A stretch of 64,000 nucleotides of DNA, taken from contig KN832555.1 of the NCBI GenBank assembly GCA_000827205.1, positions 533,151 to 597,150 on the forward strand, read 5' to 3'. This stretch comes from Plicaturopsis crispa FD-325 SS-3. Taxonomy: Eukaryota > Basidiomycota > Agaricomycetes > Amylocorticiales > Amylocorticiaceae. Position 1 is the stretch's first letter. Every line of letters begins with the position of its first letter. This document shows positions 1 through 64,000 of this stretch, one piece after another. Below the pieces are notes generated by a model, which was given only the letters and a program-made list of their open reading frames with translations, made no database searches and was not told the origin of the DNA. The position numbers and the translations under genes were made by a program.

Positions 1-1477
1 CGCGGGGCGTGTAGGCGTCGACGCCAGTGGTGGGCGCTGCCGCTGGGGTCCGCTGGATGGTGCTGGTGCTGGTGCTGTGCATCGCTGGCGCTGTCGTCTG
101 AAAACCGTCGGTTAGCGCTCGAACTAACGGTTAAAAAGCAAGAAAAAAGACTTACTAACTGATAAAAACGAAAAAAGAGCACCCCCTGCAAAGTAGCAGG
201 GGGTGGGTCGGCGGCGTTGCGTGGAACGTCGTTGGCGACGTGGACGACGACGAGGAGAAACAGAATCAACAGCGACGACGCGTTGATTCTGATTTCAAAC
301 TCCGCCGGCTTTCGCCGCGGAGGCGCGCCACAGCGTCGAAATCGATTTATATGGCTTCAAATTGCAGCCATTCAGTCTGGTAAAATTTGAGGGTGTCCAG
401 AGACTCTATACTACGATGTACACAAAGTTTAAATTTTTTTCACCGAGGGGAATTGAGTAAATTAGCGAAAGAGCGTCAAATTTGAGACTTTCTGCTACTT
501 TTGAGTGAAAATCTGGCAGATTCACTTGTTCCCCCTCGTTTTTGGACTTTGAAAAAATTATATTCGGATTCAGCGACCTAAAAAACACCCAGAACAGAAT
601 TTAAGATAGGGAGCGGGCAAGTGTGCCCATCTCAGTAGCGGAAAGGACGCTGGAAGCACCAGATTCGAGCATTTCGGTCGTTCCGGAATGCACGATTCAG
701 AGGCAAAAAAAGTCGTTTGGTGCTCTGGAGATGGGCACATCACGAATTTTTTTACAGCAAGCTCAAGGGGCATGTATTAGCATACCCTGAGCATGAATAT
801 ATTTTTTTCAACGAGAAATATCGCGAGGGGATTCATTGCGAAGCGAGTTACTGCGTAGCCGCCCACCATGTTGCGATAAGTTGCGATAATCTTGGATCTA
901 TCAGTCTATATACTTGTCTCTGTGCAACGAAAAAATCTGTAAATATTTTGGTGGTGCCTAAGGGTATTTACGAGCAAATTCGCTCTATTACACGAAGGAG
1001 AACGACCTAGTATTGGTGGAGAACGAGGCCACCGACGAGCTAAGCGCTCGCGCGCCACCGCGCGCACGGACCAGCGGAGCTCGGAACCGTTCCCAATCGA
1101 GGAATTGGTTCGTTTTTCTTTTTTTCTTCGTTCCTCCCACCATCTCCCCCGTTGTCGCTGCCCTCTTGCACGCCGTCGTCGTCGTCGTCGACGACGACGA
1201 ATCCTGGAGCTCACGGGCCCAGGTAAGTAATCAATTCTTTTTATCTTCTTTTCTCCCCGTTGCCGCGCGTCGTATGAGAAGCCCGACCCTGGGCAGCAGA
1301 AAGCGCGCGGCAACGCTCTTTTTCTTTTTCTTTCTTTCTACTGACCAGCGGCGCTGCGCGCCGGCGCGAATCCCCAGCAGACCACGACCGGCGGCGCGAC
1401 CCCGTCGACACTGGCCACACCACGCGCGGCACAACCGGGGGGCCGGTGCCAGCGCATAACCACCACCACTACCCCCT
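1..1477. other. Gene-poor left edge, no supported gene
   Basis: I see no credible gene here. Open frames of 60-156 codons occur on both strands but are low-complexity (poly-Arg, poly-Ala, poly-His) or lack any recognisable domain. A perfect 9-bp inverted repeat lies at 181-189 and 196-204 with a 6-base loop. A second short inverted repeat (CGGTTAG / CTAACGG) lies near 109-130. Bases 360-1000 are AT-richer than the flanks. From about 1000 the sequence becomes C/T-rich and leads into the minisatellite. Confidence 0.6.
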
Positions 1478-2060
1478 CGTCGTGCAGCAGCACGACGCCC
1501 CGCCGCCAGCGCACCACCATCACCACCATTACGACGTCGTGCAGCCGCACGACGTCTGTCCGCCAGCGCATTCTTACCACCACCACGTCGTGCGGCTGCA
1601 CGACGCCCGGCCGCCACCACCACCATCATCAAGACGCCGCGCAACTGCACGACGCGCGGACGCCAGCGCATCGCCGCCACCACCACGTCGTGCAGCGGCA
1701 CGACGGCCGGCCGCTAGCGCACCACCATCACCATCACCGCCACGTCGTGCAGCTGCACGACAACCAGCTGCCAGCACATCGCCACCACCCCGTCGTCGTG
1801 CAGCGGCACGACGGACGGCCGCCAGCGCACCACCACCACCATGACGACGTCGTGCAGCTGCACGACGCCCGGCTGCCAGCACCACAGCAACCCCACCCCC
1901 CGAGTCGTGCTGCAGCGCAAAGCCGCCGCCACCACGTCGTGCTGTAACGCGACGCCAGCGGCCGCCAGCACACCACCCTCACGTCGCGCGGCGGCACGGC
2001 GCTTGGCCGTCAGCACAGCGGCACCCCCACCCCCGAGTCGTGCTGCAGCACGACACCACC
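1478..2060. repeat. GC-rich minisatellite built on a 20-bp palindrome
   Basis: A tandem array whose core, CGTCGTGCAGCTGCACGACG or a one- to three-base variant, is its own reverse complement. Clear cores start at about 1478, 1535, 1586, 1637, 1686, 1743, 1794 and 1848, a period of 49-57 bp. Later copies up to about 2060 are more diverged. Between cores lie CACCAC-rich spacers. All six frames are open for long stretches only because of this composition, so the predicted His/Arg/Ala-rich peptides are not believed. Confidence 0.85.
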
Positions 2061-2159
2061 ACCACGTCGTGCCATATCGCGACGCCAGCGCACCGCCCCG
2101 ACGTCGCGCGGCAGCAGCGCGACCCGAGCTGTCCACCCAGCTCCTACCCCCACCGTGCT

Positions 2160-2215
2160 GAACCGTGACAGCACGCAGAGTACCGTATACGGTGCTCTGT
2201 GTGCTGTTACGGTTC
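2160..2215. repeat. 56-bp near-perfect palindrome
   Basis: The two halves mirror each other around CCGTATACGG at 2183-2192, with arms of about 28 bases and only a few mismatches. No gene overlaps it. It follows directly on the palindromic minisatellite and could form a cruciform or RNA hairpin. Confidence 0.75.
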
Positions 2216-2350
2216 CATTTTTTTTAATGCACAACGAGCGCGCTCCTGTGCCCTCACCGTCCCTCCCAACCGTGACCCAACCGGGCCCTGCTCCCGGTCT
2301 CCGTGGTCACAACCGGGAGGACAGGAATAAGGGTTTTTGAGTGCGCCCGG

Positions 2351-2386
2351 CCCCGTATCCACCGTCATAGTACGGTGGATGCGGGG
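2351..2386. repeat. 15-bp stem hairpin
   Basis: Left arm 2351-2365 and right arm 2372-2386 pair at 14 of 15 positions around the 6-base loop CATAGT. It is followed by a T-rich run at about 2388-2402. No coding sequence is seen between 2216 and 2720. Confidence 0.7.
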
Positions 2387-2720
2387 CATTTTTGTTTTTT
2401 GTAGTAGTCAGTAGATAATACAATAAAAATATTTTTCATGATTTTTTCGAGGGGAACGGTACGCGCACGGTAAGTGCGGCTAAAAATAAATTTTGTGAGC
2501 CTCGAGGCACAATGAGCAAGGCCCCGGAGCGATGCCGAGGATGCGCGAGCCATCCGAGGCAAAGGCGAGCTCGGCAAGGTCCATATTGAAGGTCCGAAAG
2601 GCTGCCAGGAGGTGCCGAGGCAAGGCAGCAGCCGAAATGTGGCTGAAATGTGGCTGCGGCGGATCTCCGGGTTGTTTGCATAACGGACATCGACATATAG
2701 CTAGTACATTTACAAATGAC

Positions 2721-4907
2721 CTACAGCATCAGGTGGCGCGGCAAGGCGTCCTTGTCGGCCTTCGGTACGAGGAACGCGGGAGAGGCGTATGGCGAGTTTG
2801 AGGGCCGGATTCGTCCGGCGTCGAGGTGGGATTTGATGAGTTGGTCCCAAGCTTCGCGGTGCTTCCGAGGACAGGCGTATCCTCGACAAGCGATGACTTG
2901 AAGCGGATCCTTGAGCTTGACGCGGTGATAGACGTCCGTTGGGAGGTCGTCCGTGTGAGGTATCTCGCCGAAAACGTCACCGTACCGTTCTTTGAACTTC
3001 GAGTCGCGTCTCTTCAGCTTCTCCGCGAAAGCGAGAGTTTCGATTCGTCGTCGGACCGCTGCAACGTAAGTTACGTTCGCGAAAACAGAGGGGGAACACT
3101 CATTATTAAGTTCCGCGAGGTGCTTGTGCTCGGGAAGGACTTCCCCGAGTTCCTTGAGGACGGCGCGGCGCGCGTTTTTGACCGTTCCAACCTTGGGAAG
3201 ACTCTTTCGAGACGGTCCAGGAGTCGGCGTCGAGACCGTGTTGGCGTCGGCGTTGAGTAGGTTGAAACCGGAGGATTTGTCGACGACCGAGCGGTCGCTG
3301 TAGTCAATGACGATCGTGTTTGCGGACAAAAAAGATTGACCTAAAATAACTGGGGCGCAAAGACCAGGCGTAACGATAGCTTTTACAGAGCGCGAACACC
3401 AAGAATGATTCGGAGAAATAAAACGAAGCCGGACCCACTCCTTCAGCTCAAACTTCACATTGGCCTCGCCTGATTCCATCGCCAAACCAACCTCTACCGG
3501 TTTGTGCAATCGGAACCGCCGAAGTTTGAGCTGATCAGCCAGCTCTGGTCTAATCAGAACGGCTGTACATCCGTCGTCAATAAGAGCGGACGTTTCGATG
3601 TAAGAAGGAGCGCCGGGACTGTCAAGAAGACAGTCCCAGTAAAGGTGGGGAACGTGAAACGGGGCGCACCTTCCGATGTCGGAGACGGTCTCGTCGCCGG
3701 CCTCGTCGATCACCGACGAACTCATGCCGACCGCGGCGATGACGTTCACGGCAGCGACCGTTTTCTTGCCGGCGGGCAGCGCGACGCGAGCTTTAGCCTT
3801 CTCGGCGTCGGCCTTCGTGAGGGTCTTGTACGTAGTCGCATCGGGGTAGTCGTTGGTGCAGGCGTTGGCGCGGTGCCCGGCATAGAAGCGGCGACATTTG
3901 TAGCAGCCGTCGTGCTTACCGAGCAGGGCGCGTTCTTCTTCGAGAAGGGGGGGCATCGGCGGACCGTACGCAGTGACGACGGTCTTGCTGGTACCACCAG
4001 GCGTAACGCGGTTCTTGATCGTGAAGGGGGCCGCCTTAGCCACGCGGTCCGAGCGTTCTTTGACGACCTGTTCGACGAGCGCCTTGTGCTGAGCGGCGGC
4101 GCGAATACGCTTCTCGTCCAGCTTGGTGACGACGTCGAGAAAATCAGTGAAATCGACGATCTCGTGGGCGAGCGCCTCCTCGCAGAGGTGGTGCAAATCG
4201 GGGTGGCAGTTGGAGGAGAGCTGCATGCGGATGTAATCGAGTGTTACGTGACTGTCGGTGTCGCTGATGAGCGAGTTTAGCGCGCTGATACGGATGTAAA
4301 AATCTTCAAACGTCTCGTTCCCCTGCCTAGCGGATAGGATCTGGTTGCGCGTTTCGCGCTCCCAGCCGCCGGGCAAGGAAACCTTTGCGAGTTTGGGTAG
4401 GAAATCCTCCCAGGTACTCGCGTTAAGTTCCGCCTTCTTCGCGCCGTACCAATCCTTGATACGCGCGTCCTTCAGCCCGTAAACGACGGACTGAACTTTG
4501 TTCTCGTCGGCGATCTTCTTGTAATAATGGTAGTGCTCCGCGGCGTCGACGAAGTCGCGGAACACGCGTGGCGTGACTTTGCCCTGCGTGAGAATAGGCG
4601 GCTTCGAGCCGTCTGCTTGTTCGACGCGGGCGACGCGGGGATCGGCTGGAGTGAGGAATGACATGGCGAGCGAGTTGTCCGAGTCGGAGGAATCAGACAG
4701 CGTCGGTGACGGCGGGAGAGACGGCGGTAGAGCGGTGGACTTTGGGGAAACTGGAGCGGATGCGGAGAGGGATGAAATGGAGGACACGGATGAAGCGGGC
4801 GTGATCACAGATGCCGATTGGCGAACTGTGCGGGATCGTGTTGAGGCTGGAATGGCGGTAGCGGTCTCGTACGACTCGTACGAGCGGGGAGCTGATGTTG
4901 GGAGCAA
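2721..4907 (-). mobile_element. Ty3/gypsy LTR retrotransposon fossil (gag, protease, start of reverse transcriptase)
   Basis: One long open frame on the minus strand reads, in order, a gag-like helical region (roughly residues 90-330), a zinc-knuckle-like Cys/His cluster (about 340-360), a retropepsin-type aspartic protease region (about 430-560) and the beginning of a reverse transcriptase (from about 640). This order is that of Ty3/gypsy (Metaviridae-like) elements. The rest of pol was not recognised in the window and I could not identify paired LTRs, so the element is an incomplete fossil. The long open frame suggests it is not very old. It sits in the repeat-rich left edge next to the palindromic repeats. 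Confidence 0.85.
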
Positions 4908-5333
4908 AAAGAAACGGTGAACGGGGGCGGCGGGGGCGGCGGGAACGTTTTGACGAAGATAAGGTTCGAGAAACTCAACTTCTCGGCGCCGGGGCGTGGA
5001 ACCGGTAAATTGAGGTATAAGCTTTGTCGATGATTAAAAAAAAGTGGAAGCCAGTCGGGGTGGCAACACTTAGCGGATTCGAACGGAGAATAATCAGGAC
5101 AGAGTTATGGCATTGCGGGGTGGTGGTGGTTGGAGGAAGGGGAGCTCGAGAGGATGGGAATACATGTGGGCGCGTATGTACGGATGTCATAGGGGCCATT
5201 AGCCAGAACGGGAAAGTAGTAATCGGGCACGGTTACAACTTATGCCATAACATCTCACATGTGTGGCCAAAGGGTTTACGGTAAGCCTTTTCTCTGTTGT
5301 ACTCTTTTGCTCTTGTAAGTTCTTGTGCTCACG
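4908..5333. other. Non-coding flank between retroelement and DUF6589 remnant
   Basis: No gene is supported. The part nearest 4908 may be the leader or LTR side of the minus-strand retroelement, but no LTR pair was found. A tRNA B-box-like string at 5075-5084 has no matching A-box. Confidence 0.4.
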
Positions 5334-6192
5334 ATGGCTTTGGCCAGGGATATTGTCTTCAACAACTGGTTGCTGAATCCGACCGGACGGCCGAATGCAT
5401 GGGTCGAGGTGGATTTGATGCAGGAGCATATGAACTATTGGATCAAGGTAAGTTTATCCGTTGCATTCGTGCCGCGCACGATCACTCAAGACCATCGCAT
5501 TACAGAACTTCTATCAAGCTCACGGAAGCTCAGCCTCTTGGGAGTGGCTGGGAATGATTGGCCCCTGCGTCAGTATTCTGCGATACCTCGTCACATCCAT
5601 GAACATGGCATTCGGGTCTTATCAAGGCAATCGGCACGCGACGCTGAACCTAACCCACGACATTCCCGAACTCATGCGCAGCTTGGCAAACCACGAGGTC
5701 TATGCGGAGAAAGGCCGGATCCTCGATGATGATGATACACCCACCGTAGACATCATGAGCGTCGGCTTACAACAACTCACCGACAGCTCCGCCAACCCTC
5801 TCCACGAGTATAACCGGGCGTTCTGCAATCTGCAGGCTCGACGTCGTCTCACACCAATTGTCGGGGACGACGACATCGAAGTCGTTGAAGCGCGTCGCGC
5901 TGCGTCAATGGCCAACGACATTGACATTGACCCACCACCTACAAGCCCTCAGGGTGCCGATGCGGCGGGCGAGGAGTCGGGTGAGGAGAGTGAGGATGGA
6001 ATGGACGAGGATGAGTTTGAGCCGGACTCGTTCATTGTGGACGACGAGGATGGCATCGAGCTTACTTTATCACGCGATAATGCAGAAGACGTCTCGTTGG
6101 ACATGGACAGTGAGGACATGGCTGGTTACGAGTACGACGGTCTCGATTATGACTATGACGACTACGAGGAAGAGGCGGACGCCGATAGCTAG
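5334..6192 (+). CDS. DUF6589-family protein, 3' part only
   Basis: Two exons, 5334-5447 and 5506-6192, joined by a 58-nt GTAAGT..ACAG intron, give a 266-residue frame. The first about 110 residues (NNWLLNPTGRP, DLMQEHMNYWIK, FYQAHGS.SWEWLGMI and the Arg-His segment GNRHATLNL) match my memory of the C-terminal block of DUF6589, a multi-copy Agaricomycete family of unknown function. The tail is an acidic, low-complexity extension rich in Asp and Glu. The usual N-terminal half of the family is absent upstream, so this is either a 5'-truncated gene or a relic; the ATG used is simply the first in frame. It lies beside a retroelement, which fits decay in a repeat-rich area. Not enough is known of the family to propose a role. 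Confidence 0.65.
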
Positions 6193-6874
6193 TGGTACTT
6201 ACGCTCTCGACCTCAAAGGTGTACTGGTACTGCACTATCCCTTCTAACATGAACACGAACTCTCCGCGACCTCAGACCTTCGAGTCACCCACTATATATG
6301 CATCCCTCGCCGTACGCAGCATGTGCGTAGGCGTCAGCCTGACCTCAGTTTCGTGCGCAAGGCCAAATTCTCCAGTTCGACAAAATCGAGACTTGTTTTC
6401 CTCGGAAAAAAGTCACTTTCATACTTACTCTCATCTAGATCTACGTCCGAAAAAACTCAGTTTCGAGTAGACAACTTTTGCATGATTTTTAAAGGCCAAT
6501 GCCGTGTTTTGAACTCGAAGTCGTTGAAAGGTACATTTTGAAGACGCGAAAATTCTAAGTCCCGAGTCACGCTTGGCGGTAAAAAATGTGACGGGCCATG
6601 TTACTGCCCAGTACATCCAGCCGCTTCGCCCGAACGTGTGAGGTCCCGAAGCGGCTGGATATATCGAGCCTAAAAAGTCAGTGCGTCAAAACTCGAAACC
6701 ACCAAAGCATTCAAGGGAAATTGATTATGTAATCCGGCCGGCATCTGTTCCGGAATTGGGATGATGCGCCCGTCATAGCCCGTTGGCAGCCACTCGCTCA
6801 GCCTGGTAAGATCGTTCACTTTCCTTTCCCTACGTCCGTCTGCTGCCTGCTTTTTTCTTTTCTTTCTGCTCAAG
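6193..6874. other. Non-coding interval with one strong hairpin
   Basis: No gene is supported. The interval is AT-rich, with several short runs of A and T, and contains the 14-bp hairpin listed separately. A C/T-rich tract just before 6875 may be the leader of the SSH4-like gene. Confidence 0.5.
6615..6660. repeat. Perfect 14-bp inverted repeat, 18-base loop
   Basis: ATCCAGCCGCTTCG at 6615-6628 is exactly repeated in inverted orientation at 6647-6660. It stands alone in AT-rich non-coding DNA. It could be the two ends of a tiny inverted-repeat element or a structured transcript end. Confidence 0.75.
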
Positions 6875-8879
6875 ATGGCCCTCGAGGTCGCCCAGAGACC
6901 TCTCTCAGACTCGTCGTCTCTCGGATGGTCAAAATCTGAGGTCCTCAGCTCCGAATTACGAACTAGGTTGCGACAGATGCTCTCGGAGGCCTCAGCCATG
7001 GCTAGCGCTGACGACTCCGACGACCTACCCAGCGCGCCCCAGCGCGACGCTTTGCTAGTACTTTTACCGCTTCTAATCGTTCTCTCGACTTTCCTATTTC
7101 TTCTGCTGGTTTTCCTCGTATGCGTGCTTCTTATCCGGAAGCGACGGGGCATCGTCCTGCGCGACAGCGACGGGCCCGTTGATATGAGTCGCGAGGAGCT
7201 CATAGATGGCGAGGGTGGATTTGACGGCGTCGAATCTCGCTGGCTCGAGAGCGCCAACGAGACCGTTCGAAGATCTTACCTGCGAGCCAAAGGTGTGTCA
7301 TGTTATCTACGAACCTGTGCGAGCACTTCTCACAGCCCGACTGCTGCCAGAATACCAGATGCAGTACCCTCCCAATTCACTGCCGACCGACATAACGCTA
7401 TCCCAGTTCCTGTCTATCCAGGAGAAGGGTGTATCGGCATGGTCATTCGAGCCGGACTACGAAACCGTCAATTCGCTGATCGTGCATGCTCGCACTGAGA
7501 TCACATTCTTACCCGACCCCGCCTCGTCTTCCTGCGTGCAGTCGAACCTCCCGCTCCCCAAACTAAACGAGGTTTACTATTGGGAAGTGAAGATGTTTGA
7601 TCTCCCGGAGACCACAACGGTGGCAGTAGGGCTTGCGACGAAGCCCTACCCCCCGTTCCGCTTGCCCGGCCTCAACAGATACTCCGTCGGCTACCACTCA
7701 AATGGCGACAAGTCTCACAATTATCCGTTCACAGCGACGCCGTTTGGTCCCTCGCTGAAGGAGGGCGATGTCCTTGGCGTCGGGTACCGGCCACGGACAG
7801 GCACGGTTTTCTTCACACGTAACGGGCGCAAGACAGACGATGCTTTTATCGGTCTGAGCAGGTGGAATCTTTTCCCTACAATTGGTGCAGATGGGCCGTG
7901 TAGCGTGCACGTCAATCTTGGGCAGGCCGGCTTCGTCTATATCGAAGCGAACGTGAAGAAGTGGGGATTAGCGCCGAGCGTTGGTACGCTCGCACCGCCG
8001 CCAGCATACGGCAGCGAGCGCGGGAGCATTTTGTTGGACGTCGGTGGTGGTCTGAGGTCAGGCTCAACACCGGGTACCCCCGGCTCGTCATCACCGCCAC
8101 CTTCCCGACGTACACATCGCTCGCGTCGGCCGAAGCGCATTCCATCCACAGGTGTCAGCGCCTCTTCCCCTTTACGCGGAAACCCTTTGACGGCACCTGA
8201 ATCTCCTCGTGCTCTATCCCCGCCGCCGCCTATCACGCCTATCGACGAGGAGCCACCCGAGGTGTCTGGGGCGGGACCCTCGTCGGCCCGAAGATATATG
8301 TCTCCGACGGATTTACCCTTCCATACGCCTCGACCTACCAATCTGCCCATGTCGCCGCCACAAGAACAGACCGAGCTCGATGCGGAGGCGGACGACGGCT
8401 CCGAGGACTCCTCATCCTCATCCGGACCCTCCCGCTCGCCATCGCCCTCGTCCCAAGAAGGTGCAGGTACGAGCAGCCTGTTCAGCACGCCTCGGCGTCC
8501 GCCGCCCTCCTTCACTCACGTCGCGCGCCTGTCGGGCTCAGGCTCAGAATTGACCGTCCAGGTACACCCGCCCCCTGACTCCCCGCGCAGCCCAAACCCG
8601 CCCACGCCTAATCAACGTGACATACATTTGCAGGCCTTCACATCGTCCGGCACCGTGCCTGCGGACACGCTGAACCCGAACGCGCCCCCGGCGATGGAGC
8701 GGCGCGACCCGCCCGCGTACTCGCCGCTGGATGCGTTCACGTACTCGGAGGGCGTGCACATTGATCTTCCCGCGGAGGTCATCCAGGCGGCGCTTGAGGG
8801 CACCTCGATGCCGTCGACTGCGATCGGGCAGGCGAACGGGTCGTCGCGCTCGGATAGACGGCGGAGTCGGAGGCGGTAA
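6875..8879 (+). CDS. SSH4: SSH4/EAR1-like SPRY-domain adaptor of the Rsp5 ubiquitin ligase
   Basis: Exons 6875-7292, about 7351-8561 and 8634-8879 give about 624 residues. A hydrophobic segment at about 60-90 (PLLIVLSTFLFLLLVFLVCV) followed by RKRR fits a single membrane anchor. A SPRY/B30.2 domain follows at about 155-300 (YYWEVKMFDLPE, VGLATKPYP.FRLPG, YHSNGDKSHN, GVGYRPRTGTVFFTRNG). Two PPxY motifs, PPPAY near 353 and PPAY near 567, sit in a Ser/Pro-rich tail; PPxY motifs bind WW domains of Rsp5/NEDD4 ligases. Yeast Ssh4 and Ear1 have this layout and direct endosomal cargo to ubiquitination. The exon 1/2 acceptor could instead be at 7335. The second intron (72 nt) is a multiple of three without stops, so retention would add 24 residues. 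Confidence 0.85.
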
Positions 8880-9372
8880 CGGTGAGACGTAGAAGATGGT
8901 GAGCCGACTTATGCACCTACCGGCGCGGCACGCGATTGAGCTGAAGTGTAACAAGACATAGTGACATGTATTTGACGACGACCCTTTTTATCGCACTCGC
9001 GTTCTGGAGTGCTACTACACCTTTTTGCTTTCGAATATCTGACGTATATCATGTATGTATCCCAATGGACGACTACCCACTTCAAACTCAACAACAACAC
9101 CACCTTACACTTCGCGCCTGCGTTTGGCTGCTTCCTATCGCCGGTGTCGACTGGGGAGGTTTCACAAGTCATGATTCGCCGGATTAATGTGCTGGAATTA
9201 TACAATATAGTACTTGTGCTATGTCGCAGCCGTCGCCAGCCGCGACGTCAAAGGAATCACAACGGGCAAAGCTGCAAAACATCGTCGCGAAGAATAGTAA
9301 GATCGACAATCGAAGAATAATAGAGTACCGCGTCCTCGTCCCTCCTACACCCCCTCCCTCGCGCCGTATGTA
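8880..9372. other. Convergent 3' flanks
   Basis: Space between the ends of the plus-strand SSH4-like gene and the minus-strand small membrane protein gene. It should hold both 3' UTRs. No gene is supported. Confidence 0.5.
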
Positions 9373-9864
9373 TTAGTGTGGTGGCTCTTTCGCGTCGTTA
9401 TCGTGTGGATGCTCGCGGAGCGCGTCCGGAGTGAGTGTGATCGTGGTGGTGGTCGCTGAATGGGTGTCCGCTTTCGCTTTCTTCTTCTTCTTGTCCCCCC
9501 TCGTCGTTCTCCGCTTCTCGCTCTCCTCCTTCAGCGTCTCCTCGCTGCTCCGCGCGCTCTTCCCCTTCTCCGTGTCCGCGTCCGACGCAGCGTCGTCGGC
9601 CCCGCTCCGAGGCTTCCGCGCGCGCCCACAGCACCATTCCGGGCGGTTCGGCCAGCGCCGGCAGCTGAACCAGAGTATTAGTGTGATGAGGAGGAGGGCG
9701 AAGACCATGATGATGCCGATGAGGTTGCTGAGTTTGAGCGAGCGCGTGTCTGACGACACGGGGGAACTGTCTGGCGCATTGGGGCTCGCGTTGGGCCCGA
9801 GACAGGAGGAGTCGTTCGAGGGGCAAAGGTTGGCGTCGGACGCGCGCGAGATGAGGATGTACAT
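9373..9864 (-). CDS. Small single-pass membrane protein, unknown function
   Basis: An intron-less frame of 163 residues when started at the Met that begins MYILISRASDANLC; the frame is open further upstream but that part is His/Pro-rich and looks untranslated. Residues 1-44 are polar, with several Asn, Ser, Pro and Cys residues. A single hydrophobic helix follows (LSNLIGIIMVFALLLITLIL), then FSCRRW and a charged Lys/Arg/Glu-rich tail containing a KKKKK run. This suggests a one-pass membrane protein with a basic cytosolic tail. I do not recognise a family. It is convergent with the SSH4-like gene. Confidence 0.55.
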   Translation of the reverse strand: MYILISRASDANLCPSNDSSCLGPNASPNAPDSSPVSSDTRSLKLSNLIGIIMVFALLLITLILWFSCRRWPNRPEWCCGRARKPRSGADDAASDADTEKGKSARSSEETLKEESEKRRTTRGDKKKKKAKADTHSATTTTITLTPDALREHPHDNDAKEPPH

Positions 9865-10957
9865 GGATATGTGTGGGTGCGCGTGCGGGGGGTGGTGGCG
9901 CGTATGTGTTTTGCGGCGTCGCAGGTGGTGAGGTTGGTGGTGGTGGTGAAAGGAGTGTGGGAGCGCTAGGGCGGGCGCGGTGTGTGGGGCTGATATAAAG
10001 GCTCGAGGTTGTTGTGGCGTGAAGAGAAGAAGGAAGCCGGCAACGACGAAGACATTTTGGCGGTGTGCGCGACGAGAAAGGTTAGACCTCGGAGTCGCCA
10101 ACTTCTTTTCGCATATTTCTTACGTGAATTTATGCCTTGACATCGTTTCCGGTCGGCTATATTACAAGGGCTATACGCGTGTGATATATACCGGCGTTCC
10201 AGGTGGACAAAGGAGGAGGAGGAGAGGTAGGAGAAGTATCCCGGGCATGGTGAGTACAGCATCATATCAGTATGCTTTTGTACCTCGAGCGAAATGCTTC
10301 GGCAGTGTCAAGCTGAACGTGTTTGATACACAGGGCAACACACCGTAGCTTTCGCGCGTAACGTCGGTCGTCCTTCTGTCTCTCTTGCAATTACGCGTGG
10401 TGGGAAGTCCAGATCTCAGCGAAGGAAAGGGAAGGGCCCTGCATGAACTCGACCAAGCTCACAGCGGGCAACATCGATAGCCCAGCAAGTCTCAGAGTCT
10501 CTCTTGCCGTTCGGAGTGGATTCTGTATGGCCGGACCTTGGTGCTCACTATCAGTGAAGGAGGAGGAGGAGGATACGCACCTGGATAAGCGCTCGTTTCT
10601 GAAGTCCTCGGATCCGGAGTTGATTGGCACTAACACGATGGACTGATAGATAGGCACTAATTCTAAGTTCAAGTTGGGTGAATGCTCCTAGCTGCCCGAC
10701 ATATCATCTGCACGTCAGGGAGGTAGGCGCGACGAGAGTACTAGCGTACTTATACATTCCCAAGCGAGGACAAGACGTTTTATAAGTAGCGCGTGTTGGG
10801 GCAGCACGGAATTATTAGCGGTGAATGGTCTATCTATATCGTATACATTTTGTGTTTACTTGATACCCTGATATACAGACTCTCGGAGACGCAAAAGCCC
10901 AATGGTGACGGGAGGAAAAATGAGGCAGGCGTAAGATACACAAAATAGAAGGATGAG
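9865..10957. other. Intergenic, no firm gene
   Basis: Contains AG-rich stretches (about 10205-10240, 10555-10575). A minus-strand frame at 10391-10672 has splice-like signals but no ATG and no recognisable domain. Nothing else is supported. Confidence 0.4.
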
Positions 10958-11022
10958 CTCTACTCTGTACGCCAGAGTCTACTCCGTACGCCAGAGTCTA
11001 CTCCGTGCGACAGAGTCTACCC
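10958..11022. repeat. Three 19-bp tandem repeats
   Basis: Units at 10958-10976, 10977-10995 and 10996-11014, consensus GTCTACTCCGTACGCCAGA, plus a partial fourth. They lie just beyond the stop codon of the minus-strand gene ending at 11032, so they are probably in its 3' UTR. Confidence 0.8.
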
Positions 11023-11031
11023 CGCCAACGG

Positions 11032-12407
11032 TCAATACGTCGGGTACCCCAATTCGACCGGGGGGTAGGTCGAAAGCCCGATCTCGTCGTTCGCGATCGA
11101 GTGCCTGCGCTCGAGGTTCTGCGCAGCCAGGATCTCCGCCTCCTCCTTATCGTGCACCTGCTGGCGCAGCCGGAGGAACTACGGTGTGGGTGTGGGGGTG
11201 GGTGATCAGTCCAGTGACAGAGGGGCGAAGGGGGAGAAACTGACCAGCTCCTCCTCGTCGAGCGTTTGCTCGTGCCGCTTGCGGATCGTGTCCTCCATGT
11301 GTACCAGCAGCGTCTACATTGTGCACCATCAGAATGAGAGGAAGAGGAGGAAAGGAGGGAAACAGGACATACCCGCATAGACCGACTACTGAGCCCGCGG
11401 TACGTCGACACGCGCTCGAGCTGCACGGGCTCTGCGTTCACGAGCCGGATCTGCTCGTGCATGTACACGATGTAGTGCTCCAAACATTCTAGGAAATGCC
11501 GCTTCTTGTCGTGCGAGGATATCGTGTCCCTACAACCAGCACCAACGCGTCAACATCATCCTTAACAATGGGGGTACATGGAGCGCGAGGACGTACGGTT
11601 CCGTCGGCTGAAACCCAATACTCTGCGCGACCGCACGCTGCCTCGCCTTGCGCTGGTTATCCGACTTGCGCTGCGCCCCGGCCCCGCCGCCCTCCTTGTG
11701 CGCGCCCGCCCCCGCGCCGAGCTCGCCCAGCAGCTCGCTCGGCGTGGGGAACGTCTGCTGCGGCAGGCTGCGGTAGTACTCCAGCACGCTGTACCGCGTG
11801 TCCACACTCGAGGGCACATCGGGTGGGGCGGCGTATGGGAGAGGGGGTGGCGGCGGCGCGTGATAGTTATCTGAGAGTGTGAGATTCTGATGGGGGCTCG
11901 AGGGACCGGATGTGTAGCTGCCTTCGGCGGAGGAGGGGGGCTGGGGCTGGTTTAGCAGGGGGAAGCTGAAGGACAAGGGCACAGGGGCGTGGACGGTCAT
12001 CTGCGGATAGGACAGGGCTGCCGGACCGTGCTGGCCATCGACTTGGTTTTGGGCTTGGGCATGGGCGTCTGTCGGCCAATTTTGTTGTTGTTGTGTAGAC
12101 GAGTACGGTGGGTACTGCGACGCGTACACGTCGTCGCCGTACGTGTACGCCATGGGGGCTAGGCGGGTGTTGGAGAGGGGGAGGGTGATGGTAGGGTACT
12201 GCGAGGGCAGGGAAGTGCCTGCGGTATATGAGTCGTCGCTGTCAGAAGACGACGTCGACGCCGAAGAAGGATACTGCATGACGCGAAAAACAATCAGACC
12301 TGTATCGCGTGCCATCATCGAGTGCAACGCGGACTCACCGTGGCGACTTCGTATTCTGCGGGCAGCTGGCTGAAGGCGAACTCTGACGACGGCGAGTATG
12401 AGTCCAT
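11032..12407 (-). CDS. Low-complexity protein with basic helix and coiled C-terminus (bHLH-like), unknown
   Basis: Five exons, 12407-12339, 12273-11597, 11529-11373, 11313-11245 and 11178-11032, all with GT..AG ends, give 372 residues. The first about 210 residues are Ser, Pro, Gln and Tyr rich and probably disordered. A basic segment follows (KSDNQRKARQRAVAQSIGF), then DTISSHDKKRHFLECLEHYI and VYMHEQIRLV, a basic-helix-loop-helix-like arrangement, then an amphipathic charged region (MEDTIRKRHEQTLDEEEL, RQQVHDKEEAEILAAQNLE) that could be a coiled coil. I recall similar hypothetical proteins in Agaricomycetes but no function. A transcription regulator is an inference from the basic helix only. 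It is divergent with a plus-strand gene of the same design at 13908. Confidence 0.75.
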
Positions 12408-13907
12408 GGCGGGGCAGTAAGTACGCAGAGATGTTGGCGAACGAACTTGTGTGTGTGTGTGGTGTTGTGAAAGTGAATACTTAATATACAGGGCGTCTAC
12501 ATGGCTCTGGACCGTGACGGTGTTGCGCGACGGAAAGCTGCGTTCGGGAAGTTTTTGTTTGGACGATAGACTGTTTGACAAGGAAACTGCCCTGCGATCG
12601 AGAGAACGCAGCGGGGCACGACCGCTGGAGTCGAATGTAAAAAGAAAGAACACCCGTCCGGCGTCCTGGCCAAGAATTAATTACGTGCCGCGAGTCCGAT
12701 TGTGGATTGTGGGCCTCTATAGATCACTATGGACGCCTGTAGGTCCCGGTGCTACACAACCCATTATCGCACTCGGCGATCTCGGAAAACATAACATTTT
12801 CCAAGACATTTTTCACGACCTCTGCAGACGTTTGCAGCCGACTAGTAGAGCGGCGAACTCTGGAGGTGCGTCGCCTCGCCTCGCCTCGTTGTGCCGGTGC
12901 GCTGAAACGCACCCTCGAATTGACGTCGACGTCGAGAGAACAAAAAGCAATTAGAATCAATCCAGGAGAGTGACGAGCATATGGATCCATGGATTGTCTA
13001 TGCTGTTGAAAGCTAGGAAAAAACGCTGCCCAGCGCTGCGCAAGATTGACGAACACTGCGGTTGCAGCGTGAGAATTGGCGAGGAAGGTCGCGAGGGCGT
13101 GCAGCCACCGACCCCTTTCGGTTATCAGGTCCCTCTTTAATTCTACGGCGGTCGAGCGGTGAGCGTGTTTTGCTATTAGGCGCTCGCGTTCGCTGAATGC
13201 GAAAATATCTACAAGTGATTCTTTCCTTAGCGCCCCCCCCCAGTGACGGACCGTCTCAGTGAACTGGGTGTTATATTGAACGGCGGACCAGGAACATCAG
13301 GCCTCTAGCCTCTTTTTTCCTTCAGGTGCAATTGCAAATTGTACCGGCGCGTGGCTGCCCTCCTTTCGGAGCATTACATCTGCGAATGGAGCACACGTCA
13401 CTGTGAAACATTGGCCTGAACTGTCGACGTCCAGGGTGTGCAAGGCAAGCCACTTCGCGAGGCCAAAGCAGATTGGGAAGCCCGTGCTCGGAACATCCCA
13501 GATGCTGATCCTTTGCCCTTGGTTGGCTTGCCCAACTTGCCCAACTTGAAGCAGAACGCCGAATATGTGTGCGTTCTGTGCATCGGGAACGAGATGGACC
13601 CGGATAAAGACTAGCTGGAGCACAGGCGTTCCAAGAGACCGAGACCGACCAGGACGAAGCACCGTGCACGCACAGGAGACGATCGCGAGTGATCTCGTAG
13701 GATATTTGCCTTTCAGCGCCCCTCGAGCCCGATTATTTCGCCACGTCTCGTCCGATCTGGTCATTGATTGTTTTCTAACGCGTGTGCGAAGAAGATTGGC
13801 ACTGCGCGCGCCCGGTCGTCCTTTAAATACTTATACTTGATCATGATTGACATTGCTTATTCGAAATTCACCAAGTTCTTCTTCTCAGCCGCCATTACCA
13901 CAACGCA
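12408..13907. other. 1.5-kb divergent intergenic region
   Basis: Shared upstream region of two divergent genes with related design. It contains CRE-like TGACGTC followed by GACGTC near 12921-12934 and a TATA-like box at 13822. A minus-strand frame at 13297-13764 has no domain and is not believed. Confidence 0.5.
13822..13829 (+). promoter_or_regulatory. TATA-like box
   Basis: TTTAAATA, 79 bases upstream of the ATG at 13908. Position is plausible for a core promoter; this is inference from sequence only. Confidence 0.4.
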
Positions 13908-14929
13908 ATGTCCTTCCAGTTCAACAACTCGCCCGTCGCACTGCCGTTCGGCGACCAGCCGCTCTACCACAGCCAGCCCAGTCCTCTCAATTTCGACACT
14001 AACACTAGCACCAGTCTGCACTACCCGCCCTCCTCACCCTCCGACGCCTCCTACTCGCCCAACTCCCCCAGCGGGCCCCCCTTCCCCGCACAATCGCACT
14101 CCCTGCCCCCATACCAACTCTCCTCCACCACCTCCTCCACCGCGCATTCGTTCCCTGGCACAGCAGACGCGCCGGCAGACGTGTACCCGCCGTCTTACTC
14201 GCCGCAGCCGCCCCCGTACACGCTGCACCCCCGGAACAGCAGCACCGGCTCCGGGGGCGAGTTCCCCGGCACCGCGCGGCCGTTCGCAAGATCGACTATC
14301 GCGCACCCGTATGCGCGCCTGGCGAACAAGAAGGACGCCGGGAAGCGGCGCAAGATATGGAACCACGCGCTCGAAAAGTCGCTCTTCACCCCGCATGAGC
14401 TGTACGTCCCTTTTGCGCGTGTTCCCTATGATATCGACCGGCTAACGGTTAGGGTAATGGTTGCGTTGCGTTATAGGTCTACGATGGGCGCCCCGCACCG
14501 CCGCACAATCTACATGTCGAGTCTCGAGGCGCACGTGGACCGGCTGCACGCGCAGCTCCTCAGCATCGGGCTCTACCCCATCCCGTTCGAGAAGCTCGAG
14601 CCGTTCAGAGGGCTCAACTCCAAGACCGCAAAGGTGCTTTCCCTGCTGCATCCGTCCCTGTGCCCAATTGCTAACGCGTCACTATGCAGAGCATGATCGC
14701 GGCCCTGCAGCACGACGACTCGTATACGAAATTGAAGCTCCTCGAGCTGCAGCGTGCGGTACGTCCTGCCCACCTCGTTGTCCAGCTAGGCATGCGTGCT
14801 GATGTGCAGTGACGACAGAACGCGAACCTGCGGCAGATCCTGGAGCGCCCTGCACCCCATACGGCGGCGGCGCGGAGACACTCGACCGACGCAGCGATCC
14901 CCGCGAGCGCGGATTTTTCGAGCCGCTAG
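13908..14929 (+). CDS. Low-complexity protein with conserved helix pair, design like the 11032-12407 gene
   Basis: Four exons, 13908-14401, 14477-14633, 14690-14758 and 14819-14929, give 276 residues. Residues 1-125 are Ser/Pro/Tyr rich (PPYTLHPRN). Then come a basic stretch (NKKDAGKRRKIWNHALEKSL), FTPHELSTMGAPHRRTIYM, the helix SSLEAHVDRLHAQLLSIGLY, PFEKLEPFRGLNSKTAKSM and a Leu/Gln-rich coiled C-terminus (KLKLLELQRANANLRQILE). The segment LEAHVDRLHAQL resembles LEHYIVYMHEQI in the divergent neighbour. The first intron (75 nt) is in frame and free of stops. For the last exon the nearer acceptor at 14809 would give an immediate TGA, so the acceptor at 14818 was chosen. Function unknown; probably nuclear by its basic stretch. 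Confidence 0.75.
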
Positions 14930-16282
14930 CCGACATGAGCCGTCCTACGCCCGCGATCGATCTGCGTTGCTGTTGTCGCGTTCCTCTGTTCCCCGTTGTC
15001 GTATTCCTCCGTCCCCCGTTATCGCATATACATACAGTGTACAATATAATCTCTTCCCTGTATCCACCGTCGACGTATCCATACTTACATATATATATCT
15101 CCGTAGTACGACACCTAATACACGCTGCTATATCACTATCATTGTGCGCGCGTATCGCGAGGCAGCGAGACTTCAAACTGGTTGGCTATTTTCCTGTTTC
15201 GCGACGTCGTGTCCTTCCATTGCATTGCATCACATCTACGTCTACGTCTGCGGTCATGAAATATGTATCCTGCAATGTACCTAGCCTATGATACAGTACA
15301 TATCCCGTCTCAGCACGCGAATGAACATATGCACCAGGATCAGCGACGCCAAGGCACCCCATGGCCCGTCCGTCAGATGCTCGCACCTCATCGCGCACTG
15401 ACGCCGGTTGATCATTATACCAGACGGACGGGACGACTGTGAAGAGGACACAGAGTACTAGTCTGAGTGGCCAAATCCCGAGCCGCCCGACGCGATGGCG
15501 GGGCGCACGAGCTTATAGCTATAGTAAACGGAATAGACGCGCGGCGAGGTCCGTTCCATAGTCGAGACCACCATCCATCCAATGCAAACAATGATGCGAT
15601 ACGTGGGTGTAAAACAAGTCAAGTCCCCGTCCCCCAGAATTGACGCGCATCGATATCCAGTCGCTGGTCACTGGCGCGATACGAGCGGGGCACCGGTGAT
15701 CAGCGTCGACGGCGCATGGGTTCGCGGAAATGCCCCCGACAGTGCTGCCCATTGACAGATCTACGCGAACACCAGAACCAGCGAGGGCGGAGAAGTCTGG
15801 AGAAGAAGGATGCGAAAGTAAGTATGTAGATGCAAGGAAAGCCTGTTCCTCATTCCCCGCTTCGTCGCCAATCGGGCAGGCGCGAGAAGAAGCTTATATA
15901 TTCACGGGGCCTGCACGAGTTGCGCAATGGGAAGGTGTGGTAGAATTAATGTTTTCGCGCGCGCGGTCTCCTGCTAGCATAGCGGATTGCCACGCACATA
16001 GGCACCGGGGTGGCGAGAAAACGCATGGATGGACGAGCGGCGGTGGACGGGCGAGATGGTGAAGAGTTCTAGCAGCACCTTCACTGACTGATCAGTGATA
16101 CAGTACAGTGGCCCGCAGATCCGAACCTGTATGTAGTATGTATGCAGCACAAGCTTTTGTCGACCACCAAATATCGGAGAGGTGCTAGAACACCTGTGGC
16201 GACGCGTGATCGAGGGTGCGGGTGCCCCCGAAAGGTGTCGCTGTCTCGTTAGAACAGCCCTAGACGTGCGTTTTGGTTGAAA
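14930..16282. other. Intergenic, nothing recognised
   Basis: Short open frames exist on both strands but none shows a domain, a codon pattern or paired splice sites. The first about 200 bases are probably the 3' UTR of the upstream gene. Confidence 0.5.
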
Positions 16283-16900
16283 CGAGATGAGGGCTTACCG
16301 ACCTGGAGAGGCGCATGGGACGCAGGGGAGCCCAGGTGGACGGGACGATAAGTTGTTAATCTCGTCCTGGTTGGACGCCGGCAGCGTACTCCACGGAAGA
16401 GTCGGCGCTTGGAGTGAACCCTGGCGGTTAAAAAAACATAGAAAGGCATTCAGCACCGCTATACAGGATATGAAATGGGATGTCCAAGCGAGCTGGCTGC
16501 ATTGGACGATACGTATGGCAGGCGCGGAGAACGCAAGGGGAGGACCAAGTTGACCGGACGATGAGATCTCGTCGACTACCCCGCAGCGTACGCCACGGAA
16601 GAGTTGGTGCTTGGAGTAGACCCTGGCGAATAAGACAACATAAAGAGGTATTCAGCACTGCTATACAGGAATGAAATGGGTGGTCCAAGCGCTAGATTGG
16701 ACTATACATACGTACACACTTTCGTTTGCTAAGCGACGAGGAGAACTAGGACCTCCGTCTCCTAGGAGTGACCCTGGCGGATGAACATAAAGAAACATTC
16801 AGCACTGCTATACAGGAATGAAATGGACGGCCCAAGCGCGCTAGCTGCATCGGACTGTGCATACGTACACCCATTCGTCTGATTTGCGGTGAGGACAACT
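16283..16900. repeat. Diverged tandem repeats, units about 150-200 bp
   Basis: Three to four related blocks share the strings CCCTGGCG, AACATA, ATTCAGCAC, GCTATACAGGA, GAAATGG and CCAAGCG in the same order. The CAGCAC landmark recurs at 16451, 16653 and 16800. An extra copy of the front half (ending CACGGAAGAGT and TTGGAGT) begins near 16283. Spacing differs through indels. No coding capacity is seen. Confidence 0.8.
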
Positions 16901-17179
16901 ACAGCCTCCATCTTGACACTCCTGGGTGAGGTTCTGACGAGAAACGGAGCGAGAAAAAGAATGATGAGGGTATGTCTGACGATAGAATAGATAGAGGGTC
17001 ACGCATTTGTATGTTGGGCCGCTTTGCGGCAGTAAATATCGCGTCGAAAGGCCTGGCGATTGCGAAGGAAGGGTCATCATCACCGATAAATGCAATACAT
17101 AGGGAGGAACGACGTAAAATGCTAGACATTTTGGTCAATATATGTCTGGACTGGTGCATGTCGAGCGCACTCACAGTAC

Positions 17180-17992
17180 TCAAGGATTCGATTCGTCGGC
17201 AGTAGCAAACTTGTGCTTGCTCCGCCCCATAACCTCCGTCATGCCCTTGCCACTCCCCGTTACCCCAACTGTACGGAGATGAAAAATCAAGTCAGCTCCT
17301 CCGCGCAGGTTCATACGAAGGGCGGAACGATGCGCACCTCGACCCATCGGATTATCCGGCGTCTTGAAGATGCTCGTCCCAGACACACCCGCAATATGCA
17401 CGCCCTTCTTCTCAGACTTTTTCGCAAACTTCTGCCATGTCGCCTGCTTATTCGTCTGCTCCTTCGCCTTCGCCGCCTTATTCTCCAGCTTCTTCTCATT
17501 CTTCTTCTTCTTCCTCTCCCTCTCCTCCTCCTCCGCCTTGCTCAGCTTGCGCTTAGTGCCCGCCGCAGCCGCAGAGGGCATGTGCGTCGCGGCGTAGTTT
17601 GCGGGCAGCGCCTTGATCTCGCCCGCCTTGACGAGCTCGGTCGTGTTGTACCCCTTGAACACGATGCTGTACACGCGGTTGTCCGCCGCGCCGCCGAGCG
17701 ACGTGATGCGCGCGGGGTACCACGCGCCGTCGCCCGAGTACTTCGCCAGGCACTCGTCGCCCGCGCTCCACGCGTGTGCGGGCGCCGCGGCGGACTTGCG
17801 GGACTCGTGCTTGGAGGAGGAAGAGGAAGAGGCGGCGGCGGCTTGGGAGAGAGCGGCTTGGGTGAGGGAGATGAGCTCGGAGAGCTCTGACCGCAGGGAG
17901 GCGAGCTCCTCGTTTGCAGGGTCGGCGGCGAGGGCGGTTTCGACTTGGGAGAGCTGCACCTGATATGTCTCTAGTTCTGCCTGGTGGTCCAT
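17180..17992 (-). CDS. SPF30: SPF30/SMNDC1-type Tudor splicing factor
   Basis: Two exons, 17992-17338 and 17268-17180, give 247 residues. The N-terminus (MDHQAELETYQVQLSQVETAL) is helical. A Tudor domain follows at about 75-135 (GDECLAKYSGDGAWYPARI, VYSIVFKGYNTTELV). A Lys/Glu-rich helix comes next and the family's terminal block ends the protein (WQKFAKKSEKKG, SIFKTPDNPMGRVGVTGSGKGMT). In metazoans SMNDC1/SPF30 joins the U2 snRNP to the tri-snRNP during spliceosome assembly; its Tudor domain binds symmetrically dimethylated arginine on Sm tails. The minus-strand reading through the intron (ending ADLIFHLRT) is the unspliced shadow. Length and order fit a full gene. Confidence 0.9.
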   Translation of the reverse strand: MDHQAELETYQVQLSQVETALAADPANEELASLRSELSELISLTQAALSQAAAASSSSSSKHESRKSAAAPAHAWSAGDECLAKYSGDGAWYPARITSLGGAADNRVYSIVFKGYNTTELVKAGEIKALPANYAATHMPSAAAAGTKRKLSKAEEEERERKKKKNEKKLENKAAKAKEQTNKQATWQKFAKKSEKKGVHIAGVSGTSIFKTPDNPMGRGAHRSALRMNLRGGADLIFHLRTVGVTGSGKGMTEVMGRSKHKFATADESNP

Positions 17993-18642
17993 GTTTTGTG
18001 CGTTGAAATGAAAGACGGACAAGGGCATGTGTACCAGGAATATTGAGATTAAGTACAAGGCAAAGCCGGGAGACTTGCAGACGCAGAAACGACTCCGAAG
18101 CACCGTGGGAAACTCTCATAGTCGTAGCTGTGGACAGCGCCGCAAAAACACAACAAGAAAGCGAAAGAAAATCGAGGGATGTATTCTCTGGTAATGTACA
18201 TATACGAGACACGCGCATCTCAACGACACGATGAACATCGCAGAGACAGAACAGGAGAAAAATATTGATGTTGGCTGCTTTTTGACCTCGATGGACCATA
18301 TGCCTGAGGCGATCCAGGAGGCTTCGAAAGAGCCGTGGCGAGCATGAACACGCCATGGTGTGGATTAAAAGCCTATGCAGCGGATACTGAAGTGCCGTGA
18401 GTAAGGGCACGATGCAAATGACGACAGTGCACGTACTATAAAACACCGGGTACGACGCGCATTGGACGCGTTGGATCTTCGTCGTGAAAGGACAATAGAA
18501 GAGGTGGACATGAGAAAATTGGCCCAATGCGAGGCAGAGCAACGTTGTCTGGAATTGCCATGTGTTCGACGAGTGATCCGCGAGGCTCTTCGAGGGATCT
18601 GTCATCAGAAATAGTAAAGAACATACGAAACTTTATGGTATA
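17993..18642. other. Intergenic between SPF30 and DUF1764 genes
   Basis: Should hold the SPF30 promoter (minus strand) and the 3' end of the DUF1764 gene. A 350-codon minus-strand frame crosses here but it is the shadow of SPF30 read in another frame. Confidence 0.5.
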
Positions 18643-19299
18643 TCATTTGGCGATGGTATACAGAACGTGTACAGGGCGTAAATCAAAAACCTGTGAAGGA
18701 GCGTTAATCAATTGAAACCGGCGCGGGAAGAAACACGGACAGCATTGACAATCAAACGGGCATAACGGCGTATCTGAGGAAGACCGTTAGGCGAGTAGCG
18801 ACAGCATGGAGGTATTTCACCATACCTCCACCCTCGTCGACGATCCCTAACTCGTCTTCCTTGTAAATCGCAAAGCCCTCCTCCGTTTTTCGACCTGCGT
18901 GGACAATTAGCGTGGAAGGGCGCATGAATGAGGTGAGATGGACATACGAGGGCCCGATCCACGCGAATCTTTGAATCGGTCTTCCTCCTCCTTGCTCGCC
19001 GACTTGGTCACCTTTTTCCGCTTCGCCGCGTCATCAAGCTTGGCGCGTTTGGGAGGGGGTGCAGCTGCGGGCATGAGTGTGGATGGGTCTATTACAGTCT
19101 CTGGCGCCGGACGCTTCTTGCGTTCGGGCTGAACGGGATCGATGGGAGCAGGCTCGTCCGATTTTTGCGACTTTTTCTTTTTCTTGTCCTTTTTCTTCTT
19201 GTGATCTGCGGGAAGAGCAGAGGTGGATGCGACTGGAGGTGGGGCTTTCGCCTTTCCCTTTCCCTTGGAGAAAATGTCGTCTATTTCGGAGATGGGCAT
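18643..19299 (-). CDS. DUF1764 family protein
   Basis: Three exons, 19299-18948, 18894-18826 and 18773-18643, give 183 residues. The start MPISEIDDIFSKGKGK is the usual family start. A Lys-rich middle (KKKKDKKKKKSQK) and KRAKLDDAAKRKKV follow, then the conserved C-terminal block FKDSRGSGPRRKTEEGFAIY, KEDELGI, DTPLCPFDC with a Cys pair. DUF1764 is a small, widespread eukaryotic family of unknown function. About 28 residues extend past the conserved Cys block, more than I remember for other members, so the true 3' end might differ. The gene is divergent with SWI1, 380 bases apart. Confidence 0.8.
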
Positions 19300-19679
19300 G
19301 AGGTTCAGGAGCAAGTTTTGCGAAGGAGAAAAAAAAGGCAAGTGACAAGGAAGTGACGGTCCATGACAGCGTGACAAAGGGCCTGGTCACCAGGTCCGAC
19401 CTGCCCCGGGTCGGCTGCAACGTCCAAGTAAAATATATTGCCCGGCGAGACAACGTGTACCGCGATAACTGTGTGTTATTGCCGTCGAGAAATGAGAGCT
19501 GGATGTACTTTTGAGAAAGAATAAACAAGCAGGAAACGCAGGACTTTGGCTGTGGCGCTAAGACCTGTCGCGTAGACGGAAAAGGCAATCCTCGGTTCGT
19601 TGCTCGACAAACCTGCAAAAAAATTCCAAGGCCAGCGATCACTTGCAACCAGTCTCCGGTTTTGCAATCAGTAAGGCCC

Positions 19680-22600
19680 ATGTTGTAAGTGTCCAATCTT
19701 GCTCTTGACCGCCATCATCTCCCTCTAAATTTCCCTTTCCCCCGTCTCCGTAGCCCCAATAATGGCCAGCAGAACCGGTCCCAGCTCGGTCAACCGCAGT
19801 CCGGGGCGCCCCCCACATTCAACATGCAGTCGCCTTCTACCCCGCATAGTGCAGGCTTCGATCCAGGATCTTCTCAGTTTCATCTCGACTCCTCCTTAGC
19901 AAAGCAGATGGCTGCGCTTAATGCGGCCAACTTATCCCGGATTGCAAACAACCGCCCGCCAGCTACGCCCCTAGCAGGCGGCGGAACAAGCTCGGGACCA
20001 TTTCTCGGAGGAATGCCATCGATTAACCCGTCCAACGGTCTCCCAACCGGCCAGGACGGTGCTCGTGCTGGCCCGCATTCGAACTTTCAGGCACCGCAAC
20101 AACAACACCAGCAACAACACCAACATCACAATGTCAACCCCGTCACCAACGCTCCATTCCCCGGTGCCCACCCCTCGTCCCAGCCGAATCCCGCGATGCA
20201 GGGCAGCCAGCAGTACAAACAGAGGCAGCGCAACTTCCTTACCGGGCTCGCCAATACCATGAGCTCGCGAAATATGCCTCTACCGCCCAATCTGACAGGT
20301 GTCCCTTATCCCAACGGTTACGATCCCTCAAACTCACCGTGGAAGAACCTCGAGCTGTCCACGAACGATATTGGTGCCATTCGGCTGGCGGGGCGTGACC
20401 TTGACTTGTTCAAGCTTTGGGGAACGGTGTTCCAAAACGGAGGCGGTCGAAGTGTATGTCTCCACAAAGTTGACGAGTCGTGGTCGTTCTAACATCCTCC
20501 GTTGCAGCTTTCGCAACACGACACTTGGGGTGACATGCTGAAGCAATTTGATCTTCCCGAATACATGCCCTCGCCACAATCAAACGGGCAAACCTCTACC
20601 GCAGTCGTCCTGGCCCAATACTACAACGCCTTGCTCCAGCCGTTCGAAGATGCTTACAAGCGGAACATCGCAGACCAGCAGCGGAGGGCCGCAGCTGCCG
20701 CGCAACAGCAGGCTGGAAACCAGGCTCCACCGCCTGCACCAGGACCCTCAGGTCAGGTGCGGCCCCCACAGCCAGGAGGACCCATGAACCACAATATGCC
20801 GGCGCCAAACCGCATGCCCAACCCGTCTAATATGATGGGCATGGGTGGGCAGCCAGGTCCTCCGCCGCAACACCCACAGCACTTTCCACAGCCACCGGTG
20901 AACGGTGCAGTACCGATTCCACCGAGCCCATCGCTGGCGAATACGCCGCAGATGCGGCCCTCGTCGAGCATGAACATGCGCCAGTCCCAGCACAATACGC
21001 CGCAGAGCATTGCGCGCGCGCCGTCTATGGAGAGCATGCCGTCGTCGAACGGGCAAGCGCAGGGTCCACCTTTCGAAAGGAATGTCCTTGACCGAGACGC
21101 TCAAGGCATCAAGCGCAAAAACGAAACGGAGGATGAGGATAGCAAAAGGACGCGCCAGAAAACAGGTATGTTTTTATTCTTTGTTATAGTTGGTCTTGCG
21201 TCTGAGCAAGCGTTCCCATTCAGCAGAATCCGAGCCCTCTTCGGTTAGTGCCACAGTCCTTCCGTGAATGACTTTGTTTCAACCGTGTACTTATGTCCCT
21301 ACTTTAGTCGACGTCAGGGACGGATCGCAATTCTGTGCAGCCAGCCGCAGCCAGCGCCACACCAGCGCGCTCCCGCCCGCGTATCCAGCCATCACGGCGA
21401 AAGATCGAATACGTACCGCTAGCGAGGGAAATGGACACATATGGCGGGCGCGACTTGCGCGCGATAGAAGAGGAGAGGGCGCACCTCGCCCAGCGCCGGC
21501 CGCTCCGCGACATCAACGACTGGGGCACCGTCGACATCGAGGCGCTGACCATGTCAATACGATCGAGGCTCTCCACGGAACTATCGTACGCACTGACGAC
21601 GTTCACGCTGCTCTCGACTATGCGTGGGCAGACTGAAGGTTCGGGGTTCCCGATATTCCAGTGTCCAGATCTGCTTGATGAATTGCTCGACCTGCTCGAG
21701 GATGAAGCGTTTGATGGCGACGCTGATGTTGCAGAGACGCCGTTATCCGACGACGCGTACATCGTTACGCATCGGGACCTTCTCAACACGGTGCGAGACG
21801 AGGAGAGTCAACCCTTCGCGAGTCTAGAGCAACGGCAAGGCGTGAAGAATCCGGATCTGGGGCCAAAGCAGCGGCGGGGCAACATCATCCTGGCCGTTTC
21901 CAATATCCTCCGCAACTTATCCATCATCGAGGACAATTCACAGTTCCTTGCACGACATCCCAGGATGCTAGACCTCCTACTGCGCACATGCAGGACCGTG
22001 GGCGAGAGGGGCGGACCACCGCGGGCGGTGGCACCTATGCTTTCCTTGACAGACTTGATCACCATCCGGAAGGACGCGCTCTCCATCATTATTAACGTTG
22101 GAGCCCATATTCGATTTCCCTCGCCCGCCGCGCCATCCGCAGATACCCTGAGGCTCGCAAACCGGATGTTCGAGCTCATCGCGTCGTTCCTGGTCGACCC
22201 CACCGATTCTGTATCTCCTGTCGCGTGGCTAAAGCAAGTTGGGCTACCCAGTAGCGGGATACTCAAGCCCCCGTCGTCCTGCGACGTCGCATTGGAGGCG
22301 TTCACCAGGCTCGCCCAACTGGACTCGAATCGCCAGGTGCTGTCGAAGGCGATCTCGCAAGCGCGGTTGTGGCAGCTCTTTGAGGCCCTCGTGCACCGAT
22401 TACCCATCGTCGAGAATGACTATCAGTTGCTAGGTCAGGAGCCGTGGCTCAGCTACCTCGAGAAGAACGTCATGGCGCTATACTCCCTCGCGTTCCTCGC
22501 GCCGCCGGACTTGAAGGCGAAGATTAAAACGGACCGCAGCCTCAGCTTCTGCCGCGTGGTGATCCGGATGGTGCAGAAGTGCCTTGTGTACAACGGCGCG

Positions 22601-22873
22601 CAGAGTCGGCAGTGGTTCTTCGTTGCTGCGCGGCGGGCGGTGGAGGCCATGAAGCTCATTGACGACGGGGACGATGCGTTTGACACGACGCAGTCGACGG
22701 GGCCGACGATGGCCTTTGGGATGGGGTACGGGGAGGTCGACGACCAGGGCGCGGAAAAGGGGACGGGTGTCCTCGGGGGATACAGGGATGTGACCTGGGA
22801 TATTCTGCTGCAGCGGGACGTGGACGACGTGATGTTCTCCGCTCTAGAAAGCCTTGCGCGGGTGGAATGGTGA
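19680..22873 (+). CDS. SWI1: SWI1-like ARID subunit of the SWI/SNF chromatin remodeller
   Basis: Exons 19680-19684, 19754-20453, 20508-21165, 21224-21243 and 21308-22873 give about 982 residues. The first coding exon is only 5 nt (ATG TT) and the fourth only 20 nt. Residues about 1-155 are Gln/Pro/Ser/Asn-rich. An ARID DNA-binding domain spans about 157-290 (RQRNFLTGLA, PNLTGVPYPNGYDPS, DLFKLWGTVFQNGG, LSQHDTWGDMLKQFDLP, AQYYNALLQPFEDAY). A second low-complexity region ends in a basic patch (GIKRKNETEDEDSKRTRQK). Residues from about 490 form the helical, armadillo-like SWI1 C-terminal domain (RDLRAIEEERAHLAQRRPLR, DINDWGTVDIEALTMSIRS). SWI1 is a core subunit of SWI/SNF. The microexon acceptor is CAGCAG, so two alternative 3' sites three bases apart both keep frame. 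Confidence 0.88.
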
Positions 22874-23402
22874 TAATTGGAGGTGGTTTGATTGTACTGT
22901 TCATTTGCTTTCGTTTTATTTGTTGTATCCGTTCGGACTGGCTGCAGGGACATTGAATACCATGCTTGTTTCCTATCCTTGTTCTTGAAAGCTCTGGTTG
23001 TCTTTCGGCGGCGTCTTGGCTTTGTGCACTTGCCATTGTAAGGAGGGCCCGACCTTCGACGGGGAGCAGTCAGGCAGGATATAAATTCGGCCGAAGGCCC
23101 CTGACCTCACAATCTCTCGACAAAGTCGTCTCTTTCAAAGTTTCATCTCTTCCCTACCACCTCGCCCGCACGTATACCGAAGCTCATTAATTAGCTTGGA
23201 CTACCCCTCCCCCTTGCACAAGCCAATTAGCTTGGAACTTATCTGGGTCCCTCCCTGCCAGTAATAGCTTGGGTATACCGGCGTGCGCTCGAGGCTTGCT
23301 CTTTCCTTTCCTTTCCGTAGAGTGAACGACTGTCTTCACTCTTCTAAGGGGATGCCTACGGGAGACTATTCCTTTCCTTACCATCTGCAACTTTTCGCGA
23401 CC
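22874..23402. other. Intergenic, promoter side of the zinc transporter gene
   Basis: No gene is supported. C/T-rich tracts between 23290 and 23400 may be the leader of the downstream gene. A repeated ATTAGCTTGGA string occurs at 23190 and 23226. Confidence 0.5.
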
Positions 23403-25245
23403 ATGGGTCTCTCTCGTTCAGCACGAATAAAGATTCTGCTGGCCATCGACATCTTTTTCTTCTTCGTCGAGCTCATCATTGGTGCGCATCTTCCGCAGTC
23501 TCAACGCCCCAAGCCGTGTTGACTCCCCCCACAGGATACGCGGTCGGGTCTCTCGCGCTTGTCGCCGACAGTTTCCATATGTTAAAGTGAGCCATGGCCG
23601 CTAGACGCGAAAGCAGGCAGCTAACGCCTTCGCAGTGATGTCATGAGCTTGATCGTAGCTCTATACGCTATAAAAGTACGACCTCCAGTCATCGCCCGAG
23701 CTGTGATGACTGTATGTGCATGCGACCCCCACTCCTTCTAACCTATTGCTCCTTGTAGCTTACCGCAGAGAATTCGTCGGACTCCCGATACTCGTACGGA
23801 TGGCACAGGGCCGAAATTCTGGCCGCTCTCGTGAACGGCGTCTTCCTACTTGCGCTATGCTTTTCCATCTCGCTAGAGGCCCTCCAACGGTTCTTCAGCA
23901 CTCCTGGTATGTAGACACCATTCGTTATGCATATGATATGCTTACCTTGCTGTATGTCAGAAATATCGAACCCCCGTCTTGTGGTCATAGTCGGCGCTTG
24001 GGGATTAGCGTCAAACATTGTCGGACTGTTCCTTTTCCACGGTAAGTTACAATTCCTTTGTGCCCGCCGAAAGTTGACAATGGTCCCAGAGCATGGCCAT
24101 GCACACGACGACCATAAACCTGTCTCGAAGCCCGCTAGCATTGCAGAGCATCACCATTCCGTTGGCGATGTCACACCGAAGCAGGCAGATCACTCGAGAC
24201 AGTCGACCAGCCGCTCGCGCTCGAGTTCCTTCAGCTCATTGTACGGCCATCCTGCCGCTACACGCGCGTCCCTCGTGCAAGTTGCGCAACACATGGCGCA
24301 CGTGCGTTCCCCGTCGCCCGAGGGACGCGAACGCTCGTCTTCGTATTTTGGTCGGGAGGAAGGGGATATTCCGCGGACTACATCACCGTCACCCCAGCCC
24401 GTACCAAATGAGCGGTCTCCGCTGTTGTCGCAGGAGCCTGAACATACGCATACCGCCGAAGAGCCATCGCACGACGCACATGACCATGGCCACTCGCATG
24501 CGGGCTCGATGAATATGCGTGCGCTCGTATTACACGTCCTAGGAGATGCCCTTGGGAATGTGGGCGTCATCGCTACCGGCTTAGTGATATGGCTCACGTC
24601 CTGGAGCTTCAAATACTACTTTGACCCCGTCATCAGTCTCGTCATCACCGTCATCATATTCTCGTCCGCTCTGCCCCTAGGTGAGCACCATATCGAGGTG
24701 CAATTTGTATCCAAATTAACGACATGAGCAGTTCGCAGCACGGCGTTTATTCTTCTTCAGGGTGTTCCGACGACCATCTCACTCGACGACGTGCGCACCT
24801 CCATCCTGGAGGTTACTGGCGTTCTGTCTGTGCATGAGCTGCACGTCTGGCAGCTCTCGGAATCGAAGATTGTGGCGTCCGTGCATGTGATGGCATCTAG
24901 GAAAGTGGACTTCATGCCCATCGCTGCAAATGTGCGCAAGGCACTGCATCATCACGGCATACACTCAAGCACAATTCAACCCGAGTACTACCACCCAGCC
25001 GTGTCCCCGCCCGAGGAGAATTTGATGGTGGGATCCTTTCTCTACGGATTTCTTACTGGTTTACTGAAATCTGTGTGCTCAATAGACATCGGAGGACACG
25101 TCGTGTCTTATTCTTTGCCCTCCCGACGCACACTGTGATCCGGCAGAAAATGCGTGTTGCCGTAAGTGTTCACTTAACCATGTTCTATGGTTCTTTTCAC
25201 TGAATCGATGTTTGTTTTACAGCACCCCCATCTACAGACGTATAA
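23403..25245 (+). CDS. ZRC1: ZRC1/COT1-type zinc transporter (cation diffusion facilitator)
   Basis: Nine exons (23403-23481, 23535-23586, 23636-23675, 23759-23906, 23961-24041, 24090-24680, 24732-25027, 25086-25161, 25223-25245) give 461 residues. Six membrane helices are visible in two blocks. The metal-site pattern HxxxD occurs twice: SFHMLND in helix 2 and LHVLGDALGN in helix 5. Between helices 4 and 5 lies a long loop (about 133-270) with His-rich pieces (EHGHAHDDH, HDAHDHGHSHAG) and a Ser-rich middle. The C-terminal cytosolic domain (TSILEVTGVLSVHELHVWQL) is typical and the tail is Cys-rich (CLILCPPDAHCDPAENACC). Zrc1 and Cot1 move zinc into the vacuole by proton exchange. Several introns have GCTAACG-like branch sites. 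Confidence 0.93.
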
Positions 25246-25366
25246 GCTTGAGCGGCCCTATAGACTCTTAATACATTTATGTTCACCTTCCTTGACCTGT
25301 TCCCTTTGTAACCGTAGAACCATACATGGGTTGGACTATTTAGTATTTACTGGCTTCGTGTCGTAC

Positions 25367-28300
25367 TCATGCAAACATTGGAAAATTAGCAACGAACGCC
25401 GAAGATGAGCCCAACCGCTGCATGATAACGGCACTCGTCGGACTATGCGTCTTTGCGCGCAGGTCACCCGCCAGCCTCCGCGCCACCGCCGCGCTGGACT
25501 GCCCAAGCACGTACCGCTGTTCGCCGCACACCGACAGCAGCGCCAGCTCGACGTGCAGCGCCGCCGTCAGCACCGACGACGTGATCGCGACCAGCAGCTC
25601 CACCGCGACGGACTGCTCGTGCTGATCCGCGGGCGCGAGCAGCGCCGGGAGCACGCTGCGCATGAAGACGGGCAGCAAAGGCGGGCCCTGCGAGGGCGCG
25701 CGCGGCATCGTGAGCACGAACGTCGCTATGCGCCGGCAGGTCTCGATCTCCCCGAGGCTCGCAGCCGCGCGGAGCTCGGACCAGAGGAGCCGCAGAAACG
25801 CGGTGGGCGGGGTCGAGAGGAGGCAGTGCGCGACGTCGAGGGCGGGCGTTTTTCCGGCGCGAGCGGCGGCGAACGCATTTCGGATGGCCTGCCGCGATTG
25901 ATCCATCCAGTGCTGTTGAGGGTTCATGGACAGACCCTGCTGCGAGACGTCTATTGCACATACAATCTGTGAGTGTCCAGGGAATTGCGGAGGGAATGAG
26001 ATCATACCTCGGCCGGCAGCTCCGAGAGACTGCAATGCGACTTGGATGATCGCCGAGATGTTCACCTTCGGGGGGATAGCCTTGCGATCCTTGCTGTTCG
26101 AGAACAATCGCAACACGCCCGGGCTACATAGCTGCAGAATCGGCCGCGGACATGATGGCGAAAGTAGGAGGGTTTGAAGAACCTCGAGATGGGTCGGCGC
26201 TGAGCTATGATATGCCACCGTCAGAGACCACGCTAAGATAGGTGAGAAACCATCACAGAAATGGACTCACAAGGCGTTATGTTCAATCTCGCGAAGAAGT
26301 GCTTTGATGACACCTACGAGTGTCCAATTCAAAAGCGGTCCAAGAAAATACGAAACACCATTGTTTAGCACTTCCACGTCTATCTTCTTTTCTGCGCATG
26401 CATATATAGCATGCGAAAACAGTGTCGACGAAATACGGAGTAACGTCCTCGGTTTTGTCGATCTAATAGACGCGTCAGTATCTAACCACCGTGAAACGCA
26501 ATAAATAGCAGGCGATACCGCAGTATGGTGTCCTCGATACCCTCACTAGAGCTATCAAAAAGAGCCTTGAACCAAGCCCCGAAGGCGGCGGCGTCCTCCC
26601 CGCGAAGAGATTCTACCGGCTGGACGTCATCCGTTGTTCGTACCATGTCCGTCTGCAGGGTCTTGCCACTTATTTCGAACTTTGTCGGGAGCTGGCAGAA
26701 CACTTTCGTGAGTATTGTCCATAGACTCACAGCAAGGGACAAATAGCTTGCTCACATGAAACCTCGCAAGAGTTGCCTGCACGAACATTACAACGTCCCC
26801 GAGATGGCTGACGGCAGTCTGGGGGTCACCTTAACATAAGTTATCAGCTCGCGGCTAACGAAGAAAAGCGGGAGGGAGTACACTGACCCACAGTTTCGCA
26901 GTCATATTGCTGCAAGAAGAGGATCGCATGCGCGACGAGCGTCGATACCGGCAAGTAGAGGGAGATAATGTCCAAAGTAGGATCGTAAAGGTATAGTAGC
27001 TTGCATATGTGGCTCATGGATTCAACGTCGAGCGCAGCTGTAAGAGCGACAAAACGCTGCGGGCAAGTGTTAAACTAATCTTTTGGACGTACGAGATGGC
27101 GTAGACGTTACCTTTTGAACTACAGTGGAGAATCCTGCATGGAGCCCAGGCTCACGCCATACCTTTTCAAGTAGTCCATGCGCATCATCTATACTCGTCT
27201 CCGGCCCCAGTTTCATATCGAGATATGCCTGTTCATCCTGTCTTCGTCAATCGGCATCACTAGCATAAGTGGCAAGTGTACCTACACCAATTTCAGCACC
27301 ATGCGCCTGTGCCTCCGTGACCAAACGGGACGCAGTGTCGGCATTAGGATCGACGCCCACAGCGAGTGTTTGGACAGCATCTAAAAGGCCCACAGTAAGT
27401 AGTTGGAGTGTAAACTCGCGGAGGAAGGAGCGCGGGCTATGCTAGATTGTCATTATCAAGGCATGAGGAAGTGGACGGTTGACCAACGCTGATTCGGTAT
27501 CCTGATCATGCATGCTGTCTGGGGGAGATAAAGTAGATGCAATGCGTTCGCATACGACGGTGAGGTCTGCACGCTGGAGTAGGGCCGCAAGGGCAGTTTG
27601 CATGGCAGTACGCTATAGATGGTATATCAGAACCTAGTCCAGGGAACGGAACATGGATGGTTGAATTACCCATTCGTTTTCTGTTGTATTATCAGACTGT
27701 ACATACTGTTCGAAAGTCGTCAACAGCTGCGGCAACTACTCCAAACGGCATGAGGTGAGTCAAGGGGTTGGGCGTAGTACGGAAACGCGCACCCGGCCGA
27801 TGACGAACGATTTCCACAGAATGACCGCACCGAGATCGGTAGACGGTACCTGCGCAAAGCAGGTAAACGTAGTAAGGAGGAGCTGGGTGTAGTATTCCAC
27901 GGGAGTCCACGAGGTCCAACGGAGTGTCGCGACTAGAATCGCTACAGGGTCTAAGTCGCTGCCCGCTCCAAACGCACTAGCGCGGTTCGTTACCTTGGTA
28001 TACATTGAATATTGGTGCGAACGAGGAAGGTCGCCACTTACCAAGTGGTTTAAAATAAGGCCGCTTGTTACGATGTCGGTGTTGGAGCTGGGCCCGAGAA
28101 TGTCGCCTTTGCCAAGGGCGAGCTGGATGGTGTGCATCATCTGGGCCTCCCGCGCAGCTTTGGCATCGTCTCCGATGAGCAGGCTGAGTGACATGACAAA
28201 GGTGTCAAGGACCTGGCGGACGTCCTGAGAGAGGTGTAGTGTGTGTAGCATGTCATTCGCGTCCGCAAAATGCACCAGTGCTATGATACGTCGGAAATAA

Positions 28301-28970
28301 TTCTGCGCAACATATCATCTGTCATACCTTGGGCGGTCGAAACCTGGGACATATCCGTAACGCAAGAGAGGAGGAGTATGAGCAGCTCCGAAGCGGACGT
28401 GATGAGTTGATGAAAGTGGGACATGGGTAGTGAATGTGCAGTGCGTAGGAGGGCGAGCGCGTCCTGAACTGTGCCGAGGACGACAATAGGCGACTCCGAG
28501 TACGAGACAACAGAGCCGATAGATGGAAGGCCGGATGAATAGTGTGCATCGAGCGCGACACGGCACAGCATGTCGAGAGTGGCGGGCACATGCAGCTCCG
28601 TCGAGCGTGCAGCTTGTAAAAATGTCGCTACAAATACAGAGAGGGGTAGGACGCCTTTTTCGATAGCAGTGATTAAATAGGATTGTAGCCCAGGGTCGCC
28701 GGGGTAAAAGCGGTATAACACGAGAACTGAGTCTAAATGCGATGTCAGTGCATAGGGTTTGGTGTTGAAAATGGGCACTCACTGCTCAGGGCCGTCTGTA
28801 TGTCCTCTACACTTTCATGTCCATTGGATTTCGCGATGTATAGACTGCAAAGACCTATCCACTGCGAAGAGCTCAGTTCCGGCGCGCTACAACTTCGCGA
28901 CACGAGATCTTACTTTCTTTGCAGACAGACCGCTCTGGAAGGCATTGCGCGTAAGGTCTGCTAGAGACAT
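25367..28970 (-). CDS. MED5: Mediator complex subunit 5
   Basis: A many-exon minus-strand gene of roughly 930 residues. Resolved early exons: 28970-28914, 28861-28783, 28732-28328, 28280-28042, 27993-27793, 27735-27670. The start MSLADLTRNAFQSGLSAKK, the block NSVLVLYRFYPGDPGLQSYL, DALALLRTAHSLP, LILNHLVTNRA, ALFDSSSEGIEDTILR, HLEVLQTLLLSPSCPRPI and the end VANFPMFA fit basidiomycete MED5/NUT1, a helical tail-module subunit of Mediator that links activators to RNA polymerase II. Near 27430-27490 the simple reading frame meets an in-frame TAG; a 42-nt intron starting GTCAAC and ending CTAG would remove it and keep frame. Exons between about 27390 and 26220 follow the same pattern but I did not fix each end. 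It is convergent with ZRC1 and divergent with the epoxide hydrolase gene. Confidence 0.82.
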
Positions 28971-29592
28971 TGGGTGGTCCTAGTGTACCGCTGTAGGTGA
29001 ATATGCATGGGAGGACTTGGACACGAAAAGTATTGGGCCAAGTCGCGTTTGAGTCGCGCGGACTTCGGTAAAGCAATTCTCGGCGGACGCGTGAACGCGT
29101 GAACAACCGGTGGCTCTCTTTCAAACTTTGCAAACGATATCGACGCTGCCTGTTTACGACCTGCTTATACCATGAAAATACTACGTTTGACTTCCTATCG
29201 CAGGACCGCCGCCAGATTGGAGAGCAATTGGCCGTCAGAAACCCAATACTGCAGACACTGCATTCATTCCACAGTACTTCAAGTTGCAGTCATGCGGCGA
29301 GGATGACATGCACGAACTGTACGATTTGACTAGTATATTGCTGCCTGCCGCCGCCAGAAATCTGATTAGGCATATGCTTACAGGTTCGTGCCCATCCGCT
29401 GGTCGAATACCAGCTGAAGGGGCCAAACGGTAAAGCCTGTAGTCAGCCTGGCCGTTCACGGCGACCACATCCATGCATAAGCCATGGATGAGACATGCAT
29501 AAGCATCCCGTCTTACCTACCGCGATGGGGTACTTAAATACAAGTATCGCATCGTTCATTCTGAGCACTCATAAACAGACTTGTTAGCGGTC
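28971..29592. other. Divergent promoter region
   Basis: Between MED5 (minus) and the epoxide hydrolase gene (plus). A TTAAATA box at 29534-29540 lies 53 bases before the hydrolase ATG. No gene is supported inside. Confidence 0.5.
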
Positions 29593-30817
29593 ATGGAACA
29601 GTCCTCCTACAAAGACATCATCACGTCCCGTGGATTCAAGTACCACTATTACTTCTCCCCCGCCTCCGCCCCCCTACCTACCCTTCTCTTCCTCCATGGG
29701 TTTCCGTCCACATCGCAGGACTGGCGTCATATCATCCCCTACTTCGTGCAGAAGGGCTATGGTGCTATCGCCCCCGATATGCTTGGCTACGGAGGGACGG
29801 ACAAGCCGACCGACCCGCTCGCGTTCAAGTGGTCGCTCCTGACCAAGGACATCATCGGCATCCTAGACGCGGAGAATATCCACAGCTCTATTGCTATCGG
29901 CCATGACTGGTATGCACTGATGTATTTTCCCTTGGAGACAACTTATGCATTATGAACTTATGCAGGGGCTCGGCCTTGACGTCCCGTCTTTTCAATTACT
30001 ACCCTAAGCGGTTTACGGCGTATGCTTTCCTGGCGCTGAGTTACCGTGCACCGACTCCAGGCGCCGATGCAGCTGCAGGCAACGCCTACATCAAGACCAT
30101 CGTTGGACGCGAGCTTTTTGGATACTGGTTTTTCTTCGCGGAGGATGGCGCAAACAAGATTATTGAAGAGAACGTAAGCCATCATCTAAATATCTGCTCA
30201 GCTAGCATAACTTTCTGATCGTTGGCTGTGTAGTACGAGCGCTTCCAGAGCATCATGTTCCCCGAAGACCCTGAGGATTGGAAGCAGTCGCTGAACCCGA
30301 CCGGTGCGACGAGAGAGTGGCTACTGACGAACAGAAAGCCTTCTCTCGCACTCGCCTCCTACATCACTCCAGAGGTATAACACGTTGTAGTGTACATCCA
30401 TTATTGACATACGCTAACTAAACCTCGCTTCCCAGGACGCCGCGCAACATCGTGACGTGTTCCTCAAGGGCGGAATGGCTTCCCCGTTGTGTTGGTACAA
30501 AGCACGCGTAGAGGGAATTCTGAGTGAGGATGAGAAAAGTACGCCATTTCCAAAATAGTGTTTGCGTTTGCTCATTGCTCCAACCCATTACAGACATTCC
30601 GCTGGACAACTACAACCCCACGGCGCCGGTCTTCTTTGGCGCGGCGACGAAGGATCACATCTGCCTCGCGGCAGGGGGGAAGGCTGAAATCGCCAAGACA
30701 TGTAAAGGCGCCACTACGATTAAGGAGTACGACGCAGACCACTGGCTTATCTTGTCGCACGGGGAGCAAATCAGCAAGGACTTGCTGACATGGGTGGAGG
30801 GGCTCACAAATCTCTGA
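29593..30817 (+). CDS. Soluble epoxide hydrolase-like alpha/beta hydrolase
   Basis: Five exons (29593-29909, 29966-30173, 30234-30374, 30436-30538, 30594-30817) give 330 residues, the usual size. Near residue 35 the oxyanion motif LFLHGFPSTSQDWR (HGxP) is seen; GYGAIAPDMLGYGGTDKP follows. The nucleophile Asp lies in AIGHDWGS, split by intron 1. A lid-like helical region precedes the C-terminal strand with YNPTAPVFFGAATKDHICL and the catalytic His candidate in EYDADHWLI. These enzymes open epoxides to diols with an Asp-linked ester intermediate; substrates may be lipid or aromatic epoxides. No signal peptide is seen, so it is probably cytosolic or peroxisomal. Haloalkane dehalogenase-like activity cannot be excluded from sequence alone. 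Confidence 0.88.
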
Positions 30818-31144
30818 CATGTATGACTGTTATAGTTCAGAATGGAACCTAGTTGTATACAGAGTTTACCGCCTTGGGGCATCCGAGTGGAGTGCACGAA
30901 ACATGTTTACATTTGTACGTTGACCCACAAAATGTGCCTACGACAAGTACGACACCAGGGGGCCGCCATGCACAAGCGCAAGCACTTTGGCTGTCGAAGA
31001 CGAATGTGTAGATGAGAGTAAAGGAATCCCTTGCTTCATTTGCGGCGCATCTCCTCCACATCAACTGATGGGAGTAAGCTGGACCGCAAAGAGAAGAAGG
31101 GAGATCCCTCGACGACGCAAGCCAGTGGTGTAACAGCAGGGTCA
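30818..31144. other. 3' flank of hydrolase and of U2 gene
   Basis: Space between the plus-strand hydrolase stop and the 3' end of the minus-strand U2 gene. No gene is supported. The U2 RNA may extend into its upper part. Confidence 0.4.
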
Positions 31145-31378
31145 TCATGTCCTCGTCGTGCAAGCAGAGGACAAGGAGCAAGGGCGTCAAAAATAACATA
31201 ACCAAGAACGGAGGCGGTGCCTCCATTATAGTGGTTAAACTGAAAAACACGAAAGAGAGGTGTTCAGTAAAGAGGATCTCTGGCGGGCTTGAACGCCCGC
31301 CTTTTGGCTTACTTGACGTACCTATAAAGAACAGATACTACACTTGATCTAAGCCAGGTGGCCCGAGTGGTGAAGGAT
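31145..31378 (-). ncRNA. U2: U2 spliceosomal snRNA gene with a predicted 82-nt intron in stem IIa
   Basis: Reading the minus strand from about 31378, a stem I region is followed by GGCTTAGATCAAGTG (31356-31342) and the branch-site recognition sequence GTAGTA (31341-31336) within a stretch identical to the universal U2 block through CTGTTCTT. A candidate intron follows: donor GTACGT at 31321, branch-like TTACTGAAC at 31270-31262, pyrimidine tract and TTTCAG ending at 31240. Removing it joins TTATAG to TTTAACCACTATAA, a perfect 6-bp stem IIa with an 8-nt loop like that of other U2 RNAs. Next come stem IIb (GGAGGC / GCCTCC, 31224-31210), the Sm site ATTTTTG (31194-31188) and a 7-bp hairpin 31173-31149 with TTGCA in its loop. 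The 3' end is uncertain. Mature RNA would be about 150 nt or slightly more. Introns in snRNA genes are known in some basidiomycete yeasts. Confidence 0.85.
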
Positions 31379-31398
31379 CTGTGAAGGTCCTCCAGAAG

Positions 31399-31406
31399 TT
31401 TTTATA
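31399..31406 (-). promoter_or_regulatory. TATA box of the U2 gene
   Basis: TATAAAAA on the minus strand, its first base 28 bases upstream of the predicted 5' end at 31378, the usual distance for an RNA polymerase II TATA box. It supports the chosen 5' end. Confidence 0.6.
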
Positions 31407-31721
31407 GCGAAAACTGATCCCGCACGGGCCAGCGGCGCTGTTTACGCAGGAGGACATTTTTTCTCGGGTCAAGATGGCTGTTTTTGAGGCTCCAACGGTT
31501 GAATATTTCTGATACTTGCAGGCATTGTCCCCCGCATGTATGCAAAGATACCCGAAAGTAAATGGAGGCAAACGACGCGCTTTTCCGTGTGCTAGGATGA
31601 TTCTTGGGATTTGCGGCGCGTATGTTAGTCGCGGCAGAAAATAATTGACTCTCCGCGAACATTGAACATTTATTCCCACGGGTGCTTTACAGGCAAGTCC
31701 GATCTCGAGAATTTCTCCAAG

Positions 31722-32683
31722 ATGGACGACGACGAGGACCCCATCGTCAGTGTACTGCCCATTCGCTACTCCAATACACTTGCCCCACATGTCCAGATAC
31801 ACCAGTTTCCACTCCTAACACGGCCTCTCCAGGCGCCACCGTCCGCAACATTGAGCGGCAAACGCATTCGCGCACGAATCAAGCCGGGCGTGCGCAGAAT
31901 CGAAGTCCATGTGCCCGCGGACACTCGTCCTGAGGTGTGGAATGTAGAGAGGGGGAAGGAGCTAGGCGCGGCACGGGTGGAGGATGATAGAGAGAAAAAT
32001 CAGGATCTCGGAAAGGCCAAGCAGAGGGAGGGCGAGGAGCCAAGGCTCGCGGAGGTGCGCATGCGCAGCGAGGAGATCCCGCAGAAAGGGACTCATATGC
32101 TTGGTATCGTCCGAGATGGTGTGTTCGATCCTTACAGAACAAAGTGCAGAAACTGACGTGAAGACTTAGGGCAACTGCATCTACACCCGATCAGCGAAAC
32201 GCATCAGCTACGGCCGACGCTAACCTACTTGGACATCCTGTCACGGAAAAATAAACGCTCGAGGGGCGGAGGTGCCGGCTCGGACTCGGACTCAGATGAC
32301 GGCCCTCCACCCGATCCAGACGAGCCTGCCCCAGCCCCTGTAGCCAAGAAGGAGAAGAAGGCTGCCGGGGAGGCTAAGGAGGTTCAAGTGTCTGCGCGAA
32401 AAATAGACGACAAAGCTGGCATGCAGCAGGGGCTCTCTTCAGTGCGACGGGAGATTCTGCAAGCCATACGGTCGGAAGAGGACGAGAATTGGCAGGATCT
32501 TGAGTTTTGCGATGGAGAGGTCAGCCTACCGTTCTTCGCACTACGCTGCCTGGCTAACCAGATATTGTTCGACAGACTGAAGAATCCGGTGTATCATTTG
32601 AAAGCGTTTTCTCGAAAAACGAGGAGCCGCTTGATTGTACGACAGAACTTACAACGTTTTTGAAGGACATCCGTGGCTTATAA
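31722..32683 (+). CDS. RPC37: RNA polymerase III subunit RPC5/Rpc37
   Basis: Three exons, 31722-32118, 32170-32519 and 32576-32683, give 284 residues. The start MDDDEDPIVSVLPIRYSNTL, then HVQIHQFPLLTRPLQAP, RIKPGVRRIEVHVPADT and EVWNVERGKELG match the N-terminal dimerisation region of Rpc37 (RPC5, Sin-like), which pairs with Rpc53 in the TFIIF-like part of RNA polymerase III and acts in termination and reinitiation. A linker with acidic and Ala/Lys-rich segments follows. The end SVFSKNEEPLDCTTELTTFL with KDIRGL is the conserved tail. The last intron (56 nt) has its acceptor at GACAG after a GGCTAACC branch site. The gene starts about 340 bases from the U2 gene, which is divergently transcribed. 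Confidence 0.85.
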
Positions 32684-32836
32684 CGATAATCTTGTATGTA
32701 CTGCTATGCTCTTGGCAATGACATTGTCATTGCTCAGAAAATCCACGGCACGTGGCATTTGGCAACGCCGCGTTCAATGTCGAGAATCAAAGTTGACGCG
32801 TTTCTTTCCTCGACTTTTACTCGACTTCTACTGGAC

Positions 32837-35800
32837 ATGGCACACTCTGACACTGACACTGAATCTGAATCTGACATAGGCACCCAACAGCAGTACCACG
32901 CAGAGCATTCCGACAGTCAGAATTCTACCGCTTTGTCGTTGGTGGATGGTTTAGGAGTCGCAATTCAGACTCTTGGAAAGATAGATCCTCGGGCTGCTCG
33001 ACGCGTATGTGGACGCATTTGAGTTGATAACGAAGTCTGACTCCGGCAATAGGACCAAAGTCTTCACGGCGCTATTCACAACGCGTCGAACCATCTTGTC
33101 CAATTTCTCGATGGATTTGTCCACCTTGATCAGGAGACCCATCAGGACCCACAAGGGCTCAAAGCATTCGCCAAACTACGTACGTCCTTCCTCAGAAGTC
33201 TGACTCGGTGGCCTTTGTTTGAAGTTTCTCTGAAGTGCAGCCGTCGTTCATGGTGACACTATTCGACTACCGACAAGTATTTCATACTCTCGCAGCAGAA
33301 GCACTTAGTCGCGGAACCGCTGCATCAGTCATCGTCTGCTGGGTGGACGTTGTACTAGCCAAACTAGGCGAAGCCGTTCTGGCCATCGCCGGAGGATATC
33401 AGCCCGACGTCCAACAGCCCATGCTCGAGAGCTTGAGAGAACAACGTGACGACGACAACCTGCGCGCGGCCGCTCAGCTTCCCGGTTCCTCTCATTTATA
33501 CACTCCCCCCTACCGATGTCATCTAACGTTCCTGCATTCTAGCGAATTGGCAATCCGTCCCCGACGTCATCGCCTCCGACCGCATGTCCCCAGCAGCGAA
33601 ACGGCTCGCGCTGCAGCTTGTATTTGCCACTTGCGTCGTTCTACCGCAGCTCGAAGCCTTTGATCCGTGGTTTGAAGACTAGTAATTATCCAATTTTTGT
33701 AGTCCTCCCCACTTCTGACACTACTATTCCATTCAGTCTTCAACCGCGTGCCTTGCTAGTCATTCTAAAAGAATACTTATTGCAGGCCTTCGCGAACACG
33801 CAGCGTCAGACCGAAACCTCCCTCGATCTCTCACGCCAGACGCTACAAAACCAAGGACGCGCGAATTTTGCCATGGTGGTGTCCCTTTTCGCCGTAACTA
33901 TCATTCACTCGTTCATCGGGTAGCAATGTTATTCTGAACCCGCTCTTTCCCGTAGGCGGCCGAGACGTCCGGCGGCGCCCATCACTCTCAGAGCGCGGAG
34001 CTTGCCTTTCGGCCCCATACTCTCGCTATCCTCCTCCGCGTGATCAGGTCCGTTATCAATCCCGAGGCAGACAACGACTCTTCTGCCGTGCTTCGGGGCT
34101 CTTTCGAAGCTTTAGACACAGCGCAAACCATCTTGGTTCGATGGGGCGACACAATTTCTTGGGCTTGGAAGACCTGGGACGACCAACGAATCGCCCACGT
34201 CGAAACAATCACTGACCTCGTAAGCCTATTTTGCAAGCAATCTTGGTCGTGAATAAAAGTCTCACTCAAGTCCTTCGGCGCAGACGACAACTTGGCTGTA
34301 CCATCTCGATACTTTCGTGCATGCGTCACTAGATGAACTCGCCGATATCTGGACGCTGAATCTCGCGTCACGCCTAACAAAGGACCCTATCCACGCAAGC
34401 TCTGCGGTGCTGGTATGTGTATCTAATCTCCCTTTCTCACACCACACGCGATGTTTACGAGATACTCAGGCAGTATTGCATCGGACAGCCACAGTCTTGG
34501 AGACCGCTGCTGAGCATCGGACGCTTCCCAGCGCCACGCTCAACGTCGTGCTCAAGTGTTGCTGGGCGGTAGTTCAACTCTCTGAATTGAAAAATGCGGC
34601 CGCTCCTTCGTCTAGTATGTGCGCGTGTTTATTCGGGATATTCGTGCACTTGGGTGAAACTGCATCGGAGGTGAACAGTATGTGGATTGTTCCGTTTCTG
34701 GTGCTCAGCAAGCTGATATTTAGACAATCCAGTAAAATTCCTCATCATAAAAGCCTTCTCCCTCTCCGCGCCCGAACTGCTTCGGTCAGGCGTTGACGCG
34801 GCCGCGGTAGACAAATCGAAGATTCGTGCGCTAGAAACAGGTGAGAGTAAAAGTAATTCGCGGACGATTTGTACGTGCCGCTGATCAAGATGTTCGTAGC
34901 CATTGTGCGTGCAACACGGTAGAATAGGGTGGCAAATCTCACTCCCGGACAGTATCATGCTGACAATGTTTCATCCGCCAGGATATTGCATGCAGATGCC
35001 GAACAGCAGGATCAGTGCGCGGTGAAACTGATGCTGCACTTTCTTACCGTGGTCTGGACGGCATGCACAACGACGCACGTCGAGGCCCGCGTTCTGTCAA
35101 CCTTTCTGACTGCGGTGTTCGACAACCTTGTGGATGCGCATCCCGACTCACCATTACGTTCGACGCTGCTCGATGGTCTCGTGAACGCATTGGTGGCACT
35201 GGAAGCCCTACCACTTACTCCGGCTACGAGACGAGACCTAAAGATATGCAAGGACAAATCTCTGTGGCGCCTCGTGTGCTCGACCTCCCCTAGTAACACC
35301 ATCGTCGCTGGTAGGTGCTCATTCACGATGCGTGTATTCTGCATGTGCGCTACTTATCCGCATGTCCAGCTGCATTTTCGCAATACATCTCGATGAAAGA
35401 CGAGCGCATATTCTTCGATCCCCTCACCCGTGCCGAAGTATGGGATTTTCTACAGGACACGCTGCTCCTAATCTTGACACACCAAATCCTCGGCGAGGAA
35501 GAAGTCCTTGGGCTGGTCAACTCAACAGCTATCTGCCGAGGACTGACTTTGCTCTTGCGTCATGCAAACGCAGGCGCCGGTAAGTTGCACAATCGCATGC
35601 TGCGCGTGTCCTGAGCACTCACAGACGCAACAGCGGCGTTTATTCGTGCTTCGCCGTTGACGGCATTGCTCGCGGCGAATCTGCAAAGGCTACTCGACGA
35701 CACAGGCTCAGATAGCCCTCAATATTCCGTTGTCCTGCGCGAGAGACTTGAACAATCCGGGTCTGGGAAGGCGTTGTTGAATGAGGTCCTCACACCTATT

Positions 35801-35881
35801 CGTTCGTCCTGCAAAGCCGTTGACGAACATCCGTTTGTTGATAGATCTCGCGACCCAACAAACCTAGTTCTGCTGCTGTGA
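32837..35881 (+). CDS. Large probably helical-repeat protein, unrecognised
   Basis: A many-exon gene of roughly 830 residues. Resolved exons: 32837-33004, 33053-33179, 33236-33484, 33543-33681, then from 33737 onward. The start MAHSDTDTESESDIGTQQQ is acidic. Most of the rest is hydrophobic/charged with helical periodicity (VIVCWVDVVLAKLGEAVLAI, VPDVIASDRMSPAAKRLALQ, FEALDTAQTILVRWGDTISW, LDGLVNALVALEALPLTPAT). This suggests a HEAT- or ARM-like solenoid, but I could not name the family. Frames join cleanly across most introns (48-58 nt, with CTGAC branch sites). The junction near 34840-34985 was not settled. The stop used is TGA at 35879-35881. It follows RPC37 in tandem, 150 bases apart. Confidence 0.65.
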
Positions 35882-36059
35882 GTTGACTTCGTCGTACTTG
35901 CTGTCGAGCTTGGTCCTGACGCAGGTCTCCCAAGGAGACTGCTCGCGCCGAGACGTGCTTGCTATTCTGCTGTGTCCACTCGGACTTTGTCCTTGTCTCC
36001 GTGCCAAAAATATGATATTTTATCTTGGACACGGCCCCATTTGAGAAACTACAAACCCG

Positions 36060-37408
36060 TCATGGCGTTGTGGTAGGTCCTGAATCCTCCACATAGATGC
36101 CACTGTAGTAGAAGTTCTCCTCGGTGATTTCTTGTGTCGTGCCATCGAGTGGTAGTCTCAGAGCACCTAGTCGCCCTGTGAGAATGGCCAAGCCCATGCG
36201 TATACTACCAGTGACTAGTGACTCACCAATGTGCCAATCTGAACCTCCGTTCCCGTTCAGAGAACCGGTATACACTTGCTTCAGGGGGTCACCGCCAGTT
36301 GACACCCACAGGCCGCCAGGAGATCCGACACCGAGGACGAAGTTGTACTAGGCAGACGGAGGGAGATGTTAATAAATCCGAATGATGGCAAGATATTTAT
36401 TTACCCAGGTTCCTTTGACGGGGGTGACCGACCAGATGCTTTTCCCGCCCGTGATCACCTGGAGGGTATCAGCGACGCCATCTTGTCCTGGAGTCAATTT
36501 GGGACGTGAATATAGCGACAGAGAATACGCTGGTATTGCGCTTACTTACCAGAAAGCTGCCCGTATTTGATGTCGGCAAAATGTTCTGTGAGATGAGACC
36601 GTCAGTCATTGCACCAACGATGGATGGTGATCAATGTACCCTCCCAGAACACGATCTGGTGCTCGTAAGCCGGGTCTAGAGTCGCGAGATCAGCAGATGG
36701 GACGAGTATTGTATACGAAATCATTTACCAGGCGGGTTGACGGTTGGGATTTGGAGGGATACGTGGAAGAATCTACCTTACACCGAATGAAGAACAGTCG
36801 CTTCAATAAGAAATTAAAGTCGTGAACGCACAGGTTTCCGGTCAAGGAGCTGGTCGTCTGAGGGATCAATTCTGTACGGAGCATAGGCCCACTGTTCCAG
36901 GTCGACGTCGCGTTGAGCTTGACTTTGACACCTTGTACATCAGAGGCTGTAGCGACGTGTCAGTACCGTATAGACAGTCGAAGTAGGAAGCAAGCAGCAC
37001 TCACATGCCGGATTTTTGTAATCGCTTCCTAGTGTAAGCCAGGACGAAGCGGTTTCACCCTTAGATGGCAGATGATGAGTGTCCAGTTCATTAGTGGAAA
37101 GGACGATTTCGTACGTGGACGTTTCCCTATAGTAAATAAAGGTGTCAGATGGCAAACAAGGGGTTGTACGCTTGACAAGTGATGTAGCCTCACATATATA
37201 TATGTCTGGTACTGCCCAACCTGATTGCTCCAGCTCCATGTGTCAAAATCTGTAGACTTCCTAGACGACACCAACGTTAAAACCAGCTACAGAGTCTACA
37301 CATGAAGAGTTCGTTTCTTGCTCACATAGTAGAGGGAAATCTTCCATCCCAGACTACAGACGCGGATGCGAGGGTGGCACAGATGAGGAATGAGACGACG
37401 GACTTCAT
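36060..37408 (-). CDS. Secreted glycoside hydrolase family 131 beta-glucanase
   Basis: About ten exons on the minus strand give roughly 270 residues. Residues 1-17 (MKSVVSFLICATLASAS) are a signal peptide; the mature part begins VVWDGRFPS as in GH131. Family landmarks follow in order: FDTWSWSNQVGQYQTYIY, LTLGSDYKNPA, VQGVKVKLNATSTWNSG, RTELIPQTT, FFHVSLQIP, PAYEHQIVFWE, HFADIKYGQLS, WYNFVLGVGSP.GLWVSTGG, GSDWHIG, LRLPLDG and FYYSGIYVE. GH131 enzymes of fungi cleave beta-1,3/1,6- and beta-1,4-glucans and are secreted during plant cell-wall attack. The first exons are 37408-37326, 37260-37194 and 37059-37005; the second intron, at 134 nt, is unusually long for this locus. No carbohydrate-binding module is seen after the catalytic domain. 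Confidence 0.87.
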
Positions 37409-37591
37409 AGTGGCAGGAAAAGGGTGCATGCGACAGGACGGGCAAAGCATGAAGCATGCAATAAGTATACTGAATGCACCGACGTTCAGCCGGAGCATTC
37501 GTCGTCGATAGTAGCTATGGGGAGAACGTCGGTTCAACATGATTCTTTGGAATATTCGCGGAATAACCCTTGCACTGGTAGCATTAGGCAT

Positions 37592-37598
37592 TATAAAA
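37592..37598 (+). promoter_or_regulatory. TATA box upstream of the 37682 frame
   Basis: TATAAAA, 84 bases before the ATG at 37682. It is the main support, with the splice signals, for the small plus-strand gene there. Confidence 0.4.
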
Positions 37599-37681
37599 GT
37601 ATCCACTCACCTATTGCTACGTTCAAAAATCACCCCAACTCCGATGAGAAGTGTGTCTCTTTTTGACACCTTCGCCTCGCG

Positions 37682-37929
37682 ATGCTGAGGCTAGCAGTGC
37701 ACGTCCTGCGCGCGTCGACGACGACATCCTCGACGCGTCGTTTGTCGGTCACGAGTAAGTAAATGCTCGATTTACCCGACAAATACGCATTCAGGGACCA
37801 AAACTACGCGTCCTTTGGACGTTTGCAGAACCTCGGGCGAGAGATGTGGCAGCTTGCCCTGATGCTAGCCAAGGTACTCGCGCAGATGGTCACCTGGATG
37901 TTCAGCAGTTGACATCTGTCCGACGCTGA
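37682..37929 (+). CDS. Possible small mitochondrial-targeted protein
   Basis: Exons 37682-37754 and 37829-37929, joined by a 74-nt GTAAGT..GCAG intron, would give 57 residues. The first 24 (MLRLAVHVLRASTTTSSTRR) have no acidic residue and are Arg/Ser/Thr-rich, as in a mitochondrial presequence. The second exon encodes KPRARDVAACPDASQGTRAD and ends LTSVRR. An earlier acceptor at 37796 would give a different short tail. No family is recognised, and an antisense frame overlaps it, so this remains tentative. Confidence 0.35.
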
Positions 37930-38265
37930 GCGGCTCGTCGCTGAAACGCAGTAACTGCGGAAGTGTCCTGGGACCTCGATTGTAGCGAAGCATAAGGACA
38001 GAGGCAAAATGAACGACGCAAATATAAGAAAGTTGAGTGTAAAGTTGAATGCGTTGAAGACCATTCGCCGACCGCGCCGAGCCACGTGCGTTTACATACG
38101 CTGCCCCAACGCTGCCCGCTAATACCGCAAGTGACATAACTCAGTCCTCCTTGACTCCTGCGGCCATCCTCTCCGTCTAGAAAATTTGATTCTTAGGGTA
38201 CGCAAAGCTACAAAATCAAGGTCTACATGCTGCTGATTTGTCTGAATCTGTAGAACTATCAGTAC

Positions 38266-39468
38266 ATGACTTCCTATAGGATCACAAACCATCGCAGACG
38301 CTCGCATTCAACTTCCGAGTCTACACCATCGCCCCCGCCTCTCAATCGCCGTCTTCAACACGGTGGCTGGCGAGCTACTGTGAAACGAAACCGTCCGTTC
38401 AGCCAAGGATTTCCCGAATCAGACTCTCCGCAGAAATGGGACGTCGATGCATGGCGCAGAGACCAGAGAGCGCGCAAAACGTCAGGCAAATCGGTCAGTC
38501 TTCGCATTCACTTCCCAGGTTTACATCTTCCTCATATGCCGTGCACCATTCAGCCTATACTCCGAGATGGAGATGTACCTGCCCTTGATCTCAACGATTC
38601 AAATGGCAGCACAGTGTCGGCACCACACACCCCAGCGTTCGCGTCTACCTCAGCTGAATTCCAGCTGTTCCCGAAACGCAGTATTCACCCCGAGAGACGA
38701 GAAGAGGCCCAGTCCGATAGCAATCCATCATCTGCCGATATCGAACTATTGCATCTCGACGACCTAACCCGCTTACGCTCCGACGCATTCTGGGAACTGC
38801 GGCAGAGTATCGCGGATAGTGGGGAGACGCTGGTAGGAAAGATGCGCGACTACGAAGCGTCACGGTCCAAGTCGGGCGCGCATAACAGAGCTAGGAGTGC
38901 ACCGATGCGAGGACGAAAGCGCCCCGCTCCGAGCTGTCGCGCCTCACGGAACGGTGCCGAAGGTGACTCGGAGGACGATGACGGTGTCCAGATCGTGGAT
39001 GGTGAACCAGCGTCCTGGAGTCCCCGAAAAAAGAGAGCCCTCTCGCTCGGGACGATGGACGTCAGTGCACATTGTATCGACGATGCCGAACTGCCATCAG
39101 ACACTTCAGCAACCCACTCAGACTTGGAAGATGATTTCGCCGCCTCTCGCGCAATGTATCAGTTCTCGTTCGCGCCGTCTCCGCCATCCGCCTCCCTGTC
39201 TTTCCCCACTTCGGATTTCACACCGGAGCTTTCGTATACCCATTCCACCAATTCATCGCTCTCGTCGCTTCCGCTCCCGCCGCCTCGAGACCTTGCCAGA
39301 GTACTCGGCCCACAGACCCTTCCGGACGCTTCGCGCTCTGAAAAAGCGCTGGCGGCGCTCAGCTTGGCCATGGCGAATGGCGCGGGTGGTCTGAACGACT
39401 ACGAGGCTCTCCGGGCTGTCGCACCGCCGCCGACAGACGATTATCATATAGGAGAACTGTGGCATTGA
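38266..39468 (+). CDS. Ser/Pro-rich protein, unknown
   Basis: A 400-residue frame starting MTSYRITNHRRRSHSTSEST. It is polar, with Arg/Ser-rich and acidic pieces (EGDSEDDDGVQIVDGEPASW, SPRKKRALSLG) and a Ser/Pro-rich C-terminal third, ending DDYHIGELWH. One compact helical piece stands out (LHLDDLTRLRSDAFWELRQS, GETLVGKMRDYE) and may be the folded part. The frame is uninterrupted, but a GTCAGT..CATTCAG pair at 38494-38553 could define a 60-nt stop-free intron encoding the odd LRIHFPGLHLPHMP segment. Basic clusters suggest a nuclear location; that is inference. No family recognised. Confidence 0.7.
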   Translation: MTSYRITNHRRRSHSTSESTPSPPPLNRRLQHGGWRATVKRNRPFSQGFPESDSPQKWDVDAWRRDQRARKTSGKSVSLRIHFPGLHLPHMPCTIQPILRDGDVPALDLNDSNGSTVSAPHTPAFASTSAEFQLFPKRSIHPERREEAQSDSNPSSADIELLHLDDLTRLRSDAFWELRQSIADSGETLVGKMRDYEASRSKSGAHNRARSAPMRGRKRPAPSCRASRNGAEGDSEDDDGVQIVDGEPASWSPRKKRALSLGTMDVSAHCIDDAELPSDTSATHSDLEDDFAASRAMYQFSFAPSPPSASLSFPTSDFTPELSYTHSTNSSLSSLPLPPPRDLARVLGPQTLPDASRSEKALAALSLAMANGAGGLNDYEALRAVAPPPTDDYHIGELWH

Positions 39469-39873
39469 TCGCCACGACTACATTCCTTCCACTCACATGA
39501 GGACGTCATCACACTCGCACTCGAAGCATCAAGGAATTGGATCTTCTTCCTCCCAAGCGCCGTCTAATATTTAATATCATCCTGCCATGCCAAAGATTGT
39601 TTTTTTCTCCCCTGTGACACTGCAACGTCCCCATACTCATACACCACAAGTAATTCACCGTTCCTCTGCCGCTCCCTGTACCATTTATGTTATATACCTA
39701 GAATTGTCTGTGCTAGCGCTGTAGTACTTATGAACTAAATTGAAGTTGTGGGCACCGTGCCGTTGGACTCTCTATACATGATGATTTCGCATTGATTTCG
39801 CACAATTCATGATTCTATGTATTCTATACAGTGGGTGGGGAATAGGTACAATAAGTAAGGGGGGTATCGATCG
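39469..39873. other. Convergent 3' flanks
   Basis: AT-rich space between two convergent stops. Two GATTTCGCA strings lie close together near 39782-39800. No gene is supported. Confidence 0.5.
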
Positions 39874-41792
39874 TTATATTGTAGGCGAGAGTCGTGTCGG
39901 AGAACCGAGCAGCGCGCCGCCATAGCTCTGTGCGCGAGACAACTGCGCACGCCGTACGACATTGATCGGGGGCATCTCGTCATCCGCCGCCTGACACTGG
40001 GACGTCGTCACCATCACCTGCGAAAACAAGACGTCAATACACACGACTCCCAGGACAAGCGACAGCAGCATACCTCCACGCGTTTGGGTATCGTGCTGAT
40101 ATTGTTGCTCATCGACCGCAGGGCAGTGAGCAGCCCGCTCACCGACGGTCTCCGCGAACTCGATTCGCTCTGGAACTCGTCGCTGTCGCACGATTCCGCA
40201 TTGGATACTTTTCGCGGTCGCTCGTCGGTGTAGAATGATTCTTGGAACGACAAGACGGATGCGTCGGTGGGATCCTGAGCACAGGGGTGTAGTTTCGCGA
40301 GGGAAGGATCTTTAATAGGGGGCTGTTGGAGTGTGAAGGGCGGGTTGTGTCTCAGGGGTGGTGGCCGGTATGCCATGTCCGTAACTAAAGTGGGGTTCGC
40401 ATTACTGGTGCAAGCCTCCTCCCCTGGTATCGAGCAGGAGGGGGCCCCGAGGTGTGCAGCGGAGGCATATCCGATGCTGTTGGATAGATTTCTGCAATTG
40501 GATGAGCTGCTTGCCCAGAAGACGGCGATTAAGTTGCATATGACCTGGAGCGATAAGGTCAGGTTAATTAACGCTAACCCACAGAGTTCCAGCGAGTAAA
40601 GTGCTTACGTCCAGTCCGCAGGTGCCGATACACATCCAGCCCCGCTCTTCGCTGTGCATCATGACGAGGACCAAGAGGTTAGCCTGGAAAGTCGAGCGAC
40701 ATGTTCAGGTTTGGGTGTGAAAATATAGGTTTTGTATTTACCGATGATGATCCCAGTGCAACCGCCGCAGCGCTGCAAATGTTGTCAACTCTAGTGAAGC
40801 GTCTGGCGCATGGGCACAACAATAGGCACGTACACGAGAGTCCGCATTGAGATGCCCCTCAAGATTGGGCTAAAACTGGTTGTGTTAAAGAGCGGCCACA
40901 CGAAGAGCGATGTCATGAGTATATTGACAAATCTGGATACGAGCAAAGTACGGTAAGTCGGAAGAACCGTCGAACGTCAGCGGGGATTAACGTACGTGTC
41001 ATATGAGAGTATCGAGATGGAAGCGACGGGCGTGAAGCCGATTATGCAGGGCCCATTATCTTGTAGTTCTGATTTTCTCCCTGTGTGTGTACGAGACCAA
41101 TGAGCTTCTTCTGCACCAAATACTGCACGAAGACTGATCTACGTACCGATAAACCCAAGCACGATAAAGACGCTATACATTGCCAACACCACACTGCAGA
41201 TAATGTAAACAGGAGACTTTCGCCGCCTCATTCCTGATGGTGGTGACCATACAACATGTATTTTCTCCACTACGGACGTGGGTCAGAATATGAGAACGGG
41301 ATTTAATAGAGGAAGAACGCACGAAGGAATAAGTATGTGAGGAGCTTGGAGGATCCGTAGAATATGAGGCAAGAATATATTGCCAAGCTACAGGACATGG
41401 CATTGCTGTCCATGCCGACACCAAAGGCCAACACGGCGCCTGATACTAAAGTCAGGCATACTTCAAATGATGAGCGGACACCGTATCTCACCGATGAACA
41501 AGAACAACCAGATATCTAGGAGTAAAGCAAGAGAACAAAGGCGTACCCATGGCAGCTTCCAAAAGGTGCTCCAGGAGTCAAATTCTGCCGTCTGAATGCG
41601 TCGACTGAGACAGTGCGTCGCAATTACCAGGCCTAGTCGGCGGATTTGAGTACAGCTCGATATCGGTGCATGAAATTACTCGCCTGTAAACTGAACCAGC
41701 GAGCTGAAGACTTGAGCATTTGAGTTTGGAAACAATATATGGGCATTCCCGACCCCAGGCGGAGGTGGCGGCGGCGGGGGAGGTGTGCTCAT
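39874..41792 (-). CDS. Polytopic membrane protein of an Agaricomycete family
   Basis: A minus-strand gene with about nine short exons. From the Met at 41792 (MSTPPPPPPPPPGVGNAHIL; an alternative Met lies at 41852) successive hydrophobic segments are read: GLVIATHCLSRR, TFWKLPW/DIWLFLFI, SGAVLAFGVGMDSNAMSCSL, AIYSCLIFYGSSKLLTYLFL, KSPVYIICSVVLAMYSVFIV, CIIGFTPVASISILSYDTFV, NILMTSLFVWPLF and NLLVLVMMHSEERGWMCIG. The layout of about seven helices resembles hypothetical membrane proteins common in Agaricomycetes, where a short motif near the fourth helix (FYGSSKLLTYLFL, then KIHVVW) recurs. The C-terminal tail is cytosolic-like, Ser/Arg-rich (RKVSNAESCDSDEFQSESSS), ending GGALLGSPTRLSPTI. A receptor role is only a guess from topology. 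Confidence 0.65.
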
Positions 41793-42285
41793 GGCGACGT
41801 AGAGGGGACAGCACTGGAAGTGATTGTGCTTATCTATGAAATCATAAGACATATCCGCACATATATCCAACGCGGGTCGGCCTTTCCGCGTCTCTGCGGG
41901 GAACACAGTAACTTGGACGCTGTCCCCATTGATTCAATAGCCGGAACCAGAAGCGGTCCCGAATAATCACTCGGAATCAATGCATACTACCTGATTCGGT
42001 GCCGGTTAAGCAAGAAATCGAGCGTTAGCTGCTCTGCACTGCAATATGCGGATGCAAAATGGCGGAAACGGGGGCAAAACCGTGAAGTTGGAGGGAAGAA
42101 AAAAATAGGGGGAAAACATACGAATTAGGAGTTGGTAGGAAACGAGCCACGTGAGTTCGGCCTGCCAGAAGTTGAACTTGAACTTTCGCGACTCGTGCTC
42201 GTTATTCGTCTACGACTTTGTTAACGATTTGTTCGTCTGTTCTGTCTTTCGTTTTCACAGTTTTCTATCGTTCTGCGCCCTTCAA
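41793..42285. other. Divergent intergenic region
   Basis: Between the minus-strand membrane protein start and the plus-strand LIM gene start. No gene is supported. A CACGTG-like site (CCACGTGAG) lies at about 42148. Confidence 0.5.
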
Positions 42286-45200
42286 ATGGGATTCTGTCGT
42301 CGATGCGGAGACATTGTTATCGGTCCAAGGTGTAATTGCGGCGGTACTTCAGTCGGTGAGTCTATGCCGGCGCGTCTGCTGTGGTGCAGTACTCATCTGG
42401 AACGTGTTTGCAGCTCCAGTCGTCAAATGGAATCAAATCGCAGAGAAAGAGGATACCACAGACAGGTGGTCTCAGACTTATGTGGCTCAAGACAGGGCAC
42501 CGTCTCGTTCTCGCAGTAGAGGGCCACCGTCCGCTGGAGCACGCTCGCAAGGCTCAGCAGACCCCGATCGCTCAATCTCACCCACGAAACGTTTCCCTCG
42601 TCCTATGTCTAGTCTGTCAAATTCGAACAAAAACAATCCCCTTCCTTCGCGCGTCGCGTCTCATATCACATCGACAACCACTTCACGTCCACCTTCCCCG
42701 CTCAAGCACACGTCTTTCCTGCCATCCGTTTCCAAACCTGACCCACCAGCCTCACCCTCATCTGCCAGAGCAGCTGCAGGTATTCTTCCATCGCTGACCG
42801 GCGGCTCTGAGCTCTCGAAAGTATACGGCAGTGTTCTGCAGACCAAAGACTCGCTGGCTTCCTACTGTTGTGCAGTATGTTCTACTCCATTCCCTCCTGA
42901 TGCTACGATATACCCCGATCCTTCAAGCTCCTCGTCTTTAACATCCACATCAACTCCTACGTCTGCGTCCAAATCCTCGTCGTCGGATGGAGCCGTGCGC
43001 TTTCTGTGTCGGCCTTGCTTTGAAACCAACGGTGGCTCACGCGGAACATGTGAAACATGCACCCGGCCCGTGCTCATCCTGAAATCCGAGGGTGGTTTCG
43101 TCGAGAATACAGGCAGAGTCTGGCACAAGGGCTGCTTCCGTTGCGACGGCTGCTTCAAGAACATCGGAGAAAGCCCCATGGTCGACCTCATGGGACGACC
43201 CTGCTGTGCAGACTGCTTCGACACGAGCCCGAACCGCCGCACCTCCACCGGGAGCAAGAACGCGACTCCGGTCAAGGGCTCTAGGCGAGACCCGCGCACT
43301 CCAGAGAACCGGATGGGCGGCCTGCAGCGGAGAGAGAAGAGTAGAGAGGGGAGCCCTGCGCTCGAGGAGCTCGAGCAACGGCTGGGCATCGTGAAATCGC
43401 GCCAGTCGAGTCCGGCCCTCGAAGACCTCACGCAGCGGCTGGGTGCTGTCCAGGCAAACCGTGAATCGCCCGTGCCTTCGCGGTACACTGGCGACAGAGA
43501 TGGAAGTCCTGTGATAGAAAGGCGTGGGCGTGGGCAGAGCATCGTGGGTATCGGGGGGACGCCTGATGGCAGTCCTATCTCTACTCGGCGGAACTACGAC
43601 AGCCCCCTGGGTTCCGCTTACAAGAGCCCAGGGCCAGCAAACAGGAGCATGACAGGGAGCCCTCAAGTACCCGTAGAGGACGCGATTGAGGAGATGAAGA
43701 GGCGCTTCCTGAGAGGAACGAGCGCGTCTCCTGCGCCTTCGCCGAACAGTACTCCTCTCCGCCAATCCCAAGCGCGCGATTCTACGTCCTTCGGGAGCAC
43801 GTCGTCCTCGTCCATCAAGTCCCCCACGCCGTCATCCAAGATCCCAGTGTCCACCCGTACATCTGGGTCCCCGACTATCCGCAGCAGGGCCAGTAGCTCC
43901 AGCCTGCGGGCGCGGCTCGACCAGGACCGCTGGCGCGAACGCGAAGAAGCCGATAGGGCTTCACCCCGCACGTCCGATGTCAGCTCGCCGACGAGCAGCC
44001 TGTCGAGTCTTTCCCTCCTGCGCGGACATGTGCAGGGACTGGAGCCGATGCGACATTCGAGTGCCTCCATCCCATCTACGCCCGACCTGACATCCGACCA
44101 CGATTTCTCGGACTCAGGGTCCAGCGAATTCAGCCCACCGTCCAAGACTAAGAAATACGATGTCTTTGGCGACTACCTGGACAAGACGGTGGACACGCCC
44201 AGCCCGACGTCGAGGGTGCAGAAACCTAAGCGCGAGAACAGGTTCAGCGGAGACTACCTGGATGATACGGAGACGCGACAGGACGTAGTGGAGAAGGACA
44301 AGGACAAGACGATCCGCGGCATGCCCTCGCCAGCTGCGCCTGCCGCGAAGATCAAACCACGCGTCTCCATCCCCTCGGATGCCTGTGCGAAATGCGGCCT
44401 CTCCCTCATCTCCAATGACGGTGGGCGGTTCGTCACTGTACCAGAGGAACCACGTACCTCGGGTGCAGAGCCGAAGACGTACCATACGGGGTGCTTCCGC
44501 TGCGCGGTGTGCGGAGGGATGTTCAAGGACGAGGAGGGTCGGGCGGTGTTCGTTAGGGACCGCGGTAGGCCAGTACACGTCGAGTGTTCGCCCGCTGAGA
44601 GGGTCCAGGTGGGCATCAGCAAGAAACCATCTCCTTCACCCGCATCCACAACATCCTCTCTTCCTACGAAATCGCCGCGATTCGTCTCACCGCCGCTACC
44701 GTCCTCCTCCGCCAGGCCGGTCTCGCAGTCTGCCCTCCCATCGAAATCTCCACGTTTCGCTACATCGGCGTTGCCATCTTCGTCTTCCTCCGCAAGGTCT
44801 ACTGGCTATGTGTCTAGTCGATTCGACCGCCCGCCAACCACCGCCCCGCCCACTACGACGTCGTTCCCGCGGTTCGGGAGCTCGAACACGTGCCCGGGGT
44901 GCACGAAATCGGTCTCTCCTATGGAGCGTGGCGTCGTTCCCGGACCTGGTGGGACGCGATGGCATGCAGGATGTCTCGTCTGCGGCGGCGGTGTCGGGAA
45001 GGACGGGGCTGGGACATCAACTAGGAGCTCGGGTGGGTGGGGGAAGGAACGGGAGAAGGGGAAACCCGGGTGTGGGAAACGGCTTGATAGCGCGGCGAAG
45101 GGAGATGGCGATGGAGGCGTCTGGTGTCGGGAGTGCTTGGTATGTGGCTCATACACAAATAATGAGCACGTTCGAATTATTCTAACGGTCAATTTCCTTC

Positions 45201-45590
45201 CTATTACAGCTGCTTTTGCCAGCGGCAATGAGAAACTCCCCGCACGGGTCACCGACGCGTACGGCCGCGCCTCTTACTTCTCACTATACAGGTTCCAACC
45301 CGGGGCATGTGCAGCCCCAATACACCGGGACCACCACGCTCGCACGCCAATTCACTGGCATCGGAAGCGTCGAAGCTGGGATCATGCGGCAGCTGACCGG
45401 CGGAGGCCTCAGCCCAACCAGACAGCTCGGGGGAAGCCCCACGAAGCAACTTGGCACGACTCCAGGGGCGAATACTGCAGCGAGGGCAGCGCGGCCGAGG
45501 CCGAAGAGCGTGATTGGGATGAGGGGGAAGAGCGTAGATGAGGGCCGGGGGATGTTTTTGGTGAGGCAGATGACGGGTGGGGGCATTTGA
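42286..45590 (+). CDS. LIM-domain protein (three LIM-like zinc modules)
   Basis: Exons 42286-42355, 42414-45139 and 45210-45590 give 1058 residues. The start MGFCRRCGDIVIGPRCNCGG forms a small Cys cluster. After a Ser/Pro-rich linker, one LIM region at about 210-320 shows CCAVC, FLCRPC, CETC, WHKGCFRCDGC and CCADC. A second at about 680-750 shows CAKCGLSL, YHTGCFRCAVCGG and HVEC. A third near 850-930 shows CPGC, WHAGCLVCGGG and WCREC, with an unusual Gly/Ser insertion. Between them are long Ser/Arg/Pro-rich regions. LIM modules bind protein partners; fungal LIM proteins such as Pxl1 act in cytokinesis and Rho signalling. No RhoGAP or other catalytic domain is seen. The C-terminus is rich in Thr/Gly/Gln repeats of the type RQFTG, RQLTGGG, RQLGG. 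Confidence 0.88.
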
Positions 45591-47082
45591 TTTGGGGATA
45601 GTCGCTCGTTTGCAGATGCGACTCCATCAGCGAGCATCCAGAAGAGAGATGGATGGATGGCTGTCAGACGAATGGACTTTGGCAATCTCGTGTGTACATC
45701 CTTCACGCTTTTCGCTTTTTTTTGCTTTCTCAAGATAACGACGCTATGAAATTGTAACAAACAGCTGTGGCAAAGTGGGCAATAACATCGACATCCTTCA
45801 GCTTCAACGATTCAACCTTGCAAGGCTACAGGCTGAACGTTTATTTGCCGCGATCGTCCATCTAAGCCCGGAATTAAATCTACATCATAACCACGAGGTG
45901 AGTGACGCGTCAAGATCTGTTTATCATCTCTCGTCGCGTCGCGCGATCCTACAGTGCCCAGCGCCACTTCGCGACGCGCGACTTACTAGTAAAAGTCCGA
46001 AAATCTTGAAACCTTTTCTACACTTTCCTCTGCTGTTCTTTCGTCCTAATTTCAACGCAGATGGCCTTTAATAGACCGTAGGTAGCCCTGGTGTACACCA
46101 CTAAGCTGTAGCTTCAATATTCAAATTTTCATGTCGGCGAAAAAAGTGAAATCATCACGTGATTTTCCCAAAATGGTAATAAGTACCAAATCGGGTCAGG
46201 GGGGAATCTATAAACAGTCCCCCCCAGTGGTTTTTTGCGCGGAAACTTGTTCAATCATCTGGAAAGGGTTGCTGTAGGGCGCCCCAAGCGCTACAACCTG
46301 TTCTGGCAACTTTCAAAATTTCGTCAAGCCCAAAAAAAGTGAAATAGCGTGGGAAAGTCCTTCCAAATTAGGAAGAAAAAGCTTTTTTAACGTGAATCGC
46401 ATTCTTTAGGTGGGTTTCCTCCCAAGATTTTATTTTCAAGATTTATGCGATTTTATTTTCCTTTAAACGGAGGTTGTTGGAGAGGTGATGCTGGGCACTG
46501 TATACATAGCACTTACGCGGTGCAAGCTTCGACTATAGAGGTCTAGTTGTATTGATGAGTACTTCGGTGGAGCAATCATGTTGCACGAAAGTCGATACAC
46601 CGCCAAGGCCTCTGGTGCAACACCACTCAAGAAGAAGATAAGATTACAAGACATCAAGATATAAGACATTTCTTCCGTTTGGTCGTCAAGCAAACATCCC
46701 CGGAGGCTTCTGCGAACGGAGGTAATAATGTGGGTCTGCAGCGACCTGACAGCGACAACGGCCGCTGCTTGAGTCTTGGCTTTCTGTCTCCTGTTCTCTC
46801 TCGGAGTCTCAGCTGGCCTCACACTGACCGAGTGTACCCTATTTTTCTTCTTTCTAGTCGTTCGTTTTCTTTCGTTTTTCTCGTTCACCGGGTTGCTTCG
46901 GCTGCGTGGTGATTAGGTTCCCCAGGCGAAGATTGCAACGTTCACACACCTGCTTGAACGTTTCTCTACCTCGTCCTCTGCCCGGCGCGGTGGTCGTACT
47001 AGCCTGGCGCAACAGTTTTCTCTGAGGCTTGCCTCGTCGCCGACTAGTTCGGCGCTATTTCATTTACAGCCTTTCGTTTGCC
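45591..47082. other. 1.5-kb intergenic region
   Basis: No gene is supported. Bases 46080-46460 are AT-rich with two AAAAAAGTGAAAT strings (near 46140 and 46333). A minus-strand 141-codon frame at 46463-46888 is basic and featureless. A C/T-rich leader precedes the ATG at 47083. Confidence 0.5.
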
Positions 47083-50016
47083 ATGTCTGGCACAAATGAA
47101 TCATGGGGGACGACGGGTTTCTATACAATTCCTCAGGTCTTGTCGCTCTCGGATGATACTGGGGTGAGTGTGTTCCCGTCATTCGGGGAAAGAAATTCGC
47201 TAATGCTAAGCGTTCATAGATCGAGACAATTCTTGCCGACATTCCATTCTTTTCGGTTGGGTTGCTGGGGTTCGGTGTTATCACTTTCTTTTTCGCCATG
47301 AGACGAGTCAGCGCGTGCGTGTTTTTCCTGCGTACCGAGCGTGTCAGCTGAATTTTGCGTGGCCAGCTTATCCGCGTACTTGTACGGCTCAGTAGTCGTC
47401 GCGTTCCTGGCTGGGATACTCGATCTGAGCCAACTCCTGGCCCAAGGCCGCTCGGGGAGGAACTCTGTCGGAGCGAACCTAGGCTCGGTAGGGTCCCTCG
47501 TCGTTGCGCGCGAGATCGGCTTCTCCCTGTCCATCGGCCTACGACTTTTATTTTTCTGGGCATTTGTCGCGACGAAACCACACGGCGAGACATCGAACGG
47601 CACCGCTACCGACAGCGAGAAGATGAATTTCATGGCCAACAACTCCTCCAGATCCTTCGTCAGTCGACAGAATGGTCACAGCGGCTCGTGGAGGCACTGG
47701 GGCTTGCTCGGCGCACTGCTAAAGTATAAGATCCTGGCGATGATCTTCGTCATTACGGTGATGCAGATGATATGGCGGGTAGTGTCGGACCTAGATATGT
47801 TTGGTCCGGTATATGAGGCGGAGGCGACGTTGGAGATAGTAGCGTCCGCATTCCTCATCCTGAAGCTGTTCTTAAACATGTTCTTGACGCCCGTGGAACC
47901 GCGCTCACGGGTGCTCAAGTACTACGCGGCACCTTTGGTCGCACTGGGCATCAACATGGCGCTCGGTATAGCCAACCTCGCGACTTGTAAGAGCCTGCTA
48001 TTTATTTCTCGCCTTATTTCCTGACCACGATTGAATAGTCGCGTTTTCGGAATCCATCCTTGGCCGGTTCTTGCAGGCGGTGGAGCTGTACATTCTCATA
48101 GTATTCCTGCTCATCTCCACGTTCTATGACCTGCGTGACATCGAGACGCCGTCGCCAGCAGACCGTGGCATCTCGAGCGAGACCTTCAGAGGTCTCCCTG
48201 ACACCGCGCGTGTGAGCACCTTCCGGATCTCACCCCCCAACATTCCCACCCTCAAATCGGACGAGCTGCGTGTCTCGAGACGGAGCACGTCACTCGCCAA
48301 CCTCGCTAATATTGGCATACCCCCGCCTGCGAGTCTCGCACCGCCCATGCCCGAGCGCCGCGCATCCTCCACGATCTCGCGCATCTCATCCTGGGTCGCC
48401 GACAAGCGCGCCTCCAGGCGCCGCAGTGACGAGGCCAGGCTGTGGGACCAAAACCAGGCCGAGCGTGGTGCATCGCCGCCGATGGGCGAGGCGTATGACC
48501 GCACCTCCGAGCCCATGTACAACTCTCCGCAAAACGACGGGCCCAAAATGGCGCAAGGGTACCAAGACCCGATGTACACGAATGACACCGTAACGCCTGC
48601 CCCGAGGCCCCCGTTCGCACAGCCCCCTGTGTCCGCCTTCAGTGTCGATACCATGGATGAGAGTCCGCGCCCGCCTCTGCCGAAATTGAATACCGGCATT
48701 GCGCCCTCTGCTTACCGGCAGACCGTGTCACCCGTCCAGCCATCTGCTTTCTCAGTGTCGTCCTATTACACGAAAGATTACGCGGGCGACGACAGGAAAT
48801 CGATGCGTTTGGCACCGCCCGTCCCGCCTTTCGTGCCGCGGGACACTGGTTCGCCTGTGTATGGTCTGGAAAGATCTTCGCTACGCGATCGTGACCGTCT
48901 CAGCCGCCGTAGCACCATCAACTCGATCGAAGATCTCCTCCGCCAGCAGAGAGAGCTGGACAAATCGATTGCTACTCTGCGTTTGTTCTCTCCTCGCGAC
49001 TCTGCCATAGGTTTCCCCGATGATCTAAGGGAAGAGAAGAAGGATATCGGCGACTCTTCCTCGTCGGCGTCGGCGTCTCTGAGCCGCTCAGCGTCTTTGG
49101 CGGGTCAGGTAAAGCCCGACTCTGGGTCGGCCCGCAGTGAATTCTCGCTCAGCCATTTCCCGCCGCCCCCGCGGCTGGAGGAGGCCCCTGCGTTGCCTTC
49201 TGCGCCAATTCTTCGTAATCGTGCAAGCGAGGTACCCGCGGCCAAGATGGCAGCGCCTGATGTATTATCGCCGCCAGTAAGGCCATTTGCTGGTGGCCAG
49301 GTCCTTCCGGGATCGCCCAGGCGCGAAAGCGAGGACACCATCCGCGCCACCTCGCGAGAACCTAGAGTAAATTCTTCTGGTACTCAATACGACGTGACGT
49401 CTTTCATTGGTGGTGAGTAATGCGTGTGCGTGCATTTCATGCGTATTGACGAACATGTGCCATTGCAGATCTCACTGTGCCTCCTTCCAACGCCAAAAGG
49501 CGTCTGTCTCAAGATCAGCTCACAGACATTTCTGAGGGTGGTAGCACGCAGACTACCCAAGATGCCGCTATCGTGACTGCCCAGTCTAGCACATCTGTGC
49601 GACCTCTGTTCTTCGGCGTAGCACGCCCCGCAGGCAGAACTACAGCGTCGGGCCTCTCCCTCGTCACGGCCTCTCCCGGCGGGCCTAGCGGTCCGAGATA
49701 TCTTTCACCTCAATCTCAGCGCCCGTCACCCGCAGACACCCTAGAATCCAGCCGGAATACGATCACCCGCGTCCCCTCCGCGAACTCATCTCTGTACGGC
49801 ACGTACTCCGCGACGGCAAATGCACGCTTGGCCGCCGGCGGGGCTGCGCGCTCTGCGCAGGGCTTGCCGTCGCGTCCTCGGCTGCTGATCAGTGGGCCGC
49901 GCCCGCCACCGCCGGACGGAAAGGGCGAGAGTGCCCCAGGCGCGTTCGAGCGGCCACGGCCGCCACCTCTCATATTGGACCAGGCAGCGCCGTCGTACAA
50001 CCAGACAGCGTACTAA
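47083..50016 (+). CDS. Polytopic membrane protein with long disordered tail, unknown
   Basis: About 900 residues. Exons: 47083-47163, 47220 to about 47306-47315, about 47348-47986, 48039-49412 and 49469-50016. The first about 330 residues hold some seven hydrophobic segments (DIPFFSVGLLGFGVITFFF, YLYGSVVVAFLAGILDL, IGFSLSIGLRLLFFWAFVAT, ILAMIFVITVMQMIWRV, VASAFLILKLFLNMFL, APLVALGINMALGIANL, LQAVELYILIVFLLISTFY). The remaining 570 residues are Ser/Pro/Arg-rich and disordered, probably cytosolic and a phosphorylation target. The family seems confined to Agaricomycetes in my memory and has no known role. The junction near 47300-47350 is unresolved: the obvious GT..AG pairs do not keep frame between AMRRVSA and EFCVASLSAY, see findings. 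Confidence 0.75.
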
Positions 50017-50343
50017 TAATGTGAGGACTGGCCGGAAGGTGTATATCGTTATTCTTTTGCTATCGATAGCTTGTCTCCCTTGACTCGTTTTTTTACGGGT
50101 TGTAATACTGATCAATCTACTAAATGTACACTACGCATCCTCATTTCTGATAGCCCTCAAACAATACGAGGCTTTTTTGCCAAAGTTTTTGCCTGGCAAA
50201 TATTTTGTGGCGTTTGACCGCGACGCGACATGGCACACGTGTTTACTTTTGGATCCGACAATGACGTGGTTGTGCCCTGGTTTAAGACGGTGTCAACGCG
50301 CGAGCTCCAATGCGCCGTTTTTTCATCTCTCTTTCCTACCACC

Positions 50344-51206
50344 ATGTCTGAATTTGTCGACTACTATGCGCTGCTCGGTATCCCCAAGACTGCATCTTCA
50401 GATGAAGTCAGGCAGGCATACAAGCGGGAGTCGTTGAGGTGAGTTCATAATCGTACGTATAGAACACAAACTAAAGCCGTCACAGGACACATCCCGACAG
50501 ACTCACAAAAGCGACTCCAGAGGAAAGGTGCACTGCGACTGAGAAATTCCAGGTGTGCACAACTTGCCTCGCTTTGTCCCATGTATGAGACTTACCATAA
50601 AGCACAGGCCGTTGCAGACGCGTACTACATCCTGTCCGATACGACACGCCGAAGAGAATATGACACCCTATACTCTTCACGCAAATATCGCGAGAAGACA
50701 GACGACCCTACTGCCTCCACGAACTTCTTTGCCAAATTTGCGGACATGTTCACAGGCGGCGCCGCAGGCGCAGGTGCCGGTGCAGGAACAGGGGCTCCCC
50801 GCCAACCAGACGCGGAGCATGTGTTCGAGAACGTCTTTGAAGAGGTGCGCCACTCACTTCAGGTCCCAATAGTATATATCTTGCTAAATAATGTCCGCCC
50901 CAGCTTTTACGGCCGGAGGTCCAGCGTGTGGTTCCGTGGTGGTCATACGCGGGTGCCGCTTGCGGTGCCGGCATTGGCTTCATCGTAGCCAACATCCCAG
51001 GGTCCATGGTCGGCGCATTCGCTGGCAATCGGCTCGGTGCTATCAGGGACGCTAAAGGAAAGAGCGTGGCTGCTGTCTTCTCGCAGCTCGGCGGGTCTCA
51101 AAAGGCTGAGGTGCGTCCGTCCATATATCCTCTATACCCGTGTACTTACACTTTCTCGTAGATCCTCCGTGCACTAGCGATGAAGGTTCTAGGCTCTGCC
51201 CTATGA
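50344..51206 (+). CDS. J-domain protein with hydrophobic Gly/Ala-rich C-terminus
   Basis: Five exons, 50344-50438, 50486-50552, 50608-50844, 50904-51110 and 51162-51206, give 216 residues. The J domain occupies about 5-80: DYYALLGIPKTASSDEVRQA, the HPD motif in RTHPDRL, then KFQAVADAYYILSDTTRRRE. The HPD tripeptide activates the ATPase of Hsp70. A Gly/Ala-rich linker follows and the C-terminal half has a hydrophobic, Gly-rich stretch (WWSYAGAACGAGIGFIVANI, PGSMVGAFAGNRLGAIRDAK) that may insert in or lie on a membrane. No zinc-finger or client-binding domain of class I/II is present, so it is class III. Location is unknown. Confidence 0.88.
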
Positions 51207-51511
51207 TTGTCCACGACTTCCTTCACCCCATGCACACTTGCGTCTTCTGTCTTTGATTTTTTTACGGCTAGTATACCTCTTGTTATCTTGTGACTTACAG
51301 TACTGTATTATAGTGTCTAGATCTGTTGCACTAGCTTTTGTTGTGGACTACATACGGGGGATGCAATACCTACTTTACATACACGACGCCGTACTACGTT
51401 TTTCAATATATGCACATTTGCACTTGACCTACTTCTAGAACCACACAGGATGAGTTGAACTGACCACCCAGTGTTTTGCGTATCGAGATTGTCCGCCTTC
51501 ACCATGCATCA
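51207..51511. other. Intergenic, no gene seen
   Basis: 3' flank of the J-protein gene and of the decayed F-box copy. AT-rich and without supported features. Confidence 0.5.
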
Positions 51512-52070
51512 TCATTTTGGCCAGTCCTTGAAGTCCCGAGGTAACCATTGCTCATACTGCGTGTTGACCTCGTGCGAGTCGATACATTCGACACGAACAT
51601 CAACACCTGCAGCCCGGAGCTCTCTCCCGAATAAGTCCGTAGTATAGACTGGAAGCCTAAAGCTGTCCCAACCCACCAACTGCGTAGCGTCTCCAGGGGA
51701 CAACCCCTACGTAAGAACCTGACCAAGGTCACGATATCCTTGACCACGGAAGCCGTGGTGTCGACCTTCCAAGATTCTGGAGCCTCGGAGTGGACGCTCC
51801 AATAGTTAGAGTACGCAGTTCCGGCCAGCGGAGCCGTGACGAAAGGGCAGCCTCGTCGACCGTATCCTGGCTTATGCTCGAGATAACGCAGGAGCGGAGA
51901 GCGAGTGATGTGATCGTGGGGAAACTTGAAGCATGAGAATGTGCAGACCAGGTGTGCAAGGAAGGGATTGGAAGACTTGAGACCAATGCGTCTACTTCAC
52001 AGCGTGAACCGATCGTTCGAACGTTCAATGTGCAGTGGTCCTGGAGACAAACAGTGAGAACAGATGTCAA
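51512..52070 (-). pseudogene. Decayed copy of the neighbouring F-box/LRR gene (C-terminal part)
   Basis: Two overlapping minus-strand frames resemble the C-terminal third of the intact F-box gene at 52491-53831. Frame one (52070-51729) reads FPTITSLALRSCV and RWPELRTLTIG, matching FPDITSLIISSCT and RWPKLRTLTIG of the intact gene. Frame two (51703-51512) reads FGRELRAAGVDVRVE, YEQWLPRDFKDW, matching TRELRAVGAQLQVEE, YERWVPPDFLEI. The two pieces are in different frames with a stop between them, and no F-box portion is found upstream, so it looks like a truncated, frameshifted host-gene duplicate. A spliced remnant cannot be fully excluded. Confidence 0.7.
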
Positions 52071-52490
52071 CGTCTTGCTACCGGCGAGTCAGAACTCGAT
52101 GCCTCGCGATGTCACGCAGTTCTGTGACACTTCCTTCACATAAGCACGCACCTCTGAGCGCTTGAGCCTGAGTTGTGGACCACTGTGGAGAACCCAGCGC
52201 ACTGATATACTCGAACGACTCTCTTCGAGCGAGCAACATTATTTGGGTTTCCACGCTGAGATAAGTACACCGGAGTCAAGTGTCAATGTGTTTTACATCT
52301 TCACCACAAGCACTCCAGTCTCGTTGTGGCCTTCCTGTTGTCGCAGAGGCCTTGCTTGATAGATTCGTGGCTGCGATGTGCAAGTGGACTATTGGATTAT
52401 TAACAAACGGGATGCTAGCCACATTCAAATAAATCACGAACCTCTGATACATTCATTAGCTTGATATCGACAGGCTTCGGTACGGAAGTA
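52071..52490. other. Spacer between F-box gene and its decayed copy
   Basis: May contain more of the decayed copy, too diverged for me to align. No intact frame is supported. Confidence 0.4.
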
Positions 52491-53831
52491 TTAGATTTCC
52501 AAGAAATCCGGGGGTACCCATCGCTCGTAGGCCTTATCAAGAGCCCCCGAGTCGAGTTCTTCAACCTGAAGCTGCGCACCCACGGCCCGCAGCTCTCGTG
52601 TGAGCAAATCAGCAGCGGACTCGCCCCACACTTCGAGCGGCTCCATGCGTAATGTCTCCAAGTGAGACCCCCCTTGGCCATCGTGGATAAAGGCCGCAAA
52701 GTCTGGAACAAATTGGTCCATCCCAAGTCCGCGTCCGATCGTCAAAGTGCGTAGCTTGGGCCAGCGGTAGGCCTCCACGGGATCGATGGTGATTGGCTCA
52801 TGAGTACACGAGGATATGATGAGCGACGTGATGTCGGGGAATGCGAGGGTGAAAGGGTTTTTAGTCCAGGGATACATAACATTAATTGTAAAATCGGACC
52901 GGAGATTTAGTGTCCTCAGTGCAGGGAATTTTGAAGACAGGAGGGCAAGTCCATCCAAGCCGGAGTCCCAATCATCCTCGGATTCTTGAATACGAAGCAC
53001 AAGGGTGTTCAGGATAGGTGCGTTGATAGCCCCCAGCAGTGGTACCAGATATGAGCTCAGGCTCTCGAAGAACTCGATCACAAGGACGGTGAGGAGCGGT
53101 AGATTGGCAACGCACTCGAGATCGACTGTGGATCCATCTTCCGAGTCAAGGTCTAGGACGGGCCCCTGCATAACGAGAGTGGTCAAGGACTCGAAGGACA
53201 TGCACAATGCACAAAATGAGCGGAGATCCAGGGGAGCTTGCCACGCGTAGTACCGAAGGTGGAATGTGGTCACGCTTTTGAGCGGACTGGCCTGAACGCG
53301 CATGCACGAAGTGCGTAGTTCCGTCAATTTTGGGCGGTCGCCCAATTCAAGCAGTGGAGACTTCCAGATGGGCGGGGGTCCACCGGTCGAGATCCACAGA
53401 CGTTCCAAGCAGGGGGTTGGGCAACTAGTGAGGTCCCACAGAAAAGGCGATGCCACGGGGTCATAGATGTCCAACAATCTCCACCTCCGGGCGTGTGGTA
53501 GGAGGACGTCCAAGAGCGACTGGCCACTGTTCTCTGACATATCGGTCAGATCGAGAAAAAGGTCAAGAGGCCGTTCTCGAGATTTTTCCAGCCAGCCTGC
53601 ATGGACCTCGCGCAAAGTCAGCGTGGTCCATAATTGCGACGTCGCAAGAGCCGTAGCGCGCCATCCACGGCTGACTTGCACAATCGTGCGCGGAAACGAT
53701 AGCCTATAGTGGAGTTCCGATGAAAGTTCCAGCCCAGTTTCGAAGATACAGGAGAGGAGTTCGGTTGGAAGGGATGAGATGGGTGCCGTTCGGTAGTCAC
53801 CTTGAACCGTTAAGGACATCTCTTGGATCAA
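52491..53831 (-). CDS. F-box and leucine-rich protein
   Basis: A single-exon frame of 446 residues (MIQEMSLTVQGDYRT; an inner Met lies four codons later). The F-box motif is at about 17-55: PISSLPTELLSCIFETGLEL, SRGWRATALATSQLWTTL. The rest is Leu-rich with irregular repeats (LLDVLLPHARRWRLLDIY, CLERLWIST, LTELRTS, SFESLTTLVM, LPLLTVLVIEF, APILNTLVLRI, FPALRTLNLRS, FPDITSLIISS, RWPKLRTLTIG). F-box proteins dock substrates to SCF ubiquitin ligases through Skp1. Agaricomycetes carry hundreds of such genes with little conservation, so no substrate can be inferred. A decayed partial copy lies immediately downstream. Confidence 0.82.
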   Translation of the reverse strand: MIQEMSLTVQGDYRTAPISSLPTELLSCIFETGLELSSELHYRLSFPRTIVQVSRGWRATALATSQLWTTLTLREVHAGWLEKSRERPLDLFLDLTDMSENSGQSLLDVLLPHARRWRLLDIYDPVASPFLWDLTSCPTPCLERLWISTGGPPPIWKSPLLELGDRPKLTELRTSCMRVQASPLKSVTTFHLRYYAWQAPLDLRSFCALCMSFESLTTLVMQGPVLDLDSEDGSTVDLECVANLPLLTVLVIEFFESLSSYLVPLLGAINAPILNTLVLRIQESEDDWDSGLDGLALLSSKFPALRTLNLRSDFTINVMYPWTKNPFTLAFPDITSLIISSCTHEPITIDPVEAYRWPKLRTLTIGRGLGMDQFVPDFAAFIHDGQGGSHLETLRMEPLEVWGESAADLLTRELRAVGAQLQVEELDSGALDKAYERWVPPDFLEI

Positions 53832-54318
53832 CGCTAAGAAGTGCGTCAGGACACGAAGCTATGCACACAGAAAAACAATGCGCACTGCTTTACAGCAATA
53901 TACCGTATGAAATCGTATTTTCAGCGAAACGATTTAGCCTGAGATCGTCGTGAGTCGTGACTCGTCCAGTCAAGATGCGCTAGCGGTGTGAAAATCCTGC
54001 TTTCGCAGAGAGTCAATAGATAGTATCGAAATGAGTGCTAGGAACGGTTGGGTTTTCTTTATCGTTGAAAGCAAGGTGAAAACAAGCAAATTTTTTTAGG
54101 ATAGTGCATTCGAGACCAGGCTGAAACAAGGCTGAAACGTTGAGGCGCGACATAATTTGGTGGCACAACCGTGGGAATAATTGTGTACGTAACTAGCAAC
54201 TACTAGATTTAGGTTAGGGTATCAACCCCACCTTTTACTACCCTTGTCTAACCCTCCGTACTTCACTTCTTGCTGCTGGCCCACCGTGAAACATGGCAAG
54301 TCTAACAAATGCGTCGTA
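53832..54318. other. Divergent intergenic region
   Basis: Between the F-box gene (minus) and the RAP1-like gene (plus). It carries the telomere-like boxes listed separately. No gene is supported. Confidence 0.5.
54209..54255. promoter_or_regulatory. Telomere-repeat-like boxes upstream of the RAP1-like gene
   Basis: TTAGGTTAGGGT at 54209-54220 on the plus strand and CTAACCCT (the inverted repeat unit) at 54248-54255. They lie 65-110 bases before the predicted start. TTAGGG is the telomere unit of most fungi and a known promoter site for Tbf1/Teb1-type Myb factors. Function here is inferred only from sequence and position. Confidence 0.45.
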
Positions 54319-56109
54319 ATGAATGTAGACCATCTTATAACTTGTTCTCCGTAGCCAATATTTCAGGATGCACAAGGCCTCGCCGTCAAATTCTTCATCC
54401 AAAAGGACCTACCACAGGAGATTCAAGCAGAGTTGTGCGAAACTATCACAGTGCGTCTCGCTGATCTCTCTACTGTATCAGAACTCTAACAAGGACATCC
54501 AGTCACTCGGAGGACGCGTAGAGACCAAGGTTCCGCGCCAGGGCTATATTCTCGTGCAACAGGGCACGCCGGAGGAGGAGCGCCTGCGGTTGTGCTGGGC
54601 AAGCGTCGAGAGGCCGGAGCGGCATTTCGTGCCGTACACCTATGTTGAGGCATGCAAGATCGCGGGCATGGTGCTGAAGCAGATATTCCTGCACAACGGC
54701 GAGCCGATGAAGATGCACATCCATCCGAGCATCGCGAACGTCAACGCGCGCGTCGCGCTCACTCAGCGCATCATGGTGCGCCCAATCGCGTGCTTGTGTG
54801 CCTTTCTTCTCGCTAATTTTGATCCTGCTATATTGTGGTTCTGCAGCACTCCGGCGGGGACCCTACGGCGTCGGCGCAGTCCGCACGCGTTATCCTTGCG
54901 GACCCGAACACCGAAGTGTTCAAGCACCTCGTCGAATCATACCAGGGCCAGCCCGAAAAATACATAGAATCGTACCTTTGGGTGCGCAAATGCGTCGAGA
55001 AGGGCTCTGTAGTGTACACGCCCCTTGTTTACAAAAATCCTGGCGGGAGACGCCCGGGGGAAGAGTGCGTATCGCGGATATCTATATTCTCCGTATGCTA
55101 ACGCGTTCTGAACCCAGGAGAACCCAATTCACGAAACAAGACGAGCACAGGCTCTGCGTCTGGATAGCTACAAAGATACCATACAAAGACATAGGTGGGC
55201 GCACCGGCAACAGGCTGTATCAGCAGTTATGCGACATGGTACGCGGTATCATATCCTTCTGTGTAACGGTAAACTAAACTGTCACTGCAGGCGCACGATC
55301 CCGACTATAGCTGGGTCACCCGACACACCTGGCAGTCGTGGCGGGAACGATACAAGAAGCACTCTGAACGCCTGGACAACGACATCGCCGCCATCGTGGA
55401 CGAGAAGAAGCCCGACCTCGGTGGGAAAGGCCAGTATGGCTACGTGCGCCAGGCGGAAGAGAAACCGAAGAAGCCTAGAAAAACCCGCGTCAAGCATTTC
55501 CCCGACCAGCCCGCTGGCGACAAATCGCCCATAGATGTAGATGCCTCTGCCGACGAGCATGCTGACAGGGGCATGAGCGTAGGCACGATGCCCTCGCAGC
55601 CTTCGCAGTTATCTTTCTACCGTCCGCGAGACCATGATAAAGGGGAGGGCTCGTCGGGGCAGCGCCGCGCCGCTACGAGCCCGGCTAGGGAGGAAGTCGA
55701 GGATACGGAGGAGGGCAGCGAGTGGGCTGTACGCATCGGGAACGAGCCCACCCCGCCCTGGGCGAAACGCAAGGCGAGCGAGGAGCTAGACGGTGCTGGA
55801 TCCAAGCGGCAGAAAACTGCGTACGTCGTCGTCTGCCTACCGCGCCATCAATTATCTTTCTCATCTCAGCCCCTTTTACACAGCGAACGAAATGAAGTCC
55901 CCGTGTTGACATGGCAAGCAGCGGTGGAACCGCTCGACCCGGACCTGCATATGATCGACCTCGGCATCCGCGAGATCGCCACAGAATTCCGTTTCACGCC
56001 GGAAGAGGTCAAGGAGTACTACGACCGGTTCGGCGACATGGAGCGTGCACGAAACCGATTTATGAGGATGCGAGAGGAGCTACGGGCGCGATTCCCGGAC
56101 GACGAGTAG
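54319..56109 (+). CDS. RAP1: RAP1-like telomere protein (BRCT, Myb, C-terminal domain)
   Basis: Exons about 54319-54324, 54367-54450, 54503-54775, 54847-55064, 55118-55238, 55291-55820 and 55884-56109 give about 485 residues. The tiny first exon (ATG AAT) is uncertain. A BRCT-like region covers about 5-80 (VKFFIQKDLPQEIQAELCET, LGGRVETKVPRQGYILVQ). A RAP1-type Myb domain lies at about 194-260 (TQFTKQDEHRLCVWIATKIP, GRTGNRLYQQL, RHTWQSWRERYKKHSERLD). A Lys/Pro-rich linker contains a nuclear-signal-like KPKKPRKTRVK and, later, GSKRQKTA. The C-terminal 75 residues (MIDLGIREIATEFRFTPEEV) are helical like a RAP1 C-terminal domain. Rap1 joins shelterin-like complexes at telomeres. The last intron (63 nt) is in frame and stop-free. 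Confidence 0.82.
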
Positions 56110-56280
56110 ATCGTCATGCATATTCGAGACCTGCACCGCACGTCTCCCCAATTTTCTTGGTGTTTGGATTTTTTGATCCCGTGTAATGTATAACAGAGTG
56201 TTTAATCTATGGATAGGATGTTGTTGTTTTCGTGGTTGCGGGTACTCTAAATGCGATTACATGATGCACGTCTAAGCGCT

Positions 56281-57769
56281 CTACACAGCGTCAAACTCAG
56301 TCAATAGTTTATAGTCTGCAGCCCTCATCGGTGCGGATGGGCTATCAAACGGTTTCCGCCGCCTGTGGTAGCAATATGAGCGAGCCGAAATCAATAATAA
56401 CATGCACAGTACGTACTTTTCACCCGCAGCAGCAGAAGGAAAGGAGCCGAACAGGTCAGGATGCTTCGGTAAAGGCGACTCGCTGCAGGAGATGATGAGT
56501 GAAGCCACAGACGAGATTATGCCAGATGCACATACGTGAAGTAGGGATGCTGTAACGCCTCCTCGGCAGTTATCCGCCGTTCGGGATCGTATGTCAATAG
56601 CGACATGAGGAGATCAATTCCCGCCGTTGTCATATATTGAAACCGTTGTCGAAACTGGTGTGGCTGCGGGGAAGGGAGCGACAGTGTCTTCGCTAGCGGG
56701 AGGGTAGAATATTCTGGCCAGGAACTATTTGTGGGCGGCCCGAGTAATTTGAATATCATAGAGAGCAGCTCGATTTCGCCTTTCGCTTGGAATAACGGCT
56801 CCTTCAGGAGCAGTTCTGCGAATATACACCCAACAGACCACATATCGACGGCGGTCGAGTATGTTTTTGCGCCGAGAAGAATTTCGGGTGCCCTGAAGGG
56901 ACAGTATTAGCGGGCAATATCAGGTTCATGAAGGACGCCCTTACCGGTACCACAGAGTAACGACGAGTTGGGTCATGCCGCCAACGCCCACAGGGTCACC
57001 ATACCGTCGTGCCAGCCCAAAATCCGCGACCTTGATGGTTCCGCGGTTATTCATGAGCAGATTACTCGTTTTCAAATCGCGGTGCAGGATCCACTGCGAG
57101 TGGCAGTGCCCGACGGCCGATATTAGCTGAAGCATCAACGTCTTTATCTCGGATTGGAGGAACGGAGACGGCATGACGGTGAGCAGCGACTTGAGATCAT
57201 GCTCGATGAAATCCATCACTACAAACACCCTTGAGTAAACACAGATTCCCATTGAACGCGTTATTATACACAGCAGAACATCGGCGCACGTACTGCGTCA
57301 GCGTGTCGCCCACCACGACCTCCCGTATGCCCACGACGTTCGGGTGGCGGCAGGACATGAGCGCGTTCACTTCGCGCAGCGCCGTTATGGGGAAACCGTG
57401 TTTCTCGTCGTCCAGTTTCAGCTTCTTCAGCGCTACGATGTCTCCGGTCTGCTTGTCCCGCGCGCGGAAGACAACGCCGTACGAACCCTCTTCGATTTGG
57501 TTCAGCCGCTCGTAGCAGTACACGGATCGGGAAGGTATTATCGGTGGGTGGTGGGTGCGCGGGGGTACGTATATGCTGTATGATGGTCTTTGGAGTGTCG
57601 TGGGTGGTGCGGAGGTCCGCGCAGGCGTCGGTGGATCTGCCGCCTTTACGGGCTTAGATTTTGCTCGTCGTTTGGGCAGCGGTTGCTGTGGGACCGCAAT
57701 TTCTTCGTCGTCTTCGTCCCATTTTGAACGTTTTCGAGAGGGCGTTGAGGGTCCAGCTACGGAGGACAT
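56281..57769 (-). CDS. CDK11: CDK11 (PITSLRE-type) cyclin-dependent kinase
   Basis: Five exons, 57769-57294, 57229-56945, 56892-56536, 56482-56417 and 56362-56281, give 421 residues. A basic N-terminal region ([21 protein letters not shown]) precedes the kinase domain (about 80-390): [14 protein letters not shown], the catalytic Lys in IVALKKLKL, the cyclin-binding helix [11 protein letters not shown] (the human signature is PITSLRE), [32 protein letters not shown] and [21 protein letters not shown]11 in animals and Ppk23 in fission yeast act in pre-mRNA splicing, transcription and TOR-linked control. The tail ends KLLTEFDAV. All catalytic residues are present. It is convergent with RAP1. Confidence 0.92.
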
Positions 57770-58432
57770 GGTGGAATATCTAGAGTTGAGTGCAGGTCGC
57801 AAGCAGGTCGAGTGCAAAGTGGAAGTCAAGGATCGGAACTCGGAAGCCCCTCCAACCTACCTCGAGCTCTTGCCTGCTTGCGAGTCGGTATCCCGCGATT
57901 GCAGGTACTGGTACTGGCGGCTACTGTAGATCCAATACGGCCAAACGGAATTTACTCTAGTGTCTGACGGTGGATCAAACTGGCGACGTCCTCAGAAAAT
58001 CACTACCGCCTCCTCGACGTCTCTCCGGGTGCAACCTCTGCAGAGATCAAAGCAGCCTACCACCGCGCCCTCCTGCGTTTCCACCCAGACAAGCGCTCTC
58101 CCCGCACCCAGGCATCTCCCAACGATCCCGACGTGACGCGTCTCAAGGACGCCTACACAACCCTCGCGTCGTCCGAGCTGCGCGCCGCGTACGATGCCCA
58201 GCTCCGCCGAGACGCGCATGCTGCGGCTGGTCCTAGGCCGGCACAGGTGATCTCGTTGGAGGAATTCGACGAGGAGGAGTCTGCGGGGGATATGTGGAGC
58301 TATGCGTGTCGGTGTGGGGGCGTGTATAGGATCGGCGAGTCGGATATGGATATGGGGCGGCATCTTGTGGGATGCAACAGCTGCTCGGAGGTTGTTTGGG
58401 TGGGATACGAGTTGGTGGAGGATGTCGGATGA
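57768..58432 (+). CDS. DPH4: DPH4/JJJ3-type J protein of diphthamide synthesis (start uncertain)
   Basis: The main exon 57996-58432 encodes a J domain ([28 protein letters not shown] with the HPD motif, [20 protein letters not shown]) and a C-terminal CSL zinc-finger ([34 protein letters not shown]). This pairing is diagnostic of Dph4, an electron-carrier J protein needed for the first step of diphthamide synthesis on elongation factor 2. No ATG lies just upstream. The nearest is at 57768; joining ATG..GCAG at 57768-57797 to 57996 by a 198-nt intron keeps frame ([16 protein letters not shown]) but the donor GTCGCA is weak. That ATG overlaps the CDK11 start codon on the other strand. Confidence 0.85.
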
Positions 58433-58932
58433 TGTCGAGTCTGTGTCTGCGCAGGTACATGGCTAAGAACGGCGAGGGTACGCTCGTTGTATATCAGCAT
58501 ATCTCTCGAAGTACTTACGATCTAGGATAAAGACATCCTCACTCAAGCACGGCACGCTATAATAGCAGTGCCATTACCTCGATATCGGCAGGACATCGAC
58601 GCATCACGTCTGTCCCTCAGTAACGTAGCCGAATTGAGCTAGGGCTCGAGGCTTGATCACTGTCGGCAACGAGGACGGGCAGCGATAATGCCAATTCATA
58701 GGGATGGCACTTTCTTACACGGACGATGCTATAGATATTTACGTAGATGGAAGACTACAGGTGGTCCTACGTGCTTGTAGTACCCCGAATTACTACATTC
58801 CTATCGATCCATCGTTGTCTAGCCCACCTTCTTGCGCGGCGTTGGAGTGGATCCGAAGTATCGTGCCTTCGACACTGACCACCACCTTGCATTCGTTGAA
58901 GACAAAGTCCACAGTCATCAACAGATTTCGCG
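58433..58932. other. Intergenic, no supported gene
   Basis: Plus- and minus-strand frames of 85-93 codons near 58704-59050 have no domain and overlap each other. Treated as non-coding. Confidence 0.45.
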
Positions 58933-59929
58933 ATGCCGCCAACCCCCGAAGAGATGCTTGCAAGTATGCCTCTCCCAATGTCTGAAGACTTTGCAGTTGC
59001 CCTAGGTCCGTAGATCCACTTCCATCAGCAGTCGCGTCCATAACACTCATCGTCGCCAGGCTTCAAACCCAGCATGGACCCAAGGAACAACTGGAAAAGC
59101 GACGAAGACTGCTTTGACATAGTCAGCAACTACTACGTACGCCCCTCCACTCCAGCTCGAAGCAGCCAAACCGACCTCTATCGCAGATGCGGCGCCTGCA
59201 AATGGAGCCCCTGCCCCAACAAGAGGTCGTATTCTGCCGCTTCGCCGCAGTCTACCTCCCCACGCTGGTCCAGAAATGGCGGGGCACACCCGACCCCAAC
59301 TCCGCGTACTTCTGGGTGCTCAACTTCCTCGCAGACAACCGCTACTTCCAGTCCTACATCACCTCCGGCCTACCCGAATCCCAGGGCATCCTGCGGAGCG
59401 CCTCGCGGGAGTGGAATGGCACGGCGCGCGGGACGGGGACGCGGTGTTCCACGGGTGCCAGTTCCTCTCGACGATCATGGCGTGGGACGAGGCCCGCAGC
59501 GCATCGTCGACCGCCTCGTGCCGAAGCTGCAGGCGTGGGCGAGGGAGTAAGTATTCGCACCTGGAGCCCGTGCCGCGCGCGCTGGGGCTGGTGCGCGGCC
59601 AGCCGACGTGGGTGCATATGGCGAAGAAGATTAGGGCGCAGATGGAGCGCCAGCTGAATGGGTGCAATGCGCCTGGGTGTAGGGTGCCGTATGTGCCCGA
59701 CCAGGATAGGCTTTCGCAGTGCTCGAAGTGCAAGGTTGCGAGATATGTGAGGATTGGGATGTTTACCTTATTGTGTATGCGAGCTGACGCGCTTGGTTGT
59801 CTGGTAGTGTTCGCCAGCGCATCAGCGAGAGCATGTAGGTGGATGCTGTGCTCCTGTTTCTGGTGACTGAACGATACTCTGCAGTGGCCGTCACACAAAA
59901 TCTATTGCCATAAGCCCGCCTGGATCTGA
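58933..59929 (+). CDS. MYND zinc-finger protein, apparently frameshifted
   Basis: Exons 58933-59005, 59060-59136 and a long exon from 59187, then two short final exons. The start MPPTPEEMLASMPLPMSEDF leads to PRNNWKSDEDCFDIVSNYY, VVFCRFAAVYLPTLVQKW and NFLADNRYFQSYITSG. The C-terminus is a MYND finger: CNAPGCRVPYVPDQDRLSQC, SKCKVARY, CSPAHQREH, WPSHKIYCH. MYND fingers bind proline-rich partners. Between about 59410 and 59560 the protein-like sequence jumps through three frames (REWNG.., GARDGDAVFHGCQFLSTIMA, RIVDRLVPKLQAWARE, YSHLEPVPRALGL). The AATGG string is doubled at about 59413-59422. So the gene is either recently broken or the assembly has small indels here. Confidence 0.7.
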
Positions 59930-60360
59930 TTTTCCCGTCGAGCATGGTGAGCACTGTCTTCGTATACGAAATTTGCATTCGTTAAGCCAACGCCAGAGCC
60001 ACTCCCTCGCACATTGTACATCGCTAGTCCTTACCATTGGGCGTAGCTCGGAAGACATTTGCTCACCAAAGTCCGCTAATCCGACGAGAGCACAGCCTAT
60101 GTAGTGCACCACAGCCCTTCGCATGATTTAGGTTGATTTCAGCCATCCCATTGGAATAACTATCTAGTAGAAACGATGTGTACTTGTCCAATGCCCGACG
60201 AATTTTGTACTACGCGACCAGACGCGACGCATCCATTTTTACATCCTCGTGATCCAGGCGTTTGCATCTTGTGACTGCAGATTCTGCCAGTCTTTCCAAA
60301 CCACCACCTCGCAATTGCCCAAGCCGCTCTGTAGGATACACTTCGGCGAGACAGCCACCC
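59930..60360. other. Intergenic, no gene seen
   Basis: Promoter side of CMC1. No coding or repeat feature is supported. Confidence 0.5.
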
Positions 60361-60805
60361 ATGAACACCCTCTCGCACCGCGAAGAGGAGACCCTCGCCA
60401 AAACCACAAAAGCGCGCGCGCTAAAGGAATGCGACCCCGTCCTCGCCCGTACGTCCCTTCCCTCCCTCCCCTCCCTTCCCCCGCCCCCTCCTACCTCTCA
60501 CACACCAAACGCCCCACACTCACACAAAATCGCGCCTGACACAGGATTCGCAGAATGCGCAACAGGCCGCACCGTCTCCGTCGCCTGGGCGTGCCGCGAC
60601 AAGTGGCGCGACGTCCAGGGGTGTATGCATCAATAGTACGTCCCACCTCCCACCTCTTACGCGTCCTCCTTTACCAGCTGGAATGTGCTGATGTTGGGTG
60701 TGCGGTGGAAGCACGAACCCGGAGGCGATGGATGTTATACGGGCGGAGTACATTCGGCTTAGGAATTCGAGTTTGGGTGGGGCGGGGGATGACCGGCCTA
60801 CGTGA
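60361..60805 (+). CDS. CMC1: CMC1-like cytochrome c oxidase assembly protein
   Basis: Three exons, 60361-60448, 60545-60635 and 60712-60805, give 90 residues. The start MNTLSHREEETLAKTTKARA is followed by two CX9C motifs, CDPVLARFAEC (across the first intron) and CRDKWRDVQGC, the twin motif that is oxidised by Mia40 in the mitochondrial intermembrane space. The end (NPEAMDVIRAEYIRLRN) is the family's C-terminal helix. Cmc1 stabilises Cox1 with Cox14 during cytochrome oxidase assembly. The last acceptor was chosen at 60711 because the nearer AG at 60676 would place the tail out of frame. Confidence 0.9.
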
Positions 60806-61031
60806 GATGAGGGGCAATATATGGAGACTTTTCCTTGGATCATCGAACTGGAGTGAGTGAATGAGTACTCTGCGCTCATGGAGGCTTTGCGTTGGGAGGC
60901 CAATCGGACAAGGAACGCAGCGCAGCGGAACACGATGATATACAAGGGTTATATTCACAAACACGGGATAAATAAACAACTTCCTCCCCCTCCATCCATC
61001 CCTCCCTCCCTCCATCCACAACGAGCCTCGA

Positions 61032-62345
61032 TCACTTCGCACCATTGACAGCAGCCCACTGCGTCTGCGCCGCCAGCACCGACGTAATCAGTCTGTCATA
61101 AAACACAAACAATTAGCGTCATGCAAAGCTAAGTAGGAGGGGCGGAGGGGAGGACATACCCGAAGACACCCAGAACCCCATCGTTAAAGTTCACGAGCCC
61201 GATATTTGTCGCAGGGATCCACACGTCCAGGAAGTCGATCACGAACTGATGGCGCGTGCTCGCGCGCAAACTGCACACCCACCCACCCAGGTCAGTCATG
61301 AGCGCAGGACGTAAACAGGGGAACAGGCAGGCTAGCGCACCTCTCGAGCGCGCGGTACTTCGCGTCGCGCTCCGCCTGCTCGCCGATGTCTTTTTCTTGG
61401 AAGGCGGCGGACGGCCGGAGGGCTTTTGTTTCGTTCGCTAGTCTCCCTGCCTATTTGATCGTTAGTTAAATCGATCGTGAGTTAGAGGGGGGGAGTAAGG
61501 TGGGGTGATGAGTAAGGTGGGTGATGACGGAGAAGAGACGCACCTTAAGAAGACCATGCGTGATGCTGAACAGCACGCCCGCGAACCAGAACCGATTCGA
61601 CGTCTTCGCGACCTTCTGCGCCGTCTCTGGTTTGAGCGTGATGAACTTTACCGCGTTCGCCTATAAACCACACCATGCACCATCGGCGTCAGTCTGAATA
61701 ATTGCAAGGGAGTGGAGGGGTGGCATAGGCATGTGGGGAGGGCATGAGGAGACATACCCAAACGATCGCATCATACGCAAGGTACCCAAAGTACCCAAGC
61801 TGCCGCCCAATCGTCGTGATCTGCTCGCCCGCCTCGAGACCCGATGCCTGCGTCGCCCTCAGCGCCGCCTGTGCGTGCTCCAGCGGCTTCCCCAGGCGCA
61901 TCACTGTGTGTGTATTCGTTCGTTTCGTATGTTTTTGTGGTCGGTCAGCGTAACGGTATATGTATATAAGGATGGAGGGTAGGGGGGACGTACACTTGCG
62001 CGCGGTCGCGAGGTGGTTCTTGAGCGCGTTCCACCGCACGGCGCCCTCCTTGTTCCCGCGCGAGAGGTGGAACCACGCGAGGAAGCGCGCGAGGTATTGG
62101 ATGCCTCGGTATAGCTGCATAGCACTCGTCCCGTTAGCCATCCATGCTCCTCCAATATAATAGTGCACGGAGGAATATAATATGGCACGGAGGAGTATAA
62201 TAGTGCACGGAGGAATATAATATTGCACGGAGGATATATTGCACGGAGGAGAGCGCACCTTATCCCTTCCGAGCGTCGTGCTCAGGAATTTGAGGCTCTG
62301 GGACGCGGCGGGGTGGAGGATGACCTGCGACGCTGCTGAAGCCAT
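61032..62345 (-). CDS. PEX11: PEX11 peroxisome division protein
   Basis: Seven exons, 62345-62259, 62114-61994, 61903-61758, 61660-61544, 61450-61341, 61270-61160 and 61092-61032, give 250 residues, the normal length. The start MASAASQVILHPAASQSLKF leads to LYRGIQYLARFLAWFHLSRG, LGKPLEHAQAALRATQ, LGYFGYLAYDAIVWANAVKF, RFWFAGVLFSITHGLLKAGR and DFLDVWIPATNIGLVNFNDG, VLGVFGLITSVLAAQ. The N-terminal amphipathic helices of Pex11 bend the peroxisomal membrane and start fission; the C-terminal hydrophobic segments anchor it. The first intron (144 nt) is longer than the others because it holds a minisatellite. It is convergent with CMC1. Confidence 0.92.
62155..62250. repeat. 20-bp minisatellite in PEX11 intron 1
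   Basis: GCACGGAGG recurs at 62165, 62185, 62205, 62225 and 62241 with TATAATA spacers, so the unit is 20 bp with one short copy. It lies fully inside the intron, close to the donor site, and probably expands and contracts. Confidence 0.85.
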
Positions 62346-62385
62346 TGTTGTGTGCGGCGAATTGATATTGGGGGGCGAATTGATA

Positions 62386-62620
62386 TTGTAGGAGATGATG
62401 GATGCAAGCAAGAGAGCAAGGCTTAGGAGTAGCACGAAATTTCGCGTTGGGGACATGAGCGCCGGGGCGCAAAGTAGTTTCTATGTAAATCACATGGGGA
62501 GAGGTCCGCGGCTGTCGCGTCGGGCTGCTTGTATCCGGCTAAGTGTCATAATCACTGCACAATAGCGCATTCCGAGCGCGATGTTACTTTATTATTAGGG
62601 GTGCTCAAAGTTGAACATCG
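62386..62620 (+). repeat. 235-bp direct duplication, copy 1
   Basis: Identical, base for base as far as I can compare, to 63766-64000, an offset of 1380 across the gap. It covers the upstream region of PEX11 on the minus strand and part of its leader. It may be a real tandem duplication or duplicated contig ends. Confidence 0.85.
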
Positions 62621-62623
62621 ACG

Positions 62624-63182
62624 TCCGATTGTGAGCATCGTCGATGTTCGGCAAACTCGGCAGCGGCAGGAAAATTCGCACGCGTCGTTTTGGAGTATGG
62701 AGGGTTCAGACCTACAGTAGGGTTTATCCACATTATAGAATTTTATTGTACATGATCAATGCATCTTGCTACCGTGTCAGTACTTGGTGTCAGCATGTAT
62801 AAGGCTATCACTATCTGTTAGAGTCTATCTAAGGTAGAAATGGCACTCAAAGAATATAACTAATCATAAACATTGCGAAATGCGTGTTTTGACGGGTAAA
62901 GGCTAGCTCGACAACTCCCACTCTGCAAGAATGAATGCAAATCTCTACCAAAAATGGCAATTTATCACTCTGAAGGGGGGCCAAAATCGAGTGGCGCGAG
63001 CGTTTTGATGGTAGATCCGAGCAATTTTGAGTTACCACGCATTTTCAATAGATCTGCCGGCGTGCCGCCGAGGAAAGATAACCCTATCCTAGGTCTAAGC
63101 CCTCCAAAACGACGGCAGCCAAGCGTGGGACTTTTCCTGTCGCTGCCGAGTCTGCCGAACATCGACGATGCTCACAATCGGA
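62624..63182. repeat. Inverted repeat pair with 406-bp interior
   Basis: The segment 62624-62695 (TCCGATTGTGAGCATCGTCG onward, to TCGTTTTGGAG) matches the reverse complement of 63102-63182 with a few changes and about 9 inserted bases. The interior 62696-63101 has no gene. The right arm ends at the assembly gap. It may be a small non-autonomous inverted-repeat transposon or the result of an inverted duplication. Confidence 0.7.
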
Positions 63183-63765
63183 NNNNNNNNNNNNNNNNNN
63201 NNNNNNNNNNNNNNNNNNNNNNNNNNNNNNNNNNNNNNNNNNNNNNNNNNNNNNNNNNNNNNNNNNNNNNNNNNNNNNNNNNNNNNNNNNNNNNNNNNNN
63301 NNNNNNNNNNNNNNNNNNNNNNNNNNNNNNNNNNNNNNNNNNNNNNNNNNNNNNNNNNNNNNNNNNNNNNNNNNNNNNNNNNNNNNNNNNNNNNNNNNNN
63401 NNNNNNNNNNNNNNNNNNNNNNNNNNNNNNNNNNNNNNNNNNNNNNNNNNNNNNNNNNNNNNNNNNNNNNNNNNNNNNNNNNNNNNNNNNNNNNNNNNNN
63501 NNNNNNNNNNNNNNNNNNNNNNNNNNNNNNNNNNNNNNNNNNNNNNNNNNNNNNNNNNNNNNNNNNNNNNNNNNNNNNNNNNNNNNNNNNNNNNNNNNNN
63601 NNNNNNNNNNNNNNNNNNNNNNNNNNNNNNNNNNNNNNNNNNNNNNNNNNNNNNNNNNNNNNNNNNNNNNNNNNNNNNNNNNNNNNNNNNNNNNNNNNNN
63701 NNNNNNNNNNNNNNNNNNNNNNNNNNNNNNNNNNNNNNNNNNNNNNNNNNNNNNNNNNNNNNNNN
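63183..63765. other. Assembly gap (583 N)
   Basis: Unsequenced bases. Any frame crossing it is meaningless. Its true length is unknown. Confidence 0.99.
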
Positions 63766-64000
63766 TTGTAGGAGATGATGGATGCAAGCAAGAGAGCAAG
63801 GCTTAGGAGTAGCACGAAATTTCGCGTTGGGGACATGAGCGCCGGGGCGCAAAGTAGTTTCTATGTAAATCACATGGGGAGAGGTCCGCGGCTGTCGCGT
63901 CGGGCTGCTTGTATCCGGCTAAGTGTCATAATCACTGCACAATAGCGCATTCCGAGCGCGATGTTACTTTATTATTAGGGGTGCTCAAAGTTGAACATCG
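63766..64000 (+). repeat. 235-bp direct duplication, copy 2
   Basis: Second copy of 62386-62620, running to the window end. If the duplication is real, the next bases should begin ACGTCCGATTG, the left arm of the inverted repeat. Confidence 0.85.

Follow-up and report, generated by a model that had tools for sequence, protein, structure and literature searches.

A U2 snRNA gene of Plicaturopsis crispa with a very likely spliceosomal intron where the 5' arm of stem IIa meets its loop

The U2 locus and its surroundings

The DNA analysed here, hereafter the window, is a stretch of 64,000 nucleotides from the agaricomycete Plicaturopsis crispa FD-325 SS-3 (assembly GCA_000827205.1, contig KN832555.1, positions 533,151 to 597,150 of the forward strand), and coordinates are counted from its first base. 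We identified one U2 snRNA in the window, on the minus strand at 31373-31103, with a score of 74.1 bits against a gathering threshold of 46 for the Rfam model RF00004 (E 9.6e-13). The match spans the whole model, 1-192, and the alignment places an extra stretch inside the stem IIa loop as an insert. A first-pass annotation, made from the letters alone, had placed a U2 gene at 31145-31378 and called for a search of the spliced and unspliced sequence with the Rfam model. The search of the unspliced locus does find U2 there and above the threshold, and the gene extends further downstream, to 31103. Its 5' end is 31373 by Rfam and perhaps 31378 in truth. The parts of the locus are as follows.

31401-31406, minus: TATAAA box, 28-33 nt ahead of the 5' end of U2; putative promoter element by its position
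31322-31373, minus: U2 exon 1, with stem I, the branch-site recognition sequence and the 5' arm of stem IIa (Rfam RF00004)
31336-31341, minus: GTAGTA, with which U2 recognises the branch site (sequence)
31322-31327, minus: 5' arm of stem IIa, TTATAG (Rfam, pairing)
31240-31321, minus: putative 82-nt spliceosomal-type intron, GTACGT...TTTCAG (splice signals, excision tests)
31282-31301, minus: perfect 7-bp G+C hairpin within the intron, GGCGGGC/GCCCGCC (sequence, hairpin scan)
31264, minus: presumed branch A, within TTACTGAAC and 24 nt from the intron end, 5/6 to RCTRAY
31103-31239, minus: U2 exon 2, with the loop and 3' arm of stem IIa, stem IIb, the Sm site and stems III and IV (Rfam RF00004)
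31232-31239, minus: loop of stem IIa, TTTAACCA, which holds the 5' strand of stem IIc, TAACCA, at 31237-31232 (sequence, pairing)
31226-31231, minus: 3' arm of stem IIa, CTATAA (pairing)
31210-31224, minus: stem IIb, GGAGGC-ACC-GCCTCC, 6 bp (Rfam, sequence)
31199-31204, minus: 3' strand of the 6-bp stem IIc, TGGTTA (pairing)
31188-31194, minus: Sm-type site, ATTTTTG (sequence)

The core of the gene, GATCAAGTGTAGTATCTGTTCTT, includes GTAGTA at 31341-31336, on the minus strand as had been claimed, and has the same letters in three of the U2 loci used for comparison below (L002-L004), all of which were fetched with 19 of these bases. Exon 1 ends with TTATAG at 31322 and exon 2 starts with TTTAACCA-CTATAA at 31239, in agreement with the 82-base separation of U2 pieces in the first-pass annotation. 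Subtracting these 82 bases from the gene length of 271 leaves 189.

An RPC5 homologue, a subunit of RNA polymerase III, lies at 31722-32660 on the plus strand and is divergent to U2; its ATG is about 350 bp from the U2 5' end, so that a single intergenic region is common to both genes. Elsewhere in the window, Pfam reports a DUF6589 domain above its cut-off (35.5 bits) together with weak gag-protease and F-box matches below theirs, and ARAGORN finds no tRNA genes. DUF6589 is linked to the Agaricomycetes, and these matches, along with the short introns of the window, fit a fungus of that group. The window also holds 583 N bases, which points to a gapped or masked assembly.

Splice signals and the position of the cut

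The extra segment begins with the donor AG/GTACGT and closes with the acceptor CAG, its end reading TTTTTCAG, in keeping with the GTRNGT and YAG of U2-type introns. A branch-like ACTGA lies inside it with 24 nt after its last A, and 13 of the 15 bases before the final AG are pyrimidines. GTACGT, the branch motif TTACTGAAC at 20-30 bases from the end (24 nt), the pyrimidine tract and TTTCAG had all been listed in the first-pass annotation, and all are present. One point against the intron reading is the branch site itself: ACTGAA agrees with RCTRAY at five of six positions and has an A in place of the pyrimidine. RCTRAY, with the pyrimidine last, is the fungal branch-site consensus in PMC5832005; the site is expected 6-36 nt from the acceptor. 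The hairpin at 31282-31301 would bring the 5' splice site and the branch site closer together.

Three introns in protein-coding genes of the window provide a local standard.

20454-20507: ARID intron, 54 nt; Pfam score rises from 27.1 to 48.7 bits on joining
32119-32169, plus: RPC5 intron, 51 nt; Pfam score rises from 28.1 to 72.4 bits on joining, a gain for which the added first exon itself accounts in part
61757-61661: PEX11 intron, 97 nt; Pfam score rises from 57.3 to 63.0 bits on joining, a small gain

The joining of open reading frames from which they come is noisy, yielding 29 candidates against 18 and 7 with two false motifs; ten candidates were joined, and the three used here are those that were trimmed by eye and run against Pfam. 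The 54-, 51- and 97-nt introns have the donors GTATGT, GTGTGT and GTATGT, the branch motifs CTAAC, CTGAC and CTGAC and the acceptors CAG, TAG and TAG, respectively. The U2 segment is like them in length and in type of signal and differs in its branch site, CTGAA; its pyrimidine fraction is 0.87 against 0.67, 0.47 and 0.53 in the three.

We also gauged how often such signals occur in the window. GTRNGT and YAG at a spacing of exactly 82 nt are found at 8 of 128,000 strand positions, and the further demand for CTRA at 9-36 nt before the end and a pyrimidine share of 70% or more leaves one, the U2 segment; at any length from 45 to 110 nt, 13 start-and-length combinations fit, and these counts gauge rarity rather than a look required of introns here, since the thresholds were chosen post hoc with the segment already known and 0/3 of the supported window introns reach 70% pyrimidine. 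Exon 1 and the intron both end in AG, so that three alternative cuts (registers 57-59) leave an identical product, and by the window's own frequencies the chance for one of three equivalent cuts to have GTRNGT and YAG is about 1.6e-4.

Two tests independent of the splice sites bear on the place of the cut. In the structure test, the 5' arm, the 8-nt loop and the 3' arm were held fixed, which sets the length to 82, and the outcome therefore bears on register only: 18 registers are possible, and 11 of them give all six pairs of stem IIa. Three of these 11 leave TTTAACCA as the loop, and the GT...AG cut is among them; two further full-pairing registers yield GTTAACCA, keeping the TTAA common to all four aligned U2s, and the remaining six alter TTAA. 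Removal of 31321-31240 gives a stem IIa with six of six Watson-Crick pairs and the loop TTTAACCA, so the perfect 6-bp stem that had been predicted on removal is obtained.

A sequence profile built from four U2s (described below) was used to score 2475 excisions, with splice sites ignored. The GT-AG cut scores 37.8 bits, compared with 26.8 for the best domain of the unspliced sequence, and is the best of the ten excisions that begin with GT and end with AG, while 39 of the 2475 score above it. The top four count against it: they are 82-nt cuts shifted by 4-7 nt and reach 44.9 bits, and a cut at one of these places would put the start of the removed segment further upstream and leave the mature U2 with a usual-looking TTTTCAG arm, by way of non-GT-AG splicing or of slippage after a duplication. 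The profile prefers these registers because the intron end TTTTTCAG resembles the usual arm of the other U2s (TTATCAG). The shifted registers pair four of six positions in stem IIa, against six of six, and are without GT-AG ends, and the 3' arm CTATAA complements TTATAG, not TTTCAG; one 81-nt cut that was examined, at 43.0 bits, pairs three of six. We regard a shifted cut as exceedingly improbable and retain the GT-AG cut in what follows.

Some other origins were considered for the segment. A group I or group II intron finds no Rfam match at the gathering threshold in the window, and 82 nt is too short for either. An origin by duplication is suggested by the likeness of TTTTTCAG to the usual U2 arm, but the same letters are equally an ordinary 3' splice site, and the likeness decides nothing. 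Copies of the intron elsewhere in the window amount to chance 10-11-mers, with no sign of an introner family within the window, and the direct repeats around the gene are 10-11 nt long, in two copies each, and chance-like.

Comparison with other U2 RNAs

For comparison, GTDB contigs were scanned with an exact 19-base stretch of the U2 core, which returned five loci, L001-L005. Rfam recognises a U2 in four of the five (172.1, 131.6, 120.2 and 93.8 bits) and none in L001. Three of these four U2s are cut at the end of a record or stretch, and L004 and L005 lie on the same contig; the profile used all four, whereas the pair count used three, L005 being omitted as cut short and on the same contig as L004. 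The comparison leaves out a further, partial copy of the U2 core at 770-788 (minus) of L004. The GTDB records are labelled as bacterial metagenome-assembled genomes, and Rfam finds U2 in L002, L003 and L004/L005, U1 in L002 and L004, and 5S rRNA and histone 3' stem-loops in L002; with this content, the contigs look eukaryotic. An exact search for the U2 core in IMG/VR gave no match.

Both alternative stems of the U2 switch region are kept in P. crispa, and both with paired change. Three of the six pairs of stem IIa differ on both sides from those of L002, L003 and L004, and 24 of 24 cells are paired across the alignment. Sliding the partner strand by one to three columns leaves 29-50% paired. 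The observed pairing is matched by 11 of 500 shuffles, and on the number of pair types by 37 of 500, figures that are not probabilities, since the covariation comes from four aligned sequences, one row of which carries the double changes. Stem IIc is TAACCA/TGGTTA here, TTAATAT/ATATTAA in L002 and TTAATATC/GATATTAA in L004; in L003, no uninterrupted helix exceeds 6 bp, and the helix of that length is less regular. The retention of IIa and IIc, each with paired change, argues against a decayed copy.

The insertion site corresponds to the position after base 52 of the L002 U2 and is unbroken in the comparator U2s. Table 2 of PMC5040776 gives Pleurotus ostreatus four U2 loci, all 191 bp long, close to the 189 nt of the P. 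crispa gene after removal of the intron. The uninterrupted site and the length of the Pleurotus loci together suggest that the intron was probably gained in the lineage of this fungus, although the comparators are not fungal relatives able to date the gain.

Taken on its sequence, the locus is very likely a real U2 gene interrupted by one 82-nt U2-type (GT-AG) spliceosomal intron at the junction of the arm and loop of stem IIa. The first-pass annotation had put a spliceosomal intron inside stem IIa. The intron is well supported by its signals, by the restoration of IIa and by the paired changes, while its place is, more precisely, the point where the 5' arm ends and the loop begins.

Folding, possible self-dependence and related introns

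With the insert, the stem IIa loop grows from 8 to 90 nt, and both arms stay intact. The idea that the intron breaks a stem needed by the active RNA thus holds in part: both arms are whole and could pair in principle, but the modelled unspliced RNA rarely pairs them. When stem IIb is enforced in folding, IIc is predicted to be favoured over IIa by 1.5-2.0 kcal/mol in the spliced RNA, which is near balance, and by 11.3-15.2 kcal/mol in the unspliced RNA. Inserts with shuffled bases act alike (8.9 +/- 3.1 kcal/mol, n = 200), so the effect on folding comes from the site and length of the insert and not from this particular intron. In the predicted unspliced fold, TGGCTTA of stem I (31356-31350) pairs with TAAGCCA of the intron (31311-31305), both on the minus strand, and the 5' splice site pairs with GTATC, which overlaps the branch-recognition sequence; either pairing may be due to chance.

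Stems IIa and IIc are mutually exclusive; in the account of PMC8516221, SF3B proteins stabilise IIa, which is observed in the A complex, and IIc forms in spliceosomes activated for catalysis and in U2 free of protein. Cus2 aids U2 into the IIa form ahead of prespliceosome formation, according to a passage in PMC6633205. Two other readings of the locus were weighed. In one, the IIa loop has been enlarged by the 82 nt in this lineage, and mature U2 keeps them. The intact arms can pair around a 90-nt loop, as they do in the Rfam alignment, and a 7-bp hairpin lies within the insert. On the other hand, the insert has exact GT-AG boundaries, a branch-like site and a pyrimidine tract, IIa is predicted to be 11-15 kcal/mol worse than IIc in an RNA that retains it, and in known snRNPs the IIa loop docks on SF3B proteins (PMC8516221, in part), where 90 nt should do harm. 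We consider a retained expansion very unlikely.

A silent or minor copy is the other reading, either a U2 pseudogene or one of several genes that carries the insert while intact copies supply U2. Several U2 loci are possible in fungi, as the four of P. ostreatus in the table of PMC5040776 illustrate, and the Rfam score is modest at 74.1 bits, compared with 172.1, 131.6 and 120.2 for L002-L004. Against this, the core, the Sm site and all three stems of the region (IIa, IIb and IIc) are preserved and show paired changes instead of decay, a TATA box stands at 28-33 nt upstream, and splice signals are found at both ends of the insert. We think this reading very unlikely as well. A functional intron-bearing copy alongside intact ones would be compatible with the best explanation, and only the silent version is a rival to it.

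If the gene is indeed split by a functional intron, its expression may proceed as follows. The TATA promoter would lead to transcription by RNA polymerase II, and spliceosomes already furnished with mature U2 would remove the intron and ligate UUAUAG to UUUAACCACUAUAA, as the signals and the structure suggest. Splicing would allow the arms of IIa to meet across the 8-nt loop. Before splicing, the modelled precursor would be in the alternative IIc fold, all parts of which are in exon 2, and the unspliced U2 would be unfit for prespliceosome assembly; splicing by mature U2 would then license U2. Since the parts of IIc lie wholly in exon 2 and IIa is made from both exons, the precursor would be kept in IIc and only spliced U2 would take the IIa form. 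That splicing serves as such a fold licence, with the precursor held in IIc, spliced U2 alone reaching IIa and the supply of U2 under its own positive feedback, is a tentative model, possible but on the doubtful side. From the GT-AG type of the intron, U2 should be needed to splice its own precursor, as the first-pass annotation proposed. If the fold-licence model is true, fewer mature U2 snRNPs would mean fewer new ones, and if this were the only U2 gene, the loss of the last working spliceosome would be the loss of the ability to make another.

Introns in snRNA genes are already known but rare, and one U2 is among them. Rhodotorula hasegawae, a basidiomycete of another subphylum, reportedly has a 60-bp U2 intron directly downstream of the branch-recognition sequence. 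By that account, it shares with the present case an mRNA-type, short intron in the conserved 5' half of U2 in a basidiomycete, and differs from the 82 bp found here at the IIa arm/loop junction in its length and position. The mRNA-type intron in the R. hasegawae U2 snRNA gene was described by Takahashi et al. 1993, as a reference entry in PMC2586383 records. Among the matches listed from the open-licence literature, none describes a U2 gene of an Agaricomycete as split by an intron, and, as far as these tell, what is new here is the lineage and, if the Rhodotorula site is as reported, the position. The introns of U6 are likewise spliceosomal introns in a gene for an RNA required in splicing. 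U6 is a polymerase III transcript at the catalytic centre, in contrast to U2 and the IIa/IIc switch in which the present intron sits. U6 snRNA introns are well known from Schizosaccharomyces and other fungi (cited in PMC5832005). The same source reports introns in 138 of 310 fungal U3 snoRNA genes, ordinary GT-AG and nearly all in the 5' stem-loop (Canzler et al. 2017, PMC5832005); they are widespread across Basidiomycota and average 92 nt. U3 introns thus resemble the present one as ordinary GT-AG introns in a structured non-coding RNA, but U3 acts outside the spliceosome and, unlike U2, is free of self-dependence.

Introns in the genes of spliceosomal RNAs offer a natural test both of intron gain, one possible route being reverse splicing into an snRNA that sits in the spliceosome, and of the ways in which a machine may rely on what it has itself produced. 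U2 makes for a sharp case, as its intron should require U2 for removal and sits in the IIa/IIc switch, a position that would make U2 splicing and folding one testable event. The locus is also a warning for annotation: snRNA genes can be split, which may partly explain failed similarity searches. In PMC5040776, a BLASTn search recovered no U1 snRNA from Pleurotus, Agaricus, Coprinopsis, Schizophyllum and other basidiomycete assemblies, and split, intron-bearing U1 genes would be, as a guess, one possible reason for the missing U1 in those assemblies.
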